NCBI GenBank assembly: GCA_902574035.1 | Contig: CACGMC010000002.1 | Location: 1-64,000, forward strand | Origin: an uncultured Pelagibacteraceae bacterium | Lineage (GTDB): Bacteria; Pseudomonadota; Alphaproteobacteria; Pelagibacterales; Pelagibacteraceae | DNA length: 64,000 bases | Direction of reading: 5' to 3' | The notes under the pieces: generated by a model | Seen by the model: only the letters and a program-made list of their open reading frames with translations | What the model was told of the DNA's origin: nothing | Databases searched by the model: none | Translations under genes and position numbers: made by a program | Shown here: piece after piece, positions 1 to 64,000 of the stretch | Position numbering within the stretch: the first letter of the stretch is position 1 | How the letters are laid out: each line of letters starts with the position of its first letter

Positions 1-1
1 T

Positions 2-577
2 GTACCAGTTTGTTTGATTTTGATGTCTATGCCGCTTCTAATTCCTTGGAATGTTGTTGGAGCAATGTGGAATATTTTTGCACTACCAGATATTGGTTTT
101 CTTGGTCATTCATTAAACGCAATGGGTTTTGATTATAACTTTACCCAACAACCTGGTGATGCATGGTTCACAACAATTTTAATGGATGTTTGGCATTGGA
201 CATCTTTAGTTGTTCTTTTGTCTTATGCAGGTCTAAATTCAATTCAGCCTGCGTACTATCAAGCTGCAGAAATTGATGGTGCTAGTAGATGGGCAACTTT
301 CAGATATATTGAATTACCAAAAATGAAAAAGGTTTTAACTTTAGCAATTTTATTAAGATTTATGGATAGTTTTATGATTTACACTGAGCCATTTGTACTA
401 ACAGGAGGTGGGCCAGGAAATACTACAGCATTTTTATCTATTGACTTAGTTAAAATGGCTTTGGGTCAATTTGATTTAGGACCAGCAGCTGCAATGTCAT
501 TAATATATTTCTTTATCGTACTTTTAGTTTGTTGGGTATTTTATAATTTAATGATGAAAAATGAGGCACAGTCATGA
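2..577 (+). CDS. glpP: Carbohydrate (glycerol-type) ABC transporter permease, 5' truncated by window edge
   Basis: Frame open from base 2 through the listed TTG start; EAA-loop 'AAEIDGASRWATFRYIELPKM'; followed by second permease and DUF2160-like protein as in rhizobial glpSTPQUV. Confidence 0.8.
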   Translation, partial: VPVCLILMSMPLLIPWNVVGAMWNIFALPDIGFLGHSLNAMGFDYNFTQQPGDAWFTTILMDVWHWTSLVVLLSYAGLNSIQPAYYQAAEIDGASRWATFRYIELPKMKKVLTLAILLRFMDSFMIYTEPFVLTGGGPGNTTAFLSIDLVKMALGQFDLGPAAAMSLIYFFIVLLVCWVFYNLMMKNEAQS

Positions 578-1374
578 AAAAATATAAATGGTTAGTACCT
601 ACATTATATATAATTTTTTTAATGCTACCGATTTATTGGTTAATAAATATGTCATTTAAAACAACTACTGAAATTATAAATACATATTCTTTATGGCCAC
701 AAAAATTTACAACAGAAAATTATGTAAAAATTTTTACAGATAGTACCTGGTATATGGGTTACATTAACTCAATTACCTATACAGTTTTCAATACCGTTAT
801 TTCTGTTGCAGCAGCTTTACCAGCAGCTTATGCGTTTTCTAGATATAAATTTTTAGGTGACAAGCATTTGTTCTTTTGGTTATTAACAAATAGAATGGCT
901 CCACCAGCTGTTTTTGCTTTACCATTTTTCCAGTTTTATTCATCTGTAAACTTGTTTGATACTCATATAGCCGTAGCACTGTCTCACTGTTTGTTTAATA
1001 TTCCTCTTGCAGTTTGGATATTAGAAGGATTTATGTCTGCTGTTCCTAAAGAGTTAGATGAAACAGCTTACGTAGATGGGTACTCTTTTGGTAGGTTTTT
1101 CTTTAAAATATTTGTTCCAACTATTGCAGCTGGAATAGGTATAACCATGTTTTTCTGCTTTATGTTCTCATGGGTAGAGCTTTTATTAGCTAAAACATTA
1201 ACAGCTACTGCAGCAAAACCAATAGCAGCTACTATGACCAGAACTGCTAGTACCTCGGGATATGAACTTGGTTTATTAGCTGCAGCAGGAACGTTAACAA
1301 TTATTCCTGGAGCAATTGTAATTTACTTTGTTAAAAATTATATAGCAAAAGGATTTGCGATGGGAAGGGTTTAA
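574..1374 (+). CDS. glpQ: Carbohydrate (glycerol-type) ABC transporter permease
   Basis: MalG-like permease with EAA loop 'ELDETAYVDGYSFGRFFFKIFVP'; overlaps previous CDS by 4 nt. Confidence 0.85.
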   Translation: MKKYKWLVPTLYIIFLMLPIYWLINMSFKTTTEIINTYSLWPQKFTTENYVKIFTDSTWYMGYINSITYTVFNTVISVAAALPAAYAFSRYKFLGDKHLFFWLLTNRMAPPAVFALPFFQFYSSVNLFDTHIAVALSHCLFNIPLAVWILEGFMSAVPKELDETAYVDGYSFGRFFFKIFVPTIAAGIGITMFFCFMFSWVELLLAKTLTATAAKPIAATMTRTASTSGYELGLLAAAGTLTIIPGAIVIYFVKNYIAKGFAMGRV

Positions 1375-1727
1375 TGTTTACAAAATTATACGCAGCTACT
1401 TGGGGCGATGTGGGTAAAGCAAAAGAAAAAGGCTTTTTTGACTTTGATTTATTTTCATGGATGGCCTGGACATGGCAAACAGCTGCCTTTTTTATCTTTA
1501 TAGCGTTATGTATAACGGTAATGCTTATTTGGGAAAAAAAAGTACCTGGAGGTTCTCCAAGAAAAGGTATTTTAGGTTTAGATACAACTAGAGGTGATAG
1601 ACTATTTGTATCTTTGTTGGGTAGTGCGTTTATTCATTTAGCTTGGTTAGGTTTAGTAGGCAGTCTCTTGTGGATAGCATCAATTATTTGCGTTGCTTAT
1701 TTTATTGTTGTATTTAAATACGTATAA
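1374..1727 (+). CDS. DUF2160-like small membrane protein of glycerol ABC operon
   Basis: 117 aa, TM segments, position directly after the second permease as for glpU/DUF2160; start overlaps previous stop (TAATG). Confidence 0.75.
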   Translation: MFTKLYAATWGDVGKAKEKGFFDFDLFSWMAWTWQTAAFFIFIALCITVMLIWEKKVPGGSPRKGILGLDTTRGDRLFVSLLGSAFIHLAWLGLVGSLLWIASIICVAYFIVVFKYV

Positions 1728-1732
1728 CACAT

Positions 1733-2737
1733 ATGGTTAAAGTAGGAATTAATGGTTTTGGTAGAATAGGGCGGCTTATCTTAAGAGCTTTATTAGAAAA
1801 TTATAAAGGAAAAATTCAAGTTGTAGGTATTAATGATCTTGGTTCCATAGAAGCCAACGCTCATCTTATAAAATTCGACAGTACACATGGAACATTAAAC
1901 CATGACGTAAAAACTACCAAAGATGGTTTTCAAATAGGAGATCAAAATATCAAAGTTTTTTCTGAAAGAGATCCAGCCAAATTACCTTGGGGGAAAATTG
2001 GAGCAGATGTAGTTTTAGAATGCACAGGTTTCTTTTTAGATAAAAAATCGGCTGGTAAACATATAGAGGCTGGTGCTAAAAAAGTAATAATTTCTGCTCC
2101 AGCAAAGGAAGTAGATTTTACTGTTGTTCAAGGAGTTAACAGCAAAGATTTGAAAAAAGAACATAATATAATTTCTAATGGCTCTTGTACTACAAACTGT
2201 TTAGCACCAGTTGCTATGGTTTTAGAAAATACTTTTGGTATTGAATATGGATATATGACTACTATACATAGTTACACAGGAGATCAAAAACTTTTAGATA
2301 CACTTCATAAAGACTTGAGAAGAGCAAGAGCGTCAGGTGACGCCATGATTCCAACTTCTACTGGAGCAGCTAAAGCTATGAGTTTGGTATTACCTAGCTT
2401 GAAAGGAAAACTAGACGGAACGGCAATTAGAGTACCAACACCTAATGTTTCTTTAATTGATCTTACATTCGTGCCTAATAAAGAAGTAACGGCTGAAAGC
2501 ATAAATGATGCCATGAGTAAAGCAGCTAAGGGACCTTTAAAAGGAATATTAGCAACTAACTCAGCTCCTTTGGTTTCTAAAGACTTTAATCATAATCCGC
2601 ACAGTTCAATTTTTGATTTAACACAGACACAGGTTATTAAGGGAAAGTTTAGTAGAGTATTATCTTGGTATGACAATGAGTGGGGTTTTTCGAACAGAAT
2701 GTGTGATACTTCAATTCAAATTGCAGGATTGATTTAG
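1733..2737 (+). CDS. gap: Glyceraldehyde-3-phosphate dehydrogenase (type I)
   Basis: N-terminal NAD motif VGINGFGRIGRL, catalytic SNGSCTTNCLAP, C-terminal WYDNEWGFSNR. Confidence 0.98.
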   Translation: MVKVGINGFGRIGRLILRALLENYKGKIQVVGINDLGSIEANAHLIKFDSTHGTLNHDVKTTKDGFQIGDQNIKVFSERDPAKLPWGKIGADVVLECTGFFLDKKSAGKHIEAGAKKVIISAPAKEVDFTVVQGVNSKDLKKEHNIISNGSCTTNCLAPVAMVLENTFGIEYGYMTTIHSYTGDQKLLDTLHKDLRRARASGDAMIPTSTGAAKAMSLVLPSLKGKLDGTAIRVPTPNVSLIDLTFVPNKEVTAESINDAMSKAAKGPLKGILATNSAPLVSKDFNHNPHSSIFDLTQTQVIKGKFSRVLSWYDNEWGFSNRMCDTSIQIAGLI

Positions 2738-2895
2738 TCTTTTGATTTTTCTGCTTGTTCAATTAACTTAAGAGTATTTTTGGGTATATCGTCATTATCG
2801 ACTCTTTTTTTCGATTTAATTTGGGTATTGACCTTAACTTCATTTATCTCACTTACAGCATTTAAAATTTCATTAATAGAATATTTTTCTTCCAT
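2734..2895 (-). CDS. Small protein, 53 aa (MEEKYSINEILNAVSEINEVKVNTQIKSKKRVDNDDIPKNTLKLIEQAEKSKD), not in ORF track
   Basis: Read from reverse complement; ATG overlaps pyk stop as TAATG; fills the pyk-gap gap; stop overlaps gap 3' end by 4 nt. Confidence 0.7.
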   Translation of the reverse strand: MEEKYSINEILNAVSEINEVKVNTQIKSKKRVDNDDIPKNTLKLIEQAEKSKD

Positions 2896-4307
2896 TATGA
2901 ACCAACCTTATAGAGTCTTATCATATTAGTCATAGTCGCATTACCAAAAGGCAAACCCGCAGTGATAATCACAAAATCATTTTTTTTAATAGATTTATCT
3001 TTTTTAATTATTTGCCGCGATATATTTATCATATCTTTCCAACCACTAGCATCTTTACTTTTTATAGATCGAACGCCCCACAATAAAGACATTTGTCTAC
3101 TTACTATTATATTTGGAGATATAGTTATAATCTTAACTCTAGGCCTTACTGCTGATACTAATTTTGCGGTAGTACCAGAATTAGAAAAAGCAATTATTGC
3201 TTTTACAGATGGGTTGTAAGCAAGATCTTTTACAGATAATACAATTGATTTTATAGGATCCCTCTTAACTTCAATAGAACTCTTAAAATCTTCAATGTGT
3301 TCTTTTTTATATGCTTCCGTTGAAACAATTGTTTTAAACATTGTTTTTACTGCTTGCACTGGATATTTGCCTACTGCTGTTTCAGCAGACAGCATTACTG
3401 TATCAGCACCCTGAAATATTGCAGTAGCAATATCATTTATTTCTGCTCTGGTTGCTGTAAAATTATTTATCATACTTTCAAGCATCTGTGTAGCTACTAT
3501 GACTGGTTTAGAGGAGTTATTACATTTTTTTATTATTCCCAACTGTATTTTTGGAACTTCGCTATGGCCAACATCTAGGGCCAAATCTCCCCTTGCTACC
3601 ATAATCGCATCCGAAGCTTTAATAATTTCTTCAATATTTTTTACTGCTAATTTATTTTCAATTTTTGAAATTATACCAATTTTTTTTCCCAATAATTTTT
3701 TCGCCTTATAAATTAATTTTGCATTTTCAACATAAGATAAAGCAACCCATTCACAACCCAGTTTTTTTGCAAGTTTAATATCTAATTTATCTTTTTTAGT
3801 AAAATTATTAAAAGGTATTGATAGATTTTTAATATGAACACTTTTCATATCACTTATAATAAAGTCCTGACTTAAATTTTTTGTTACAACTGATAAAGAA
3901 TTTCTTTTTATTACCTTAAAAGCATATTTTCCATCATCAACTAGGATAATATGGTTTTTTTTTATCTTTTTAAGTAATTTTGGATAAGGCAATGTTACTC
4001 TGTTTTTATCACCAAGTTTATTTTTTAAATCGAAAGTAAAAAATTGATTTTTTTTGATAACTTGATTTTTTTTCTTAAATCTTCCAATACGGATTTTAAC
4101 TCCTTGCAAATCACCTATAATAGATACATTTTTTGATGTTTTCTTTTCTAAGCTTCTTATTTGCTGAATAATTTTTTTAATATTTGTTAAATCATGACTA
4201 AAATTAATTCTAAAAGCATCTACACCTAAACCAATGATCTTTCTTAGGATGCTTAATGAGCTTATGGATGGTCCTATAGTAGCTATAATTTTTGCTTTTT
4301 TTTCCAT
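2895..4307 (-). CDS. pyk: Pyruvate kinase
   Basis: KIIATIGPS N-terminus, IMVARGDLALD, ATQMLESMI motifs. Confidence 0.97.
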   Translation of the reverse strand: MEKKAKIIATIGPSISSLSILRKIIGLGVDAFRINFSHDLTNIKKIIQQIRSLEKKTSKNVSIIGDLQGVKIRIGRFKKKNQVIKKNQFFTFDLKNKLGDKNRVTLPYPKLLKKIKKNHIILVDDGKYAFKVIKRNSLSVVTKNLSQDFIISDMKSVHIKNLSIPFNNFTKKDKLDIKLAKKLGCEWVALSYVENAKLIYKAKKLLGKKIGIISKIENKLAVKNIEEIIKASDAIMVARGDLALDVGHSEVPKIQLGIIKKCNNSSKPVIVATQMLESMINNFTATRAEINDIATAIFQGADTVMLSAETAVGKYPVQAVKTMFKTIVSTEAYKKEHIEDFKSSIEVKRDPIKSIVLSVKDLAYNPSVKAIIAFSNSGTTAKLVSAVRPRVKIITISPNIIVSRQMSLLWGVRSIKSKDASGWKDMINISRQIIKKDKSIKKNDFVIITAGLPFGNATMTNMIRLYKVGS

Positions 4308-4346
4308 TGTTTTAAGAATTATTTACATTATCATCAATTTTTTTAA

Positions 4347-4763
4347 ATGAAACAAGTCTTTCATGAAATAGAAATTAATACTAATGGACAGAAACTTTAC
4401 GATTTTACATCTGAAGTAAAAAAATGGATTAAAAAAAATGAATTTTTCAATGGCATTATTAATTTGAGCATTTTACACACTAGCGCTTCATTAATTATAC
4501 AAGAAAATGCTGACCCTGATGTTCAAAAAGATATTTTAAGTTTTTTTAATAAATTAGTACCTATGGACCGAAGCTATATTCATGACACTGAAGGAAAAGA
4601 TGATATGCCAGCACATCTAAAAACTATTTTAACCTCAACTCATCTTTCTTTATCAATAAAAAATAATGATTTAATTTTAGGTACATGGCAGGGATTATAC
4701 TTATTTGAACATAGAATTGAAAAGCATATAAGAAAAATTAATTTTCATTTTATTGGAAATTGA
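4347..4763 (+). CDS. YjbQ/UPF0047 family protein (secondary thiamine-phosphate synthase type)
   Basis: 138 aa; LHTSASLIIQENADPDV and GTWQGLYLFEHR motifs. Confidence 0.92.
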   Translation: MKQVFHEIEINTNGQKLYDFTSEVKKWIKKNEFFNGIINLSILHTSASLIIQENADPDVQKDILSFFNKLVPMDRSYIHDTEGKDDMPAHLKTILTSTHLSLSIKNNDLILGTWQGLYLFEHRIEKHIRKINFHFIGN

Positions 4764-4774
4764 TAAATATGAAA

Positions 4775-5500
4775 TTATTTTTCCCAATCAAATTTTGGGA
4801 AAGTGTCAAAAACTTGTAAAACTTTATCTGACCATTGGTTGCAAACTTTTGCATAATCATCATCAGCAGTATTCAGACATTTTAAATAGCACATTTTTTT
4901 TTCATCTTTTTTATAAACAGCTATATCAATAGGCGGTCCAACTGTAAGATCACTTTTAAGAGTTGAGTCCATAGAAATTAATGCACACCTTGATGCATCT
5001 CCAATAGAAACACTTGGAGTAATTACTCTATCTAAAATTGGTTTTCCGTATTTAACTTCACCTATTACTAAGTAAGGCTTACTATCAGCAGGTCTAATAT
5101 AGTTGCCTTGAGGATAAACCATGTACAGTTCTAGTTGTTGTCCTCTTATCTGTCCTCCAATAATAAAAGTAGATCCCAATACTAAACTGTCTGTATTTAC
5201 TCCATCAGGGGACGAGTGTTTAACATTGAGTTTTCCAATATATGATGCAATTTGTTCAAAATCTTTACAAGTATTTAAACTTAACGAGCTATCTTTATTT
5301 TTTATATCTTTTTCTAATGATTTAAAAACTGCTTGAGAGGTAGCTAAATTTCCAGATGTTACTATAATTATTGTTCTATCTCCTACATCATAAGTCAACA
5401 TCTTAGAGTAAATATTGACGTTATCTAATCCAGCATTAGTTCTTGAGTCCGATGCCAAAACTACGCCTTCGTTTGTTTTTATACCAACACAATAAGTCAT
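4775..5500 (-). CDS. Proteasome-type protease, Anbu family (COG3484-like)
   Basis: N-terminal MTYCVGIKTNEGVVLASDSRTNAG...NIYSKM; Thr2 candidate nucleophile; divergent from ATP-grasp gene. Confidence 0.93.
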   Translation of the reverse strand: MTYCVGIKTNEGVVLASDSRTNAGLDNVNIYSKMLTYDVGDRTIIIVTSGNLATSQAVFKSLEKDIKNKDSSLSLNTCKDFEQIASYIGKLNVKHSSPDGVNTDSLVLGSTFIIGGQIRGQQLELYMVYPQGNYIRPADSKPYLVIGEVKYGKPILDRVITPSVSIGDASRCALISMDSTLKSDLTVGPPIDIAVYKKDEKKMCYLKCLNTADDDYAKVCNQWSDKVLQVFDTFPKFDWEK

Positions 5501-5607
5501 AATTAATGTTAAAATATTTAATCTATTATAGATAACCCAAATTACACATGTCAGACATCTATTTCTTGCATTTGATTAATTGTCTAAATAATTAATAATT
5601 TTAACTT

Positions 5608-7050
5608 ATGGTTGATATATGGAAAAAATATAACTCTAGCAAGTCTTATGATGAGTATTTTAACTTAGATAATAAGCTTAGAAAACAAGCTAAAACTATA
5701 TCAGGCATCCTAGAAAGATATGGAATAAAAAAATTAAATGAAATTGAGAAAAACTGTCAAAGCACTATTAATGCCAGAGGTATTAATTTTAAAGTTTATT
5801 CTGCTGATAAAAGACAAGATGAAAAAAAATGGCCTTTAGATATTATCCCAAGAATTATAGAAAAAAAAGAATGGAATAAAGTTTCAAAGGGATTATTACA
5901 AAGAGTCAAAGCGCTCAATCTTTTTATAGATGATGTGTATAATGAAAAAAAAATCTTTAAGGAAAAATTAATTCCTGAGGAATTGGTTTTCAAATCTCCT
6001 TATTATTTAAAGCAATGTGAAGGATTTTCACCTAAGCACAAAGCTTGGTCTAATATATCAGGTGTTGACTTAATTAAAAATAAAGACGGAGAGTTTTTAG
6101 TTTTAGAGGATAATCTAAGAGTTCCATCAGGTGTATCTTACATGCTTGAAAATCGTATGGTGATGAGAGATGTTTTTCCAGAATTATTTACAAGATACAA
6201 GGTATCTTCAATTCATCAATATCCAAATAAACTTTATAACTGTATGCAAGAATGCGTACCAAAAAAAACTAAAAATCCACATATGGTTTTACTTACACCA
6301 GGTATATATAACTCGGCTTATTTTGAACATGAATTTTTAGCTGATCAAATGGGTATAGCTTTAGTTGAAGGTAAAGATTTATTCGTTGAAAAAGATTATG
6401 TTTACATGAAAACGGTTAAAGGTCCGTTAAAGGTAGATTGTATTTATAGAAGAATAGATGACAATTTTCTAGATCCAAAAACTTTTTATAAGAAGTCACT
6501 TTTAGGTGTTGCCGGTCTATTCAAATCTTGGATTAAAGGAAACGTAGGAATAGTCAACGCACCTGGAACAGGCATTGCGGACGATAAAGCTATTTATTCA
6601 TATGTTGGTGAAATGATAAAATTTTATTTAAATGAGGAGCCAAAAATTAATCAAGTTGAAACTTTTTTATGTAGAAACAAAATAGAAAGAGAGCATGTTT
6701 TAGAGAATATTTCAGAACTAGTAGTAAAACCAACTAATGGATCTGGAGGAAATGGTATTATGATAGGACCCAAAGCTTCAACAAAAGAAAAAAACGATTT
6801 TATAAATAAGATTAATAAAGATCCAAAAGGTTACATTGCCCAACCACTTGAAGTTTTGTCAACAACTCCTACAATTTCAGAAAACTCAATTGAACCAAGA
6901 CATCTTGATTTAAGACCGTTCGTTCTTAGTGGCAAAACTTCATGGGTTACAACTGGTGGCCTTACTAGAGTAGCTCTTCGAAAAGGAAGCACTATAGTTA
7001 ATAGTTCACAAGGCGGTGGTTCAAAAGATACTTTAGTTATTGAAGTATAA
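5608..7050 (+). CDS. Circularly permuted ATP-grasp protein (COG2308 type)
   Basis: LEDNLRVPSGVSYMLENR, YRRIDDNFLDP, VVKPTNGSGGNGIMIGP, HLDLRPFV motifs. Confidence 0.92.
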   Translation: MVDIWKKYNSSKSYDEYFNLDNKLRKQAKTISGILERYGIKKLNEIEKNCQSTINARGINFKVYSADKRQDEKKWPLDIIPRIIEKKEWNKVSKGLLQRVKALNLFIDDVYNEKKIFKEKLIPEELVFKSPYYLKQCEGFSPKHKAWSNISGVDLIKNKDGEFLVLEDNLRVPSGVSYMLENRMVMRDVFPELFTRYKVSSIHQYPNKLYNCMQECVPKKTKNPHMVLLTPGIYNSAYFEHEFLADQMGIALVEGKDLFVEKDYVYMKTVKGPLKVDCIYRRIDDNFLDPKTFYKKSLLGVAGLFKSWIKGNVGIVNAPGTGIADDKAIYSYVGEMIKFYLNEEPKINQVETFLCRNKIEREHVLENISELVVKPTNGSGGNGIMIGPKASTKEKNDFINKINKDPKGYIAQPLEVLSTTPTISENSIEPRHLDLRPFVLSGKTSWVTTGGLTRVALRKGSTIVNSSQGGGSKDTLVIEV

Positions 7051-7078
7051 TCTTACTATTTTTGTGTTAAAAGTTTAA

Positions 7079-7879
7079 ATGTATTCAAATTCTTCCATTT
7101 TAATATTTACCGATTTAGATGGAACACTTTTAAATAGAGATACTTTTAAGTTCGACAGTATTAAAATTTTCCTAAAAGAGTTAAAAAACAAAAATATTAT
7201 AATTATACCGAATTCTAGTAAAACCGAGGATGAAATAAAAGAATTTAATAATGAAGCCAACTTTAAATTTCCATTTATCAGTGAAAATGGATCAATTATT
7301 CATAACCTAAATTTTTTAAGTAGCGAATTCCCAAACAAAATTATTCTAGCTAAAAATGTTTATGAAATTCAAAATATTTTTAATAAAAATATAAATCAAG
7401 ATTTAAAATCCAAATGTAGAGTTATTTCAAATCTAACAACGCAAGAACAAATTCAAATATTTGGTTTACCAGAAAATAAGCTTAAGCAGGTATTTAAGAG
7501 AACATGTACAATACCGATAAAATTTGAGGGAAATAACAAGGAAAAATTACGTTTAAAAAATATTTTATTAGAAATCGGTTTAGATTTCAAAGATGGTGGA
7601 AGGGTTTTAAATTTAGGTGATAGAGTTAATAAAGCTGATGCTATGAAGAAAATAACTTATATGCTTGAAAATAAATATAAATCTAAACCAAAAACTATAG
7701 CAATAGGCGATAATCATAATGACCTAGAAATGCTAAAAAATTCAGATGTACCTTGTTTGGTAAAAAATGATAAGTTTATAAATAAAGATCTACAAATTAA
7801 AAATTTGATAATGTCAAAACAAACTGCACCAGAAGGGTGGGTAGAGGTTGTCAAATTGGCACTAGAAAAAATAAAATAA
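7079..7879 (+). CDS. HAD-family phosphatase, mannosyl/glucosyl-3-phosphoglycerate phosphatase type
   Basis: FTDLDGTLLN and AIGDNHNDLEML HAD motifs; adjacent to glycosyltransferase. Confidence 0.85.
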   Translation: MYSNSSILIFTDLDGTLLNRDTFKFDSIKIFLKELKNKNIIIIPNSSKTEDEIKEFNNEANFKFPFISENGSIIHNLNFLSSEFPNKIILAKNVYEIQNIFNKNINQDLKSKCRVISNLTTQEQIQIFGLPENKLKQVFKRTCTIPIKFEGNNKEKLRLKNILLEIGLDFKDGGRVLNLGDRVNKADAMKKITYMLENKYKSKPKTIAIGDNHNDLEMLKNSDVPCLVKNDKFINKDLQIKNLIMSKQTAPEGWVEVVKLALEKIK

Positions 7880-7896
7880 AAGGAATAAGTTTTGTT

Positions 7897-9117
7897 ATGG
7901 GTGACTTTTCTCAAAATGGAATAATTTCAAATCTCCACGATTTTGGGACTAAATCTACAGCTGATATAGAAAAAGAATTATTAAAATTTTCAAAAGAAAG
8001 AAAAATGGAATTAATTTTACCAAGTCTATATTCTGAACTTAAAGGAGATGCATTATCTAATATTGTAAAACAAATTGGAGAAACAAAATATCTTAACCAT
8101 ATCATTATTGGTTTAGATAAGGCTTCAAAATCAGAGGCTATCAAGGCTTGGAAATTTTTTAAAGGTTTAAACACACCTTTTACAATCTTATGGAATGATG
8201 GACCTAAATTAAAAAAATTGCATGAAGAACTTAAAGAGAAAGGTTTAGCACCGAGCGAGACGGGAAAAGGTAGAAATGTTTGGTATTGTCTTGGCATGTG
8301 TATTGCAAGAGATGAAGCTAGATCTGTTGCTCTTCACGATTGTGATATTAAAACTTATGATAGAAGAATGCTAGCAAAGTTATTTTATCCTGTTGTAAAT
8401 CCTTTTTTTAACTTTGAGTTTTGTAAGGGATATTACCCAAGAATAGCTAATGGGAAAATGAATGGTCGAGTTGCAAGATTACTTGTGTTTCCTTTGTTAA
8501 CTGCTTTAGAAAAAACTATTGGAAAAAGTGACTATTTAGAATTTATGAAATCATTCAAATACCCTCTTGCAGGCGAGTTTTCATTTAGAAGAAATGTTTT
8601 ACCAGAGCTTAGAATATCATCTGACTGGGGTATTGAAGTTGGTATTCTGTCAGAAATGCAAAGAAATTTTTCTCCCCAAAATATTTGCCAAGTTGATTTA
8701 GCTGACAAATATGATCATAAACATCAGGACTTATCAGCAAATAATGAAAACAAAGGACTATCAAGAATGTCTTTAGATATTATTAAAACTTTAATTAGAA
8801 AACTAGCAACACAAGGAAATACTTTTAGCCCTGAAACTTTTAGATCATTAAAAGCTACATATTATCGATATGCATTAGATTTAATTGACATCTATAGAAG
8901 CGATGCTGAAATGAATGGTTTTAAATTTGATTCTCATACTGAGGAAAAAACAGTCGAATTATTTGCTTTAAATATAATGAAGGCCGGCGATTCTTTTTTA
9001 AAAAGTCCTATGGATACGCCGTTCATACCTACATGGAGCAGAGTTAAAAGTGCTATTCCCGATTATTTGAAAAGACTTAAAGAAGCTATTAATGAAGATA
9101 ACAAAAATTTTAGCTAA
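7897..9117 (+). CDS. Glycosyltransferase, probable glucosyl-3-phosphoglycerate synthase (GT81/GpgS type)
   Basis: DCDIKTYD (DxD) motif and overall GpgS-like sequence; ATG at 7897 preferred over listed 7837 start, which overlaps the upstream gene. Confidence 0.8.
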   Translation: MGDFSQNGIISNLHDFGTKSTADIEKELLKFSKERKMELILPSLYSELKGDALSNIVKQIGETKYLNHIIIGLDKASKSEAIKAWKFFKGLNTPFTILWNDGPKLKKLHEELKEKGLAPSETGKGRNVWYCLGMCIARDEARSVALHDCDIKTYDRRMLAKLFYPVVNPFFNFEFCKGYYPRIANGKMNGRVARLLVFPLLTALEKTIGKSDYLEFMKSFKYPLAGEFSFRRNVLPELRISSDWGIEVGILSEMQRNFSPQNICQVDLADKYDHKHQDLSANNENKGLSRMSLDIIKTLIRKLATQGNTFSPETFRSLKATYYRYALDLIDIYRSDAEMNGFKFDSHTEEKTVELFALNIMKAGDSFLKSPMDTPFIPTWSRVKSAIPDYLKRLKEAINEDNKNFS

Positions 9118-9134
9118 TGTTAAAATTATTAATC

Positions 9135-10169
9135 TTAACAACCTTTGAAAGATTTAGACATATTTCTGATTAAATCAAAATATAATGATTTTCCTGGATT
9201 TAGTGTTGCTCCCAAAGGATCTATAACTCCAGTCTTAATATTTGTGTCTTTTGCTACTGCTTTGATTATATCCGGGTTAAATTGAGGTTCAGAAAATACA
9301 CAACTTACCTTTTCATGCTCAATTACTTCTCTAATTTCAGATAATTGTTCTGCACCAGGTAATACATCTGTATTCACTGTAAAAGCTCCTAAAACATTAA
9401 CATCAAATCTTTTTTCGAAATACTGGTAGGCGTCATGAAAAACAATTGATTTAAAGTCTTTATTTAAATCAGATTTAACTTTTTTTATTAGTTTGTCTAA
9501 ATCTTTGTGTGCCTTTTTTAAATTAGCTTTATATTTAGATGCGTTTTGTTGATCGTTTTCAATTAGATGTTCTGCCATCTCACTTAAAATTACTTTTGCG
9601 TTCATTGGGTCAAGCCAAATATGTGGATCATGTTCACCGTGAGCATGCTCGTGATGATCGTCGTGTTTATCCTCTTTATGACCGTGTTCTTTATGATCGT
9701 CATGTTTAGCTTCTTTATGACCGTGTTCTTTATGATCATCGTGTTTATCCTCTTTATGACCGTGTTCTTTGTGATCGTCATGTCCATGGTCATCATGGCC
9801 TTCGAATATGTTTCTTTCTCTAAATTCTAATTTTTTTAATCCTTTAATTTCCATTAATTCTATTTTTTCAGCTTTTTTTGCTACTGATTTTAATGGTTTT
9901 TCTAAAAAAGTTTCTAAGTCTTCACCAACCCAAAAAACTAGGTCAGCATTTTGTAACATTTTAGCGTGCGATGGTTTTAATGCAAATCCATGTGGAGAAT
10001 TATATCCATCTACGATCAAATCTGGTTTACCAACTCCATCCATCAAATAACTTGCTAATGAGTGTATAGGTTTTATAGAAGCTACAACTTTAATTTCAGC
10101 ATTTGCTGAAAAATTTATGGCAAATGTAAAAAATAAAGTAATTGTAAGCTTTAAAAATTTGTTTATCAT
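9135..10169 (-). CDS. znuA: Zinc ABC transporter substrate-binding protein with long His-rich loop
   Basis: Signal peptide, DPHIWLDPMNA motif, His-rich HDDHKEHGHKEDK repeats; divergent from znuC. Confidence 0.95.
   Translation of the reverse strand: MINKFLKLTITLFFTFAINFSANAEIKVVASIKPIHSLASYLMDGVGKPDLIVDGYNSPHGFALKPSHAKMLQNADLVFWVGEDLETFLEKPLKSVAKKAEKIELMEIKGLKKLEFRERNIFEGHDDHGHDDHKEHGHKEDKHDDHKEHGHKEAKHDDHKEHGHKEDKHDDHHEHAHGEHDPHIWLDPMNAKVILSEMAEHLIENDQQNASKYKANLKKAHKDLDKLIKKVKSDLNKDFKSIVFHDAYQYFEKRFDVNVLGAFTVNTDVLPGAEQLSEIREVIEHEKVSCVFSEPQFNPDIIKAVAKDTNIKTGVIDPLGATLNPGKSLYFDLIRNMSKSFKGC
9660..9784. repeat. 39-bp tandem repeat (about three imperfect copies) encoding HDDHKEHGHKE(D/A)K in znuA
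   Basis: Recurring tcctctttatgaccgtgttctttatgatcgtcatgttta with few substitutions; period 39 nt = 13 codons. Confidence 0.88.
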
Positions 10170-10171
10170 AG

Positions 10172-10203
10172 TGTTATAATGTAACGTTTGTTATAATATA
10201 ACA
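10172..10203. promoter_or_regulatory. Two palindromic operator half-pairs, probable Zur boxes
   Basis: TGTTATAATGTAACG (10172-10186) and TGTTATAATATAACA (10189-10203), 17 bp apart, in the znuA//znuC divergent gap. Confidence 0.82.
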
Positions 10204-10226
10204 TTTTGAAGGTCAAGTGATTTATT

Positions 10227-10973
10227 ATGGAAAATAAAAAAAAAGTTCTACTAAAGGTTGAAAATGTCGGCGTTTCTATGAATGACAAATCTTTAGTTAA
10301 AGGTGTTTCATTTGAAGTTAAACAAGGTGAAATAGTTACTTTGATAGGTCCAAATGGTTCTGGAAAATCAACAACAGCAAAAATTGCACTGGGAATATAT
10401 AAAAAAATAGATGGCAAAGTTAAAACATACACTAATAAAATTGGATACGTGCCTCAAAAAATTTCAATAGATTGGACCTTACCAATCAGAGTTTCGGATT
10501 TTATGACTTTGACAGAAGAATTAACCCAGGATCAAATAAATATAGCTTTAAATTTAACAGGTGTTGAACATTTAAAAAATAAAAGTTTAAGTAATTTATC
10601 TGGAGGCGAGTTTCAAAGAGTATTGATAGCAAGAGCCATCTCAAAACAACCAGAATTATTAGTTCTTGATGAGCCTGTACAAGGTGTTGATTTTAAAGGT
10701 GAAATTGCCTTATATGAATTAATCAAAAAAATTTCAGAGAAAATGAAATGTGGAATACTTTTAATCTCACATGATTTGCATGTAGTAATGTCTGCTACTG
10801 ATTATGTATTATGCCTAAATGGACATGTCTGTTGTTCTGGAACACCGCATCGTGTCGTTCAAGATAGCAAGTATAAGGAGCTATTTGGTGATAGAGCTTC
10901 AAATATCTTATCCCTTTACGAACATAAACATGATCATACTCACTCTCCAGACGGAACAATAGATCAAAAATAA
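10227..10973 (+). CDS. znuC: Zinc ABC transporter ATP-binding protein
   Basis: Walker A GPNGSGKST, LSGGEFQRV, Walker B LLVLDEP; His-rich C-terminus HKHDHTHS. Confidence 0.95.
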   Translation: MENKKKVLLKVENVGVSMNDKSLVKGVSFEVKQGEIVTLIGPNGSGKSTTAKIALGIYKKIDGKVKTYTNKIGYVPQKISIDWTLPIRVSDFMTLTEELTQDQINIALNLTGVEHLKNKSLSNLSGGEFQRVLIARAISKQPELLVLDEPVQGVDFKGEIALYELIKKISEKMKCGILLISHDLHVVMSATDYVLCLNGHVCCSGTPHRVVQDSKYKELFGDRASNILSLYEHKHDHTHSPDGTIDQK

Positions 10974-10974
10974 T

Positions 10975-11778
10975 ATGCTTGATGATTTTTTTATAAGAGC
11001 TTTACTTGCAGGAATTGGAATAGCTTTAATAACAGGTCCAATAGGATGTTTTGTAATTTGGAGAAGATTGTCTTTTTTTGCAGGTACACTTGCACATTCA
11101 GCTTTATTAGGTGTAACTATGGCTTTGGTATTTGAACTTAATATTGCTTTATCAGTTTTTTTAATATCAGCGGTTATAGCTATTTTCCTTCTACAATTAC
11201 AAACTAAAACAAATCTTCCTAACGATGCTTTATTAGGTTTATTAGCTCATTCATCACTAGCTATAGGACTTGTAATCATTGGATTTTTAACAACTATTAG
11301 ATTTGACGTTATGGGATTACTTTTTGGCGATATATTAGCTGTAAGTAAAAACGATTTATTATTAATTTGGGGCGGTGGCTTATTTATCTTAATAATTTTA
11401 AAAATTATTTGGAAACCTTTGTTTGCTTCAACAATAAATTATGATTTAGCTAAAGCGGAAGGAATGAATCCTGATAGATATAATGCAATATTTACAATTT
11501 TGATGGCAGCAATAATTGCTATTTCAATAAAAATAGTTGGGCTTCTCTTAATAACTGGAATGCTTATTATTCCAGCAGCGTTAGCAAGAAATATCTCAAA
11601 TAATCCTATACAAATGGCTCTTTTATCTACGATTGGAGGATTATTATCAATTTTAATAGGATTGTTTTCTTCTTTAGAATTTAATACAGCATCCGGTCCT
11701 TCAATAATAACTGCAGCTTTACTACTATTTTTAATTTCACTTATTAAAACAAAAAAATTTTCCGAATTGAAAAAATGA
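10975..11778 (+). CDS. znuB: Zinc ABC transporter permease
   Basis: ABC-3 family membrane protein (LSFFAGTLAHSALLGV) downstream of znuC. Confidence 0.95.
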   Translation: MLDDFFIRALLAGIGIALITGPIGCFVIWRRLSFFAGTLAHSALLGVTMALVFELNIALSVFLISAVIAIFLLQLQTKTNLPNDALLGLLAHSSLAIGLVIIGFLTTIRFDVMGLLFGDILAVSKNDLLLIWGGGLFILIILKIIWKPLFASTINYDLAKAEGMNPDRYNAIFTILMAAIIAISIKIVGLLLITGMLIIPAALARNISNNPIQMALLSTIGGLLSILIGLFSSLEFNTASGPSIITAALLLFLISLIKTKKFSELKK

Positions 11779-11800
11779 AAGTTAATTGGTAAAATAAAAT

Positions 11801-12199
11801 ATGGCTCAGATACAAACTCTTTCTAAAAATCAAAAAATAATTTTAGATATCATTGAAAAAGCCAACGAACCTTTAAAAGCTTATTCAATTTTATTTAATG
11901 TTCAAAAAAAAGGTATCAAAGCACCTTTACAAGTTTATAGAGCTTTAGAAAAATTAATCAAATTAGGAAAAATTCATAAAGTAGAAAGCAGAAATGCATT
12001 TGTGGCTTGTAAAAATTCAAATTGTGAAATTTCTAAAGCTACAGCTTTCTCGATTTGTGAAACATGCAAAAAGGTAACTGAAATTAGCGACCAAAAACTT
12101 TCTAAATATTTAAAAAATTTTCATGACAAAACCGGCATGATCTATAAAAAATATAATTTAGAATTTTATGGTTTATGTACAACCTGTAAAAGAAGTTAA
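11801..12199 (+). CDS. zur: Fur-family zinc uptake regulator
   Basis: Fur-like winged helix; CxxC motifs CETCKK and CTTCKRS; end of znuCB cluster. Confidence 0.93.
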   Translation: MAQIQTLSKNQKIILDIIEKANEPLKAYSILFNVQKKGIKAPLQVYRALEKLIKLGKIHKVESRNAFVACKNSNCEISKATAFSICETCKKVTEISDQKLSKYLKNFHDKTGMIYKKYNLEFYGLCTTCKRS

Positions 12200-12258
12200 T
12201 TAAATACTGCGACAAATCTCAATTTTCAATATCTACTAAATTATCTTAATCTTCTAAA

Positions 12259-13191
12259 ATGAAATTTATTATATCAATCATAAGTACGTTATTTTTCTTA
12301 ACTTCTTTAAATGCTAAAGAAATTAAAATGGGAAAAGCTGATTGGGATACAGGTTATTTTCAAGCAGAAATATATAAAAAAGCTTTAGAAAAAATGGGTT
12401 ACAAAGTGTCTGGCCCTACTGTGATGAAACCCCAAGTTTTTTATGTGGCAGCTGCTGCAGGTGATATGGATTTATGGGTAAACGGATGGTTTGATAATCA
12501 TAATACCTATGTAACTGAATCAATGGGAAAAGTTAAACCTGTTGGATATGTTGTAGAAAAGGGTGGTTTACAAGGTTATTTAATTGATAAGAAAACTGCT
12601 GACAAATTCAATATAAAATCAATAATGGATATCAAAAAACATGCAAAAGAATTCGACACAAATGGTGATGGAAAAGCTGATTTAGTAGCATGTCACCCAG
12701 GGTGGGGATGTGAAAAGATAATTACAAAACATTTTAAAGAACTTGGTCTTGGAGATTTTATTAATCCATTAAAAGCCGATTACTCTGCATCTATGGCTGA
12801 TACAATTTCAAGATACAAAAATGGAAAATCAATCTTATTTTATACTTGGACGCCAAACTGGACAGTTGGAACATTAAAATTAGGAGAAGATGTTGTTTGG
12901 ATTGAAGCGCCTTACAGCGAAACAAAAGAAGTTAAAGTACCAAATGCAACAAAATCTAAATTAAATATGGGTTTTGGTGTAAATGATATTAGAGCTGCAG
13001 CAAATGTTGATTTTCTTAAAGCCAATCCAAAAGTTGAAAAAATGTTAAAAAAAGCCTCTATACCATTAGCAGATATCGCTGAGCAAAACCTTAAGATGAA
13101 CGCTGGCGAAAAAAGTGAAAAAGCGATAAAGAAACATGCTGAAGACTGGATAAAGGCAAATCAAAGTACCTTTGACAGCTGGATTAACTAA
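12259..13191 (+). CDS. Glycine betaine/proline-type ABC substrate-binding protein (ProX-like), copy 1
   Basis: WDTGYFQAEIYKKALEKMGY, DLWVNGWF, LFYTWTPNW; signal peptide. Confidence 0.92.
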   Translation: MKFIISIISTLFFLTSLNAKEIKMGKADWDTGYFQAEIYKKALEKMGYKVSGPTVMKPQVFYVAAAAGDMDLWVNGWFDNHNTYVTESMGKVKPVGYVVEKGGLQGYLIDKKTADKFNIKSIMDIKKHAKEFDTNGDGKADLVACHPGWGCEKIITKHFKELGLGDFINPLKADYSASMADTISRYKNGKSILFYTWTPNWTVGTLKLGEDVVWIEAPYSETKEVKVPNATKSKLNMGFGVNDIRAAANVDFLKANPKVEKMLKKASIPLADIAEQNLKMNAGEKSEKAIKKHAEDWIKANQSTFDSWIN

Positions 13192-13324
13192 TTTAACTTC
13201 AAAATAAATCTCAAATTAACCACTATTTACCTTAGTTTTTGAAATAAAACTCACCTTTTAGTTGTATTACGGTTACATTTAATAATTATACATGCTAGTT
13301 TTTTTAAAAAAATAAGGAGTATAC

Positions 13325-14266
13325 ATGAAACATTTTAAAATTATCGTAGCTTTGATTGCAGCTTTGTTCATAACAAAAGCTGTTAATGCTAACGAAATCA
13401 AAATGGCTAAAGCAAACTGGGATACTGGTTATTTCCAAGCTGAAATATATAAACAAGCTTTGGAAAAAATGGGCTACAAAGTAACTGAGCCTAAAGCAAT
13501 TAAGCCTTCAGTATTTTATGTTGCAGCAGCAGCAGGGGATCTAGACTTATGGGTAAACGGATGGTTTGGAACTCATGACGGATATATCAAAGAAGCTAAA
13601 GGTAAAGTAAAAAAAGTTGGTTATGTAATGAAAAAAGGTGGCTTACAAGGTTACCTTATCGACAAAAAATCAGCTGACAGCCTTGGTATCAAAAGCGTAA
13701 TGGATATTAAAAAACACGCAGCAAAATTTGACTCAAATGGTGACGGTAAAGCAGACATGGTAGCTTGCCCTCCAGGTTGGGGATGTGAGAAACAAATCAC
13801 AAAACACTTTGCTGAATTAGGTTTAGGTGACTTTATTAATCCAGTAAAAGCTGACTATTCAGCATCTATGGCTGACGTTGTTGCAAAATACAAAAACGGT
13901 AAACCAGTATTATTTTATACTTGGACGCCGAACTGGACAGTTGGTGCTTTAAAACTTGGACAAGATGTTGTTTGGATAGAAGTTCCTTACAGCGCTACAA
14001 AAAAAGTAGCAGTATCAAATGCAACAAAATCTAAAATAAATATGGGTTTTGGTGCTGATGATATTCGTCCAGCAGCTAACTCTGATTTCTTAAAAGCTAA
14101 TCCTAAAGTGAAAAAAATGCTTTCTAAAGCATCTATTCCACTAGCGGATATCGCAGCACAAAACATGAAGATGAATGCTGGTGAGAAAAGCGAAAGAGCA
14201 ATCAAGAAGCATGCTAAGGAGTGGATTAAAGCGAACCAAAGTACGTTCGACAGTTGGATAAAATAA
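13325..14266 (+). CDS. Glycine betaine/proline-type ABC substrate-binding protein (ProX-like), copy 2
   Basis: Near-colinear paralog of the preceding gene; SD AAGGAG upstream. Confidence 0.92.
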   Translation: MKHFKIIVALIAALFITKAVNANEIKMAKANWDTGYFQAEIYKQALEKMGYKVTEPKAIKPSVFYVAAAAGDLDLWVNGWFGTHDGYIKEAKGKVKKVGYVMKKGGLQGYLIDKKSADSLGIKSVMDIKKHAAKFDSNGDGKADMVACPPGWGCEKQITKHFAELGLGDFINPVKADYSASMADVVAKYKNGKPVLFYTWTPNWTVGALKLGQDVVWIEVPYSATKKVAVSNATKSKINMGFGADDIRPAANSDFLKANPKVKKMLSKASIPLADIAAQNMKMNAGEKSERAIKKHAKEWIKANQSTFDSWIK

Positions 14267-14277
14267 GTTTTAGGTAA

Positions 14278-15144
14278 GTGAGCTTAAAACTTTCACCATC
14301 TGACTACGAAGTATACGTTCCGATAGCAGAATGGATTGAAAAACATATTAAGGAGTGGTTGTTTATGCAACGACCACTCTTTAAAAAATTATCCGCACCG
14401 ATAGACTCAGTATTAAACGGTTTAGACACATTATTTAATTTCATACCATTTCCGATAGTAATTCTTATTTTCATGGCTTTTGCATTCAAAACCAATGGAT
14501 TAAAATTTGCATTATTATCAGCATTAAGTTTAATTTTCATTGACCTTGTTGATTTGTGGCAAGAAACAATGACAACATTAGCGATGATTTTTACTGCTGT
14601 AATATTTTGTATGATAATTGGAATACCTTTGGGAATTGTAGCATCACGTAGTAATTTATTTGAAACTATATTAAGACCTATTCTTGATATAATGCAAACA
14701 ATACCAAGTTTCGTTTATTTAATTCCTGTTGTAATGTTATTTGGTGTGGGTCTGACGCCGGGGGTAGTTGCAACTATTGTATTTGCTTTACCACCAATTG
14801 TCAGACTAACGAACTTAGGAATTAGACAAGTAGGTAAGGGATTTAAAGAAGCTGGAGCTAGTTTAGGTTTATCAAGATTTTTAATATTAACTAAAATAGA
14901 AATTCCTTTAGCTATGAAGACTATTATGGCTGGGGTTAACCAAACATTAATGTTAGCTTTATCAATGGTAGTTATAGCTGCACTTATTGGGGCAGGGGGG
15001 TTAGGATTAACAGTATACGTTGCATTAGGTAGGTTAGATATTGGTGGAGCCGTTGTAGGAGGAACTGGTATTGTTATATTAGCAATTATTTTAGATAGAA
15101 TAACCCAAAAAATTATTCCTCAAGATAATATTAAATCTAGATAA
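14278..15144 (+). CDS. Glycine betaine/proline-type ABC permease (ProW-like), GTG start
   Basis: TIPSFVYLIPVVMLFGVG, IRQVGKGFKEAGASLG EAA loop, MLALSMVVIAALIGAGGLG. Confidence 0.93.
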   Translation: MSLKLSPSDYEVYVPIAEWIEKHIKEWLFMQRPLFKKLSAPIDSVLNGLDTLFNFIPFPIVILIFMAFAFKTNGLKFALLSALSLIFIDLVDLWQETMTTLAMIFTAVIFCMIIGIPLGIVASRSNLFETILRPILDIMQTIPSFVYLIPVVMLFGVGLTPGVVATIVFALPPIVRLTNLGIRQVGKGFKEAGASLGLSRFLILTKIEIPLAMKTIMAGVNQTLMLALSMVVIAALIGAGGLGLTVYVALGRLDIGGAVVGGTGIVILAIILDRITQKIIPQDNIKSR

Positions 15145-15145
15145 T

Positions 15146-15991
15146 TTAATTAATTTTTCTCACAAAAAGAACAAAAATGATTGACGTCACAAACATAATC
15201 AATGCATATGCAGCTGTAGGAACCATAAACACAATATCATCAAATAATTGAGTTGCTACAAACACAGCTAACGTTCCATTTTGTAAACCGCATTCAAGAG
15301 AAATACACTTTCTCTGAGCAATTCCTGATGCCCAAAATTTAGCAATGTAATAACCGGCGAAAATCATTGTAATGTTAAGGATAAAAGTTATTAAACCTGC
15401 TCTAGTTATAAAACTAATTATTCTATCCCATTCCTCAACCCATATAGATATAAAAACAATTAAAAATAATATTACTGATAGCCTTTGAACTAATAAAGTT
15501 TTAGATATTATAAAATCAGTCATTAAACTTCTAATAATCATTCCAAAAAGCACTGGCACGGTTACTACAAAAAACATTTTAAGCGCAATATTTAGCATTG
15601 AAATTTCTTTAACTATTTCAATACCTAAATAATTAGCTGAATTAAACACAATCAAAGGGACAATAATTATACTTAGTAAGCTTACAACAGCAGTTAATGT
15701 TACTGATAAAGCAACATCTCCATCAGCAAATTTAGTTAATATGTTTGAAGTTACTCCACCTGGTGCTGCCGCAATAACCATGACACCCATAGCAATTTCT
15801 ACAGGTAACGAAATTAAACTTATTAAGATAATAGCTACTATAGGAAGAAGAATAACTTGTGATAAAAAGCCTATAAGAAAATCTTTGGGATTTTTTACTA
15901 CTCTTAAAAAATCTTGAGTTGTTAAACCTAGTCCAAGACCGATCATGATTATAGCCAAACATATCGGCGCTATACTTTTTGCGATTTCCAC
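15146..15991 (-). CDS. Bile acid:sodium symporter (BASS) family protein, GTG start
   Basis: TM-rich 281 aa; AAAPGGVTSNILTKFADGDVALSVTLT and ECGLQNGTLA motifs; strong SD AGGGGGAAG upstream. Confidence 0.93.
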   Translation of the reverse strand: MEIAKSIAPICLAIIMIGLGLGLTTQDFLRVVKNPKDFLIGFLSQVILLPIVAIILISLISLPVEIAMGVMVIAAAPGGVTSNILTKFADGDVALSVTLTAVVSLLSIIIVPLIVFNSANYLGIEIVKEISMLNIALKMFFVVTVPVLFGMIIRSLMTDFIISKTLLVQRLSVILFLIVFISIWVEEWDRIISFITRAGLITFILNITMIFAGYYIAKFWASGIAQRKCISLECGLQNGTLAVFVATQLFDDIVFMVPTAAYALIMFVTSIIFVLFVRKIN

Positions 15992-16005
15992 TTACTTCCC
16001 CCTGG

Positions 16006-16020
16006 TGTTACTTTGTAACA
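16006..16020. promoter_or_regulatory. Inverted repeat TGTTA-CTTTG-TAACA, same TGTTA-N5-TAACA form as the znu operators
   Basis: Direct reading; located between BASS start and 63-aa ORF. Confidence 0.5.
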
Positions 16021-16041
16021 TATACATAAAAAAGGCCCAAA

Positions 16042-16233
16042 ATGAAACAATCTTGGGTTGTGTTGAATTCAACTTATGATAGATTCTCTTATATGAGAAT
16101 CTTAGCTTCAAGAATTAAAAACGCTAAAGAGCTAAAGTACGGTAAGCTAAAAACTAGCTTACTTAAGCCAAAAAATAACCTTCAGTCAGACTTCTATTAT
16201 CTTTTTAAGAAGAAAACTTTAATCAAAAAATAA
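16042..16233 (+). CDS. Hypothetical small basic protein, 63 aa
   Basis: ORF in an otherwise unusually long intergenic region; weak SD; no recognised family. Confidence 0.45.
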   Translation: MKQSWVVLNSTYDRFSYMRILASRIKNAKELKYGKLKTSLLKPKNNLQSDFYYLFKKKTLIKK

Positions 16234-16273
16234 TTAATTCAAACATTTTTCCCGTATACGGTGCGACATTATT

Positions 16274-16297
16274 GATAATGATAATTATTCTCATTCT
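16274..16297. promoter_or_regulatory. Fur box / iron operator
   Basis: gataatgataattattctcattctc closely matches the classical GATAATGATAATCATTATC Fur box, upstream of an Fe3+ SBP gene. Confidence 0.82.
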
Positions 16298-16339
16298 CAT
16301 ATAATTGAGAACCATTCGCAAAACTAACGAGGGAGATAA

Positions 16340-17350
16340 ATGAGAAAAATAATATTAGCAGTTTCAGCATTATTTTTTGTTTTTGGAAATCTTTTAGCTA
16401 ACGAAGTAAATATATTCAGTGCAAGACATTACGATTCAGATGTTCAATTGTATGAAAAATTTACAGCTAAAACAGGAATAAAAGTAAATGTTGTATCTGG
16501 AAAATCAGGCGCATTAGAGAAAAGAATAATCGCAGAGGGCGGCACAGCAGACTTATATATAACAGCTGATGCAGGTAGACTTGGCGCATTTTCAGCTAAC
16601 TTACAAGGTGGTTTAACAAGTGACGCAATAAAGTCAGCTGTTCCTAGTAATTTTAGAACATCTAAATGGGTTGGAATAGCTAAAAGAGCAAGAATAGTTT
16701 ATTTTGCTCCGGAGAGAGTTACAGGCGCAGAGTTAAGAGGTTTGACTTATGAAAGTTTAGCTGACCCTAAATGGAAAGGCAGATTAGTTATAAGAGCTTC
16801 TAACAATATTTATAACCAGTCACTGGTTGCTTCATTAATTAAAAATAATGGAAAAGGCAAAGTAGTAGAGTGGTCAAAAGGAATGGTTTCGAATATGGCT
16901 AGATCTCCAAAAGGTAATGACAGAGCACAAATACTAGCAGTAGCAGCAGGAGAAGCTGATATTGCAGTAGCTAATACATACTACTTAGCTCTAATGTTAT
17001 CAGGTAAAAAAGGTGCTGAGCAACAAGCTGCAGCAAAAAAAGTAAAACCTTTTTTCCCTAACCAAGATGGTAGAGGAACACATATGAATATCAGTGGTGC
17101 AGGTTTAGTAAAAGGAGCTCCTAACAAAGCTAATGCAATTAAGCTTGTAGAGTTCTTACTAAGTCAAGAAGCGCAAGAGCATATTGTTAATAATACTTTT
17201 GAATATCCAATGATAGCAGGTGTTTCACCTCATCCATTAGTAGTTAATATGGGTTTAGATTTTAAACAAGATCTTAAAACTAAAGTCGTTAACTACGGAA
17301 AAAGACAAGCTGATGCATTAGAGGTAATGACAGCAGCAGGTTGGAAATAG
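16340..17350 (+). CDS. Fe(3+) ABC transporter substrate-binding protein (FutA/FbpA/IdiA family)
   Basis: NEVNIFSARHYDSDVQLYEKFTAKTGIKVNV; signal peptide; followed by matching permease and ATPase. Confidence 0.95.
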   Translation: MRKIILAVSALFFVFGNLLANEVNIFSARHYDSDVQLYEKFTAKTGIKVNVVSGKSGALEKRIIAEGGTADLYITADAGRLGAFSANLQGGLTSDAIKSAVPSNFRTSKWVGIAKRARIVYFAPERVTGAELRGLTYESLADPKWKGRLVIRASNNIYNQSLVASLIKNNGKGKVVEWSKGMVSNMARSPKGNDRAQILAVAAGEADIAVANTYYLALMLSGKKGAEQQAAAKKVKPFFPNQDGRGTHMNISGAGLVKGAPNKANAIKLVEFLLSQEAQEHIVNNTFEYPMIAGVSPHPLVVNMGLDFKQDLKTKVVNYGKRQADALEVMTAAGWK

Positions 17351-17367
17351 TTGTTAATTAATTATTC

Positions 17368-17386
17368 ATGGCGTTTAAAGCGCCAT
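17368..17386 (+). other. Stem-loop between iron SBP and downstream small ORF
   Basis: ATGGCG-tttaaag-CGCCAT, 6-bp perfect stem just after the SBP stop; no strong T tract. Confidence 0.55.
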
Positions 17387-17398
17387 AAATATTAAAGA

Positions 17399-17563
17399 AT
17401 GAAAAATAAATTAAATACTTGTAAAAAGGGGTGCAAAACCTGTAATGATGATGCTAAGGATATGCAAAATCAACTTCAAAATAGAGATCCAAAAGAATTA
17501 AATTTTGAAGAAGCAAAACAAATTTTCTTTCCACTCAAAGGGAAGATTAATTCAAAAAAATAA
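17399..17563 (+). CDS. Small protein, 54 aa, with C-x3-C-x2-C motif (MKNKLNTCKKGCKTCNDDAKDMQNQLQNRDPKELNFEEAKQIFFPLKGKINSKK), not in ORF track
   Basis: Read directly; stop TAA immediately abuts ATG of the iron permease (TAAATG); fills the gap between SBP and permease genes. Confidence 0.75.
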   Translation: MKNKLNTCKKGCKTCNDDAKDMQNQLQNRDPKELNFEEAKQIFFPLKGKINSKK

Positions 17564-19180
17564 ATGACTAAATATAACTTCTGGTTTTTCAGTTCATTAG
17601 CTATTGCGTTAATAGTTGCAATGCCAATTATTACTGTATTTTTTAGTTTTTTTGCAGAAACAAGTAATTACCTTGCAGTATTAAAAAATACTTTTCTATT
17701 CGATTATATAAATAACTCTTTAACTATTTTAATTTCAGTTTTGCTTATAACTCTTTTATTGGGTGTTATTTCAGCTTATTTTATATCATTTTATGAATTT
17801 CCATTATGTAATTTTTTTAGTTGGGCTTTAATTTTAGCGTTTGCAATACCAGGATATATATTTGCTTTTTCAATAATTGCATTTTTTGAAAACTATGGAA
17901 CTGCTTATACAATACTGACGAATATATTTGGTGAATATAATTATAACCCGCATATACCTAAATTAGATGGAATATTAGGATCAATTATAGCTATTAGTTT
18001 TTCTTTGTTTCCTTATGTATACGTATTAACAAGATCATCATTTTTCTTTCAATCAAACAACTATATTGAGGTAGGTCAAAATTTAGGTTTATCCGAGAAA
18101 GAAACTCTTTTTAAGATTATTTTACCTTCAGCCAGACCAGCAATTATTGCAGGTTTATCATTAGTTGCTATGGAATGTTTGTCTGATTTTGGAACAGTAT
18201 CAATTTTTAGTGTTTCCACATTAACTACCGGAATTTATAACTCCTGGCTGTCATTTGATGATTTAAATACAGCCAATCAAATTTCTTTCATACTACTATT
18301 ATTTATATTAATCCTTTTATCTATAGAAATTTATTCAAGAAAAGAGGCAAGGTATCATCAACCAGGAAGAGGCTTTAAACCAATTAATAAGATCAAACTT
18401 AGCGGGAAAAAATCCTTGCTAGCTTTTTCTTTTTGCTTTTTAGTATTTTTTATAAGTTTTATTTTTCCAGTTTCACAGATGATCTATTGGACTTTAAAAT
18501 TTCCAAAATATATCCAAGACATAAATATTTTGAAAATTAATTTAAATACAATGTATTTAGTCGGTCTTGCTAGTATAGTTTTAGTATTTATTTCATTATT
18601 TATTAACTATGGAAGTAGGATTTCTAAAAGTAAAATTTTAAATTACTTGACTAATTTTTCAATTTCGGGGTACGCAATTCCAGGTGTGATTTTGGCCGTA
18701 GCTTTTATAACTTTATTTAGCAATCTTAGTGAATTATTAAGTGAAAGTACAAATTTAGGAAGTACCAAAAAAATATTTATAGGATCTATATTCGGTTTAG
18801 TTTTAGCGTACTTTATAAGATTTTTTTCCCTTTCTTTTAATGGAATTAAATCTAGTTATGAGAAAATAAATAATTCAATAGATGAAAGCGCGTATTTACT
18901 TGGGTATTCAAAAATTAAAACTTTTTCAAACATTCATGTTCCGTATTTAAAAAACAATATAATTTTAATAGTTGTGCTCATATCTTTAGAAATTATAAAA
19001 GAGTTACCAATTACTATGATATTAAGACCTTTCAATTTTGAGACTTTTGCTACACAAGCATATGTCTATGCCTCTCAAGATTTATTAGAAGCCGCGGCAT
19101 TACCTTCTTTATTTCTTATAAGTTGGGCAACTATCCTCATAATATTTTCTTCAAAATATATACTTTCGCAAAAAAACTAA
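17564..19180 (+). CDS. Fe(3+) ABC transporter permease (FbpB-type, two-domain)
   Basis: 538 aa, two permease halves each with an EAA-like loop (VGQNLGLSEKETLFKIILP; DESAYLLGYSKIKTFSNIHVP). Confidence 0.94.
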   Translation: MTKYNFWFFSSLAIALIVAMPIITVFFSFFAETSNYLAVLKNTFLFDYINNSLTILISVLLITLLLGVISAYFISFYEFPLCNFFSWALILAFAIPGYIFAFSIIAFFENYGTAYTILTNIFGEYNYNPHIPKLDGILGSIIAISFSLFPYVYVLTRSSFFFQSNNYIEVGQNLGLSEKETLFKIILPSARPAIIAGLSLVAMECLSDFGTVSIFSVSTLTTGIYNSWLSFDDLNTANQISFILLLFILILLSIEIYSRKEARYHQPGRGFKPINKIKLSGKKSLLAFSFCFLVFFISFIFPVSQMIYWTLKFPKYIQDINILKINLNTMYLVGLASIVLVFISLFINYGSRISKSKILNYLTNFSISGYAIPGVILAVAFITLFSNLSELLSESTNLGSTKKIFIGSIFGLVLAYFIRFFSLSFNGIKSSYEKINNSIDESAYLLGYSKIKTFSNIHVPYLKNNIILIVVLISLEIIKELPITMILRPFNFETFATQAYVYASQDLLEAAALPSLFLISWATILIIFSSKYILSQKN

Positions 19181-19192
19181 TATAATCAAAAA

Positions 19193-20263
19193 ATGTTAAA
19201 TCGATTTTTTGAAATTAAAGCCGGTAACTTTGTTGCGAGTGAAAAAAATAAAGTTAACAATGTAAACCTTAAAATAGAAAAAAAAGGTGAAATTGTTTCT
19301 TTATTAGGACCTTCTGGTGTTGGTAAAACAACAATACTGAGAACTATTGCTGGATTACAAAAACTGAGTTCTGGAGAAATTTTTTTAAAAGATAAATTAA
19401 TATCCTCAAAAGATGTTCATATAGAACCAGAGGAAAGAAATATAGCTTTATCATTTCAAGACAATTCATTATTTCCAAATTATAAAGTAATAGACAATAT
19501 AAATTTTGGAAAAAAAAGATCTAATGGTAATGGCTTTTCATATGAAGCAGACGACATTATTAAATTACTTCATATTGAACCAATTCTAGAAAAATTTCCT
19601 CACCAAATAAGTGCTGGTGAAGCACAACGAGTATCTCTAGCAAGATCATTAATGTCTAAACCAGATCTTTTATTATTGGATGAGCCTTTTTCAAACATTG
19701 ATCAAAGTCTTAAAGAAGAAATACAATATTCTGTAAAAAAACTACTTAAAAAAATTAATTTAACAACAATAATTGTTACTCACGATTCCTACGAGGCATT
19801 TTCTTTGGCAGATCGTTGTGGAATAATTCTTAATCAGGAGCTTAAACAATATGATGTTCCTTATAATGTTCATCATGAACCAAATTCTTTAGAAGTTGCA
19901 AAATTTTTAAATAAGGGAGTTTTTGTAGATGTAAAAGTATTAACCAATGATTGCGCTGTACACAGTTTACAACATAATGAGTTAGGTGAAATAAGAGGGA
20001 AATTATTAAAAAATTACCCAAAAGGAAAAAGTGTTAAACTTCTCTTACAACCGGAAGATTTAGTTCATGACGATCAAAGTAAATTAAAATTAGAGGTAGT
20101 TGATAGAAAGTTTAGAGGAACTAATTTTATTTACACGTTAAAGACGCAAAAAGGTGAACATATACCGGTTTTTGTACATTCTCATCATATCCACCAACAT
20201 GAAAAATCTGAAAAGTTTGGTATTAAAACTCCCATTTTTATTGACCATTTAGTATGTTTTTAA
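19193..20263 (+). CDS. Fe(3+) ABC transporter ATP-binding protein (FbpC-type)
   Basis: Walker A GPSGVGKTT, ISAGEAQRVSLARSL, LLLDEPFSNID; C-terminal TOBE-like region. Confidence 0.94.
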   Translation: MLNRFFEIKAGNFVASEKNKVNNVNLKIEKKGEIVSLLGPSGVGKTTILRTIAGLQKLSSGEIFLKDKLISSKDVHIEPEERNIALSFQDNSLFPNYKVIDNINFGKKRSNGNGFSYEADDIIKLLHIEPILEKFPHQISAGEAQRVSLARSLMSKPDLLLLDEPFSNIDQSLKEEIQYSVKKLLKKINLTTIIVTHDSYEAFSLADRCGIILNQELKQYDVPYNVHHEPNSLEVAKFLNKGVFVDVKVLTNDCAVHSLQHNELGEIRGKLLKNYPKGKSVKLLLQPEDLVHDDQSKLKLEVVDRKFRGTNFIYTLKTQKGEHIPVFVHSHHIHQHEKSEKFGIKTPIFIDHLVCF

Positions 20264-20275
20264 TTAAATAGGACA

Positions 20276-21013
20276 ATGAAATTTTCGCTAGAAATTACAT
20301 CAAAAACTGACTTATCAATTTTACCCGGGTTAAGAGATGTTTATGTAACAATGCTTCCGGGAACTGACTATCGAGAAGTAGCTCGTAAAGCTGATGAGCT
20401 AGTTCGTTCTGGGTATAATCCAATACCACATTTCCCTGCAAGATCTGTAAAAGATTTAAAAGAGCTCAAAGACTACGTAAAAATGTGTAAAGATTCAGGC
20501 GTAAAACAAGCTTTAGTAATTGGCGGAGGGAGAGAACCTGTGGGTGAATACCACTGCTCGTTGCAATTACTTGAGACTGGATTATTCGAAGGAATGAAGA
20601 TAGGAATTGCTGGACACCCTGAGGGTTCCCCTGATATATCCGATTCAGAATTAGAAAAAGCTATGAAAGAAAAAACTCCTCTTGCAGATTATATAGTAAC
20701 GCAATGGCTTTTGGACCCAACGGTGATAGCTAATTTTATTTCAAAACAAACTCTCCCAGTTCATGTTGGAATTACTGGTCCCTTAAAAATAAGCAGCTTA
20801 TTAAAGTTTGCGAGTATTGTTGGGGCAAAAAATTCTTTAAATTTTCTTAAATCTAATACAAAACAAGCTTTAGATTTATTGAAGCCTAGAGATCCTAACG
20901 AATTAATAAACAGTTTAAAGAAAGTTACAGAACACTTTCATATTTATACTTTTGGTGGTCTCAAGGAAACAAACAAATGGTTGGTAGCAAACAATTATGC
21001 CAAAGAAAAATAA
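20276..21013 (+). CDS. Methylenetetrahydrofolate reductase-like protein
   Basis: MKFSLEITSK, IPHFPARS, VGITGPLKISSLLKFA; MTHFR fold but short (245 aa). Confidence 0.8.
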   Translation: MKFSLEITSKTDLSILPGLRDVYVTMLPGTDYREVARKADELVRSGYNPIPHFPARSVKDLKELKDYVKMCKDSGVKQALVIGGGREPVGEYHCSLQLLETGLFEGMKIGIAGHPEGSPDISDSELEKAMKEKTPLADYIVTQWLLDPTVIANFISKQTLPVHVGITGPLKISSLLKFASIVGAKNSLNFLKSNTKQALDLLKPRDPNELINSLKKVTEHFHIYTFGGLKETNKWLVANNYAKEK

Positions 21014-22406
21014 AAAAGCAAAAAAAGTTAAATCAAAGAAAAAATTCAAATTAATATCCTTAAAACCTGAAAAGGTTAATTATGACAAAATCCGTCATGA
21101 AACGTCGGTTGATCAGTCTGATAGACAAGTTCCATACAATCTGAGACAAAGCGGACCAACTAAAGTTGAAATGTTAATTTCTACAAGAGTAAGAAAATCT
21201 CCTTATTGGCATTTATCAATGAAAGCAGGTTGTTGGAGAGCTACTGTATACAATAGAATTTATCATCCTAGGGGTTACGTAAGACCTGAAAAAGGAGGAG
21301 CTATGGTTGAGTATGCAGCAATAAAAAACCACGTAACAATGTGGAACGTTGCTGTTGAAAGACAAATAAGAGTTAAAGGCCCAGATGCAGAAAAATTTGT
21401 CGATTATGTAATCACAAGAGATGCAACAAAAATTTCAACAATGAGAGGTCGTTACGTAATATTATGTAATTATAAAGGCGGGGTTTTAAATGATCCTGTA
21501 TTATTAAGAGTGGCTGATGATGAATTTTGGTTTAGTTTATCAGACTCTGACATAGGTCTTTATTTGCAGGGAGTAAACGCAGATAAAAGATTTAATGTTG
21601 AAATAGATGAAATTGATGCATGTCCAGTTCAAATTCAAGGTCCAAAATCAAAAGCCTTGATGAAAGATTTAGCAGGTGATCAAGTTGATTTTGATAATAT
21701 GCCTTTCTATGGCTTAGCTGAAGCAAATATAGGTGGTCGAAGTTGTGTCATATCACAATCAGGTTTTTCTGGGGAAGCAGGTTATGAAATATATTTAAGA
21801 AATGCAACTTTGTACGCTGAAGATATGTGGAATGCAGTTTTAAAAGCAGGAAAAAAACATAAACTTATGGTTATAGCACCTGCTCATCACAGACGTATCC
21901 AAGCAGGTATTCTTTCATGGGGACAAGATTTAGATCATGAAACTAATCCTTTTCAATGTAACTTAGGTTATCAAGTTTCTCTATCTGGAAAAGGTGTATG
22001 GGAAAAGAAAACTGATTATATTGGTAAAGAAGCTTTAGAAAAAATGAGAGATCAATTAAGAAACGGTGATAAACCTTATAAGTTACAATTGGTTGGTTTT
22101 GAGCTTGGAGGTAAACCTATAGATGATTATGCTAATGATTTTTATCTAATTTCTAATAGCGATGGAGGTAAACCAGTTGGTTATATTACTTCTCCATGGT
22201 ACCATCCAGAGAAGGGAACAAATATAGCTATGGGATATGTTCCTTATGAAGGACATTTAAGTGCAACAGGTTTTCCGATAGGTAATTTGGGTAAAAAATA
22301 TAAAGTGCACTTACCAAAGAAATACTCAAGTAAGGCAGTAGATGCTGTTGTAGTTAAAATTCCATTTACTCAGTCATTCAATGCTAATACTAGAGAAGTC
22401 TCTTAG
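20997..22406 (+). CDS. Aminomethyltransferase (GcvT)-fold protein, LigM/DmdA-like demethylase class
   Basis: GcvT-like motifs RQIRVKGPDAEKFVDYVITRDATKI, ISQSGFSGEAGYEIYL; 469 aa. Confidence 0.8.
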   Translation: MPKKNKKAKKVKSKKKFKLISLKPEKVNYDKIRHETSVDQSDRQVPYNLRQSGPTKVEMLISTRVRKSPYWHLSMKAGCWRATVYNRIYHPRGYVRPEKGGAMVEYAAIKNHVTMWNVAVERQIRVKGPDAEKFVDYVITRDATKISTMRGRYVILCNYKGGVLNDPVLLRVADDEFWFSLSDSDIGLYLQGVNADKRFNVEIDEIDACPVQIQGPKSKALMKDLAGDQVDFDNMPFYGLAEANIGGRSCVISQSGFSGEAGYEIYLRNATLYAEDMWNAVLKAGKKHKLMVIAPAHHRRIQAGILSWGQDLDHETNPFQCNLGYQVSLSGKGVWEKKTDYIGKEALEKMRDQLRNGDKPYKLQLVGFELGGKPIDDYANDFYLISNSDGGKPVGYITSPWYHPEKGTNIAMGYVPYEGHLSATGFPIGNLGKKYKVHLPKKYSSKAVDAVVVKIPFTQSFNANTREVS

Positions 22407-22407
22407 A

Positions 22408-22484
22408 GCGCCCTTAGCTCAGTTGGATAGAGCATCGGTTTTCTAAACCGAGGGTCGTAGGTTCGAATCCTTCAGGGCGCGCCA
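22408..22484 (+). tRNA. tRNA-Arg (TCT)
   Basis: Full cloverleaf GCGCCCT...AGGGCGC GCCA; anticodon loop TTTCTAA; encoded CCA; one T-T mismatch in the T stem. Confidence 0.95.
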
Positions 22485-22489
22485 CATTA

Positions 22490-23110
22490 ATGAAAAAAAA
22501 ACTTTATTTTGGAAGAGTTAAATCAAGAAAGATTTCCAAAATTAAAGAAAGTAACTTTAAAAAATATTTAAAAACAAAGAATATTAACAAATTAAATTCA
22601 AAGAAAAAACTAATTTTAGACATTGGTATTGGAATGGGTGAAAACCTAATTTATTTATCCAAAAAAAATGTCAAAAAAAATATAATTGGTGTAGATCCTT
22701 TTAAGAATGGAATGGTAAATGTTTCAGATTATTGTGTTAATAATAATATAAAAAATATTTATCTTTATCCTTATGTATTTCAAAAATTTGTCAATAAATT
22801 TAAAAAACTTCGTTTCGATATAATATATGTTTTATTTCCTGACCCATGGCCAAAAAAAAGACATAGGAAAAGACGCATTGTAAATAAAGAGTTTTTAAAA
22901 ACAATCTTTGCGATTTTAAAAAAAAAAGGAAAAGTTTTTTTTAGCACAGACAATTTAGATTATTTTATAAATGTTAAGACTATTATAAAAAAATTTCCTA
23001 ATATTAAGGTAAAAAAAATTAATAAAATAGTTACAATTAAAACTAAGTTCTATCTAAAAGCAGAAAAAAAAGGCAATGAGATAAATTCACTTTTATTTAC
23101 CAAAAATTAG
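22490..23110 (+). CDS. trmB: tRNA (guanine-N7-)-methyltransferase
   Basis: LDIGIGMGENLIYLS SAM motif, FPDPWPKKRHRKRR signature. Confidence 0.96.
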   Translation: MKKKLYFGRVKSRKISKIKESNFKKYLKTKNINKLNSKKKLILDIGIGMGENLIYLSKKNVKKNIIGVDPFKNGMVNVSDYCVNNNIKNIYLYPYVFQKFVNKFKKLRFDIIYVLFPDPWPKKRHRKRRIVNKEFLKTIFAILKKKGKVFFSTDNLDYFINVKTIIKKFPNIKVKKINKIVTIKTKFYLKAEKKGNEINSLLFTKN

Positions 23111-23547
23111 TTATCAATCTTATTTAACCTCATCTTTAACTTTGTTGGTAAATTTTTAAACCATTTTTTTTCACCACCAGATTTTGGTAGTATTTCACCG
23201 TACTCTATCATTTGATTAGGCTTTAAATCTAACAAATATACCCAAATATTATCTTTTCCTAATTTTGTATTCTCTTTGATTATTTCTCTTAAACCTTTGA
23301 TTAATTTATTTTTAACCTTTGAGGTTCTACCTGATCTGATGTGACCATATATAAAAATTTCAGATTTAGAGACTATTTTTCCGCCCATAAAATGGTTATC
23401 TTTTTTTGTCTCATTAAATATAACTTGAGCAAAATATTTATTTGCACCAGTAGCTTTGTTATGAATTTTTGTAATTAGTTTTGCTAATTTTTTTTTTATT
23501 AGTCTTGAAAGTTTTATATTAGATGAGTTTACAAAATATGTTGGCAT
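23107..23547 (-). CDS. Tautomerase-family protein (oxalocrotonate tautomerase-like)
   Basis: MPTYFV N-terminus with Pro2; HIRSGRT and WVYLLDL motifs. Confidence 0.75.
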   Translation of the reverse strand: MPTYFVNSSNIKLSRLIKKKLAKLITKIHNKATGANKYFAQVIFNETKKDNHFMGGKIVSKSEIFIYGHIRSGRTSKVKNKLIKGLREIIKENTKLGKDNIWVYLLDLKPNQMIEYGEILPKSGGEKKWFKNLPTKLKMRLNKIDN

Positions 23548-23683
23548 GATAAATTATAACTCAGAACTTATCCAATTAAAGAGGTGTATAATCGTATATT
23601 TTGTAATTAAATGATAATTTAACTATATCTTGTGGTTATTTTATCAGATTGAAATTGAGTTATAGATTATACATAATTTGTTT

Positions 23684-23717
23684 TTTGAAATTTAAATTTC
23701 AAAATATTGTTAACAAT
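23684..23717. promoter_or_regulatory. Two adjacent perfect palindromes upstream of aapJ
   Basis: TTTGAAATTTAAATTTCAAA (23684-23703) and ATTGTTAACAAT (23706-23717). Confidence 0.5.
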
Positions 23718-23737
23718 AAAATGAGGATATCATAAAT

Positions 23738-24784
23738 ATGATTAAATCAATTAAAACTTGGATTTTAGTTGGATTTGCATCTCTATTACTTGTGGCTTGT
23801 GGCCAAGGTGGAGGCGGTGCTGGTTCTAAAAAATCTAAGACTTTAGACAACACTAAGAAAGCTGGTTTTGTAAAATGTGGAGTTTCACAAGGACTTCCAG
23901 GGTTTTCAAATGCTGACGAAGCAGGAAACTGGACCGGCATAGATGTGGACGTATGTAGAGCTGTTGCAGCTGCTGTATTAGGCGATGCTGACAAAGTTAA
24001 ATATACTCCATTAAGTGCAAAAGAAAGATTTACCGCATTAACTTCAGGTGAAATCGATGTGCTTGCACGAAACACAACTTGGACATTATCAAGAGATGCT
24101 GACATTGGATTAACATTTGTTGGTGTAAACTTTTATGATGGTCAAGGTTTCATGGTAAGAAAAGCATCAGGAATCAATTCTGTAAATGATTTCAGAGACG
24201 GTATTTCTGCTTGTACAAATACAGGTACAACTACTGAGCTTAACATGAGAGACTTCTTTAATTCTAAAAACATTAAGTATGAACCAATCGCGTTTGAAAA
24301 AGCAGACGAAGTTGTTCAAGCTTATGATGCGGGAAGATGTGATACTTATACTACAGATAAATCTGGATTAGCTGCTCAAAGAACTAAGTTGAGTAACCCA
24401 GATGAGCATAAAGTATTACCAGAAACAATTTCAAAAGAACCATTGGGACCTGTTGTAAGACAAGGTGACTCTGTATGGGAAGATATTGTTAGATGGTCTC
24501 TAAACACTATGATCGAAGCAGAAGAGTACGGTGTTAATTCATCAAACGCTTCAAGCTTAAAAGACTCTGACAACCCAGCTATTAAAAGATTAGTTGGTGC
24601 TGAGGGTGAATTAGGTGCAGCTTTCGGTTTAGACAATGATTGGAGCTTAAGAATTATCGAGCAAGTTGGAAACTACGGTGAAAGCTATAAAAAACACATA
24701 GCAGACACAGGAATTTTACCAAACAGAGGTCCAAATGAGTTATGGACAAAAGGTGGAATTCTTTATGTACCACCAGCAAGATAA
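23738..24784 (+). CDS. aapJ: General L-amino acid ABC transporter substrate-binding protein
   Basis: VKCGVSQGLPGFSNADEAGNWTGIDVDVCRAVAAAVLGD; lipoprotein-like signal LLLVACGQ; followed by two permeases and an ATPase. Confidence 0.95.
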   Translation: MIKSIKTWILVGFASLLLVACGQGGGGAGSKKSKTLDNTKKAGFVKCGVSQGLPGFSNADEAGNWTGIDVDVCRAVAAAVLGDADKVKYTPLSAKERFTALTSGEIDVLARNTTWTLSRDADIGLTFVGVNFYDGQGFMVRKASGINSVNDFRDGISACTNTGTTTELNMRDFFNSKNIKYEPIAFEKADEVVQAYDAGRCDTYTTDKSGLAAQRTKLSNPDEHKVLPETISKEPLGPVVRQGDSVWEDIVRWSLNTMIEAEEYGVNSSNASSLKDSDNPAIKRLVGAEGELGAAFGLDNDWSLRIIEQVGNYGESYKKHIADTGILPNRGPNELWTKGGILYVPPAR

Positions 24785-24800
24785 TTGCTAATTAAATTAA

Positions 24801-24832
24801 AAAGGGCTGGATTTATCCGGCCCTTTTTTTTA
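24801..24832 (+). terminator. Rho-independent terminator between aapJ and aapQ
   Basis: AAAGGGCTGG-atttat-CCGGCCCTTT 10-bp stem (one G-T) followed by a T tract. Confidence 0.93.
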
Positions 24833-24843
24833 TTCTGAATAAA

Positions 24844-26022
24844 ATGAATTTTAAAAATCTTAAATTTAACCTAAGTAATAAAAACAAAGATTTAATACCT
24901 CAAATTTTAACAGTTGTATTTTTAATTTTAATTGTAATTTATTTTACTATTAACGCCCAAAGCAATATGGGAAACAGAGGGATTTCATTTGGATTTGGTT
25001 TTTTATCTCAAGAATCTTCTTTTGATATAACTTTTTCACTCATAGATTATGATGGATCTCACACATATGCTAGAGCGTTTTTGGTTGGCCTCTTAAATAC
25101 TATTTTAGTATCTGCAATAGGAATTTTCTTTGCAACGATCTTAGGGGTAACAATCGGTATAGCAAGACTTTCTCAAAATTATTTAGTAGCAAAATCAGCA
25201 GAATGGTATGTGGAAATATTTAGAAATATACCTTTAATACTACAAATTTTTTTCTGGTACTTTGCTGCCTTAAGGGCCTTGCCTTTAACAGTAGACTCAA
25301 TCAATTTTTATGACATTAGTTTTTTGAACGTAAAAGGATGGTACGTTCCAAAGTTTGTTTGGACAAACTTTTCTATATTTATTTACTCTATAATTTTTGC
25401 ATTTATTTTAATTTACTTTTTAGCTAAATATGCTCAAAAACAAAGGGATAAATTTGGCAAACAAATTCCAACATTGTATATATCAATTCTATTAATTATT
25501 GGTTTACCTTTTTTAACATTTTTAATTGGTGGAGTAAGTTTAACATTTGAAATTCCTGAATTAACTCAATTATCCAAAACTGTCTATGTATATCGAGGTG
25601 GAGTTAGTATTATCCCTGAATTAATTTCGTTAGCATTAGCTTTATCAATGTACACCGCAACTTTTATTGCTGAAAATGTCAGAGCGGGTATATTAGGAGT
25701 AAGCAAGGGTCAAAAAGAGGCCGCTGCCTCTATTGGATTAACCAAAGGACAGATTTTAAAACTTGTAGTAATGCCACAGGCTTTAAGAATTATAATTCCA
25801 CCTACTACTAACCAATATTTAAATTTGACCAAAAACTCATCTTTAGCGGCTGCTATAGCGTATCCAGATATTGTTTTAGTATTTGCGGGAACTGCATTGA
25901 TGCAAACTGGACGAGCAATTGAAATTATTTCAATTACAATGCTAACCTATTTATCATTAAGTCTTTCTATTTCAGTATTTATGAATTGGTATAATAAAAA
26001 AATGGCTATAAAGGAAAAATAA
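24844..26022 (+). CDS. aapQ: General L-amino acid ABC transporter permease
   Basis: HisM-type permease; YVEIFRNIPLILQIFFWY, GQKEAAASIGLTKGQILKLVVMPQALR. Confidence 0.94.
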   Translation: MNFKNLKFNLSNKNKDLIPQILTVVFLILIVIYFTINAQSNMGNRGISFGFGFLSQESSFDITFSLIDYDGSHTYARAFLVGLLNTILVSAIGIFFATILGVTIGIARLSQNYLVAKSAEWYVEIFRNIPLILQIFFWYFAALRALPLTVDSINFYDISFLNVKGWYVPKFVWTNFSIFIYSIIFAFILIYFLAKYAQKQRDKFGKQIPTLYISILLIIGLPFLTFLIGGVSLTFEIPELTQLSKTVYVYRGGVSIIPELISLALALSMYTATFIAENVRAGILGVSKGQKEAAASIGLTKGQILKLVVMPQALRIIIPPTTNQYLNLTKNSSLAAAIAYPDIVLVFAGTALMQTGRAIEIISITMLTYLSLSLSISVFMNWYNKKMAIKEK

Positions 26023-27278
26023 TGAATCTATCAATGTTAAAATCTGACACCAAAAATTTAAATTCCTTCATTGCTGCTGGAAGCGCTCTTATATTTATTG
26101 GTTTTATAGACATTATTTTAAGTTCTTTTTTTAGTACAAACATTACTGCATTTTTACCTAACAAAATAAGTTATTTAACTCCTTTATTATTTGGATTATT
26201 CGGTCTTTATTTAATAAGAATTGAATTTAGTGGAAATAAACTACTTGATAAGGTTAATACAAATTTTAATTCATCTAATTTTAATGCATTATTAACTCTT
26301 CTTGTAATATTTGCTCTTATAAAATACGTCCCACCTTTGTTAAATTGGTTTGTGTTTGATGCTAATTTTGCAGGTAATACAAAAGAAGATTGCACTAGTG
26401 GCGGAGCATGCTGGGTATTTGTTAAAGTATGGTTAAACAGATTTGTTTATGGACTTTACCCTGATACGGAACAATGGCGTATAAACACAGCTTTTTTAAC
26501 ACTATTTTTACTTGTCGGAGCTTCATTTTTTGTTCCTCAAAAGTTTAAAAAATACATAATTATCTTTTTATTATTCGTATATCCAATAATTGGTCTTAAA
26601 CTTATATCAGGTGGAGATTTTGGCCTCAAATATGTTGAAACTGGCGCTTGGGGCGGACTTTCATTAACATTTATAGTTTCAGCATTTGCTTTGATACTTT
26701 GTTTTCCTATAGGAACAATTTTAGCATTAGGGAGAAGATCCAAGCTTCCTGCAATAAGATATACGTCTATAGGATTTATAGAGCTATGGAGAGGTGTTCC
26801 TTTAATCACAGTATTATTCATGTCAGCAGTAATGTTTCCAATGTTCTTACCGGACGGAACTTATGTAGATAAATTGATCAGAGTTTTAATAGCTATTACT
26901 TTATTTGAAGCTGCTTATATGGCTGAAGTTGTAAGAGGAGGGTTACAAGCTTTACCTAAAGGACAATATGAGGCTGCCAAATCACTAGGAATGGGTTATT
27001 GGAAAATGCATTTTTTAATAATTCTTCCTCAAGCTCTTAAATTGGTAATTCCAGGAATAGCCAATACATTTTTGGCATTAGTAAAAGATACTCCATTAAT
27101 ATTTGTTGTTGGTCTTTTAGAGCTAGCTGGTATGGTAAATTTAGCAAAAACTAATCCAAAATGGCTAGGAATGGCCATGGAAGGCTATGTATTTGCTGGT
27201 TTAGTATTTTGGGTAATATGTTATGTTATGAGTAGATATAGCCAAAATTTAGAAAAGAAATTAAAAACTGAGAGATAA
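26022..27278 (+). CDS. aapM: General L-amino acid ABC transporter permease
   Basis: FIELWRGVPLITVLFM, GQYEAAKSLGMGYWKMHFLIILPQALK. Confidence 0.94.
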   Translation: MNLSMLKSDTKNLNSFIAAGSALIFIGFIDIILSSFFSTNITAFLPNKISYLTPLLFGLFGLYLIRIEFSGNKLLDKVNTNFNSSNFNALLTLLVIFALIKYVPPLLNWFVFDANFAGNTKEDCTSGGACWVFVKVWLNRFVYGLYPDTEQWRINTAFLTLFLLVGASFFVPQKFKKYIIIFLLFVYPIIGLKLISGGDFGLKYVETGAWGGLSLTFIVSAFALILCFPIGTILALGRRSKLPAIRYTSIGFIELWRGVPLITVLFMSAVMFPMFLPDGTYVDKLIRVLIAITLFEAAYMAEVVRGGLQALPKGQYEAAKSLGMGYWKMHFLIILPQALKLVIPGIANTFLALVKDTPLIFVVGLLELAGMVNLAKTNPKWLGMAMEGYVFAGLVFWVICYVMSRYSQNLEKKLKTER

Positions 27279-28010
27279 ATGAGTAAAATTATTGAATTAA
27301 AAAATGTAAATAAATGGTTTGATAAATTTCAAGCTCTTAAAGATATTAATCTTGAAGTAAATCAACAAGAAAGAATAGTGATATGTGGACCATCAGGATC
27401 TGGAAAATCTACTTTGATAAGATGCATCAATAGGCTAGAAGAACATCAAGATGGTCAAATTGTTGTAGATGGAAAAGAAATTTCAGAAAACACAAAAGAT
27501 CTTGAAAAAATTCGTGCTGAAGTTGGAATGGTTTTTCAACAATTCAATTTATTTCCTCACTTATCAATTCTTGATAATTGCACGTTAGCTCCTATCTGGG
27601 TAAAAAAAATGCCAAAAAAAGATGCAGAAGCTTTAGCAATGAAAAATCTTGAAAGAGTTCAAATTGCCGATCAAGCGAAAAAATTTCCTGGACAATTATC
27701 AGGTGGACAACAACAAAGATCCGCTCTTGCAAGAGCACTTTGTATGGAACCAAAAATCATGTTGTTCGATGAACCTACATCAGCTTTAGATCCAGAAATG
27801 ATCAAAGAAGTTTTAGATGCTATGGTAGATCTAGCTAAAGCAGGGATGACGATGATAGTTGTAACACATGAAATGGGTTTTGCTAAAGAAGTAGCTGATA
27901 ACATGATTTTTATGGATCAAGGTCAAATTGTAGAAAAAGCAAAAACAAAAGATTTTTTTGAAAATCCTAAATCTGACAGAACAAAATTATTTTTGAGTCA
28001 AATTCTATAA
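27279..28010 (+). CDS. aapP: General L-amino acid ABC transporter ATP-binding protein
   Basis: Walker [39 protein letters not shown]. Confidence 0.96.
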
Positions 28011-29000
28011 CCAGTTCGGTACTGGTAAATTATTACTTTTTAAAAAATCTTTATTAAAAATTTTACTGGCGTAGCGCCTACCATCATCACATAAAATGGT
28101 TACTATTGTTTTACCTTTACCAAGTTTTTTAGCCAATTTAATGGCTCCAGCTATATTTATTCCAGATGAGCCCCCAAGAACGATATTTTGTTTTTCAATT
28201 AAATTATAAACTATATTTAATGCCTCGGTGTCATTAGTTTGAAATGCATCATCGATAATAGCCTTTTCAAAATTTTTAGTTATTCTACCGGTACCTATTC
28301 CTTCAGTAATGGAACTTCCTACGCTTTCTAATTTTTTATTTTTAACATATGAGTATAGAGAGGATCCCATTGGATCTGATAAAGCAATTTGAATATCTTT
28401 GTTTTTGTTTTTTAAACCTATAGAGACTCCTGCAAGAGTACCGCCAGTTCCAACAGCACATGTAAAACCATCTATCTTACCCGAAGTTTGAGACCATATT
28501 TCATTAGCGGTTGTTTCAATATGTGCATCAGTATTTACTGTATTGTCAAATTGATTACCCCATACCACACCAAAATTATGTGATTTAGATAATTCTTCAG
28601 CAATTTTTTTTGATTGCTTTATATAATTATTTGGATTTGAGTAGGGAACTGCATCAACTTCTATTAATTCAGCACCTAATTTTTTTAATGTTTCTTTTTT
28701 CTCAATTGATTGAGTTTTTGGTATAACAATTTTTAAGCTCAATCCAAACTCTTTACAAACTACTGCCAAACCTATCCCGGTATTTCCTGCAGTTCCTTCG
28801 ACTACAATACCTCCTTTTTCAATCATTTTATTTTTAATCGCATTTTTTACTATATAAAGTGCGGCGCGATCTTTTACTGACTCTCCAGGATTGAAATATT
28901 CAGCCTTTCCATAAATATTACATTCTGTTAATTCTGAAACTTGTTTTAGTTTAATTAATGGTGTATTACCGATTAGATTAATTATATTTGATGTTTCCAT
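28005..29000 (-). CDS. Cysteine synthase family PLP enzyme
   Basis: [27 protein letters not shown] Lys, [12 protein letters not shown]. Confidence 0.93.
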
Positions 29001-29012
29001 GACAAAAATTAT

Positions 29013-29696
29013 ATGAAAAAAATTTTAGTTGCAATTATTTTATACTTTTTTTTTAATGTTAATTCATTTAGTCATTTACAACATTATTCTGATTTAAAGT
29101 ATTTAGAGTATGATCTTTATAGAAATAATAGCCTAATAGGGTCACACAAATATCAATTCATTAGAAAAGGCGACAATTTATCCGTCAAAAGTGTAGTTAA
29201 TTTTAAAATTACTAAACTAGGAGTAGATTTGTATAAGTATTTTGCAGAAAGCACAGAAAATTATCATAAAAACGTGTTTGAATCGTTTAATTCAACCACA
29301 GTTCAAAATAAAAAAAATAAATACGTTAAAATAAAATCAAATGCTACAGAAAAAAAATTAATTATAGACGGATCATCATATAAAGGTGATGCAGATATTA
29401 ATTTTATGGTTGGTACTTGGTGGAATCATGAAATAGTGAAAGCTAAAGCACAAATAAGCGCTATATCAGGTAGAATTATAGAACAGAAAGTTATTTTTTT
29501 AGGAAAAAAACAAATTGTAATTAATGATAAAACTTACGAAGCTTTACATTTTAAATTTTTATCATCTGACGAAACTCTTCCAGACAATAAAAAGCTAAAT
29601 ACAGATATTTGGTATGATGCAGAAACTTTAATTTGGTTAAAAGCTCAATTTATAAAACAAGGAAATTGGGAGTATAGATTAAAAAAACTTAATTAA
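29013..29696 (+). CDS. Secreted protein, DUF6134-like
   Basis: Signal peptide; YLEYDLYRNNSLIGSHKYQF, TWWNHEIV, DIWYDAETLIWLKAQF. Confidence 0.65.
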   Translation: MKKILVAIILYFFFNVNSFSHLQHYSDLKYLEYDLYRNNSLIGSHKYQFIRKGDNLSVKSVVNFKITKLGVDLYKYFAESTENYHKNVFESFNSTTVQNKKNKYVKIKSNATEKKLIIDGSSYKGDADINFMVGTWWNHEIVKAKAQISAISGRIIEQKVIFLGKKQIVINDKTYEALHFKFLSSDETLPDNKKLNTDIWYDAETLIWLKAQFIKQGNWEYRLKKLN

Positions 29697-29859
29697 TTTG
29701 TATTTTTAGCTGTCTTTTTTAAGGATATGTCAATAGTGTTTTTATGTTTTTTTTGCATTTTAGACCCTTAAAAACCTCAAAAAAAAATGAACCCAAGTTG
29801 ATCTTTGCTGTTGCATAAATACATAAATTAATGTTGAATATTTGAAATTGGGAGATGGG

Positions 29860-30225
29860 ATGGAAGAGAATTTTAACTTACATTTAGGTAAAAAACTTAG
29901 AATGAGACGCCTATCTTTAGGTTTAACTCAAACAAAAGTAGCAGAGGCAATTAACGTAACTTTCCAACAAATACAAAAATACGAAAAAGGCACTAATGGA
30001 GTAAGCTCAAATAGATTAATGCAACTTTCAAATTATTTAAAAGTGCCAATAACTTATTTTTTTGAAGATTTTAGAAACTTTAACGATATTAAGAATACTC
30101 AAGATGAGAGTGACGATCTAAATTATTCTTTTTTAAGCAAAACTTTTTCATCACTATCTAAAACACAAAAAGAAAAAATACTTCAAATATTGAAAAATAC
30201 TGTTTCTTTGGAAAAAACCGGTTAA
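29860..30225 (+). CDS. XRE/Cro-type HTH transcriptional regulator
   Basis: LRMRRLSLGLTQTKVAEAINVTFQQIQKYEKGTNGVSSNRL; SD GGGAGA before ATG 29860 (listed start 29842 is TTG). Confidence 0.93.
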   Translation: MEENFNLHLGKKLRMRRLSLGLTQTKVAEAINVTFQQIQKYEKGTNGVSSNRLMQLSNYLKVPITYFFEDFRNFNDIKNTQDESDDLNYSFLSKTFSSLSKTQKEKILQILKNTVSLEKTG

Positions 30226-30301
30226 TGGCTCCTCGGGCAGGACTCGAACCTGCGACCAATTGATTAACAGTCAACTGCTCTACCAACTGAGCTACCGAGG
30301 A
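30226..30301 (-). tRNA. tRNA-Asn (GTT)
   Basis: Reverse complement TCCTCGGTAGCTCAG...GTTGA CTGTTAA TCAAT...CCGAGGAGCCA; encoded CCA. Confidence 0.97.
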
Positions 30302-30348
30302 ATGAAAAATACCATACTTTTTTTAAAATAATAAAACAACCAATTTAT

Positions 30349-30422
30349 TGGAGGCCACGCCCAGAATCGAACTGGGATAAAAGGATTTGCAATCCTCTGC
30401 GTAACCATTCCGCCACGTGGCC
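30349..30422 (-). tRNA. tRNA-Cys (GCA)
   Basis: Reverse complement GGCCACGTGGCGGAATGG...AGGATTGCAAATCCT...CGTGGCCTCCA; encoded CCA. Confidence 0.96.
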
Positions 30423-30520
30423 AATAATGCTTCTTTTAAATCATTTAATAGCTTCAATAAAGCAAAATCTAACTCTTTTAGGTTTTTGTTCATTTGATAT
30501 AAACTATATAAATCATAATA

Positions 30521-33169
30521 ATGGAATTTAAAAAATATAATCATTTAGAAGAGGAAAAAAAAATCTCAGATTTTTGGATAAAAAAAGGTTTATTTAAACC
30601 AAAGAAATCTAAGTTTAAAAAATCTTTTTCAGTAGTTATCCCTCCCCCTAATATAACTGGAAGATTACATATGGGACATGCATTAAATAATAGTTTGCAA
30701 GATGTTCTTGTTAGATATTACAGAATGAAAGGTTTTGAAACTTTGTGGCAACCAGGAACTGATCACGCGGGTATAGCTACCCAAGCTGTTGTAGAAAAAA
30801 ATCTTCAAAAAAACGGAATTAATAAAGTAAATTTAGGAAGAGAAAAGTTTATTGAAAAAGTTTGGGAATGGAAAGAGGAGTCTGGCGGTATCATTTTAGA
30901 ACAACTTAAAAAATTGGGTTGTTCTTGTGATTGGTCTAGAACAAGATTTACAATGGATAAAGATCTATCTAAAGCCGTTATAAAAGTATTTGTTAATTTA
31001 TATAATGATAAATTTATTTATAAGGATAAAAAATTAGTAAACTGGGACACTAATCTTCAAACTGCTATTTCTGATTTAGAGGTAATTCAAAAAGAAGTTC
31101 AGTCCCAACTGTATTATATTGACTATAATATAGAAGACTCCGAAGCAAAAATTACAATAGCAACCACTAGACCTGAAACCATGATGGGTGATACAGCAAT
31201 AGCTGTTAATCCAAAAGACCCAAGATACAAACATTTAATAGGTAAAAATGTTAAAATTCCAATAGTTAACAGAATAATTAAAATAATTTCAGACCATTAT
31301 GCAGATCCTGAGCAAGGATCTGGCGCTGTCAAAATAACTCCTGCACACGATTTTAACGATTACGAAGTAGGAAAAAGAAATAAATTAGAAATAATTAATA
31401 TTTTTGAGAAAAATGGAAAAATTAATAAAAACGGTATTCAAGAATTAATTGGTTTAGATAGATTTGAAGCTAGAAAACTTTTACTAAAAAAATTGAAAGA
31501 AAATGGAAATCTTGTAAAAATTGAGTCTATTAAAAATAAAGTTCCTTTCGGTGATAGATCAAATTCCATCATCGAACCACTTTTGACAGAGCAATGGTTT
31601 GTCAACGCTAAGAAATTGTCAAAAAAACCTATCCAAATAGTAAGTGATGGAAAGACATCTTTTTTTCCTAAAAATTGGACCAAGATATTTTTCCAATGGA
31701 TGAAAAATATTGAACCATGGTGTATTTCTCGTCAAATTTGGTGGGGGCACAGAATCCCAGCTTGGTATGACCAAAATAAAAACTTGTATGTTGCTGAAAA
31801 TGAAAAAGCAGCATTAGTTTTAGCTAGGAAGAAAAATAAAAAAAATGAACTTAAATTAATACAGGAAACAGATGTATTGGATACTTGGTTTTCATCTGCA
31901 CTATGGCCTTTTGCAACATTAGGATGGCCATCTCGAACAAAAGAACTTTCTAAATTTTATCCCACATCTGTTTTAGTGACAGGATTTGATATAATTTTCT
32001 TTTGGGTAGCTAGAATGTTAATGATGGGTAATCATTTTAATAAGCTTACACCTTTTAAAAAAGTCTATGTTCATGCCTTAGTCAGAGATGAAAAAGGTCA
32101 GAAAATGTCAAAATCAAAAGGGAATGTAATTGATCCTCTCGATTTAATTAAAGAATACGGAGCTGATAGTTTAAGATTTACTTTAATTTCTATGGCCTCA
32201 CCAGGAAGAGATGTAAAGTTAGCCAAAGAAAGAGTTGTAGGCAATAGAAACTTTATAACAAAAATTTGGAGTGCTAATAACTTCTTAAAAATAAATAATT
32301 GTAAATTGAATAAAAAGACAAATTTAAATTCAATTAAACTACCAATAAATCAATGGATATATAAAGAGTTTATGTATACACAGAGTATTGTTTCAGAAAA
32401 TATTGAAAATTTCAGGTTTGATGAAGCGGCAAAAAAAGCTTATCAATTTGTTTGGCATTTATATTGCGATTGGTATTTAGAGTTTTTAAAGCCAATTTTT
32501 AATTCTAAAAATAAGCCAATGATACAAGAAGCAAGATTTTTCTCATCATTTATGATGGCTAACATTCTCAAAATACTTCATCCTTTTATACCTTTTTTTA
32601 CAGAAGCTGTATGGTCAAAAAATAAATACAAGTCATATTTTAAAAATAATCTTGTATTATCTTCTTGGCCGAATTTGAAAAACATTAAAAGATTTAATAA
32701 AAATCAAACTGACGTAAATAATATTATTGAATTAATCTCTAATATTAGATCCACCAAAGCTGAACTGAAAATTGCACCTAAATTGTTTTGTGATTTATCT
32801 ATTCCCGAGAAGTCAGACAAATTAAACAAACTAATTTATAATAATTTAGATCTGATTAAACAAGGAGGAAGAGTTAATAGTATTGTTAAATCAAAAGTAA
32901 ATAAGAAAAATTCCATTGATATTTTGGTATTAAAAGAAAGGTTTACACTTAAATTTCATGAAGATGTTGATTTAGCCTCACAAAAAGGAAGACTTTCTCA
33001 AAAAATAGAAAATATAAAAAAAGAACTTAATGTTCTCAATAATAAGCTTAAAAATAAGGCTTATTTAAAGAATGCACCAAAAGAAATAGTTCAAAATGAT
33101 AAAAATTTGGTTAAAGAATTAACTATTGAAGATGAAAAATTAAGAAGTATTGTATCAAGTATTAATTAA
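30521..33169 (+). CDS. valS: Valyl-tRNA synthetase
   Basis: [23 protein letters not shown] motifs. Confidence 0.98.
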
Positions 33170-33170
33170 A

Positions 33171-34889
33171 ATGCCTAAAATAAATAAAAATAAATTACCA
33201 AGTCGACATACATCTTTAGGGGCTGATAGAGCTCCTCATCGTTCTTTTTACTACGCTATGGGTGAGACAGAGCAAGATGTGGCAAAACCCTTTGTTGGAG
33301 TTGTTTCTACTTGGAATGAGGCAGCCCCTTGTAATACTGCCTTAATGAGACAGGCTCAATCTGTTAAAAAAGGAGTAAAGCAATATGGTGGAACGCCTAG
33401 AGAATTCTGTACAATTACAGTAACTGACGGTATAGCCATGGGACATGAGGGGATGAAATCATCTTTGATTTCTAGAGAAATTATAGCTGACTCAGCTGAA
33501 TTGACCGTTAGAGGACATTGCTATGATGCTTTAGTTGGAATTGCAGGATGCGATAAATCTTTACCTGGCCTAATGATGTCCATGTTAAGATTGAATGTAC
33601 CAAGTGTTTTTATTTACGGTGGTTCAATTTTGCCAGGAAAATATAAAGGTAAAGATGTAACAGTAGTTGATGTATTCGAAGCAGTTGGAAAACATTCATC
33701 CGGCTCAATGTCATCAGAAGAACTAAGAGAATTAGAATTGGTTGCATGCCCAAGCGCTGGAGCGTGTGGAGGTCAATTTACAGCAAATACTATGGCATGC
33801 GTATCTGAAGCAATTGGACTAGCGCTCCCTTATTCGGCTGGAACTCCTGCTCCTTATGAAGAGAGAGATAAATATGCCTTTGAAAGTGGGCAAGCAGTAA
33901 TGAATTTATTAGAGAGAAATTTAAAGCCTAGAGATATAGTAACTAAAAAATCTTTAGAGAACGCTGCTACAATAGTTGCAGCCACTGGAGGCTCAACTAA
34001 CGCTGCTCTTCATTTACCAGCATTAGCAAATGAAATTGGAGTAAAATTTGATTTAATGGATGTGGCAAAAATATTTAAAAAAACTCCATATTTAGCAGAT
34101 CTAAAACCTGGAGGAAAATTTGTAGCTAAAGATATGTGGGAAGCTGGAGGAGTTCCTATGTTATTAAAGACACTTTATGATGGGGGTTTTATACACGGTG
34201 AATGTTTAACTGTTACTGGAAAAACCATGAGAGAAAACTTAAAAGACGTAAATTTTAATCCTAATCAGAAAGTTTTAAGAGAATATAACAATCCACTATC
34301 TCCAGATGGTGGAGTCGTTGGTTTAAAAGGAAATCTAGCCCCGGATGGTGCAATAGTTAAAATTGCAGGATTAAAAAAATTACAATTTACAGGTAAGGCC
34401 AGATGTTTTGATAACGAAGAAGATGCAATGAAAGCTGTACAGACAAAAAAGTATAAAGATGGAGATATAATAATCATTAGGTACGAAGGTCCTAGAGGTG
34501 GTCCAGGAATGAGAGAAATGTTATCAACAACTGGAGCAATTTATGGACAAGGAAAAGGTGAGAAAGTTGCTTTGATTACTGATGGTAGATTTTCGGGAGC
34601 CACTAGAGGATTCTGTGTTGGACATGTTGGACCAGAGGCAGCTTTAGGAGGGCCAATAGCTCTAATAAAAAATGGGGATGTAATTGATATAGATGCTAAA
34701 AAGGGAACAATTAATGTTAGACTGACAAAATCTCAATTAGCATCAAGAAAAAAGAAATGGAAAGCTAAAAAATCAGCTTTTGGTTCGGGCACATTGTGGA
34801 AATATGCTCAAACAGTTGGTCCAGCTTATCTTGGCGCACCAACTCATCCAGGTAAAAAAAAAGAAGTAAAAGAATATTCTAAGATTTAA
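33171..34889 (+). CDS. ilvD: Dihydroxy-acid dehydratase
   Basis: [37 protein letters not shown] 33171 follows the valS stop. Confidence 0.97.
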
Positions 34890-36091
34890 TGAAAATTAGG
34901 CCTGTAATTTTATGTGGAGGCGCAGGTACAAGGTTGTGGCCTAATTCCAAAAATCATCAAGCCAAGCAATTTATAGATTTTGGGGGGTGGACACTAGCCG
35001 ATAAAACTTTAAAGAGATTAAAAAATCCAATATTTGATTACCCTATAATCAGCACTAATTTAAAATACCTTAAACATATAAGAAGGACTTTGAAAAAAAA
35101 CAAAATAAAAAGATATAAAATAGTGTTAGAGCCAATCAAAAAAAATACAGGCCCAGCTATACTTTCCTCAGCATTAATTGAAGATATACCAAATAAACAA
35201 GCATTAATTTTTTTCTCTGCTGATCATTTGATTGAAAAAGAACACAAATTTTATAAAGAAATTAAAAAAAATAAAAAATTTTTAACTAACAAAAATATTT
35301 TTATTTTTGGGATTAAACCAAATACACCCTCTGATCAATATGGATATTTTATTACAAAAAGGAAAAAAAACCTTAATTTTGTTTCTCGCTTCATTGAAAA
35401 ACCTAATACAATAAAGGCTAAAAGTATAATTAAAAAGGGTGGTTATTGGAACTCAGGAATATTTTTTTTAAAGAAAGAATCATTAATAAATAACTTTAAA
35501 GCTCATCAAAAAAATATTTATCTTAATTCATTAAAATCAGTTAAAAATAGCACGTACAAAAAAGACACCTATTATTTAAATAAAAAATCTTTTATGAAAA
35601 ATACTTCTAAGTCATTCGATTATGCCATTTTAGAAAAGACAAAATATATTAATGCCATTAAACTTAATATACCTTGGTCAGATCTTGGTAGTTGGAAAGA
35701 AATCCTTTTAATGTTCCATAAAAACAAGAAAAAGTATTTTAAGAAAAAAAATATTTTTTTTAGACCTTGGGGTAATTACGTAAATATATATAAAGGTAAA
35801 AATTTTTTAATTAAAGAACTTGTTGTAAAACCTAAAGGTAAACTAAGTTTACAAAAGCATTTTCATCGTGCTGAGCACTGGGTAGTAATACAAGGTAAGC
35901 CAAAAATCACATTAAATAATATTTCATTTTTTAGAAAAGTTAACGAAACTATTTTCATACCCAAAGGCTCAATACATAGGATCCAAAACCCTGGAAATAA
36001 AACTGTAAAAATTATGGAAGTTCAACTTGGCTCTATCTTAAGGGAAAGCGATATAGTTCGATATGAAGATATATACGGCCGTGTTAATTAA
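34889..36091 (+). CDS. manC: Mannose-1-phosphate guanylyltransferase / mannose-6-phosphate isomerase-type
   Basis: PVILCGGAGTRLWPNSK, FVEKP-like FIEKPN, C-terminal cupin WGNYVNIYKGKNFLIKELVVKPKGKLSLQKHFHRAEHW. Confidence 0.92.
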   Translation: MKIRPVILCGGAGTRLWPNSKNHQAKQFIDFGGWTLADKTLKRLKNPIFDYPIISTNLKYLKHIRRTLKKNKIKRYKIVLEPIKKNTGPAILSSALIEDIPNKQALIFFSADHLIEKEHKFYKEIKKNKKFLTNKNIFIFGIKPNTPSDQYGYFITKRKKNLNFVSRFIEKPNTIKAKSIIKKGGYWNSGIFFLKKESLINNFKAHQKNIYLNSLKSVKNSTYKKDTYYLNKKSFMKNTSKSFDYAILEKTKYINAIKLNIPWSDLGSWKEILLMFHKNKKKYFKKKNIFFRPWGNYVNIYKGKNFLIKELVVKPKGKLSLQKHFHRAEHWVVIQGKPKITLNNISFFRKVNETIFIPKGSIHRIQNPGNKTVKIMEVQLGSILRESDIVRYEDIYGRVN

Positions 36092-36857
36092 TTTCTAATT
36101 CAATTGGAGTATGATCTGAAGGTTTAGTTTTAGACCTTGGTTTCTTGTTTATATTTATTGACTTAACTTGATCTATCAGACTATTAGACAAAAGAAAATG
36201 ATCAATTCTCATACCATAATTTTTCTGCCATGAACTAGAAAAGTAATCCCAAAAAGTAAATTCTTGTTTGTTTTTGTTTTTAAAACGATAAACATCGATA
36301 AAGCCTAAATTTAATAATTCGCGAAATTTCTTTCTAATTTCTAATTTTCCTAGTGCATCATTTTCATATCTTTTAAAATTATAAACATCGATTTCCTCAG
36401 GAATAATATTAAAATCACCCGCAATTAATAAATTTTTATTTTTTGATAATTTTTTTTTAACATTAGAAATGAACTTGTCTAACCAGCGTATTTTATAATT
36501 ATATTTTTCCGTTGCAATTGGATTTCCGTTAGGAACATATATATTAATTAATTCAATATCTTTTTTAATTTTAATTTCACCTGTAATAATTCTAGATTGT
36601 TTTAAATCATCCTCTATAAAACTCTTACTAATTTTTTTAATCTCTATTTTGGATATTATTGCTACACCATTATAGCTTTTTTGGCCAAACACGTATGAGT
36701 AATAACCTTTTTTTGTAAATTCTTCATATGGAAAATTTTCGTCTTGCGTTTTAATCTCTTGAAGCAAAATAATATCAGGATTGCTTTGTTTTATATATTC
36801 CAAAATATTTGTAATTCTCGCTCGTACAGAATTTACATTCCATGAAATAATTTTCAT
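36084..36857 (-). CDS. xthA: Exodeoxyribonuclease III
   Basis: MKIISWNVNSVRAR, LQEIKTQD, AGDFNI, SDHTPIE; start 36857 overlaps the upstream stop as TAATG. Confidence 0.95.
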   Translation of the reverse strand: MKIISWNVNSVRARITNILEYIKQSNPDIILLQEIKTQDENFPYEEFTKKGYYSYVFGQKSYNGVAIISKIEIKKISKSFIEDDLKQSRIITGEIKIKKDIELINIYVPNGNPIATEKYNYKIRWLDKFISNVKKKLSKNKNLLIAGDFNIIPEEIDVYNFKRYENDALGKLEIRKKFRELLNLGFIDVYRFKNKNKQEFTFWDYFSSSWQKNYGMRIDHFLLSNSLIDQVKSININKKPRSKTKPSDHTPIELEIN

Positions 36858-37174
36858 TAAACAGAAAAAGATAAACCACAACCACAAGAAGAAGATGCTT
36901 TTGGGTTGTTTATAACAAATGACTCACCAATCAATTCCACTTTAAAATCAATAGTAGATCCATTTATTATTTCCAATGACGATTTATCAATTACAGCATT
37001 ATTAAATAAAATATCTTCTTTAGAAATTGAGTTTTCAAAACTAAAATTATATTTAAAACCTGAGCATCCACCTCCTTTTACTGAAATTCTAAAATATTTT
37101 TTAGACTCCTTATTTGAGGTCATTTTTTCAATTTGTTTTTTTGCTCTTTCAGTGAACTCAATTTTTTTTGTCAT
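36857..37174 (-). CDS. erpA: HesB/IscA/ErpA-type iron-sulfur cluster insertion protein
   Basis: KGGGCSGFKYNFSFE and SSCGCGLSFSV Cys motifs. Confidence 0.9.
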   Translation of the reverse strand: MTKKIEFTERAKKQIEKMTSNKESKKYFRISVKGGGCSGFKYNFSFENSISKEDILFNNAVIDKSSLEIINGSTIDFKVELIGESFVINNPKASSSCGCGLSFSV

Positions 37175-37212
37175 AATAAGTTAATATGTAGTATATAAGT
37201 TATAACACATAT

Positions 37213-38343
37213 ATGCAAAGTAATACCTTTTCCAAGTTATCTGCTTCAATTTATTCTAAAGGTAGATTTTATAATGAAAAGAAAAGCAGTTTAAGATCTC
37301 CTTACCAAAGGGACAGGGATAGAATAATACATTCTACAGCTTTTAGGAGACTTAAACATAAAACACAAGTGTTTGTTAATACATCTAGCGATCATTATAG
37401 AACTCGAATTACTCACTCTCTCGAAGTTTCTCAGATTGCAAGAACACTAGCCAAAGTTTTTAAATTAAATGAAGACTTATCCGAAACACTAAGTTTGGCT
37501 CATGATTTAGGACATACACCATTTGGACATGCGGGTGAAGAGGCATTGAATGAGTGTATGATAAAAAGTGGTGGTTTCGATCATAATATACAAACATTAA
37601 GAATAGTTACATTATTAGAAAATAGATATTATGATTTTAAAGGTTTGAACCTATCGCTTGAAACCTTAGATGGTTTAATAAAACATAATGGACCTATTTT
37701 TAATAAATATAAAATTGATAAAATTTTAGGTAAGAATTTTTTTAAAAATAAAATAAATTTCAATGCAAGTCCCTCTTTAGAGGCTCAGATAGCATCAATT
37801 TCAGACGACATCGCTTATAATAGTCATGACCTTGAGGATGGACTAAATGCTAAGTTATTTACCATTAAAGATATTAACAACATACCAATACTAAAGAATA
37901 TAATTAAAAAACATAAAAATAAAATTAATAAATTCCCACAAGAATTAGTATTGAGACAAATAATAAGAGAAATAATTAACGAGATGGTTAATGATGTGAT
38001 TTTAAATACTAAAATTAATTTAAAGAAAAATAACGTTAAAAATATACATGATGTTTACAAATCTTCATATCCTTTAGTGTGTTTTTCAAACAAAATGAAT
38101 TTATTTGATAAAAGTATAAAAAAATTTTTAAAAATGAATATGTATTATCATAAAAATGTTATCCACAAAACTAGTCAAGGAAAAAAGATAATAAAAAAAC
38201 TATTTTATATGATCAAAAAAAAACCAAAAAAATTCATTAAAAATCATAATATAAAAACGATTTATAATGACAGATTGATCTGTGATTTTATAGCTGGAAT
38301 GACAGATAGATATGCAATAAATTTATATAATAAAATAATATGA
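37213..38343 (+). CDS. dgt: Deoxyguanosinetriphosphate triphosphohydrolase-like protein
   Basis: FRRLKHKTQVF, TRITHSLEVSQIAR, LAHDLGHTPFGHAGEEAL HD motifs. Confidence 0.95.
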   Translation: MQSNTFSKLSASIYSKGRFYNEKKSSLRSPYQRDRDRIIHSTAFRRLKHKTQVFVNTSSDHYRTRITHSLEVSQIARTLAKVFKLNEDLSETLSLAHDLGHTPFGHAGEEALNECMIKSGGFDHNIQTLRIVTLLENRYYDFKGLNLSLETLDGLIKHNGPIFNKYKIDKILGKNFFKNKINFNASPSLEAQIASISDDIAYNSHDLEDGLNAKLFTIKDINNIPILKNIIKKHKNKINKFPQELVLRQIIREIINEMVNDVILNTKINLKKNNVKNIHDVYKSSYPLVCFSNKMNLFDKSIKKFLKMNMYYHKNVIHKTSQGKKIIKKLFYMIKKKPKKFIKNHNIKTIYNDRLICDFIAGMTDRYAINLYNKII

Positions 38344-40058
38344 ATATTTTTGACAGTTATTTAGAAGAAATATTAAATTTAATTCAAGAAAATCAAAAAA
38401 AACTTAATATTAAAGAAATTAATAAATTTAAAGGGGTGAGTTTAGAGATACCTCCAGCAAACTTTGCGTCAGACTTGTCTAGTAATATTTGTATGATATT
38501 AGCTAAATTGAACAATGTGGACTCAAAAAAACTTGCTTTAAAAATAAAAGAGTTAATTACTGAAAATATTCGCGATTTTAAAAATGTTGAAGTTGCTGGT
38601 CCGGGTTTTATAAACTTAAGTCTAACAAACAAAGCTTTGATTTCTATAATTAATAAAATTATTATTGAAGGTAAATCCTTTGGTTCAACAACTTCAAATT
38701 TTTCCTATAATATTGAATTTGTCTCAGCAAATCCAACTGGGCCGATGCATATTGGCCATTGTAGAGGAGCAATATTTGGTGATGTTTTATCTAACCTTCT
38801 AAAGTTTAACGGTAATAAAGTGACAAAAGAATACTACATTAACGACTATGGTAATCAGATTAAAAACTTTGTTAAGTCAGTTTATTTAAGAATAAGAGAA
38901 ATTAAATTTAAGGAAAAATTTATAAACGAAAAAGATCTTTATCCTGGAGAATATATTAAAGATATAGCAAAGAAAATCTTAAACAAAAATAAATTCAAAT
39001 TTGATTCATTTGATGAAAGCTATGAATTTTTAGAAAAAGAGTCTCTTAAATATTCAATGGAAATGATAAAGAACGATCTCAAAAAACTTGGCATTATTCA
39101 TGATAGTTTTGTATCTGAAAAATCGTTAGTTGAAACAAGAACAGTTACAAATGCAATAACACAACTAAAAAAGACCAAATTTGTTGAGGAGGGATATTTA
39201 GAACCACCAAAGGGCGAGGAAAATAAAAATTGGAAAAAAACTAAAAGATTAATATTTAAATCTGTACTTTTTGGGGATGATACAAATAGAGCTTTACAAA
39301 AAAACGATGGGTCATGGACGTATTTTGCAAATGATCTAGCATATCATTTTGATAAAGTCTCAAGAAAATATGATAAACTCATAAATATCCTTGGCGCTGA
39401 TCATACAGGATATATAAAAAGAATAGAAGGCGCAGTTAAAGCGCTATCAGAAGAAAAAACAGTTTTAGAATGTAAAGTTTGCCAATTAGTAAAGTTATAT
39501 AAAAAAGGAACACCTTTTAAAATGTCCAAAAGATCTGGCGACTTCATTTCAGTAAACGATTTACTAAACGAAGTTAACAAAGACTCAATTAGATTTATGA
39601 TGCTGAACAGAAGCAATGATGTTGAGTTAGATTTTGACTTTGATAAAGTTCTTGAGAAAAGTAAGGAAAATCCTGTTTTTTATGTTCAATATTGCCATGC
39701 AAGAATACAATCAATTTATCGAACATTAAATATTAAGAACAAAAAAGAATTACAAATCAATAATATTGAAAAGGATTTCAATCAATATGAGAAAGAAATT
39801 ATTAAAAAAATATTAGAATGGCCAAAGATAGTAAAAATATCATCAAGAAAATATGAACCACATAGAATTCCTATTTACTTATATCAGCTTGCTACTTTAT
39901 TTCATTCATATTGGAGCAAAGGAAACGAAGATGAAAAATTTAAGTTTATTCAAAAAGGAACTATAAGTAAAAATACTATGATAATAACTCAACTTATTCT
40001 AATTGTTATACAAAACGGTATGAATATACTTAACGTATCTTTACCGAATAAAATGTGA
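38340..40058 (+). CDS. argS: Arginyl-tRNA synthetase
   Basis: FVSANPTGPMHIGHCRGA; KMSKRSGDF. Confidence 0.97.
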   Translation: MNIFDSYLEEILNLIQENQKKLNIKEINKFKGVSLEIPPANFASDLSSNICMILAKLNNVDSKKLALKIKELITENIRDFKNVEVAGPGFINLSLTNKALISIINKIIIEGKSFGSTTSNFSYNIEFVSANPTGPMHIGHCRGAIFGDVLSNLLKFNGNKVTKEYYINDYGNQIKNFVKSVYLRIREIKFKEKFINEKDLYPGEYIKDIAKKILNKNKFKFDSFDESYEFLEKESLKYSMEMIKNDLKKLGIIHDSFVSEKSLVETRTVTNAITQLKKTKFVEEGYLEPPKGEENKNWKKTKRLIFKSVLFGDDTNRALQKNDGSWTYFANDLAYHFDKVSRKYDKLINILGADHTGYIKRIEGAVKALSEEKTVLECKVCQLVKLYKKGTPFKMSKRSGDFISVNDLLNEVNKDSIRFMMLNRSNDVELDFDFDKVLEKSKENPVFYVQYCHARIQSIYRTLNIKNKKELQINNIEKDFNQYEKEIIKKILEWPKIVKISSRKYEPHRIPIYLYQLATLFHSYWSKGNEDEKFKFIQKGTISKNTMIITQLILIVIQNGMNILNVSLPNKM

Positions 40059-40318
40059 TGATTAACAATTTTATCAAATTTTTAATTTTAATATTAGTGT
40101 TTTCTTTTTTCTTTATTGTTTCTAATTATTATTTCTCTGAAAAGAATATAAACTTAGTAAAAAATAACAGGAATAATTTAGAAGACATAGTTCTTAATAA
40201 TTCATCAAATTTACCTGTTCTACCTAATGATACAAATAATGTAATTGAATTTAATTCTGGATTTGAGGACACAAGTCAACAAAATTTTAAGCGTAGTTTT
40301 TGGGAGCTTTTTAATTAA
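40055..40318 (+). CDS. Small single-TM protein at the SPOR-protein position between argS and nagZ
   Basis: 87 aa, N-terminal TM, ATGA overlap with argS. Confidence 0.75.
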   Translation: MMINNFIKFLILILVFSFFFIVSNYYFSEKNINLVKNNRNNLEDIVLNNSSNLPVLPNDTNNVIEFNSGFEDTSQQNFKRSFWELFN

Positions 40319-40319
40319 A

Positions 40320-41267
40320 ATGAAAAAAAAAGCGATTATAATTAGTATTGCAGGCTACAAATTATCTCAAAGTGAGATAAATATTTTTAAAAATTATTTA
40401 CCTTGGGGGGTAATTTTATTCAAGAGAAATATTAAGAATTTTCTGCAATTAAAAAAACTAATTCTATCAATTAGAAAAATTACGAAAGATAAAAAATTTC
40501 CAATTTTAATAGACGAAGAGGGTGGAAAAGTTACGAGATTGCACAACATAATAAATAACGATTTATTTTCACAAAGATTTTTTGGTAAAATTTATGAAAC
40601 TAACTCGGAGGTTGGATTGGGTCTTTACAAAAATTATATCAATGAAGTTTGTATTATTTTCAATAGATTAGGAATTAATATTAATACAGTTCCAGTTTTA
40701 GATAAATTATACAGTTTTACTAATACTTTTTTAAAAGAAAGATCTTATTCCTCGAAGGAAAAAACTATTAAATCTTTATCGGATACTTGTATTAGAACTT
40801 ATAAATTAAATAGAATATCTACTGTTATTAAACATATACCTGGTCATGGTCTATCTAAGACAGATTCTCACAAAAGATTACCAGTAGTAGATAAAAATGT
40901 TAGTTTTTTATTAAAAAATGATTTTAAATGTTTCAAAAATAGTAAGTCAATGTTTGCCATGACGGCACATGTTTTGTTTAAAAAAATTGATAACAAACAT
41001 TGTGTAACCCACTCTAAAAGGATTATTAAGGATTTTATTAGAAAAAAAATAGGCTATAAGGGAGTGATAATATCGGATGACATTGGCATGAAATCTTTAA
41101 AATATGATATAGTGGAAAATGCATTAAAGGCAATATCTGCCGGTTGCAATTTAACTCTTTATTGCCAAGGAAGAGCAAAAGAATCGCTAAAACTCCTCAA
41201 TAAAATTCCACCTATAGATGAATTTACTAAAAAAAAAACATCGGAATTTTATAATTTTTTAAGATAA
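40320..41267 (+). CDS. nagZ: Beta-N-acetylhexosaminidase (NagZ family)
   Basis: LIDEEGGKVTRL, VIKHIPGHGLSKTDSHKRLP, VIISDDIGMKSL; start corrected to 40320. Confidence 0.94.
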   Translation: MKKKAIIISIAGYKLSQSEINIFKNYLPWGVILFKRNIKNFLQLKKLILSIRKITKDKKFPILIDEEGGKVTRLHNIINNDLFSQRFFGKIYETNSEVGLGLYKNYINEVCIIFNRLGININTVPVLDKLYSFTNTFLKERSYSSKEKTIKSLSDTCIRTYKLNRISTVIKHIPGHGLSKTDSHKRLPVVDKNVSFLLKNDFKCFKNSKSMFAMTAHVLFKKIDNKHCVTHSKRIIKDFIRKKIGYKGVIISDDIGMKSLKYDIVENALKAISAGCNLTLYCQGRAKESLKLLNKIPPIDEFTKKKTSEFYNFLR

Positions 41268-41275
41268 TATTTATT

Positions 41276-42016
41276 ATGGAGTCGAAGATAAATAAATCCT
41301 TTTCAATTGATATTCCAAATTATAATGGACCTTTAGAGGTTTTGTTAGATTTAGCGAAAAATCAAAAGGTGAATCTTGCTAATATTTCTATAACAAAACT
41401 TGCTGATCAATTTTTAGATTTTATAAAAAACAATAAAAATTTAAATCTTGAAACAGCATCTGAATTTTTACTTATGGCAACTTGGTTAGCTTATTTAAAA
41501 TCAAAATTACTATTGCCCGAAGATGAAGATGATGATTTTAAAGCACTGGAAGTAGCTGAACGTTTAAAACTACAATTAAAGAAACTTGAATTAATCAGAC
41601 TTTTATCTGATCAATTACTTAAAAGAAAAAGAATAGGCAAAGATATATTTTATAGAGGTATGCGAGGTGGCATAAAATCAATCTATACTCCTATCTATGA
41701 TGTAAGCTTATATGAGTTACTTAAAACATACGCTATTATTAATTCTCAAAAATCTTTTCAAAGAGTAAATATTCCTAAATTACCGGTTTTAACAACCGAA
41801 CAAGGTATAAATAATTTAAAAAACCAAATAGATAATTTAAATGAATGGAAAAATATCTTAGATCTAATTCCAGAAAGTTATAAACAAAGTTCTCAAAAAA
41901 AGAGAACAGGTATATCAGGTACTTTTGCCGCTTGCTTAGAACTAACAAGAGAAGGTATTATCAATATGATGCAAAAAAAAACTTTTGATGAAATTTTAAT
42001 AAAAAAAAATAAATGA
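41276..42016 (+). CDS. scpA: Segregation and condensation protein A
   Basis: YNGPLEVLLDLAKNQKVNLANISI, ASEFLLMATWLAYLKSKLLLP. Confidence 0.95.
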   Translation: MESKINKSFSIDIPNYNGPLEVLLDLAKNQKVNLANISITKLADQFLDFIKNNKNLNLETASEFLLMATWLAYLKSKLLLPEDEDDDFKALEVAERLKLQLKKLELIRLLSDQLLKRKRIGKDIFYRGMRGGIKSIYTPIYDVSLYELLKTYAIINSQKSFQRVNIPKLPVLTTEQGINNLKNQIDNLNEWKNILDLIPESYKQSSQKKRTGISGTFAACLELTREGIINMMQKKTFDEILIKKNK

Positions 42017-42696
42017 TTAAAAAAATAAATAAAAAAAAGGGCAATATAATAAATTTTCCATCATCTATTACTAAAGTTGAAAGAAAAGTAGAAGCAATTT
42101 TATTCTCTGCCTCAGAACCTCTTGATATAGAAACAATTGAAAAAAGACTTCAAACTAGCAACGTAAAAAAAATTTTAGAAAAAATACAAAATGATTACAA
42201 AACAAGAGGTATAAATTTGATTTGTATACGAAATAAGTGGTCGTTTAGAACTGCATCTGATCTCTCAAATACAATGGCATTACAAAAATCTACTCAAAAA
42301 AAATTATCAAAAGCTACAATCGAAACATTATCAATTATTGTTTATCATCAGCCAGTCACAAGATCAGAAATAGAGCAAATACGTGGTGTTGCTTTTGGAT
42401 CAAATACCATTGAAATTTTAATGGAACTAGATTGGGTTAGACCGGCAGGCCGTAAAAATATTCCAGGTAAACCCATTCAATATGTTACAACTGAAAATTT
42501 TTTGAATCATTTTAATATTCAAAAATTATCTGATTTACCTACTATAGATGAATTGGGTTCAGCAGGTTTAATCGACACTTCAGCAGTAAATTCTTCAATT
42601 TTTGGTACTAGCAAGTTCTTTTCTGAACAATCAAACGATACAAAAAAGAACATATATTCAGATATAGAAAACGCCATTGATGATAATGAAAATTGA
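42013..42696 (+). CDS. scpB: Segregation and condensation protein B
   Basis: EAILFSASEPL, ATIETLSIIVYHQPVTRSEIEQIRGV. Confidence 0.95.
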   Translation: MIKKINKKKGNIINFPSSITKVERKVEAILFSASEPLDIETIEKRLQTSNVKKILEKIQNDYKTRGINLICIRNKWSFRTASDLSNTMALQKSTQKKLSKATIETLSIIVYHQPVTRSEIEQIRGVAFGSNTIEILMELDWVRPAGRKNIPGKPIQYVTTENFLNHFNIQKLSDLPTIDELGSAGLIDTSAVNSSIFGTSKFFSEQSNDTKKNIYSDIENAIDDNEN

Positions 42697-42744
42697 ATGA
42701 ATAAAGTTATTTATTTAGTTTAGATTATTGTATATAACATCTTT

Positions 42745-42933
42745 ATGAGTATTGGTTTTTGGCAAATAGCTATAGTCGTTGTTTTAGTCGTCCTGTTGTT
42801 TGGAAGAGGTAAAATTTCTGATTTAATGGGGGATGTTGCAAAAGGTATTAAAAGTTTTAAGAAGGGTATCTCAGAAAATCCAGACTCATCAAACAAAGAC
42901 TCTGACGATAAAAATAATTCTAATAGTAATTAA
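42745..42933 (+). CDS. tatA: Sec-independent translocase TatA
   Basis: [41 protein letters not shown]. Confidence 0.96.
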
Positions 42934-42938
42934 TTTAA

Positions 42939-43145
42939 ATGCCACAGATCGGTTGGTTTGAATTACTTGTAATAATAATAGTTGCAATTCTTGTGATTGG
43001 ACCAAAAGATTTCCCGATTGTTTTAAAGAAAATAGGCTCATGGGTTGGGTCCATTAAAAGATATTTTTCTGATGTTCAAAAAAACGTTAACGAAATTACA
43101 AATTTAGAAGAAGACAACAAAAAGAAAGATAAATCTGATGACTAA
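42939..43145 (+). CDS. tatB: Sec-independent translocase TatB (short)
   Basis: MPQIGWFELLVIIIVAILVIGPKDFP between tatA and tatC. Confidence 0.93.
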   Translation: MPQIGWFELLVIIIVAILVIGPKDFPIVLKKIGSWVGSIKRYFSDVQKNVNEITNLEEDNKKKDKSDD

Positions 43146-43899
43146 TAAGCAAACGAGCCAAAACACTTTCATCAGTCATTTGTCTGAATTAAGATCAAGA
43201 TTGGTAAAATCTTTTGTTTTTTTAATTATATCATTCATAATTTGCTATTTTTTTTCAGAGGAGATATATAGATTTTTAGTCAAACCTTACTCAGATGCAG
43301 TTTTAGAAAACAATCTTGATCGTAGATTAATTTTTACTGCTTTGCATGAAGCGTTCTTAACTTACCTTAAAGTAGCTTTTTTTGCTTCATTGTTTATTAC
43401 GAGCCCAATATTTTTAAGTCAAATATGGAAATTTATTGCTCCCGGTTTGTATTCGAATGAAAAAAAAGCTTTACTGCCTTATTTAATTGCAACACCAATA
43501 CTTTTTGTTTTTGGAGGTATGCTTGTTTATTATTTAATAATGCCTTTAGCAATTAAATTTTTTCTTGGATTTGAGAGCATTCAAGACTCTGGATCATTAG
43601 CAATACAATTAGAGGCAAAAGTAAATGAATATTTATCTCTCGTTATGAGATTAATTTTTGCGTTTGGAATAAGTTTTCAACTTCCAGTAGTTTTAAGTTT
43701 ATTAGCAAGAGTTGGTGTTGTAGATTCAAATTATCTTAAAGAAAGAAGAAAGTATTTTGTTGTTATTATTTTTGCAGCCGCAGCTATTTTAACACCGCCA
43801 GACCCAATTACTCAAATAGGTTTAGCATTACCTCTGTTATTGTTATATGAATTATCTATTATCACTGTAAAGCTAATTGAGAAAAAAGATAATGCATAA
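43138..43899 (+). CDS. tatC: Sec-independent translocase TatC
   Basis: FISHLSELRSRL, SPIFLSQIWKFIAPGLY, FGISFQLPVVL. Confidence 0.97.
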   Translation: MTNKQTSQNTFISHLSELRSRLVKSFVFLIISFIICYFFSEEIYRFLVKPYSDAVLENNLDRRLIFTALHEAFLTYLKVAFFASLFITSPIFLSQIWKFIAPGLYSNEKKALLPYLIATPILFVFGGMLVYYLIMPLAIKFFLGFESIQDSGSLAIQLEAKVNEYLSLVMRLIFAFGISFQLPVVLSLLARVGVVDSNYLKERRKYFVVIIFAAAAILTPPDPITQIGLALPLLLLYELSIITVKLIEKKDNA

Positions 43900-45139
43900 C
43901 TTAAAAGATATAAGAAAAAACACTGACCTGTTTGAAAAAAAAATAAAAGAAAGAAATTCAAACGCTGATATAAAATCTCTTATTAAATATGATAAAGATA
44001 ATAGAGAACTAATACAAAAAAAAGAAAAATTAGAACAAGAAAAAAAATTATTATCAAAAAAAAAAGATCCCCAAAATTTCAAAAAATCTAAAAATTTAAC
44101 AAATCAAATTGAAGAATTAGAAAATTCTCAAAAAAAAATACAAGATAAAATTAATATTATTGTTTCTTCAATCCCAAATTTGGCCTTAGACGATGTTCCT
44201 ATAGGTAATGATGAAAAATCAAATAAAATAATTAAAAAATCCACTCAATTGAAAAAATTTGATTTTAAAATTAAATCGCATATTGAATTAAGTAAAAATT
44301 ACATGGATTTTGAAACTGCTACAAAATTGTCAGGTTCAAGATTCGTTATATTAAAAGATAAACTTGCGCTTTTAGAAAGGGCACTAATAAATTTTATGAT
44401 CGATGTACATACAAAAAAGTTTGGATATGTAGAAATATCACCACCTTTAATAGTTAATGAAAAAACAATGTTTGGCACAGGTCAATTACCTAAATTTGAA
44501 AATGATCAATATGAAATATTTTCTGAAAAGGACGAAGAGAGGAAATTCTTAATACCTACAGCTGAAGTTCCTCTATCAAATTTATTTTGTAATTCAATCA
44601 TAGATCAAAAAAAACTTCCCTTAAGATTTGTTGCAGGAACACCTTGTTTTAGACGTGAGGCTGGCAGTTATGGTAAAGACACCAAAGGTATAATGCGACA
44701 ACATCAATTTTATAAAGTTGAACTAGTTAGTCTAGTAGAACCAAACAAATGTAATGATGAACTAAGCCGGATGCTAAATTGCGCTGAAGAAATTCTAAAG
44801 ATGCTAGAATTGCCTTATCAAGTAGTTCTTTTATCTTCAGGTGATATGGGCTTTAGTGCTGAAAAAACCTTTGATATTGAAACCTGGATACCTTTTGAAA
44901 ATAAGTTTAGAGAAATTTCTAGTTGTTCATCATGTGGAACTTTTCAGGCTAGGAGAATGAAGACAAAATATAAATCAGGTAGTTCTTCAGATTTCATCGG
45001 TACTCTTAATGGATCAGGACTAGCAATAGGTAGATTGATGATAGCTTTGATAGAATATTATCAGAATTCCGACGGTTCTATAACAATACCAACACCATTA
45101 AAAAAATACATGGATAATATAGAAAAAATTAAATTATAA
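43892..45139 (+). CDS. serS: Seryl-tRNA synthetase
   Basis: MHNLKDIRKN, TAEVPLSNLF, FRREAGSYGKDTKGIMRQHQFYKVEL; start corrected to 43892. Confidence 0.97.
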   Translation: MHNLKDIRKNTDLFEKKIKERNSNADIKSLIKYDKDNRELIQKKEKLEQEKKLLSKKKDPQNFKKSKNLTNQIEELENSQKKIQDKINIIVSSIPNLALDDVPIGNDEKSNKIIKKSTQLKKFDFKIKSHIELSKNYMDFETATKLSGSRFVILKDKLALLERALINFMIDVHTKKFGYVEISPPLIVNEKTMFGTGQLPKFENDQYEIFSEKDEERKFLIPTAEVPLSNLFCNSIIDQKKLPLRFVAGTPCFRREAGSYGKDTKGIMRQHQFYKVELVSLVEPNKCNDELSRMLNCAEEILKMLELPYQVVLLSSGDMGFSAEKTFDIETWIPFENKFREISSCSSCGTFQARRMKTKYKSGSSSDFIGTLNGSGLAIGRLMIALIEYYQNSDGSITIPTPLKKYMDNIEKIKL

Positions 45140-45183
45140 TTTTCTTGTTTAAAAATGTCTTTTAATATAATTATTCACTTACA

Positions 45184-45468
45184 ATGAATTCTTCAGGATT
45201 TGCACAATTTATACCTTTAATACTTATATTTGTAATTTTTTACTTTTTTTTAATTAGGCCTCAACAAAAAAGAGTAAAAGATCACAGGGCTATGGTACAA
45301 GGTTTAAAAAGAGGTGATGAAGTTATCACATCCGGCGGTATTATAGGAATAGTTGATAAAGTGCATGAAGATGATAAAATTGATGTAATATTATGCGATA
45401 ATGTAAAAGTTCAAGTAATTAAGTCCACTATTACAAGTTTATTAAAAAAAGAAGCTCCAAAAAAATAA
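45184..45468 (+). CDS. yajC: Preprotein translocase subunit YajC
   Basis: FYFFLIRPQQKRVKDHRAM, GDEVITSGGIIG. Confidence 0.96.
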   Translation: MNSSGFAQFIPLILIFVIFYFFLIRPQQKRVKDHRAMVQGLKRGDEVITSGGIIGIVDKVHEDDKIDVILCDNVKVQVIKSTITSLLKKEAPKK

Positions 45469-45477
45469 AAGGTCTTT

Positions 45478-47022
45478 GTGCTTAATTTCACAAAAATAAA
45501 AATAATTATAATTTATTTTATTTTATTATTTTTAATATTTTTTGCATCACTTAATCTTAATAATGACAATCCTATTTTAAAAAAAAAAGTAAATTTAGGT
45601 TTAGATTTACAAGGAGGTTCTTATTTGTTGCTTGAGATTGATACCAAACCTTTAATAAAAGAAAGATTACAAGATAAGGTAATTGAAATTAAGAAATTTT
45701 TAAAAAAAAACAATTTTAATTATAATTCATTTTTAATTAACGAAAATTCAATAAGTTTTAAAATTGAAAATGATAATAATAAAAAATTTCAAAACTTATT
45801 TTTTTCAACCAAAGATAATACAATTAACCAGTATATTGATCAGTACCGAACACATCAATTTGATTTGGAAATTAAAAATGACAGTTATCTTATAAAGTTT
45901 TCAAAATACGGGCTATTAACCTTAAACAATTCTGCAGTTAATCAATCTATTGAAATAGTAAGAAGAAGAATAGATGACTTAGGTACAAAAGAACCAACTA
46001 TTATACAAAGAGGTGAAAAAAGAATTGTAGTCGAACTTCCAGGTTTAAAAGATCCTTCTAGAATAAAAGATTTATTAGGAAAAACAGCACAATTAAATTT
46101 TAGATTAATAACAGATAAACAAGACGACTTTGGTTCAGAAAAAATGATTTCAGAAAATGGGGAAGAAGTAATTGTTAATAAAAAAATTATTATGAGTGGT
46201 GAAAATCTTATTGACGCACAGCCAAGAGTAGATAATCAATCAAATAGCCCAATGGTTGCTTTTACTTTAGATAGGTATGGCGCTCAAAAATTTGGTAAAG
46301 TAACGACAAATAATATTGGCAAACGATTAGCAATAGTATTAGATAACAAAATTATTAGTGCCCCAGTTATAAGAGAGTCTATTACCGGAGGTAGTGGAAC
46401 TATTTCAGGAAATTTTTCATTTCAGGAAGTTACAGATTTAGCTCTTTTATTAAGATCTGGAGCTTTGCCTACACCAATCAATATTGTTGAAGAAAGAACA
46501 GTCGGACCAGATTTAGGAAGAGACTCAATTATTTCTGGAGCAATTTCTTTGATAATCGGATTTGTGCTTGTAGTTTTATATATGTTTTATAAGTATAGGA
46601 TTTTTGGATTAATAGCCAACATCTCTTTAGTTTCTAATTTATTAATGCTTGTAGGTGTTTTAACTATTTTAGAAGCGACTTTAACCCTCCCAGGAATTGC
46701 AGGAATAATTTTAACAGTAGGAATGGCAGTCGATGCAAATGTTTTAATTTTTGAGAGAATTAAAGAAGAACTACGAACTGAAAAATCAATAATTCACGCT
46801 TTTGATATGGGTTATAGCAGAGCTAAAATTACAGTTTTAGACGCAAACATTACTACTTTGCTAGCTACTGTAATTTTATTTATTTTTGGAACTGGACCAG
46901 TTAAAGGTTTTGCCGTTACTTTAGGAATAGGAATAATAACAACACTTTTTTCAGCATATTTCATAGCAAGACATTTGACTTCTACTTATGTTTTAAGAAA
47001 TAGGGAGAAAATTAATTTATGA
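45478..47022 (+). CDS. secD: Protein translocase subunit SecD
   Basis: LGLDLQGGSYLLLEI, RRRIDDLGTKEPTIIQRG; GTG start. Confidence 0.97.
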   Translation: MLNFTKIKIIIIYFILLFLIFFASLNLNNDNPILKKKVNLGLDLQGGSYLLLEIDTKPLIKERLQDKVIEIKKFLKKNNFNYNSFLINENSISFKIENDNNKKFQNLFFSTKDNTINQYIDQYRTHQFDLEIKNDSYLIKFSKYGLLTLNNSAVNQSIEIVRRRIDDLGTKEPTIIQRGEKRIVVELPGLKDPSRIKDLLGKTAQLNFRLITDKQDDFGSEKMISENGEEVIVNKKIIMSGENLIDAQPRVDNQSNSPMVAFTLDRYGAQKFGKVTTNNIGKRLAIVLDNKIISAPVIRESITGGSGTISGNFSFQEVTDLALLLRSGALPTPINIVEERTVGPDLGRDSIISGAISLIIGFVLVVLYMFYKYRIFGLIANISLVSNLLMLVGVLTILEATLTLPGIAGIILTVGMAVDANVLIFERIKEELRTEKSIIHAFDMGYSRAKITVLDANITTLLATVILFIFGTGPVKGFAVTLGIGIITTLFSAYFIARHLTSTYVLRNREKINL

Positions 47023-47927
47023 AATACAATTTTAATTTTGTAAATTATTTTAAGAAGTTTAATTTTATATCATTAATATTAGTTTTACTGAGTTTATTTT
47101 TTGTACTTTTTAAAGGTCTTAACTACGGAATAGATTTTAAAGGTGGAACACTTATTGAAGTAAGAGTTCAAAATAATGATATAAGAGTTTCAGATATTAG
47201 AGACTCTTTAAACAAATTAAATTTAGGTGATGTAAACGTAAAAAATTTCGGAGAAAAGAGTGATTTTTTAATAAAAATTGAAAAAAAATTAAATAATAAC
47301 GAATCTTTGATATCTGAAATTAAAACATCCCTAGACCAAGATCTCAATGAGGAAGTAAATTACCGAAGAGTTGAAAGTGTTGGACCAAAAGTAAGCGCTG
47401 AATTGTTAAAGTCGGGTATAATTTCTATAGGCTTAGCTTTATTAATGATGTTATTTTATATTTGGTTTAGATTTGAATGGCAATTTAGTTTAGGTTCTAT
47501 TGTCGCTTTATTTCACGATGTAATTATTACCTTAGGAATCTTTTCGATTTTATCTATTGAAATTAATTTATCAATTGTTGCAGCTGTATTAACAATAGTT
47601 GGTTATTCTATGAATGATACAGTTGTAATTTATGACCGTATAAGAGAAAATTTGTCTAAATTTAATAGGCTTGAAATTGATCAGGTTTCCAATTTATCAG
47701 TTAATGAAACTTTATCTAGAACTTTAATAACTTCAGTTACAACTTTATTAGCTTTGTTTTCAATTTTCATACTCGGCGGTGAAATACTAAAAGGTTTCTC
47801 TTTTGCTATGATTTTGGGTGTAATAATTGGAACTTATTCGTCAATATTTGTTGCATCTCCTGTTCTTAGATATTTAAAAGTTTCATCGAAGACGCTTGAA
47901 AAAAAAGAAGATAAAATTGTACCTTAA
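47019..47927 (+). CDS. secF: Protein translocase subunit SecF
   Basis: GIDFKGGTLIEVR, VGYSMNDTVVIYDRIREN. Confidence 0.97.
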   Translation: MKYNFNFVNYFKKFNFISLILVLLSLFFVLFKGLNYGIDFKGGTLIEVRVQNNDIRVSDIRDSLNKLNLGDVNVKNFGEKSDFLIKIEKKLNNNESLISEIKTSLDQDLNEEVNYRRVESVGPKVSAELLKSGIISIGLALLMMLFYIWFRFEWQFSLGSIVALFHDVIITLGIFSILSIEINLSIVAAVLTIVGYSMNDTVVIYDRIRENLSKFNRLEIDQVSNLSVNETLSRTLITSVTTLLALFSIFILGGEILKGFSFAMILGVIIGTYSSIFVASPVLRYLKVSSKTLEKKEDKIVP

Positions 47928-48536
47928 TTAATAAAGATTCTGAGCGGCTACCATCGTTAAAAGCATTGGAATCGATAAAAGAGTGTTTACCCTAGATGTT
48001 AACATAGCTTTCTTAGCTGCAATTGGTTTTTCATCTGCTGAGGTATCTACGATACCTAAAGCTTTTTTTTGATTAGGCCAAATAATAAACCATACATTAT
48101 ACGCCATTATAATTCCCAACCACATGCCTATACCAATAGCTGTATTTTTTCCACCTCCACTACCAATTCCTAAAGTCATTGACTCGTGCAAGTACCCATT
48201 AAGATAAGCTACAATTAATCCAGTTAATATTGTTGCGAACGCCGCCCATCTAAACCAAAATAAAACTTTTGGAGCAATAACTTTACTTATGGCTGGTTTT
48301 TGTTCATCCGGAATGTTAGGCATGCTCGGAATTTGAACAAAATTTAAATACCAAAGGAGGCCTATCCACATGATTCCAGCTAAAACGTGTAAATACCTAA
48401 ATAACCAACTGAAAAAATATTGATCAAAAGCAAATCCATCTCCCCCAAAATATAAACCAAGAAACAGTAAAATTGCTATTACAAGTGATAGATGAACTGT
48501 TTTTGATAATGATTGTAAAATACTTACCATAGACAA
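47928..48536 (-). CDS. Membrane protein, PuuD/urate-hydroxylase N-terminal-like, no cytochrome c domain
   Basis: RYLHVLAGIMWIGLLWYLNFVQIP, WFRWAAFATILTGL, AYNVWFIIWPNQKK; 202 aa. Confidence 0.82.
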   Translation of the reverse strand: MSMVSILQSLSKTVHLSLVIAILLFLGLYFGGDGFAFDQYFFSWLFRYLHVLAGIMWIGLLWYLNFVQIPSMPNIPDEQKPAISKVIAPKVLFWFRWAAFATILTGLIVAYLNGYLHESMTLGIGSGGGKNTAIGIGMWLGIIMAYNVWFIIWPNQKKALGIVDTSADEKPIAAKKAMLTSRVNTLLSIPMLLTMVAAQNLY

Positions 48537-48557
48537 TTTATAGCATAAAAATAATAA

Positions 48558-51437
48558 TTATGCAGTTTTTTTCATTTTTGGAGTGCTTAAAATTTCCTTT
48601 AAAAATTGTCCAGTGAAACTACTTTTTTCAGATGAAACCTTTTCCGGAGTGCCTTGAGCTATAATTTCACCTCCTGATTCTCCACCTTCCGGACCCATAT
48701 CAATTATATGGTCAGCAGTTTTTATCACATCTAAATTATGCTCAATTACAACGACTGTATTTCCAGTATTTACAAATGCTTGCAAAATATCGAGAAGTTT
48801 TTTTATATCATGAGAGTGCAGACCTGTAGTTGGTTCATCTAATATATATAAAGTTCTTCCTGTTGATCTTTTCGATAATTCTTTAGCTAGTTTAATTCTT
48901 TGAGCTTCACCTCCAGATAAAGTAGTAGCTTGTTGTCCTATTTTCATATATCCAAGTCCGACATGTTTTAGAGTTATTAGTTTTGATCTTATCGATTGGA
49001 TATTTTCAAAAAAATCACAACCTTCCTCTACTGTCATATCCAGTATGTCAGCTATGTTTTTATTTTTAAATCTAATTTCTAAAGTCTCTCTATTATATCT
49101 AGCTCCCTTGCATGTATCACACGGAATAAAAACGTCAGGTAAAAAATGCATTTCATAAGTTAAAACACCATCACCTTCGCAAGTTTCACATCTTCCACCT
49201 TTCACATTGAAAGAAAACCTACCAACTTTATAACCTCTTGCTTTAGACTCAGGTAAGTTTGCGAACCAATCTCTTATCGGCCCGAAAGCTCCTGTATAAG
49301 TTGCTGGATTAGATCTTGGGGTTCTTCCGATGGGCGATTGATCAATATCTATAATTTTATCGATTAATTCGGTTCCTTTATAATTTTTAAAAGATTTAGG
49401 TAATTTTCTTGATTTATTATTATTTAAAATTAAATTTAAAGCATTATAAAGAGTGTGTAAAACTAGAGTAGACTTACCGCTTCCTGATACTCCTGTTACA
49501 CAAGTAAAAGTTCCTATGGGAATTTTTAAATCAACATTTTTAAGGTTATTTCCTGTAGCTCCATTTATTTCTAAGTAACGACCATTTTTTGCTATACGTC
49601 TTTTTTTTGGAATGGTAATATTTTTTTCACCAGATAAATATGTTCCTGTGATACTTTGTTTTTCTTGAATAATATTTTTAATTTGTCCTTCTGCAATAAT
49701 TTTACCACCATGAAGTCCAGCTTCAGGCCCTATATCTATTATATGATCTGCGCTTTCCATAGTTTCAATATCATGCTCAACAACAATTACTGTATTTCCT
49801 AAATCTCTTAATTTTTTTAAAGCAGTTATTAATTTTTTATTATCACGCTGGTGTAATCCTATAGATGGTTCATCCAAAACATATAAAACACCAGTAAGAC
49901 CAGATCCTATTTGTGATGCTAATCTTATTCGTTGAGACTCGCCTCCAGATAAAGTACCAGACTCTCTTGAAAGAGTAAGATAATTGAGACCTACATTAAG
50001 CAAAAATGTAAGTCTTTCATTAATTTCTTTTAGAATATGTTGAGCGATTTTGTTTTGTTTATCATTTAAAAAACTTGGTAATTTATCAAACCATTTTTTT
50101 GCATCTTCAATGGATTTATGAGTTATCTGACTGATGTTTAAATCATTTATTTTTACACATAAAGCTTCATCTTTTAATCTAAGGCCCTTACATTTATCGC
50201 AATTAGACTCAGATTGATATTGAGATATTTCCTCTCTTTTCCACTCACTATCAGTTTCTAGATACCTTCGTTCTAAATTATTAATAACACCTTCGAATGG
50301 TTTTCTTGTTGTATACGTTTCATAATTATCATCGTATGAAAATTTGATTTCTTCATCATCAGACCCATATAAAATAATTTCTTGTATCTTTTTGGGTATT
50401 TTTTTCCATTTATCTGTTAAAGAAAATTTATAGTGTTTAGCCAATGAAGCTAAAGTTTGAGCATAATATAAACTTGAACTTTTAGACCAAGGCACTATAG
50501 CCCCATCTTGAAGTGATTTGCTATCATCTTGTATTACTAATTTTGGATCAACATTTAGATTACTACCTATACCCTCACATTCCTCACAGGCACCATAAGG
50601 CGAGTTAAAGGAAAATAATCTTGGTTCAATTTCTTCAATAGTAAAACCGCTTTCAGGGCACGAAAATTTTGAAGAGAAAGTAATTGACTCAATTTTTCTA
50701 AACTTTTTAGGTAGACTTTCATTTTCATACTCAACATTTAGCAATCCATTTGACAAATTTAAGGCTGTTTCAACACTATCGGCAAGTCTATTTCCTATTG
50801 AAGAGCTGAGCACTATTCTATCTACAATAATGGATATATCATGTTTTATTTTTTTATTTAAATTTGGAAAGTCATTTATATGGCAGTATTTTCCATCTAC
50901 TTTAATTTTTTGAAAACCCCTTTTTTTATAGTTTAAAATTTCTTTTTTATATTCACCTTTTCTACCTCGCACAATAGGTGCAAGTAAATGGATAGTGCTA
51001 CTCTTTGGAAGAGTCTTTATTTTATCAACCATTTCACTGACTGATTGTGATACAATCGGCTTTCCGGTAAATGGAGAATAGGGCACTCCAGCTCTAGCAA
51101 AAAGAACTCTCATATAGTCGTAGATCTCAGTTACAGTGGCAACAGTTGATCTAGGATTTTTCGATGTGTTTTTTTGTTCAATTGAAATTGCTGGACTCAA
51201 ACCTTCAATAAAATCTACATTTGGTTTTTTCATTTTGTCTAAGAATTGACGTGCATATGCAGATAAACTTTCAACATATCTTCTTTGCCCTTCAGCATAA
51301 ATTGTGTCAAAAGCTAAAGAAGATTTTCCCGATCCAGACAAACCAGTTATTACAACTAATTTGTCCTTTGGAATTTCTAAAGAAACATTTTTTAGGTTAT
51401 GTTCTTTTGCGCCTTTTATAACGATTTTTTTAAGCAT
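48558..51437 (-). CDS. uvrA: Excinuclease ABC subunit A
   Basis: [35 protein letters not shown]; two ABC cassettes, zinc fingers. Confidence 0.98.
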
Positions 51438-51538
51438 TTTTTGTTAACACAATTAATAATGAGCTTATAAATAACATACATTTATGATATAATTTTTAAC
51501 AATATAATTAGAAATCAACAAGTATTCAAAAAATTTAT

Positions 51539-51997
51539 ATGGCTGGAAGTCTAAATAAAGTTCAATTAATAGGCAGATTAGGGGCAGATCCTGAGATTAA
51601 ACAAATGGTTAACGGTAAAAACGTCGCAAGATTAAGTATCGCTACAAGTCAATCATGGAAAGATAAAAATTCAGGGGAAAGAAAAGAAAAGACTGAATGG
51701 CACCGAATAGTAATTTTTAATGAAGGTCTTGTAGGAGTAGTTCAACAATATCTTAAAAAGGGAGCCAATGTTTATATAGAAGGACAATTAAGTACACGAA
51801 AATGGAAAGACGAAAGCACTGGTCAAGATAAGTATTCTACAGAGGTAATTTTACAAGGTTATAATTCGAATCTAACCATGCTTGATGGTAGGAATAAAGG
51901 TGAAAATACAAACTTAGTTTCAGAAAATAAAAGTTCGTTACCAGATGAGAATTTAAATCAAGACAAAAATGATTTAGACGACGAAATTCCATTTTAA
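51539..51997 (+). CDS. ssb: Single-stranded DNA-binding protein
   Basis: NKVQLIGRLGADPEIK, EWHRIVIF, C-terminal DDEIPF. Confidence 0.97.
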   Translation: MAGSLNKVQLIGRLGADPEIKQMVNGKNVARLSIATSQSWKDKNSGERKEKTEWHRIVIFNEGLVGVVQQYLKKGANVYIEGQLSTRKWKDESTGQDKYSTEVILQGYNSNLTMLDGRNKGENTNLVSENKSSLPDENLNQDKNDLDDEIPF

Positions 51998-52000
51998 TCT

Positions 52001-54574
52001 ATGGAAAAACAAAATATCAAACACAACAATAATTCAAAACCTATTTTAGTAAGAAATGAAATGAGTTCATCTTATCTTTCTTACGCGATGAGTGTAATTG
52101 TAAGTCGAGCGTTACCTGATGTAAGAGATGGCTTAAAACCTGTGCATAGAAGAATCATTTTTGCGATGTATAAAGGTGGGTATGATTGGTCAAAAAATTT
52201 TAGAAAATCAGCAAGAATCGTTGGTGATGTAATAGGTAAATACCATCCACATGGAGATCAAGCTGTTTATGATGCCTTGGTAAGGCTAGTACAAGATTTT
52301 TCTATGAGCTTACCTCTGCTTCAAGGTCAAGGAAATTTTGGTTCAATTGATGGCGATCCTCCAGCAGCAATGAGATATACAGAGACTAAATTAGGAAAAA
52401 TATCTCAATATTTAACAGAAGACTTAGAGAAAGATACAGTCTCTTTTAGAAATAACTACGATGAAACCGAAAAAGAGCCTACTGTTTTACCATCTCAGTA
52501 CCCTAATCTTTTAGTTAATGGAGCTGGTGGAATTGCTGTAGGGATGGCAACTAGTATTCCACCACATAATTTGGGAGAGGTAATTAATGCAACGAATGCT
52601 TTTATAGAAAATCAAAATATTACGATTGGGCAATTAATGAAATATGTTCCTGGGCCTGATTTTCCTACTGGAGGACTTATAATAGGAAAAGATTTTATAA
52701 AACAAGGTTACAATAAAGGAAGAGGGTCCTTTAAAATAAGAGGTGAAATTGAATTTGAAGAAAAGAAAAATGGAAGATCAATTTTAGTAATCAAGTCTAT
52801 TCCTTATCAAGTAAATAAATCCGTCTTGAATGAAAAAATTGCTCTGTTAGCTAGAGATAAAAAAATAGAAGGGATTAGTGATATACGAGATGAGTCGAAT
52901 AGAGAGGGCATTAGAATAGTTATCGAGTTGAGAAGAGGAGTTGAACCTGAAACTGTTAGAAGACAATTATATAAACTCACAAACATTGAAAGCTCTTTTG
53001 GTTTTAATTCATTAGCCCTTGTTGAAAATAAACCAAAGTTATTAAACCTAAAAGAATTTATTTCTGAATTTATTAAATTCAGAGAAACAACTGTACTTAA
53101 AAGAGTAAAATTTGATCTAAAAAAAGCGGAAAATAGAGCTCATATTTTGATAGGTTTAGCAACTGCTGTAGAAAACATTGATGCAATAATAAAGATAATT
53201 AAAAATTCAAAAAATAACGACGAAGCAAAAAAGAATTTGTTAAGTAAAAAATGGAAAATAAAAAAAAGTTCAAAACTAATTTCAATCGTTGAAAAGAAAA
53301 AAAATATCCAGTCTTATTCATTATCAAACGATCAAGTTTTAGCCATTTTAGAATTAAGATTACAAAAATTAACGGCTTTTGGTATATCTGAAATTGAAAC
53401 AGAAATAAACAAACTTGCAAAATTAATTATCGAATTAAATAAAATACTTAATTCTAAAAAAGAACTAAACAATTTAATAAAAAATGAATTGAATAATATT
53501 AAAGATAAATATGCCGTTCCAAGAAGAACAAAAATTATTGACGCTGTTTTAAATTACAATATAGAGGAGACTATTCAAAAAGAGTCAGTAGTCATTAATA
53601 TCACTAACAAAGGATATATTAAACGTAGCCCCCTTACATCCTTAAAAGCTCAAAAAAGAGGTGGAAAAGGAAAAACCGGAATAACAACAAGAGAGGAGGA
53701 TTTTGTTGTTCAAATTTTTACAGCGAATACACATACACCGATGCTTTTTTTTTCAACACAAGGTTTAGTTTATAAGATTAAAGCTTACAAAATACCTGAA
53801 GGCACCTCTGCATCAAAAGGTAAATCAATTTTTAATATTTTACCCCTTAAAAATCATCATTCAATTAGTTCAATTATGCCTCTTCCAGAGGATGAAAATG
53901 AATGGAAAAATTTAAAAATAATATTTGTTACATCTAAAGGGAACATAAGAAAAAACTCATTAGAAGATTTTATAAATATAAATGCCTCAGGTAAAATTGC
54001 TATGAAGCTATCTGAAGACGACAAAATTATAGGGGTAAAAATTTGCAAAGAAGATCAAGATATATTGTTGAGTACTAAATATGGGAAATGTATTAGATTT
54101 ATGTCAAAAAAATTGAGACTTTTTAAAGGAAGATCATCTAAAGGCATAAGAGGAATGCAACTAGCTGATGGTGATGAAATAATATCTTTATCGATACTTG
54201 ATAATAGTAAAATTGACAGTCAGAAAATTAACAAAGATCCAAAGATAAAAAAGGGTTTAGAAAAATATATTTTATCAGTATCAGAAAATGGTTATGGAAA
54301 ACGATCTTCTTATTTTGACTACAGAGTAACTAATAGAGGCGGAAAAGGAATTATTGGCATTATAAATTCTTCAAGAAATGGAAATATAGCTTGTTCTTTA
54401 GTTGTTGGGGAGGAAGATGAAATTATACTATCGACCGACAAAGGCAGTATTATGAGATGTGCAGTAAAAGAAATTAGAGTTGCAGGTAGGAATACTCAAG
54501 GTGTAAGAATTAAAAAGTTAAAAGGGGAAGAAAAGGTTGTCTCAGTAATTAAAATAGATGATAATATACAATAA
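52001..54574 (+). CDS. gyrA: DNA gyrase subunit A
   Basis: [44 protein letters not shown] GyrA box. Confidence 0.97.
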
Positions 54575-55068
54575 TGAAGAGCACAGCAATTTACCCAGGA
54601 ACATTTGACCCTTTAACTTATGGTCATATTGACTTAATAAAAAAATCACTTAAAATTTTTGATAGAGTTGTAGTTGCGGCTGCAGAAAATATAAATAAAG
54701 ACTATCTCTTCTCTATAGACGAAAGAGTTCAAATCATCAAAGACTCATTATTTAAAGATTTAAGATTAAACAAAAAAAAAATTTTAGTAATTCCGTTTAA
54801 TACTCTTACTATAAAACTTTGCAATCAATACAAAGCAAGTGTTATAATTAGAGGACTTAGGGCTGTATCAGATTTTGAATACGAGTTTCAATTAGCTGGA
54901 ATGAATAAAAAATTAAATGAAAAAATTGAGACAATATTCATGATGTCAGATGTTGAAAATCAGATAATCTCATCTAAACTAGTAAAAGAAATCGCTAAAT
55001 TAGATGGAAAAATTGATAAATTTTTAACTAAATCTATAGTAAAAAAACTTAAAGATAAACTAGAATGA
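54574..55068 (+). CDS. coaD: Phosphopantetheine adenylyltransferase
   Basis: AIYPGTFDPLTYGHIDLI, RGLRAVSDFEYEFQLAGMN; TAATG overlap with gyrA. Confidence 0.97.
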   Translation: MKSTAIYPGTFDPLTYGHIDLIKKSLKIFDRVVVAAAENINKDYLFSIDERVQIIKDSLFKDLRLNKKKILVIPFNTLTIKLCNQYKASVIIRGLRAVSDFEYEFQLAGMNKKLNEKIETIFMMSDVENQIISSKLVKEIAKLDGKIDKFLTKSIVKKLKDKLE

Positions 55069-55616
55069 AAAAGAAATATTTTTTTATATTAATTTTTTTT
55101 TTAATTTTTAATAAACTATACTCGGAGGATATTATGATAATGAAACTAAAAGATGGTGATGTAGAATTGGAACTGTATTCAGATATAGCTCCAAACCATG
55201 TTGAAAGATTTAAGACTCTAGCCGAAAAAGGGCTTTATGATGGAGTTGTATTTCACAGGGTGATAGACGGTTTTATGGCACAAAGTGGTGATGTAAAATT
55301 TGGAAACTCTAATTCTAAAAATTTTAATTTATCTTTAGCCGGTACCGGAGGTTCTGATATGCCAGATCTACAATCTGAATTTTCAGATATTCCACATGAT
55401 AGAGGTATTTTATCTGCAGCAAGGTCTGCAAATCCAAATAGTGCAAATAGTCAATTTTTTATTTGTTTTCAACCAGCCCCACATTTAGACAGACAGTACA
55501 CGGTGTTTGGAAAAGTAATAAAAGGGATGGAATTTATAGATAAAATTAAAAAAGGGGAAGGTCCAAATGGCTCAGTAAAGAGCCCTGACAAAATCATAAG
55601 TTTAAAGTTAAAATAA
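55065..55616 (+). CDS. Cyclophilin-type peptidyl-prolyl cis-trans isomerase with N-terminal signal peptide
   Basis: VVFHRVIDGFMAQSGD, ANSQFFICF; hydrophobic N-terminus; internal SD+ATG at 55134. Confidence 0.94.
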   Translation: MKKKYFFILIFFLIFNKLYSEDIMIMKLKDGDVELELYSDIAPNHVERFKTLAEKGLYDGVVFHRVIDGFMAQSGDVKFGNSNSKNFNLSLAGTGGSDMPDLQSEFSDIPHDRGILSAARSANPNSANSQFFICFQPAPHLDRQYTVFGKVIKGMEFIDKIKKGEGPNGSVKSPDKIISLKLK

Positions 55617-55622
55617 CTTTTG

Positions 55623-56738
55623 ATGAAAAAAAATGACTTTTCTTTTTATTTAATTTCAAAATTTAAAAAAGCTAGGTTAGGAAAAATAAGGACACCAAGA
55701 GGAAATATAGACACACCAGCATTTATGCCTGTTGGAACATTAGGTACTGTTAAAGGATTGTTTGTTGAGGATTTAAAAGATACAGGCTCTCAGATTATAT
55801 TAGGAAACACTTATCATCTAATGCTAAGACCGGGATCAAATATTTTAGATAATTTTAGTGGTTTACATAATTTTATGAATTGGAAAAAACCTATCCTAAC
55901 CGACTCTGGAGGTTTTCAAATAATGTCATTATCAAAATTAAATAATATTGATAAAGATATTGGCGCAACCTTTAGATCTCATCTTGATGGAAAAAAAATA
56001 ATTTTAAGTCCGGAAAAAAGCATTAAAATACAAAAATCAATTAATTCAGATATCTTGATGGTATTGGACGAATGTCCAAAATTGACTGAAGATAGAGATA
56101 AATTAAAAAAAGCAATAGATATTTCTACAAACTGGGCTAAAAGATCAAAAGTAGAATTTGGTAATAATAAGAAAAAAGCATTATTTGGTATTGTTCAGGG
56201 TGGTTTATATAAAGATTTAAGAATAGAAAGTTTACATAGATTAATCGATATAAATTTTGATGGATATGCAATTGGTGGGCTGGCAGTTGGTGAAACTCAA
56301 AATGAAATGTTTGAGACCGTTAAACATATTGCATCTTTAATGCCAGAAAATAAGCCAAGGTATTTAATGGGTGTTGGAACACCTTCTGATATATTAGGTG
56401 CAGTAAATGAAGGTGTAGACATGTTTGATTGTGTCATGCCTACTAGATCAGGTAGAACCGGATTAGCATTTACTTGGCAAGGTAAAATAAATCTTAAAAA
56501 TTCTATTTATAAAAACGATAAGTCTCCACTGGATGAAAATTGTACGCTTAGAAATTTAAATAAGTACTCAAAAAGTTATTTGAATCATTTAATAAAAACT
56601 AACGAATTATTAGCCTCTATGTTAATTTCGCTTCATAATGTTTATTTTTATCAAGAATTTATGCGTGAAATTAGAAAAAGTATTAAGAGTCGCACTTTCA
56701 CTAAATTTTATAACAAATATATTAAACTTTTTAATTAA
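55623..56738 (+). CDS. tgt: Queuine tRNA-ribosyltransferase
   Basis: ILGNTYHLMLRPG, LTDSGGFQIMSLS, DGYAIGGLAVGE; start preferably ATG 55623. Confidence 0.96.
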   Translation: MKKNDFSFYLISKFKKARLGKIRTPRGNIDTPAFMPVGTLGTVKGLFVEDLKDTGSQIILGNTYHLMLRPGSNILDNFSGLHNFMNWKKPILTDSGGFQIMSLSKLNNIDKDIGATFRSHLDGKKIILSPEKSIKIQKSINSDILMVLDECPKLTEDRDKLKKAIDISTNWAKRSKVEFGNNKKKALFGIVQGGLYKDLRIESLHRLIDINFDGYAIGGLAVGETQNEMFETVKHIASLMPENKPRYLMGVGTPSDILGAVNEGVDMFDCVMPTRSGRTGLAFTWQGKINLKNSIYKNDKSPLDENCTLRNLNKYSKSYLNHLIKTNELLASMLISLHNVYFYQEFMREIRKSIKSRTFTKFYNKYIKLFN

Positions 56739-56786
56739 TAAATTTCATTGAATTTTAAAGGATTTATATGTAAAAGAAATTTCTTT

Positions 56787-56862
56787 GGGCCCTTAGCTCA
56801 GTTGGTAGAGCACCTCCCTTTTAAGGAGGGTGTCGATGGTTCGAGTCCATCAGGGCTCACCA
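56787..56862 (+). tRNA. tRNA-Lys (TTT)
   Basis: GGGCCCTTAGCTCAG...CCTCC CTTTTAA GGAGG...AGGGCTCACCA; encoded CCA. Confidence 0.96.
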
Positions 56863-56870
56863 AATCAGCG

Positions 56871-57716
56871 TCAAGTTGATATTGGTGGATATTTTATAAT
56901 GACTTCTCTGATCCAGTTTTCTAAATTTTCTATCCTTTTTTGACTAGAGGGATGAGTGCTTAAAAATACGGGTGGTTCCTTGCCTTTATTTTTTGCAGCC
57001 ATTCTTTCCCACAATTTGACTGACTCTCTAATGTCATATCCAGATAAAGATGAAAAAATTAATCCTAAATAGTCAGCTTCAGTTTCTTGCTTTCTTCCAA
57101 AAGGGTTCATTATACCTAATTGGAAAATATCTAAGCCAGTATTTTGACCAACTGTATTACGTGTTCTATTTATCGCTCCCCCTAAAAAAACATCTGCAAC
57201 TTGTGTTCCAATATTAATTGTCATTGCTTGACTTGCTCTTTCAACTGAATGTCTAGCAACAGCGTGAGCTATTTCATGACCCATTACAATAGAGAGAGCA
57301 TCAGTGTTTTTTGTTACATTTAGCAATCCGGTGTAAACTGCAATTTTTCCACCAGGCATACACCAGGCATTCACAACTTTATCGTTATCTACTAGAACAT
57401 AATCCCAACCAAAAGTAGCGGTGGGATCTTTTTTACCTTGATTTTTAAAAAAAGCAGTAACAGACTTTTCTATTCGTCTGCCAATTTCCTTTATTTCTTT
57501 CAGCTGACTACCTTTTGTAATTAATTTTGCTTTATTTTTAAATTGAGAATACGCTTGTGCAGCTTGTCGATTAATAGTTGTTTCAGGTATGAGACTTAGT
57601 TGTTTACGTTCAGTTATAGGAACAGTTGCACATGAAGGCATTAATAAAGAGCAACACCCACATCCAAATAAGCCAAGAAATTTTCTTCTATTTATGATAT
57701 ATTTCATCAGATTCAT
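56871..57716 (-). CDS. M48 family metalloprotease with twin-Arg-like lipoprotein signal
   Basis: HEIAHAVARHSVERAS zinc motif, ETEADYLGL; N-terminal NRRKFLGLFGCGCCSLLMPSC. Confidence 0.92.
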   Translation of the reverse strand: MNLMKYIINRRKFLGLFGCGCCSLLMPSCATVPITERKQLSLIPETTINRQAAQAYSQFKNKAKLITKGSQLKEIKEIGRRIEKSVTAFFKNQGKKDPTATFGWDYVLVDNDKVVNAWCMPGGKIAVYTGLLNVTKNTDALSIVMGHEIAHAVARHSVERASQAMTINIGTQVADVFLGGAINRTRNTVGQNTGLDIFQLGIMNPFGRKQETEADYLGLIFSSLSGYDIRESVKLWERMAAKNKGKEPPVFLSTHPSSQKRIENLENWIREVIIKYPPIST

Positions 57717-57792
57717 GATTTTAAATAATAAATTACTAATTGCAATTTTTATATTAATAATAATTTTTATAATATACTCAAGCTATAACTAA
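57715..57792 (+). CDS. Candidate 25-aa single-TM micropeptide MILNNKLLIAIFILIIIFIIYSSYN
   Basis: Hydrophobic; its stop overlaps the DUF502 start (TAATG); not independently listed in ORF track. Confidence 0.4.
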   Translation: MILNNKLLIAIFILIIIFIIYSSYN

Positions 57793-58406
57793 TGTCAGAA
57801 ACACGAAAAAAAAGGTCAATTTTGTCTAGATTAAGAAACTATTTCTTTGCTGGTGCAGTAGTTCTTATACCAATAGGAATAACGCTTTACTTATCTTTAT
57901 TTATAATAAAAGTATCTACGAAAATACTTCCTAAAGAATTAAATCCAAATAGTTATTTACCTTTTGAAATACCAGGTGTTGAAATTATAATTGCGGTATT
58001 TTTAATAACTTTTATTGGATGGCTATCCTTATCCTTTTTAGGAAAAAAAATTATTGAGTTAATTAATAGAATTTTAAAAAGAATACCCATTTTAAGAACA
58101 ATCTATTCTGCAATAAATCAAATGACCGAAAGTTTGACTAAGAGTGACAATAAACAAAAAAGTGTTGTTTTGCTTGAATACCCAAAGAAAGATGTATGGG
58201 CAGTGGGTTTTGCAACTAAGGAAAATAAGGGTATTATAAATGATAAAATTGGAAATGAACTTGTAAATGTTTTCGTTCCCACAACTCCTAACCCAACAAG
58301 TGGTTTCTTATTAATGGTGCCTAAAAAAAATCTTATATTTTTAGATATTAGTTTTGAACAAGCATCAAAATTTATTGTATCAGCAGGCACCTCTGATATC
58401 GATTAA
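57792..58406 (+). CDS. DUF502 family membrane protein
   Basis: FFAGAVVLIPIGITLYLSLFI, RIPILRTIYSAINQ, VFVPTTPNPTSGFLLMVP. Confidence 0.93.
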   Translation: MSETRKKRSILSRLRNYFFAGAVVLIPIGITLYLSLFIIKVSTKILPKELNPNSYLPFEIPGVEIIIAVFLITFIGWLSLSFLGKKIIELINRILKRIPILRTIYSAINQMTESLTKSDNKQKSVVLLEYPKKDVWAVGFATKENKGIINDKIGNELVNVFVPTTPNPTSGFLLMVPKKNLIFLDISFEQASKFIVSAGTSDID

Positions 58407-60478
58407 TCATTTTTTGTGTATATAATTTCCGCTCTATCATGTAACTTAACTAAGAAATCAAACTTGTCTATGTTTTCATTTTCTATTTTTTTTATGTAAT
58501 TTTCAGCATAATCGAAAAGATCACCATGTTTTACTGGATCTGCAATTTTAAAAAATTTTTCACCGCTTTGTTGATAACCAATTATATCCCCAAAACCTCT
58601 CATTTTCATATCTTCTTCCGCAATAAAAAATCCATCACTTGATTTTTTTAAAATTTTAATTCTTTGAATGCTGTTTTTTGATAAATTGTCTTTGAATAAT
58701 AGTACGCATTTTCCTTGTTTGTGTCCTCTACCAACTCTTCCACGCAACTGATGTAATTGAGCTAAACCAAACTTATTTGCATTTTCAATAATTATTAAAT
58801 TAGCATCTGGAAAATCAATTCCAACTTCTATTACAGTTGTAGAAACTAATAATTTTGTTTTTTTTTGTAAAAACTTTTCTAATACTAAATCTTTTTCATT
58901 TTGTTTTAATTCACCATGTAAAATACTTGTTTCATTGGGAAATTTTTTTTTCAACCATTCAAATCTCATTTTTACTGATGAATAATCTAAAATTTGCGAG
59001 TCTTGAATCAAAGGGCATACCCAAAAAACTTGATTATTTTCAGAAAAATTTTTTTTTATTATTTTGATTAAGTCGTTAATTTTTTTTTCTGGTTTAGAAT
59101 AAGTTAATATAGGAAGTCTGTTTTTAGGTTTCTCAGTTAATCTTGAAACATCCATATCTCCATAAATTGTAAGCATCATTGTTCTAGGTATTGGAGTGGC
59201 CGACATTAATAAAACATCACAATTTTTTCCACCTTTTTCGGCAAATGACATTCTTTGTTTTACACCGAACTTATGTTGTTCATCAATTACGATATATCCA
59301 AGGTTTTTAAAATCAATTTTTTTTTGAAATAGAGCATGAGTTCCGATTAATAGATCGATTTTACCATTTTTTAAATCCTCAAGTATTTTTTTTCTTATTT
59401 TTGTTTCTGTTTTTCCAGTTAAAAGCTCTATCTTTATTTTTGTTCTATCAAACATTTTTTTGGCTAAGTTGTAATGTTGTTTTGCTAGTATAGCTGTTGG
59501 TGCCATCAAAGCTGATTGACAACCAAATTCTAATACATTTGCTACCGTCATAAATGAAACAATAGTCTTTCCAGATCCTACGTCTCCCTGAAGTAAGCGA
59601 AACATTTTTTTATTTGATCTCAAATCTTCGTTAATTTCATATATTATTTTTTCTTGATTTTTTGTTAATTTAAATTCTAGATTATTGAGTATTTTTTTAC
59701 CTAAAGAGTTATTAAATAACTTATTTTCTTTTTTTGAGTCTTTAAACTTTCTTCTATTTTTTGAAAGCACTATTAAATTTGATAAAATTTCATCTAAAGC
59801 CAATCTTCTTACATATTTATTGCCAACATTATCTTTATTTTCAAAATTATGAATTTTTAAAAGGGACTCATTCCAAGATTTAAATCCAAACTTTTCCAAT
59901 ATTTCTTTATCATACCACTCATCTAATTTTGGTAAGTTATTAATAACTTTTTCAATAATTTTTCTATAAGATTTTTCATTTATTCCCTCGGTTAAAGAAT
60001 ATTTTGGTATATTTTTTTTTATGTAATCTATTTTATCTAAAGAAGTTATATAACTTGGATTTGTTATTTGATATTTTGATTTATAAAAATTAATTTTTCC
60101 ACTAATTATGACCCATTTATTTAAAGGTAAGACAGCCCTAATATAGCCCTCTCTACTATTAAAGAAAACAATATCTATTTTGCCAAATTCATCTTGACAT
60201 ATAACTTTGTTTGGTAAATTTCTAACTCTTGGAAAATTATATTTTATGACCTTAACTTTGATAGTTTGTATTTTTCCTGCTTCTAATTTGTCAAGAGTGG
60301 TCATATTTGATCTATCTGTCGATGAATATGGAAAATGCCACAATAAATCGTTAATTTTTTCAATTCTTTTATTTTTTAAATACTTACTGAGTTTTGGACC
60401 TACACCTTTTAAAAAAGAAATATTCTTAAAAAGATCATCTTTATTTTTAAAAATAGTCATAGTTAATATATAATACAT
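58403..60478 (-). CDS. recG: ATP-dependent DNA helicase RecG
   Basis: LLQGDVGSGKTIVS, VIDEQHKFGVKQR, MSATPIPRT, QLRGRVGRG. Confidence 0.97.
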   Translation of the reverse strand: MYYILTMTIFKNKDDLFKNISFLKGVGPKLSKYLKNKRIEKINDLLWHFPYSSTDRSNMTTLDKLEAGKIQTIKVKVIKYNFPRVRNLPNKVICQDEFGKIDIVFFNSREGYIRAVLPLNKWVIISGKINFYKSKYQITNPSYITSLDKIDYIKKNIPKYSLTEGINEKSYRKIIEKVINNLPKLDEWYDKEILEKFGFKSWNESLLKIHNFENKDNVGNKYVRRLALDEILSNLIVLSKNRRKFKDSKKENKLFNNSLGKKILNNLEFKLTKNQEKIIYEINEDLRSNKKMFRLLQGDVGSGKTIVSFMTVANVLEFGCQSALMAPTAILAKQHYNLAKKMFDRTKIKIELLTGKTETKIRKKILEDLKNGKIDLLIGTHALFQKKIDFKNLGYIVIDEQHKFGVKQRMSFAEKGGKNCDVLLMSATPIPRTMMLTIYGDMDVSRLTEKPKNRLPILTYSKPEKKINDLIKIIKKNFSENNQVFWVCPLIQDSQILDYSSVKMRFEWLKKKFPNETSILHGELKQNEKDLVLEKFLQKKTKLLVSTTVIEVGIDFPDANLIIIENANKFGLAQLHQLRGRVGRGHKQGKCVLLFKDNLSKNSIQRIKILKKSSDGFFIAEEDMKMRGFGDIIGYQQSGEKFFKIADPVKHGDLFDYAENYIKKIENENIDKFDFLVKLHDRAEIIYTKND

Positions 60479-60485
60479 TAATTAA

Positions 60486-60740
60486 ATGATTGAATTAGAA
60501 ACTTTAAAAAAAAAAATAATTTATAGAGCAAATTATCGCGGTACCAAGGAGATGGACATACTGCTTAGTAAATTTGTTGATAATTATATTAACAAACTTT
60601 CCAAAGAAGAACTCGAGGATCTGTTTGACTTCTTAAACATGGAAGATGAGACTATATATAATTTTTACCAAACTAAAAAAATAAATAATAAAATTAAAAA
60701 AAATAAAATAGCAGAAATTTTCAGCAAATTTAAAATATAA
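60486..60740 (+). CDS. sdhE: FAD assembly factor SdhE
   Basis: RANYRGTKEMDILLSKFVDNY (RGxxE motif), 84 aa. Confidence 0.9.
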   Translation: MIELETLKKKIIYRANYRGTKEMDILLSKFVDNYINKLSKEELEDLFDFLNMEDETIYNFYQTKKINNKIKKNKIAEIFSKFKI

Positions 60741-60830
60741 TGGCGGAGAGGGTGGGATTCGAACCCACGAACGAGTTGCCCCGTTGCTGGTTTTCAAGAC
60801 CAGTGCTTTCAACCGCTCAGCCACCTCTCC
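60741..60830 (-). tRNA. tRNA-Ser (TGA)
   Basis: Class II tRNA with long variable arm; reverse complement GGAGAGGTGGCTGAG...CTGGT CTTGAAA ACCAG...CCTCTCCGCCA; encoded CCA. Confidence 0.96.
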
Positions 60831-60921
60831 ATATTGAGAAACGTAACAAACTAATACTATTATTAAGAAAAAATAACAATAATCTTATTTATTTTGGAAT
60901 ACTGGTTTAAATAAATATTTT

Positions 60922-61941
60922 ATGATAACTAACAAAATGGCTAAATTCTTAATTAAAATAATTTTTTTATTTAACTTTTTACTATTATCAAACCAAATTT
61001 ATGCTTCGGAACATAACTTTGAAACTTGGTTAGATAGCTTTAAAAAAGTTGCTATAAGCGAAGGTGTTTCAGAAAATACTGTAAATGACGTTCTAAAAAA
61101 TATTAAATTTCTTCCTAAGGTTATTGAATATGATAGATATCAACCAGAATTTTATGAGGACACTCATACCTATATAAATAAAAGGGCAAATAATAAAAAA
61201 GTTAAAAAAGGTTTGATATTATACTCAAAAGAAAAAAAACTTATTAACAAAATTGAAAGTGTTTTTTTGGTAGAAAAAGAATTACTTTTAGCTTTAATGG
61301 GTATTGAAACCAATTTTGGAAAGTACCTAGGAAAAATGGATATTTTATCTTCATTAGCTACTTTAAGTTTTGATAAAAGAAGGAGTGCTTTTTTTACCAA
61401 TGAATTATTAACTTTGTTAAAACTAATTGATAATGAAATAATTGATAAAAGTATTTTGTTTGGATCGTGGGCGGGTGCTTTTGGAAATTTTCAATTTATG
61501 CCATCAACAATTAAAAGCTATGCAATAGATTATAATAATAATTCTAATATTGAATTAAAAAAAATTGATGACTCATTCGCCTCAGCAGCAAATTATATTA
61601 ATAAAATTGGTTGGCAAACTAATGCACCATGTTTTGTTAAAGTTGAACTTAAAGAAAAAGTTCCAATAAAATATTTAAATACCTCAGCTAGAAAATTAAA
61701 AAATAAAAAAAAAGTTAGATATTTTAAAAAATATTTAAAAACACCTGAAAGTTACTCGACCTATGACAATATGTTAGCAGCGATAATTACTCCAGATAAA
61801 GATATTATACCAGGATCAAATACTTTAAAACCTGCATACTTGGTTTTTAATAATTATGAATTAATTTTAAAATGGAATAGATCATTGAGATTTGCTTTAG
61901 CTGTTTGCACACTTAAGGATAAATTTAAAAATGAAATTTAA
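60922..61941 (+). CDS. Lytic murein transglycosylase (MltB family)
   Basis: LALMGIETNFGKYLG, GSWAGAFGNFQFMPSTIKSYAIDY. Confidence 0.94.
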   Translation: MITNKMAKFLIKIIFLFNFLLLSNQIYASEHNFETWLDSFKKVAISEGVSENTVNDVLKNIKFLPKVIEYDRYQPEFYEDTHTYINKRANNKKVKKGLILYSKEKKLINKIESVFLVEKELLLALMGIETNFGKYLGKMDILSSLATLSFDKRRSAFFTNELLTLLKLIDNEIIDKSILFGSWAGAFGNFQFMPSTIKSYAIDYNNNSNIELKKIDDSFASAANYINKIGWQTNAPCFVKVELKEKVPIKYLNTSARKLKNKKKVRYFKKYLKTPESYSTYDNMLAAIITPDKDIIPGSNTLKPAYLVFNNYELILKWNRSLRFALAVCTLKDKFKNEI

Positions 61942-62665
61942 ATTCATAATAATTTTTTTATTTTTATTTTCATGTAAATCTATAAATGTTAATAAATATG
62001 AGAAACCAGCATTTAATTCAAAAGGATTTGCCTATATTTACTCTATAAAAGATTATGAAAATAAGATTATAAAAAGAAAAATAAACTCTTATGAACCCAT
62101 TGTGGTTCATAAAAAATTAAGTAGAGGAACTCTTTTAAAAATTACAAATCCTAATAATGGAAAAAATATCATTTTAAAAAATTCTTTTAAATTAGACTAT
62201 CCTGATTTTTACAAAATATTAATAACGAAATCTATCTCAAATCAATTAGGACTAAATGAAGATTTTCCGTATGTAGATATTGAAGAAGTAAAAAAAAACA
62301 AATCATTTGTTGCTCAAAAGGCAGAAACACATGATGAAGAAAAACAATTGCAAGTCAAAGCACCTGTAGAGAAAGTAAAAATCAGTAACATAGGAAAAAC
62401 AGTTATTAAAAAACAAAATAAAGAACAAAGGTTTGTTATAATATTGGGTAATCTTTATTCACTTGAATCGGCTAATCTTTTAAAAAAAAGGGTCAAATCT
62501 GAGTCTCAATTACTAAGAAATAAGAAAATTTCTATTATTAAAAAGAATAAACACAATTTTGAGGTTTTTTTAGGCCCATATAAGACTATAAAAATGATTA
62601 AAAATGATTACATTGCATTAAGACAAATAAATTTCGACGAGGTTGATGTAAAACTTTATGATTAA
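61931..62665 (+). CDS. Lipoprotein with RlpA-like region and C-terminal SPOR-like domain
   Basis: Lipobox FLFSCKS; LSRGTLLKITNPNNGKNIILK; FVIILGNLYSLESANLLKKRV; between mltB and dac genes. Confidence 0.75.
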   Translation: MKFKFIIIFLFLFSCKSINVNKYEKPAFNSKGFAYIYSIKDYENKIIKRKINSYEPIVVHKKLSRGTLLKITNPNNGKNIILKNSFKLDYPDFYKILITKSISNQLGLNEDFPYVDIEEVKKNKSFVAQKAETHDEEKQLQVKAPVEKVKISNIGKTVIKKQNKEQRFVIILGNLYSLESANLLKKRVKSESQLLRNKKISIIKKNKHNFEVFLGPYKTIKMIKNDYIALRQINFDEVDVKLYD

Positions 62666-63809
62666 AATATTTCTAAAATTAATTATCACGTATTTTGTTT
62701 TAACTACCCAAGTTTTTCCAAACCCAAAAGTTGATGTAAAAACTGCAATATTATTAGATTACGACTCTAATGAAATTATTTATGAATTAGAACCTGATAT
62801 GAGTATTTACCCAGCCTCAATGACAAAAATTATGACGTCAATAATAGTTTTTGACTTATTAAAAGAGAATAAACTTTCTATGGACGATAAGTTTATAATT
62901 TCAGAAAAAGCCTGGCGTTTATCTCAAAGTGGTTACTCTTCGATGTTTCTAATGATTAACGATGAAGTTACTGTTGAAAATTTATTAAAAGGTATAATTA
63001 TTGCTTCGGGTAATGATGCTTGTGTAGCGATAGCCGAAGGAATAGCTGGTTCAGAAGAAAATTTCGCAGATATTATGAATGAGAAAGCAAGTGAAATTGG
63101 AATGACCAATTCAAACTTTGCAAATTCCTCGGGGATAAATGATCCTGATAATTATTCAACTGTAAGAGACATAGCAATAATGTCACAATACCTAATTAAA
63201 AAACATCCAGAATATTATGAGTTATTTAAAGAAACTGAATTTACTTGGGATAGAACAGGCGGTGATCCTATATCTCAAGGTAACAGAAATCCTTTGTTGT
63301 ATAAAAGGGTTGGGGTTGATGGAATTAAAACTGGATACTTAGCTGTAGAAAAATATTCTTTAGCTAGTTCAATGAAAAGAGAAGAAAGAAGATTAATAGC
63401 AGTAGCAAGTGGTTTTCAAACTAAAAGCGCAAGATCAATCGGTTCTTTAAAAATTTTAAGTTGGGGTTTCAGAAATACAGATACCTATATGATTTCAAAA
63501 AAAAATGAAACTATTTTTTCTGTAAAATCCTGGTTGGGAAAAAAAACTGACATAAAAGGAATTACTAAGGAAGATATTTTTTTGACATTAAAAAAAAAGG
63601 AGGCAAGAAATTTAAAGGTTTTTTTAAAATATAATGGTCCTATAAAAGCACCAATCTCTAAGGATCAAGAAATAGCTAAAATAGAAGTTTTTGTTAAAGA
63701 TGACTTAATCAAGAAAGTTCCTGTTTATGCATCTGAAGAAGTGAAAAAAGTTAATGTTTTTAAAAGTTTATTTATGTCATTGAACTACTTGATTTGGGGA
63801 GATGTATAA
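62658..63809 (+). CDS. D-alanyl-D-alanine carboxypeptidase (PBP5/6 type)
   Basis: YPASMTKIMTSIIVFD (SxxK), SGNDACVAIAEG (SxN), KTGY (KTG). Confidence 0.95.
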   Translation: MIKIFLKLIITYFVLTTQVFPNPKVDVKTAILLDYDSNEIIYELEPDMSIYPASMTKIMTSIIVFDLLKENKLSMDDKFIISEKAWRLSQSGYSSMFLMINDEVTVENLLKGIIIASGNDACVAIAEGIAGSEENFADIMNEKASEIGMTNSNFANSSGINDPDNYSTVRDIAIMSQYLIKKHPEYYELFKETEFTWDRTGGDPISQGNRNPLLYKRVGVDGIKTGYLAVEKYSLASSMKREERRLIAVASGFQTKSARSIGSLKILSWGFRNTDTYMISKKNETIFSVKSWLGKKTDIKGITKEDIFLTLKKKEARNLKVFLKYNGPIKAPISKDQEIAKIEVFVKDDLIKKVPVYASEEVKKVNVFKSLFMSLNYLIWGDV

Positions 63810-64000
63810 AAAAAGTTTTTTCATTGTTTTTGAGGGCATCGAAGGTAGTGGAAAATCTTTCCAAGCTAGAATTTTATATAACAAATTAAAAAAAAAAAAT
63901 AAAAATGTTATTATTACTAGGGAACCAGGTGGTACGAGAAGCGCTGAAATTATTCGCAAGATTATTCTTAAAGATTATTTTGAAAAAAATAAAAAAATTA
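63802..64000 (+). CDS. tmk: Thymidylate kinase, truncated by window end
   Basis: Translation MYKKSFFIVFEGIEGSGKSFQARILYNKL...VIITREPGGTRSAEIIRK; P-loop and REPGGT. Confidence 0.95.
   Translation, partial: MYKKSFFIVFEGIEGSGKSFQARILYNKLKKKNKNVIITREPGGTRSAEIIRKIILKDYFEKNKKI

Follow-up and report, generated by a model that had tools for sequence, protein, structure and literature searches.

A putative CxxC microprotein component of the ferric-iron importer in SAR11 bacteria

Introduction

ABC importers of the Fbp/Fut type deliver Fe3+, and the cytosol uses Fe2+. To our knowledge, there is no settled account of how the cytosol reduces the Fe3+ that these importers bring in. For ferric siderophores a comparable job, the cytosolic reduction of imported Fe3+, is done by reductases of the FhuF and SIP types. 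Small proteins with cysteines serve two other iron systems: FeoC, the accessory of FeoB, is co-encoded with its importer, and Bfd, which is iron-regulated, serves to reduce and release stored iron. In Bacillus subtilis, FbpA, FbpB and FbpC of the Fur regulon are small basic iron-starvation proteins, according to the references of PMC2864753.

SAR11 bacteria are the most abundant marine heterotrophs, and sfuC has been proposed as their marker of iron limitation: in iron-limited Ca. P. ubique the transcripts of sfuC, sfuB and sfuA rose 16-, 10- and 5-fold, respectively (PMC2864753). The three genes encode the same parts as the Fut importer (FutA-FutB-FutC), namely a FutA-like SfuC, a permease and an ATPase. 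The locus tags SAR11_1238 (sfuC) and SAR11_1237 (sfuB) of Ca. P. ubique run on without a gap, which hints that the annotation places no gene between the two there. Here we describe a predicted CxxC microprotein, encoded between sfuC and sfuB in an uncultured Pelagibacteraceae bacterium and its relatives, that is an unrecognised and lineage-specific component of a known ferric importer.

Results

A small gene between sfuC and sfuB is under purifying selection

The window, that is, the whole stretch of 64,000 nucleotides analysed here from an uncultured Pelagibacteraceae bacterium, carries the operon in the order Fur box, sfuC, microprotein gene, sfuB and sfuA. The Fur-box-like site upstream of sfuC (GATAATGATAATTATTCTC; 16274..16292, + strand) differs from GATAATGATAATCATTATC at two positions, and all Fur-box matches within the window fall on it, against a chance mean of 0.14. 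SfuC (16340..17350, +) is a FutA/FbpA-type periplasmic Fe3+-binding protein by its Pfam family (SBP_bac_6) and by its PDB matches, the ferric-binding proteins 6g7n (E 1e-88) and 2pt1 (E 1.5e-87); its matches in NCBIfam name other substrates and none of them is over the cut-off. The permease gene sfuB (17564..19180, +; BPD_transp_1) and the ATPase gene sfuA (19193..20263, +; ABC_tran) complete the importer. The microprotein is co-encoded with a FutA-type ferric importer that is probably under Fur control, as judged from the site in the window.

The microprotein gene occupies 17399..17563 on the + strand. It starts with ATG and encodes 54 amino acids (MKNKLNTCKKGCKTCNDDAKDMQNQLQNRDPKELNFEEAKQIFFPLKGKINSKK) with a conserved C12-x2-C15, and its TAA (17561-17563) is followed immediately by the permease start codon, an ATG at 17564. 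An earlier note on this DNA had pointed out this unlisted ORF, and its coordinates, its length and the TAA/ATG junction are confirmed. Syntenic copies in relatives are 91-98% identical, and a tblastn search of 297 genomes of the family recovered close copies together with a more divergent group; in profile searches the matches reach an E-value of about 1e-33 per genome. Pairwise dN/dS within the window's clade ranges from 0.03 to 0.26, at about 0.2, and the pooled pN/pS values are 0.23 for this clade and 0.26 for the other members of the genus. These values are low, yet they lie above those of the last 100 codons of sfuC (0.02-0.05), which argues that the microprotein gene is constrained but evolves faster than its transporter. 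That the ORF is a real gene under purifying selection is well supported, and a chance ORF is ruled out by the conservation and the dN/dS. In agreement with the earlier note, a small protein is co-encoded with the Fe3+ importer.

The product could still be beside the point, with the ORF acting as a leader or coupling frame that merely aids translation of sfuB. Its short length and the stop-start abutment in the window fit such a device. The low dN/dS and the residues that are invariant across genera do not, and neither do the copy retained as the C-terminal domain of a fusion protein (see below) nor the hairpin that separates the microprotein gene from sfuB in most relatives. We regard a leader without a functional protein as highly improbable.

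The conserved motif is CxxC

The cysteines of the window's microprotein are residues 8, 12 and 15, and the earlier note had read them as one motif, C-x3-C-x2-C. Alignments A1 and A2 and a count over 127 sequences uphold the reading frame and the last two cysteines in syntenic loci (codons of C12 and C15, 17432..17443, +). The first one does not hold: C8 (codon 17420-17422) is confined to the window's sub-clade; L005 and L006, which form the nearest sister group, have Tyr in its place, and elsewhere Ser or Leu-like residues occur. The conserved motif is therefore CxxC and not Cx3CxxC. It is kept in 125 of 125 distinct intact copies, and of the 127 sequences only two lack it, both of them parts of a single copy in genome G058 that is broken in two. 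Across genera (A2), C12, C15 and R29 are invariant, and N6, E38 and I42 are nearly so.

Most copies have the form C-x-P-C, with CSPC or CEPC most frequent; the proline is not invariant, as CKTC, CSTC, CPAC and CVIC also occur. A third cysteine stands four positions past the second in 55 copies and directly before the motif in four, and 58 copies have two cysteines only. Most lineages thus have too few cysteines to supply four ligands per monomer, and any metal or Fe-S site would have to be completed by a second chain in a dimer or by other ligands.

The microprotein is a predicted helical hairpin outside the families searched

The AlphaFold model of the microprotein alone (mean pLDDT 72) is a helical hairpin, and the same hairpin appears as the C-terminal domain in the model of the fusion to a flavodoxin. 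We conclude with medium confidence that the protein is a predicted two-helix hairpin with CxxC opening helix 1. The N-terminus, as read from the sequence, has no hydrophobic segment, in line with the earlier note, which had found no signal peptide; the microprotein is probably cytosolic.

The window's microprotein has no match in Pfam or NCBIfam. When 43 relatives were searched, the best E-values were 0.0034 in Pfam and 0.0042 in PHROGs, scattered over unrelated families (NCBIfam was searched with the window protein only). Foldseek, queried with a small model of medium confidence, gave no match in the PDB at E <= 10, and the best E-value of the microprotein profile against the PDB was 0.42. 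The earlier note had not recognised the protein as part of any Fbp/Fut system, and none of the searches places it in a known family. We found no description of the microprotein, nor of a gene between sfuC and sfuB, in the open-licence literature.

Several assignments were considered and rejected. Bfd-type [2Fe-2S] proteins (Fer2_BFD) need four cysteines (CxC ... CxxC) where the microprotein conserves two, and the microprotein does not match this family. A thioredoxin-superfamily fold is at odds with a length of 54 residues, models with helices only and the lack of a family match, and radical SAM proteins (Cx3CxxC) require three cysteines whereas C8 occurs in the window's sub-clade only. FeoC is at most an analogy: there is no Pfam match, the microprotein is encoded together with an Fe3+ ABC importer and thus with another type of importer, and it is linked to flavodoxin. 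FhuF and the SIP-type reductases are much larger proteins without sequence match to the microprotein. The B. subtilis FbpA/B/C proteins are set apart by description and not by sequence, in that the SAR11 protein has CxxC in all intact copies and its gene lies inside the importer operon. Weak matches in ORFs of 188 and 233 amino acids (L142-L144) would have made the microprotein a paralogue of something larger, but the CxxC is missing from them and we take them to be spurious.

The gene is restricted to one family and has been lost repeatedly

A profile built from 25 microprotein copies (A1) matches 97 of the 169 genomes of the window's genus; two weak matches among these (G147, G267) are probably spurious, which leaves about 95, and sfuC was found in 121 of the same 169. 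Of the 297 genomes sampled from the family, 162 are matched, spread by tally over six genera, with weak matches in g2. All syntenic copies inspected lie between sfuC and sfuB. By these counts, most SAR11 with the iron-import operon carry the predicted gene in it. Across the class Alphaproteobacteria, only two of 289 genomes gave a profile match, and both are members of Pelagibacteraceae; the wider order outside the family gave just two weak matches, and the one that was opened lies inside an unrelated ORF. The known Fut/Fbp/Sfu importers differ in this respect from that of SAR11, which adds a gene for a probably cytosolic CxxC microprotein: in 28 sampled loci outside the family no related small CxxC ORF follows the gene of the binding protein, apart from three ORFs that bear a CxxC by chance.

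The strict synteny with sfuB, the stop-start coupling in the window and the limitation to one family would suit a structural or zinc-binding subunit of the transporter, one that docks on SfuA or SfuB and takes no part in redox or iron chemistry. However, related importers in organisms outside the family lack the microprotein, and its fusion partner is a flavodoxin rather than a transporter subunit, so that we consider this explanation quite unlikely.

Losses were surveyed at 20 loci, mainly from genomes of the genus that have sfuC but little or no profile match. At most of them a short intergenic gap (14-66 bp) replaces the microprotein gene. Two loci (L101, L102) keep a recognisable remnant of its 5' end, in L115 (G058) the gene is broken, and L110 and L111 hold a degenerate ORF without CxxC. 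The gene is absent even from close relatives of the window (L097-L099), whose sfuC is 95-97% identical. These repeated losses argue that the microprotein is an accessory, dispensable in some lineages, and not essential for import.

Flavodoxin and peroxiredoxin genes recur beside the microprotein gene

Within the window's genus flavodoxin is rare, being present in 10 of 169 genomes, and every one of the ten has it in the slot between sfuC and sfuB. It is of the CysJ/MioC type (Flavodoxin_1, E 1e-25; best PDB match 1ykg). Nine genomes have the order sfuC, microprotein, flavodoxin, sfuB, with a conserved stem-loop element in between at eight of these nine loci; a single insertion may account for all nine of these stand-alone flavodoxins. 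In the tenth genome (G347) flavodoxin and microprotein form one frame of 198 codons (L145:656-1249, - strand), in which the microprotein is the C-terminal part (E 2e-14). Known CysJ/MioC-type flavodoxins have no such C-terminal CxxC extension as part of their families. The fusion was seen in this single assembly, and an in-frame ATG at the junction (MSPSGTCETC...) means that a separate small product is also possible.

The flavodoxin is not a general partner: flavodoxin homologues in genus g4 lie elsewhere, unlinked to the slot, and the window's genome (92% complete) has no Flavodoxin_1 match. An electron donor would thus have to vary. In g4 a peroxiredoxin gene of the Redoxin/AhpC-TSA type lies between the microprotein gene and sfuB at nine sampled loci (L090, L092, L162, L164, L165, L169, L171, L181 and L182). 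At least two clearly different forms occur, and their divergence suggests that such genes were inserted more than once.

Where two genes are fused, or keep recurring side by side, it is standard to assume a functional link. The flavodoxin fusion and the recurrent redox neighbours therefore lead us to infer that the microprotein takes part in redox chemistry near the point of iron import. An alternative to iron handling would be thiol-disulfide exchange, with C-x-P-C as a small dithiol reductant for the neighbouring peroxiredoxin or as a guard against Fe2+/H2O2 chemistry during import. The nine g4 loci with a peroxiredoxin after the microprotein gene speak for it, as does the motif itself, for which C-x-P-C is the commonest form and which opens helix 1 in the model. 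The protein is, however, far smaller than a thioredoxin fold and has no predicted strands, and the proline is replaced in some copies. Thiol-disulfide exchange is in our view unlikely.

A regulator that senses metal would bear on import in another way. The CxxC would bind Fe2+ or Zn2+, and the metal state would adjust the SfuA/SfuB transporter or the operon mRNA, a role that might be comparable to that of FeoC for FeoB or to that of the small basic iron-sparing proteins of Bacillus. The microprotein is small, co-encoded with the transporter and mostly basic (pI 9.5 in the window, 5.8 in one g4 member), and structured RNA elements adjoin its gene. Such a regulator would leave the flavodoxin fusion and the redox neighbours unexplained, and no DNA- or RNA-binding family is matched. 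We rate it as rather unlikely, if conceivable.

A possible role in receiving and reducing imported iron

The earlier note had considered a metal-binding accessory or sensor. Given its fusion to a flavodoxin and its flavodoxin and peroxiredoxin neighbours, the microprotein is more likely to serve in iron reduction or redox handling, a role that the note did not propose. A co-encoded CxxC protein without signal peptide that is tied to an electron carrier fits the receipt of Fe3+, its reduction or its hand-over. We tentatively put forward, as the leading one among the readings considered, that the microprotein may be a cytosolic iron-handling or redox accessory, which would receive Fe3+ from the importer and help to reduce it to Fe2+. 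The microprotein would act at the cytosolic exit of the SfuABC importer, where its cysteine pair, probably as two pairs in a dimer, would receive the imported Fe3+ or hold a small iron centre. Electrons from a carrier, which would be the flavodoxin where present and otherwise ferredoxin or thiols, would then make Fe2+ for delivery. Against an iron-redox role stands the fact that a four-Cys centre needs more than the two cysteines that one chain offers.

The fuller version of this proposal is that SAR11 evolved a dedicated cytosolic CxxC microprotein that takes Fe3+ from SfuB, obtains electrons via flavodoxin, to which it is joined in one lineage, or via other carriers, and gives out Fe2+; this we consider possible but doubtful. 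If true, the ocean's most abundant bacteria would have a new kind of importer-coupled ferric reductase component. The natural fusion of a flavodoxin with a conserved microprotein makes the cytosolic step of Fe3+ reduction directly testable, and the microprotein gene offers a new iron-stress target for metatranscriptome and metaproteome surveys.

RNA elements and a second small ORF

A short hairpin (ATGGCG-TTTAAAG-CGCCAT; 17368..17386, +) lies between sfuC and the microprotein gene in the window, with paired changes on both sides of the stem in L003 and L004. Rfam showed no known RNA element in the slot, its only matches being tRNAs.

The conserved stem-loop element occurs between the microprotein stop and sfuB in L027 and at the same place in about 25 relatives of the genus (alignment A4), and Rfam gives no match for it. 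Its flanks are near-invariant (TTTGACGTCAAT ... AAATGC ... AGCCGCTTT), 98% of the cells are paired and 4 of 11 pairs have changed on both sides. It is absent from the window, and the window's own genome has no match to its strict pattern. Loci of g4 (e.g. L085, L086 and L130-L138) have a different hairpin in the interval between the microprotein gene and sfuB, with CTCC-containing loops that are anti-Shine-Dalgarno-like, and a conserved AAGGCGGATTATAA often follows before the permease.

In the window a second unlisted small ORF (16093-16233, +) closely precedes the Fur box. Its part from MRILASRIKNAKELKYGKLKTSLLKPKNNLQSDFYYLF is 90-100% conserved in near relatives, and the frame that precedes it is broken, so the true start of this ORF is probably that internal ATG.
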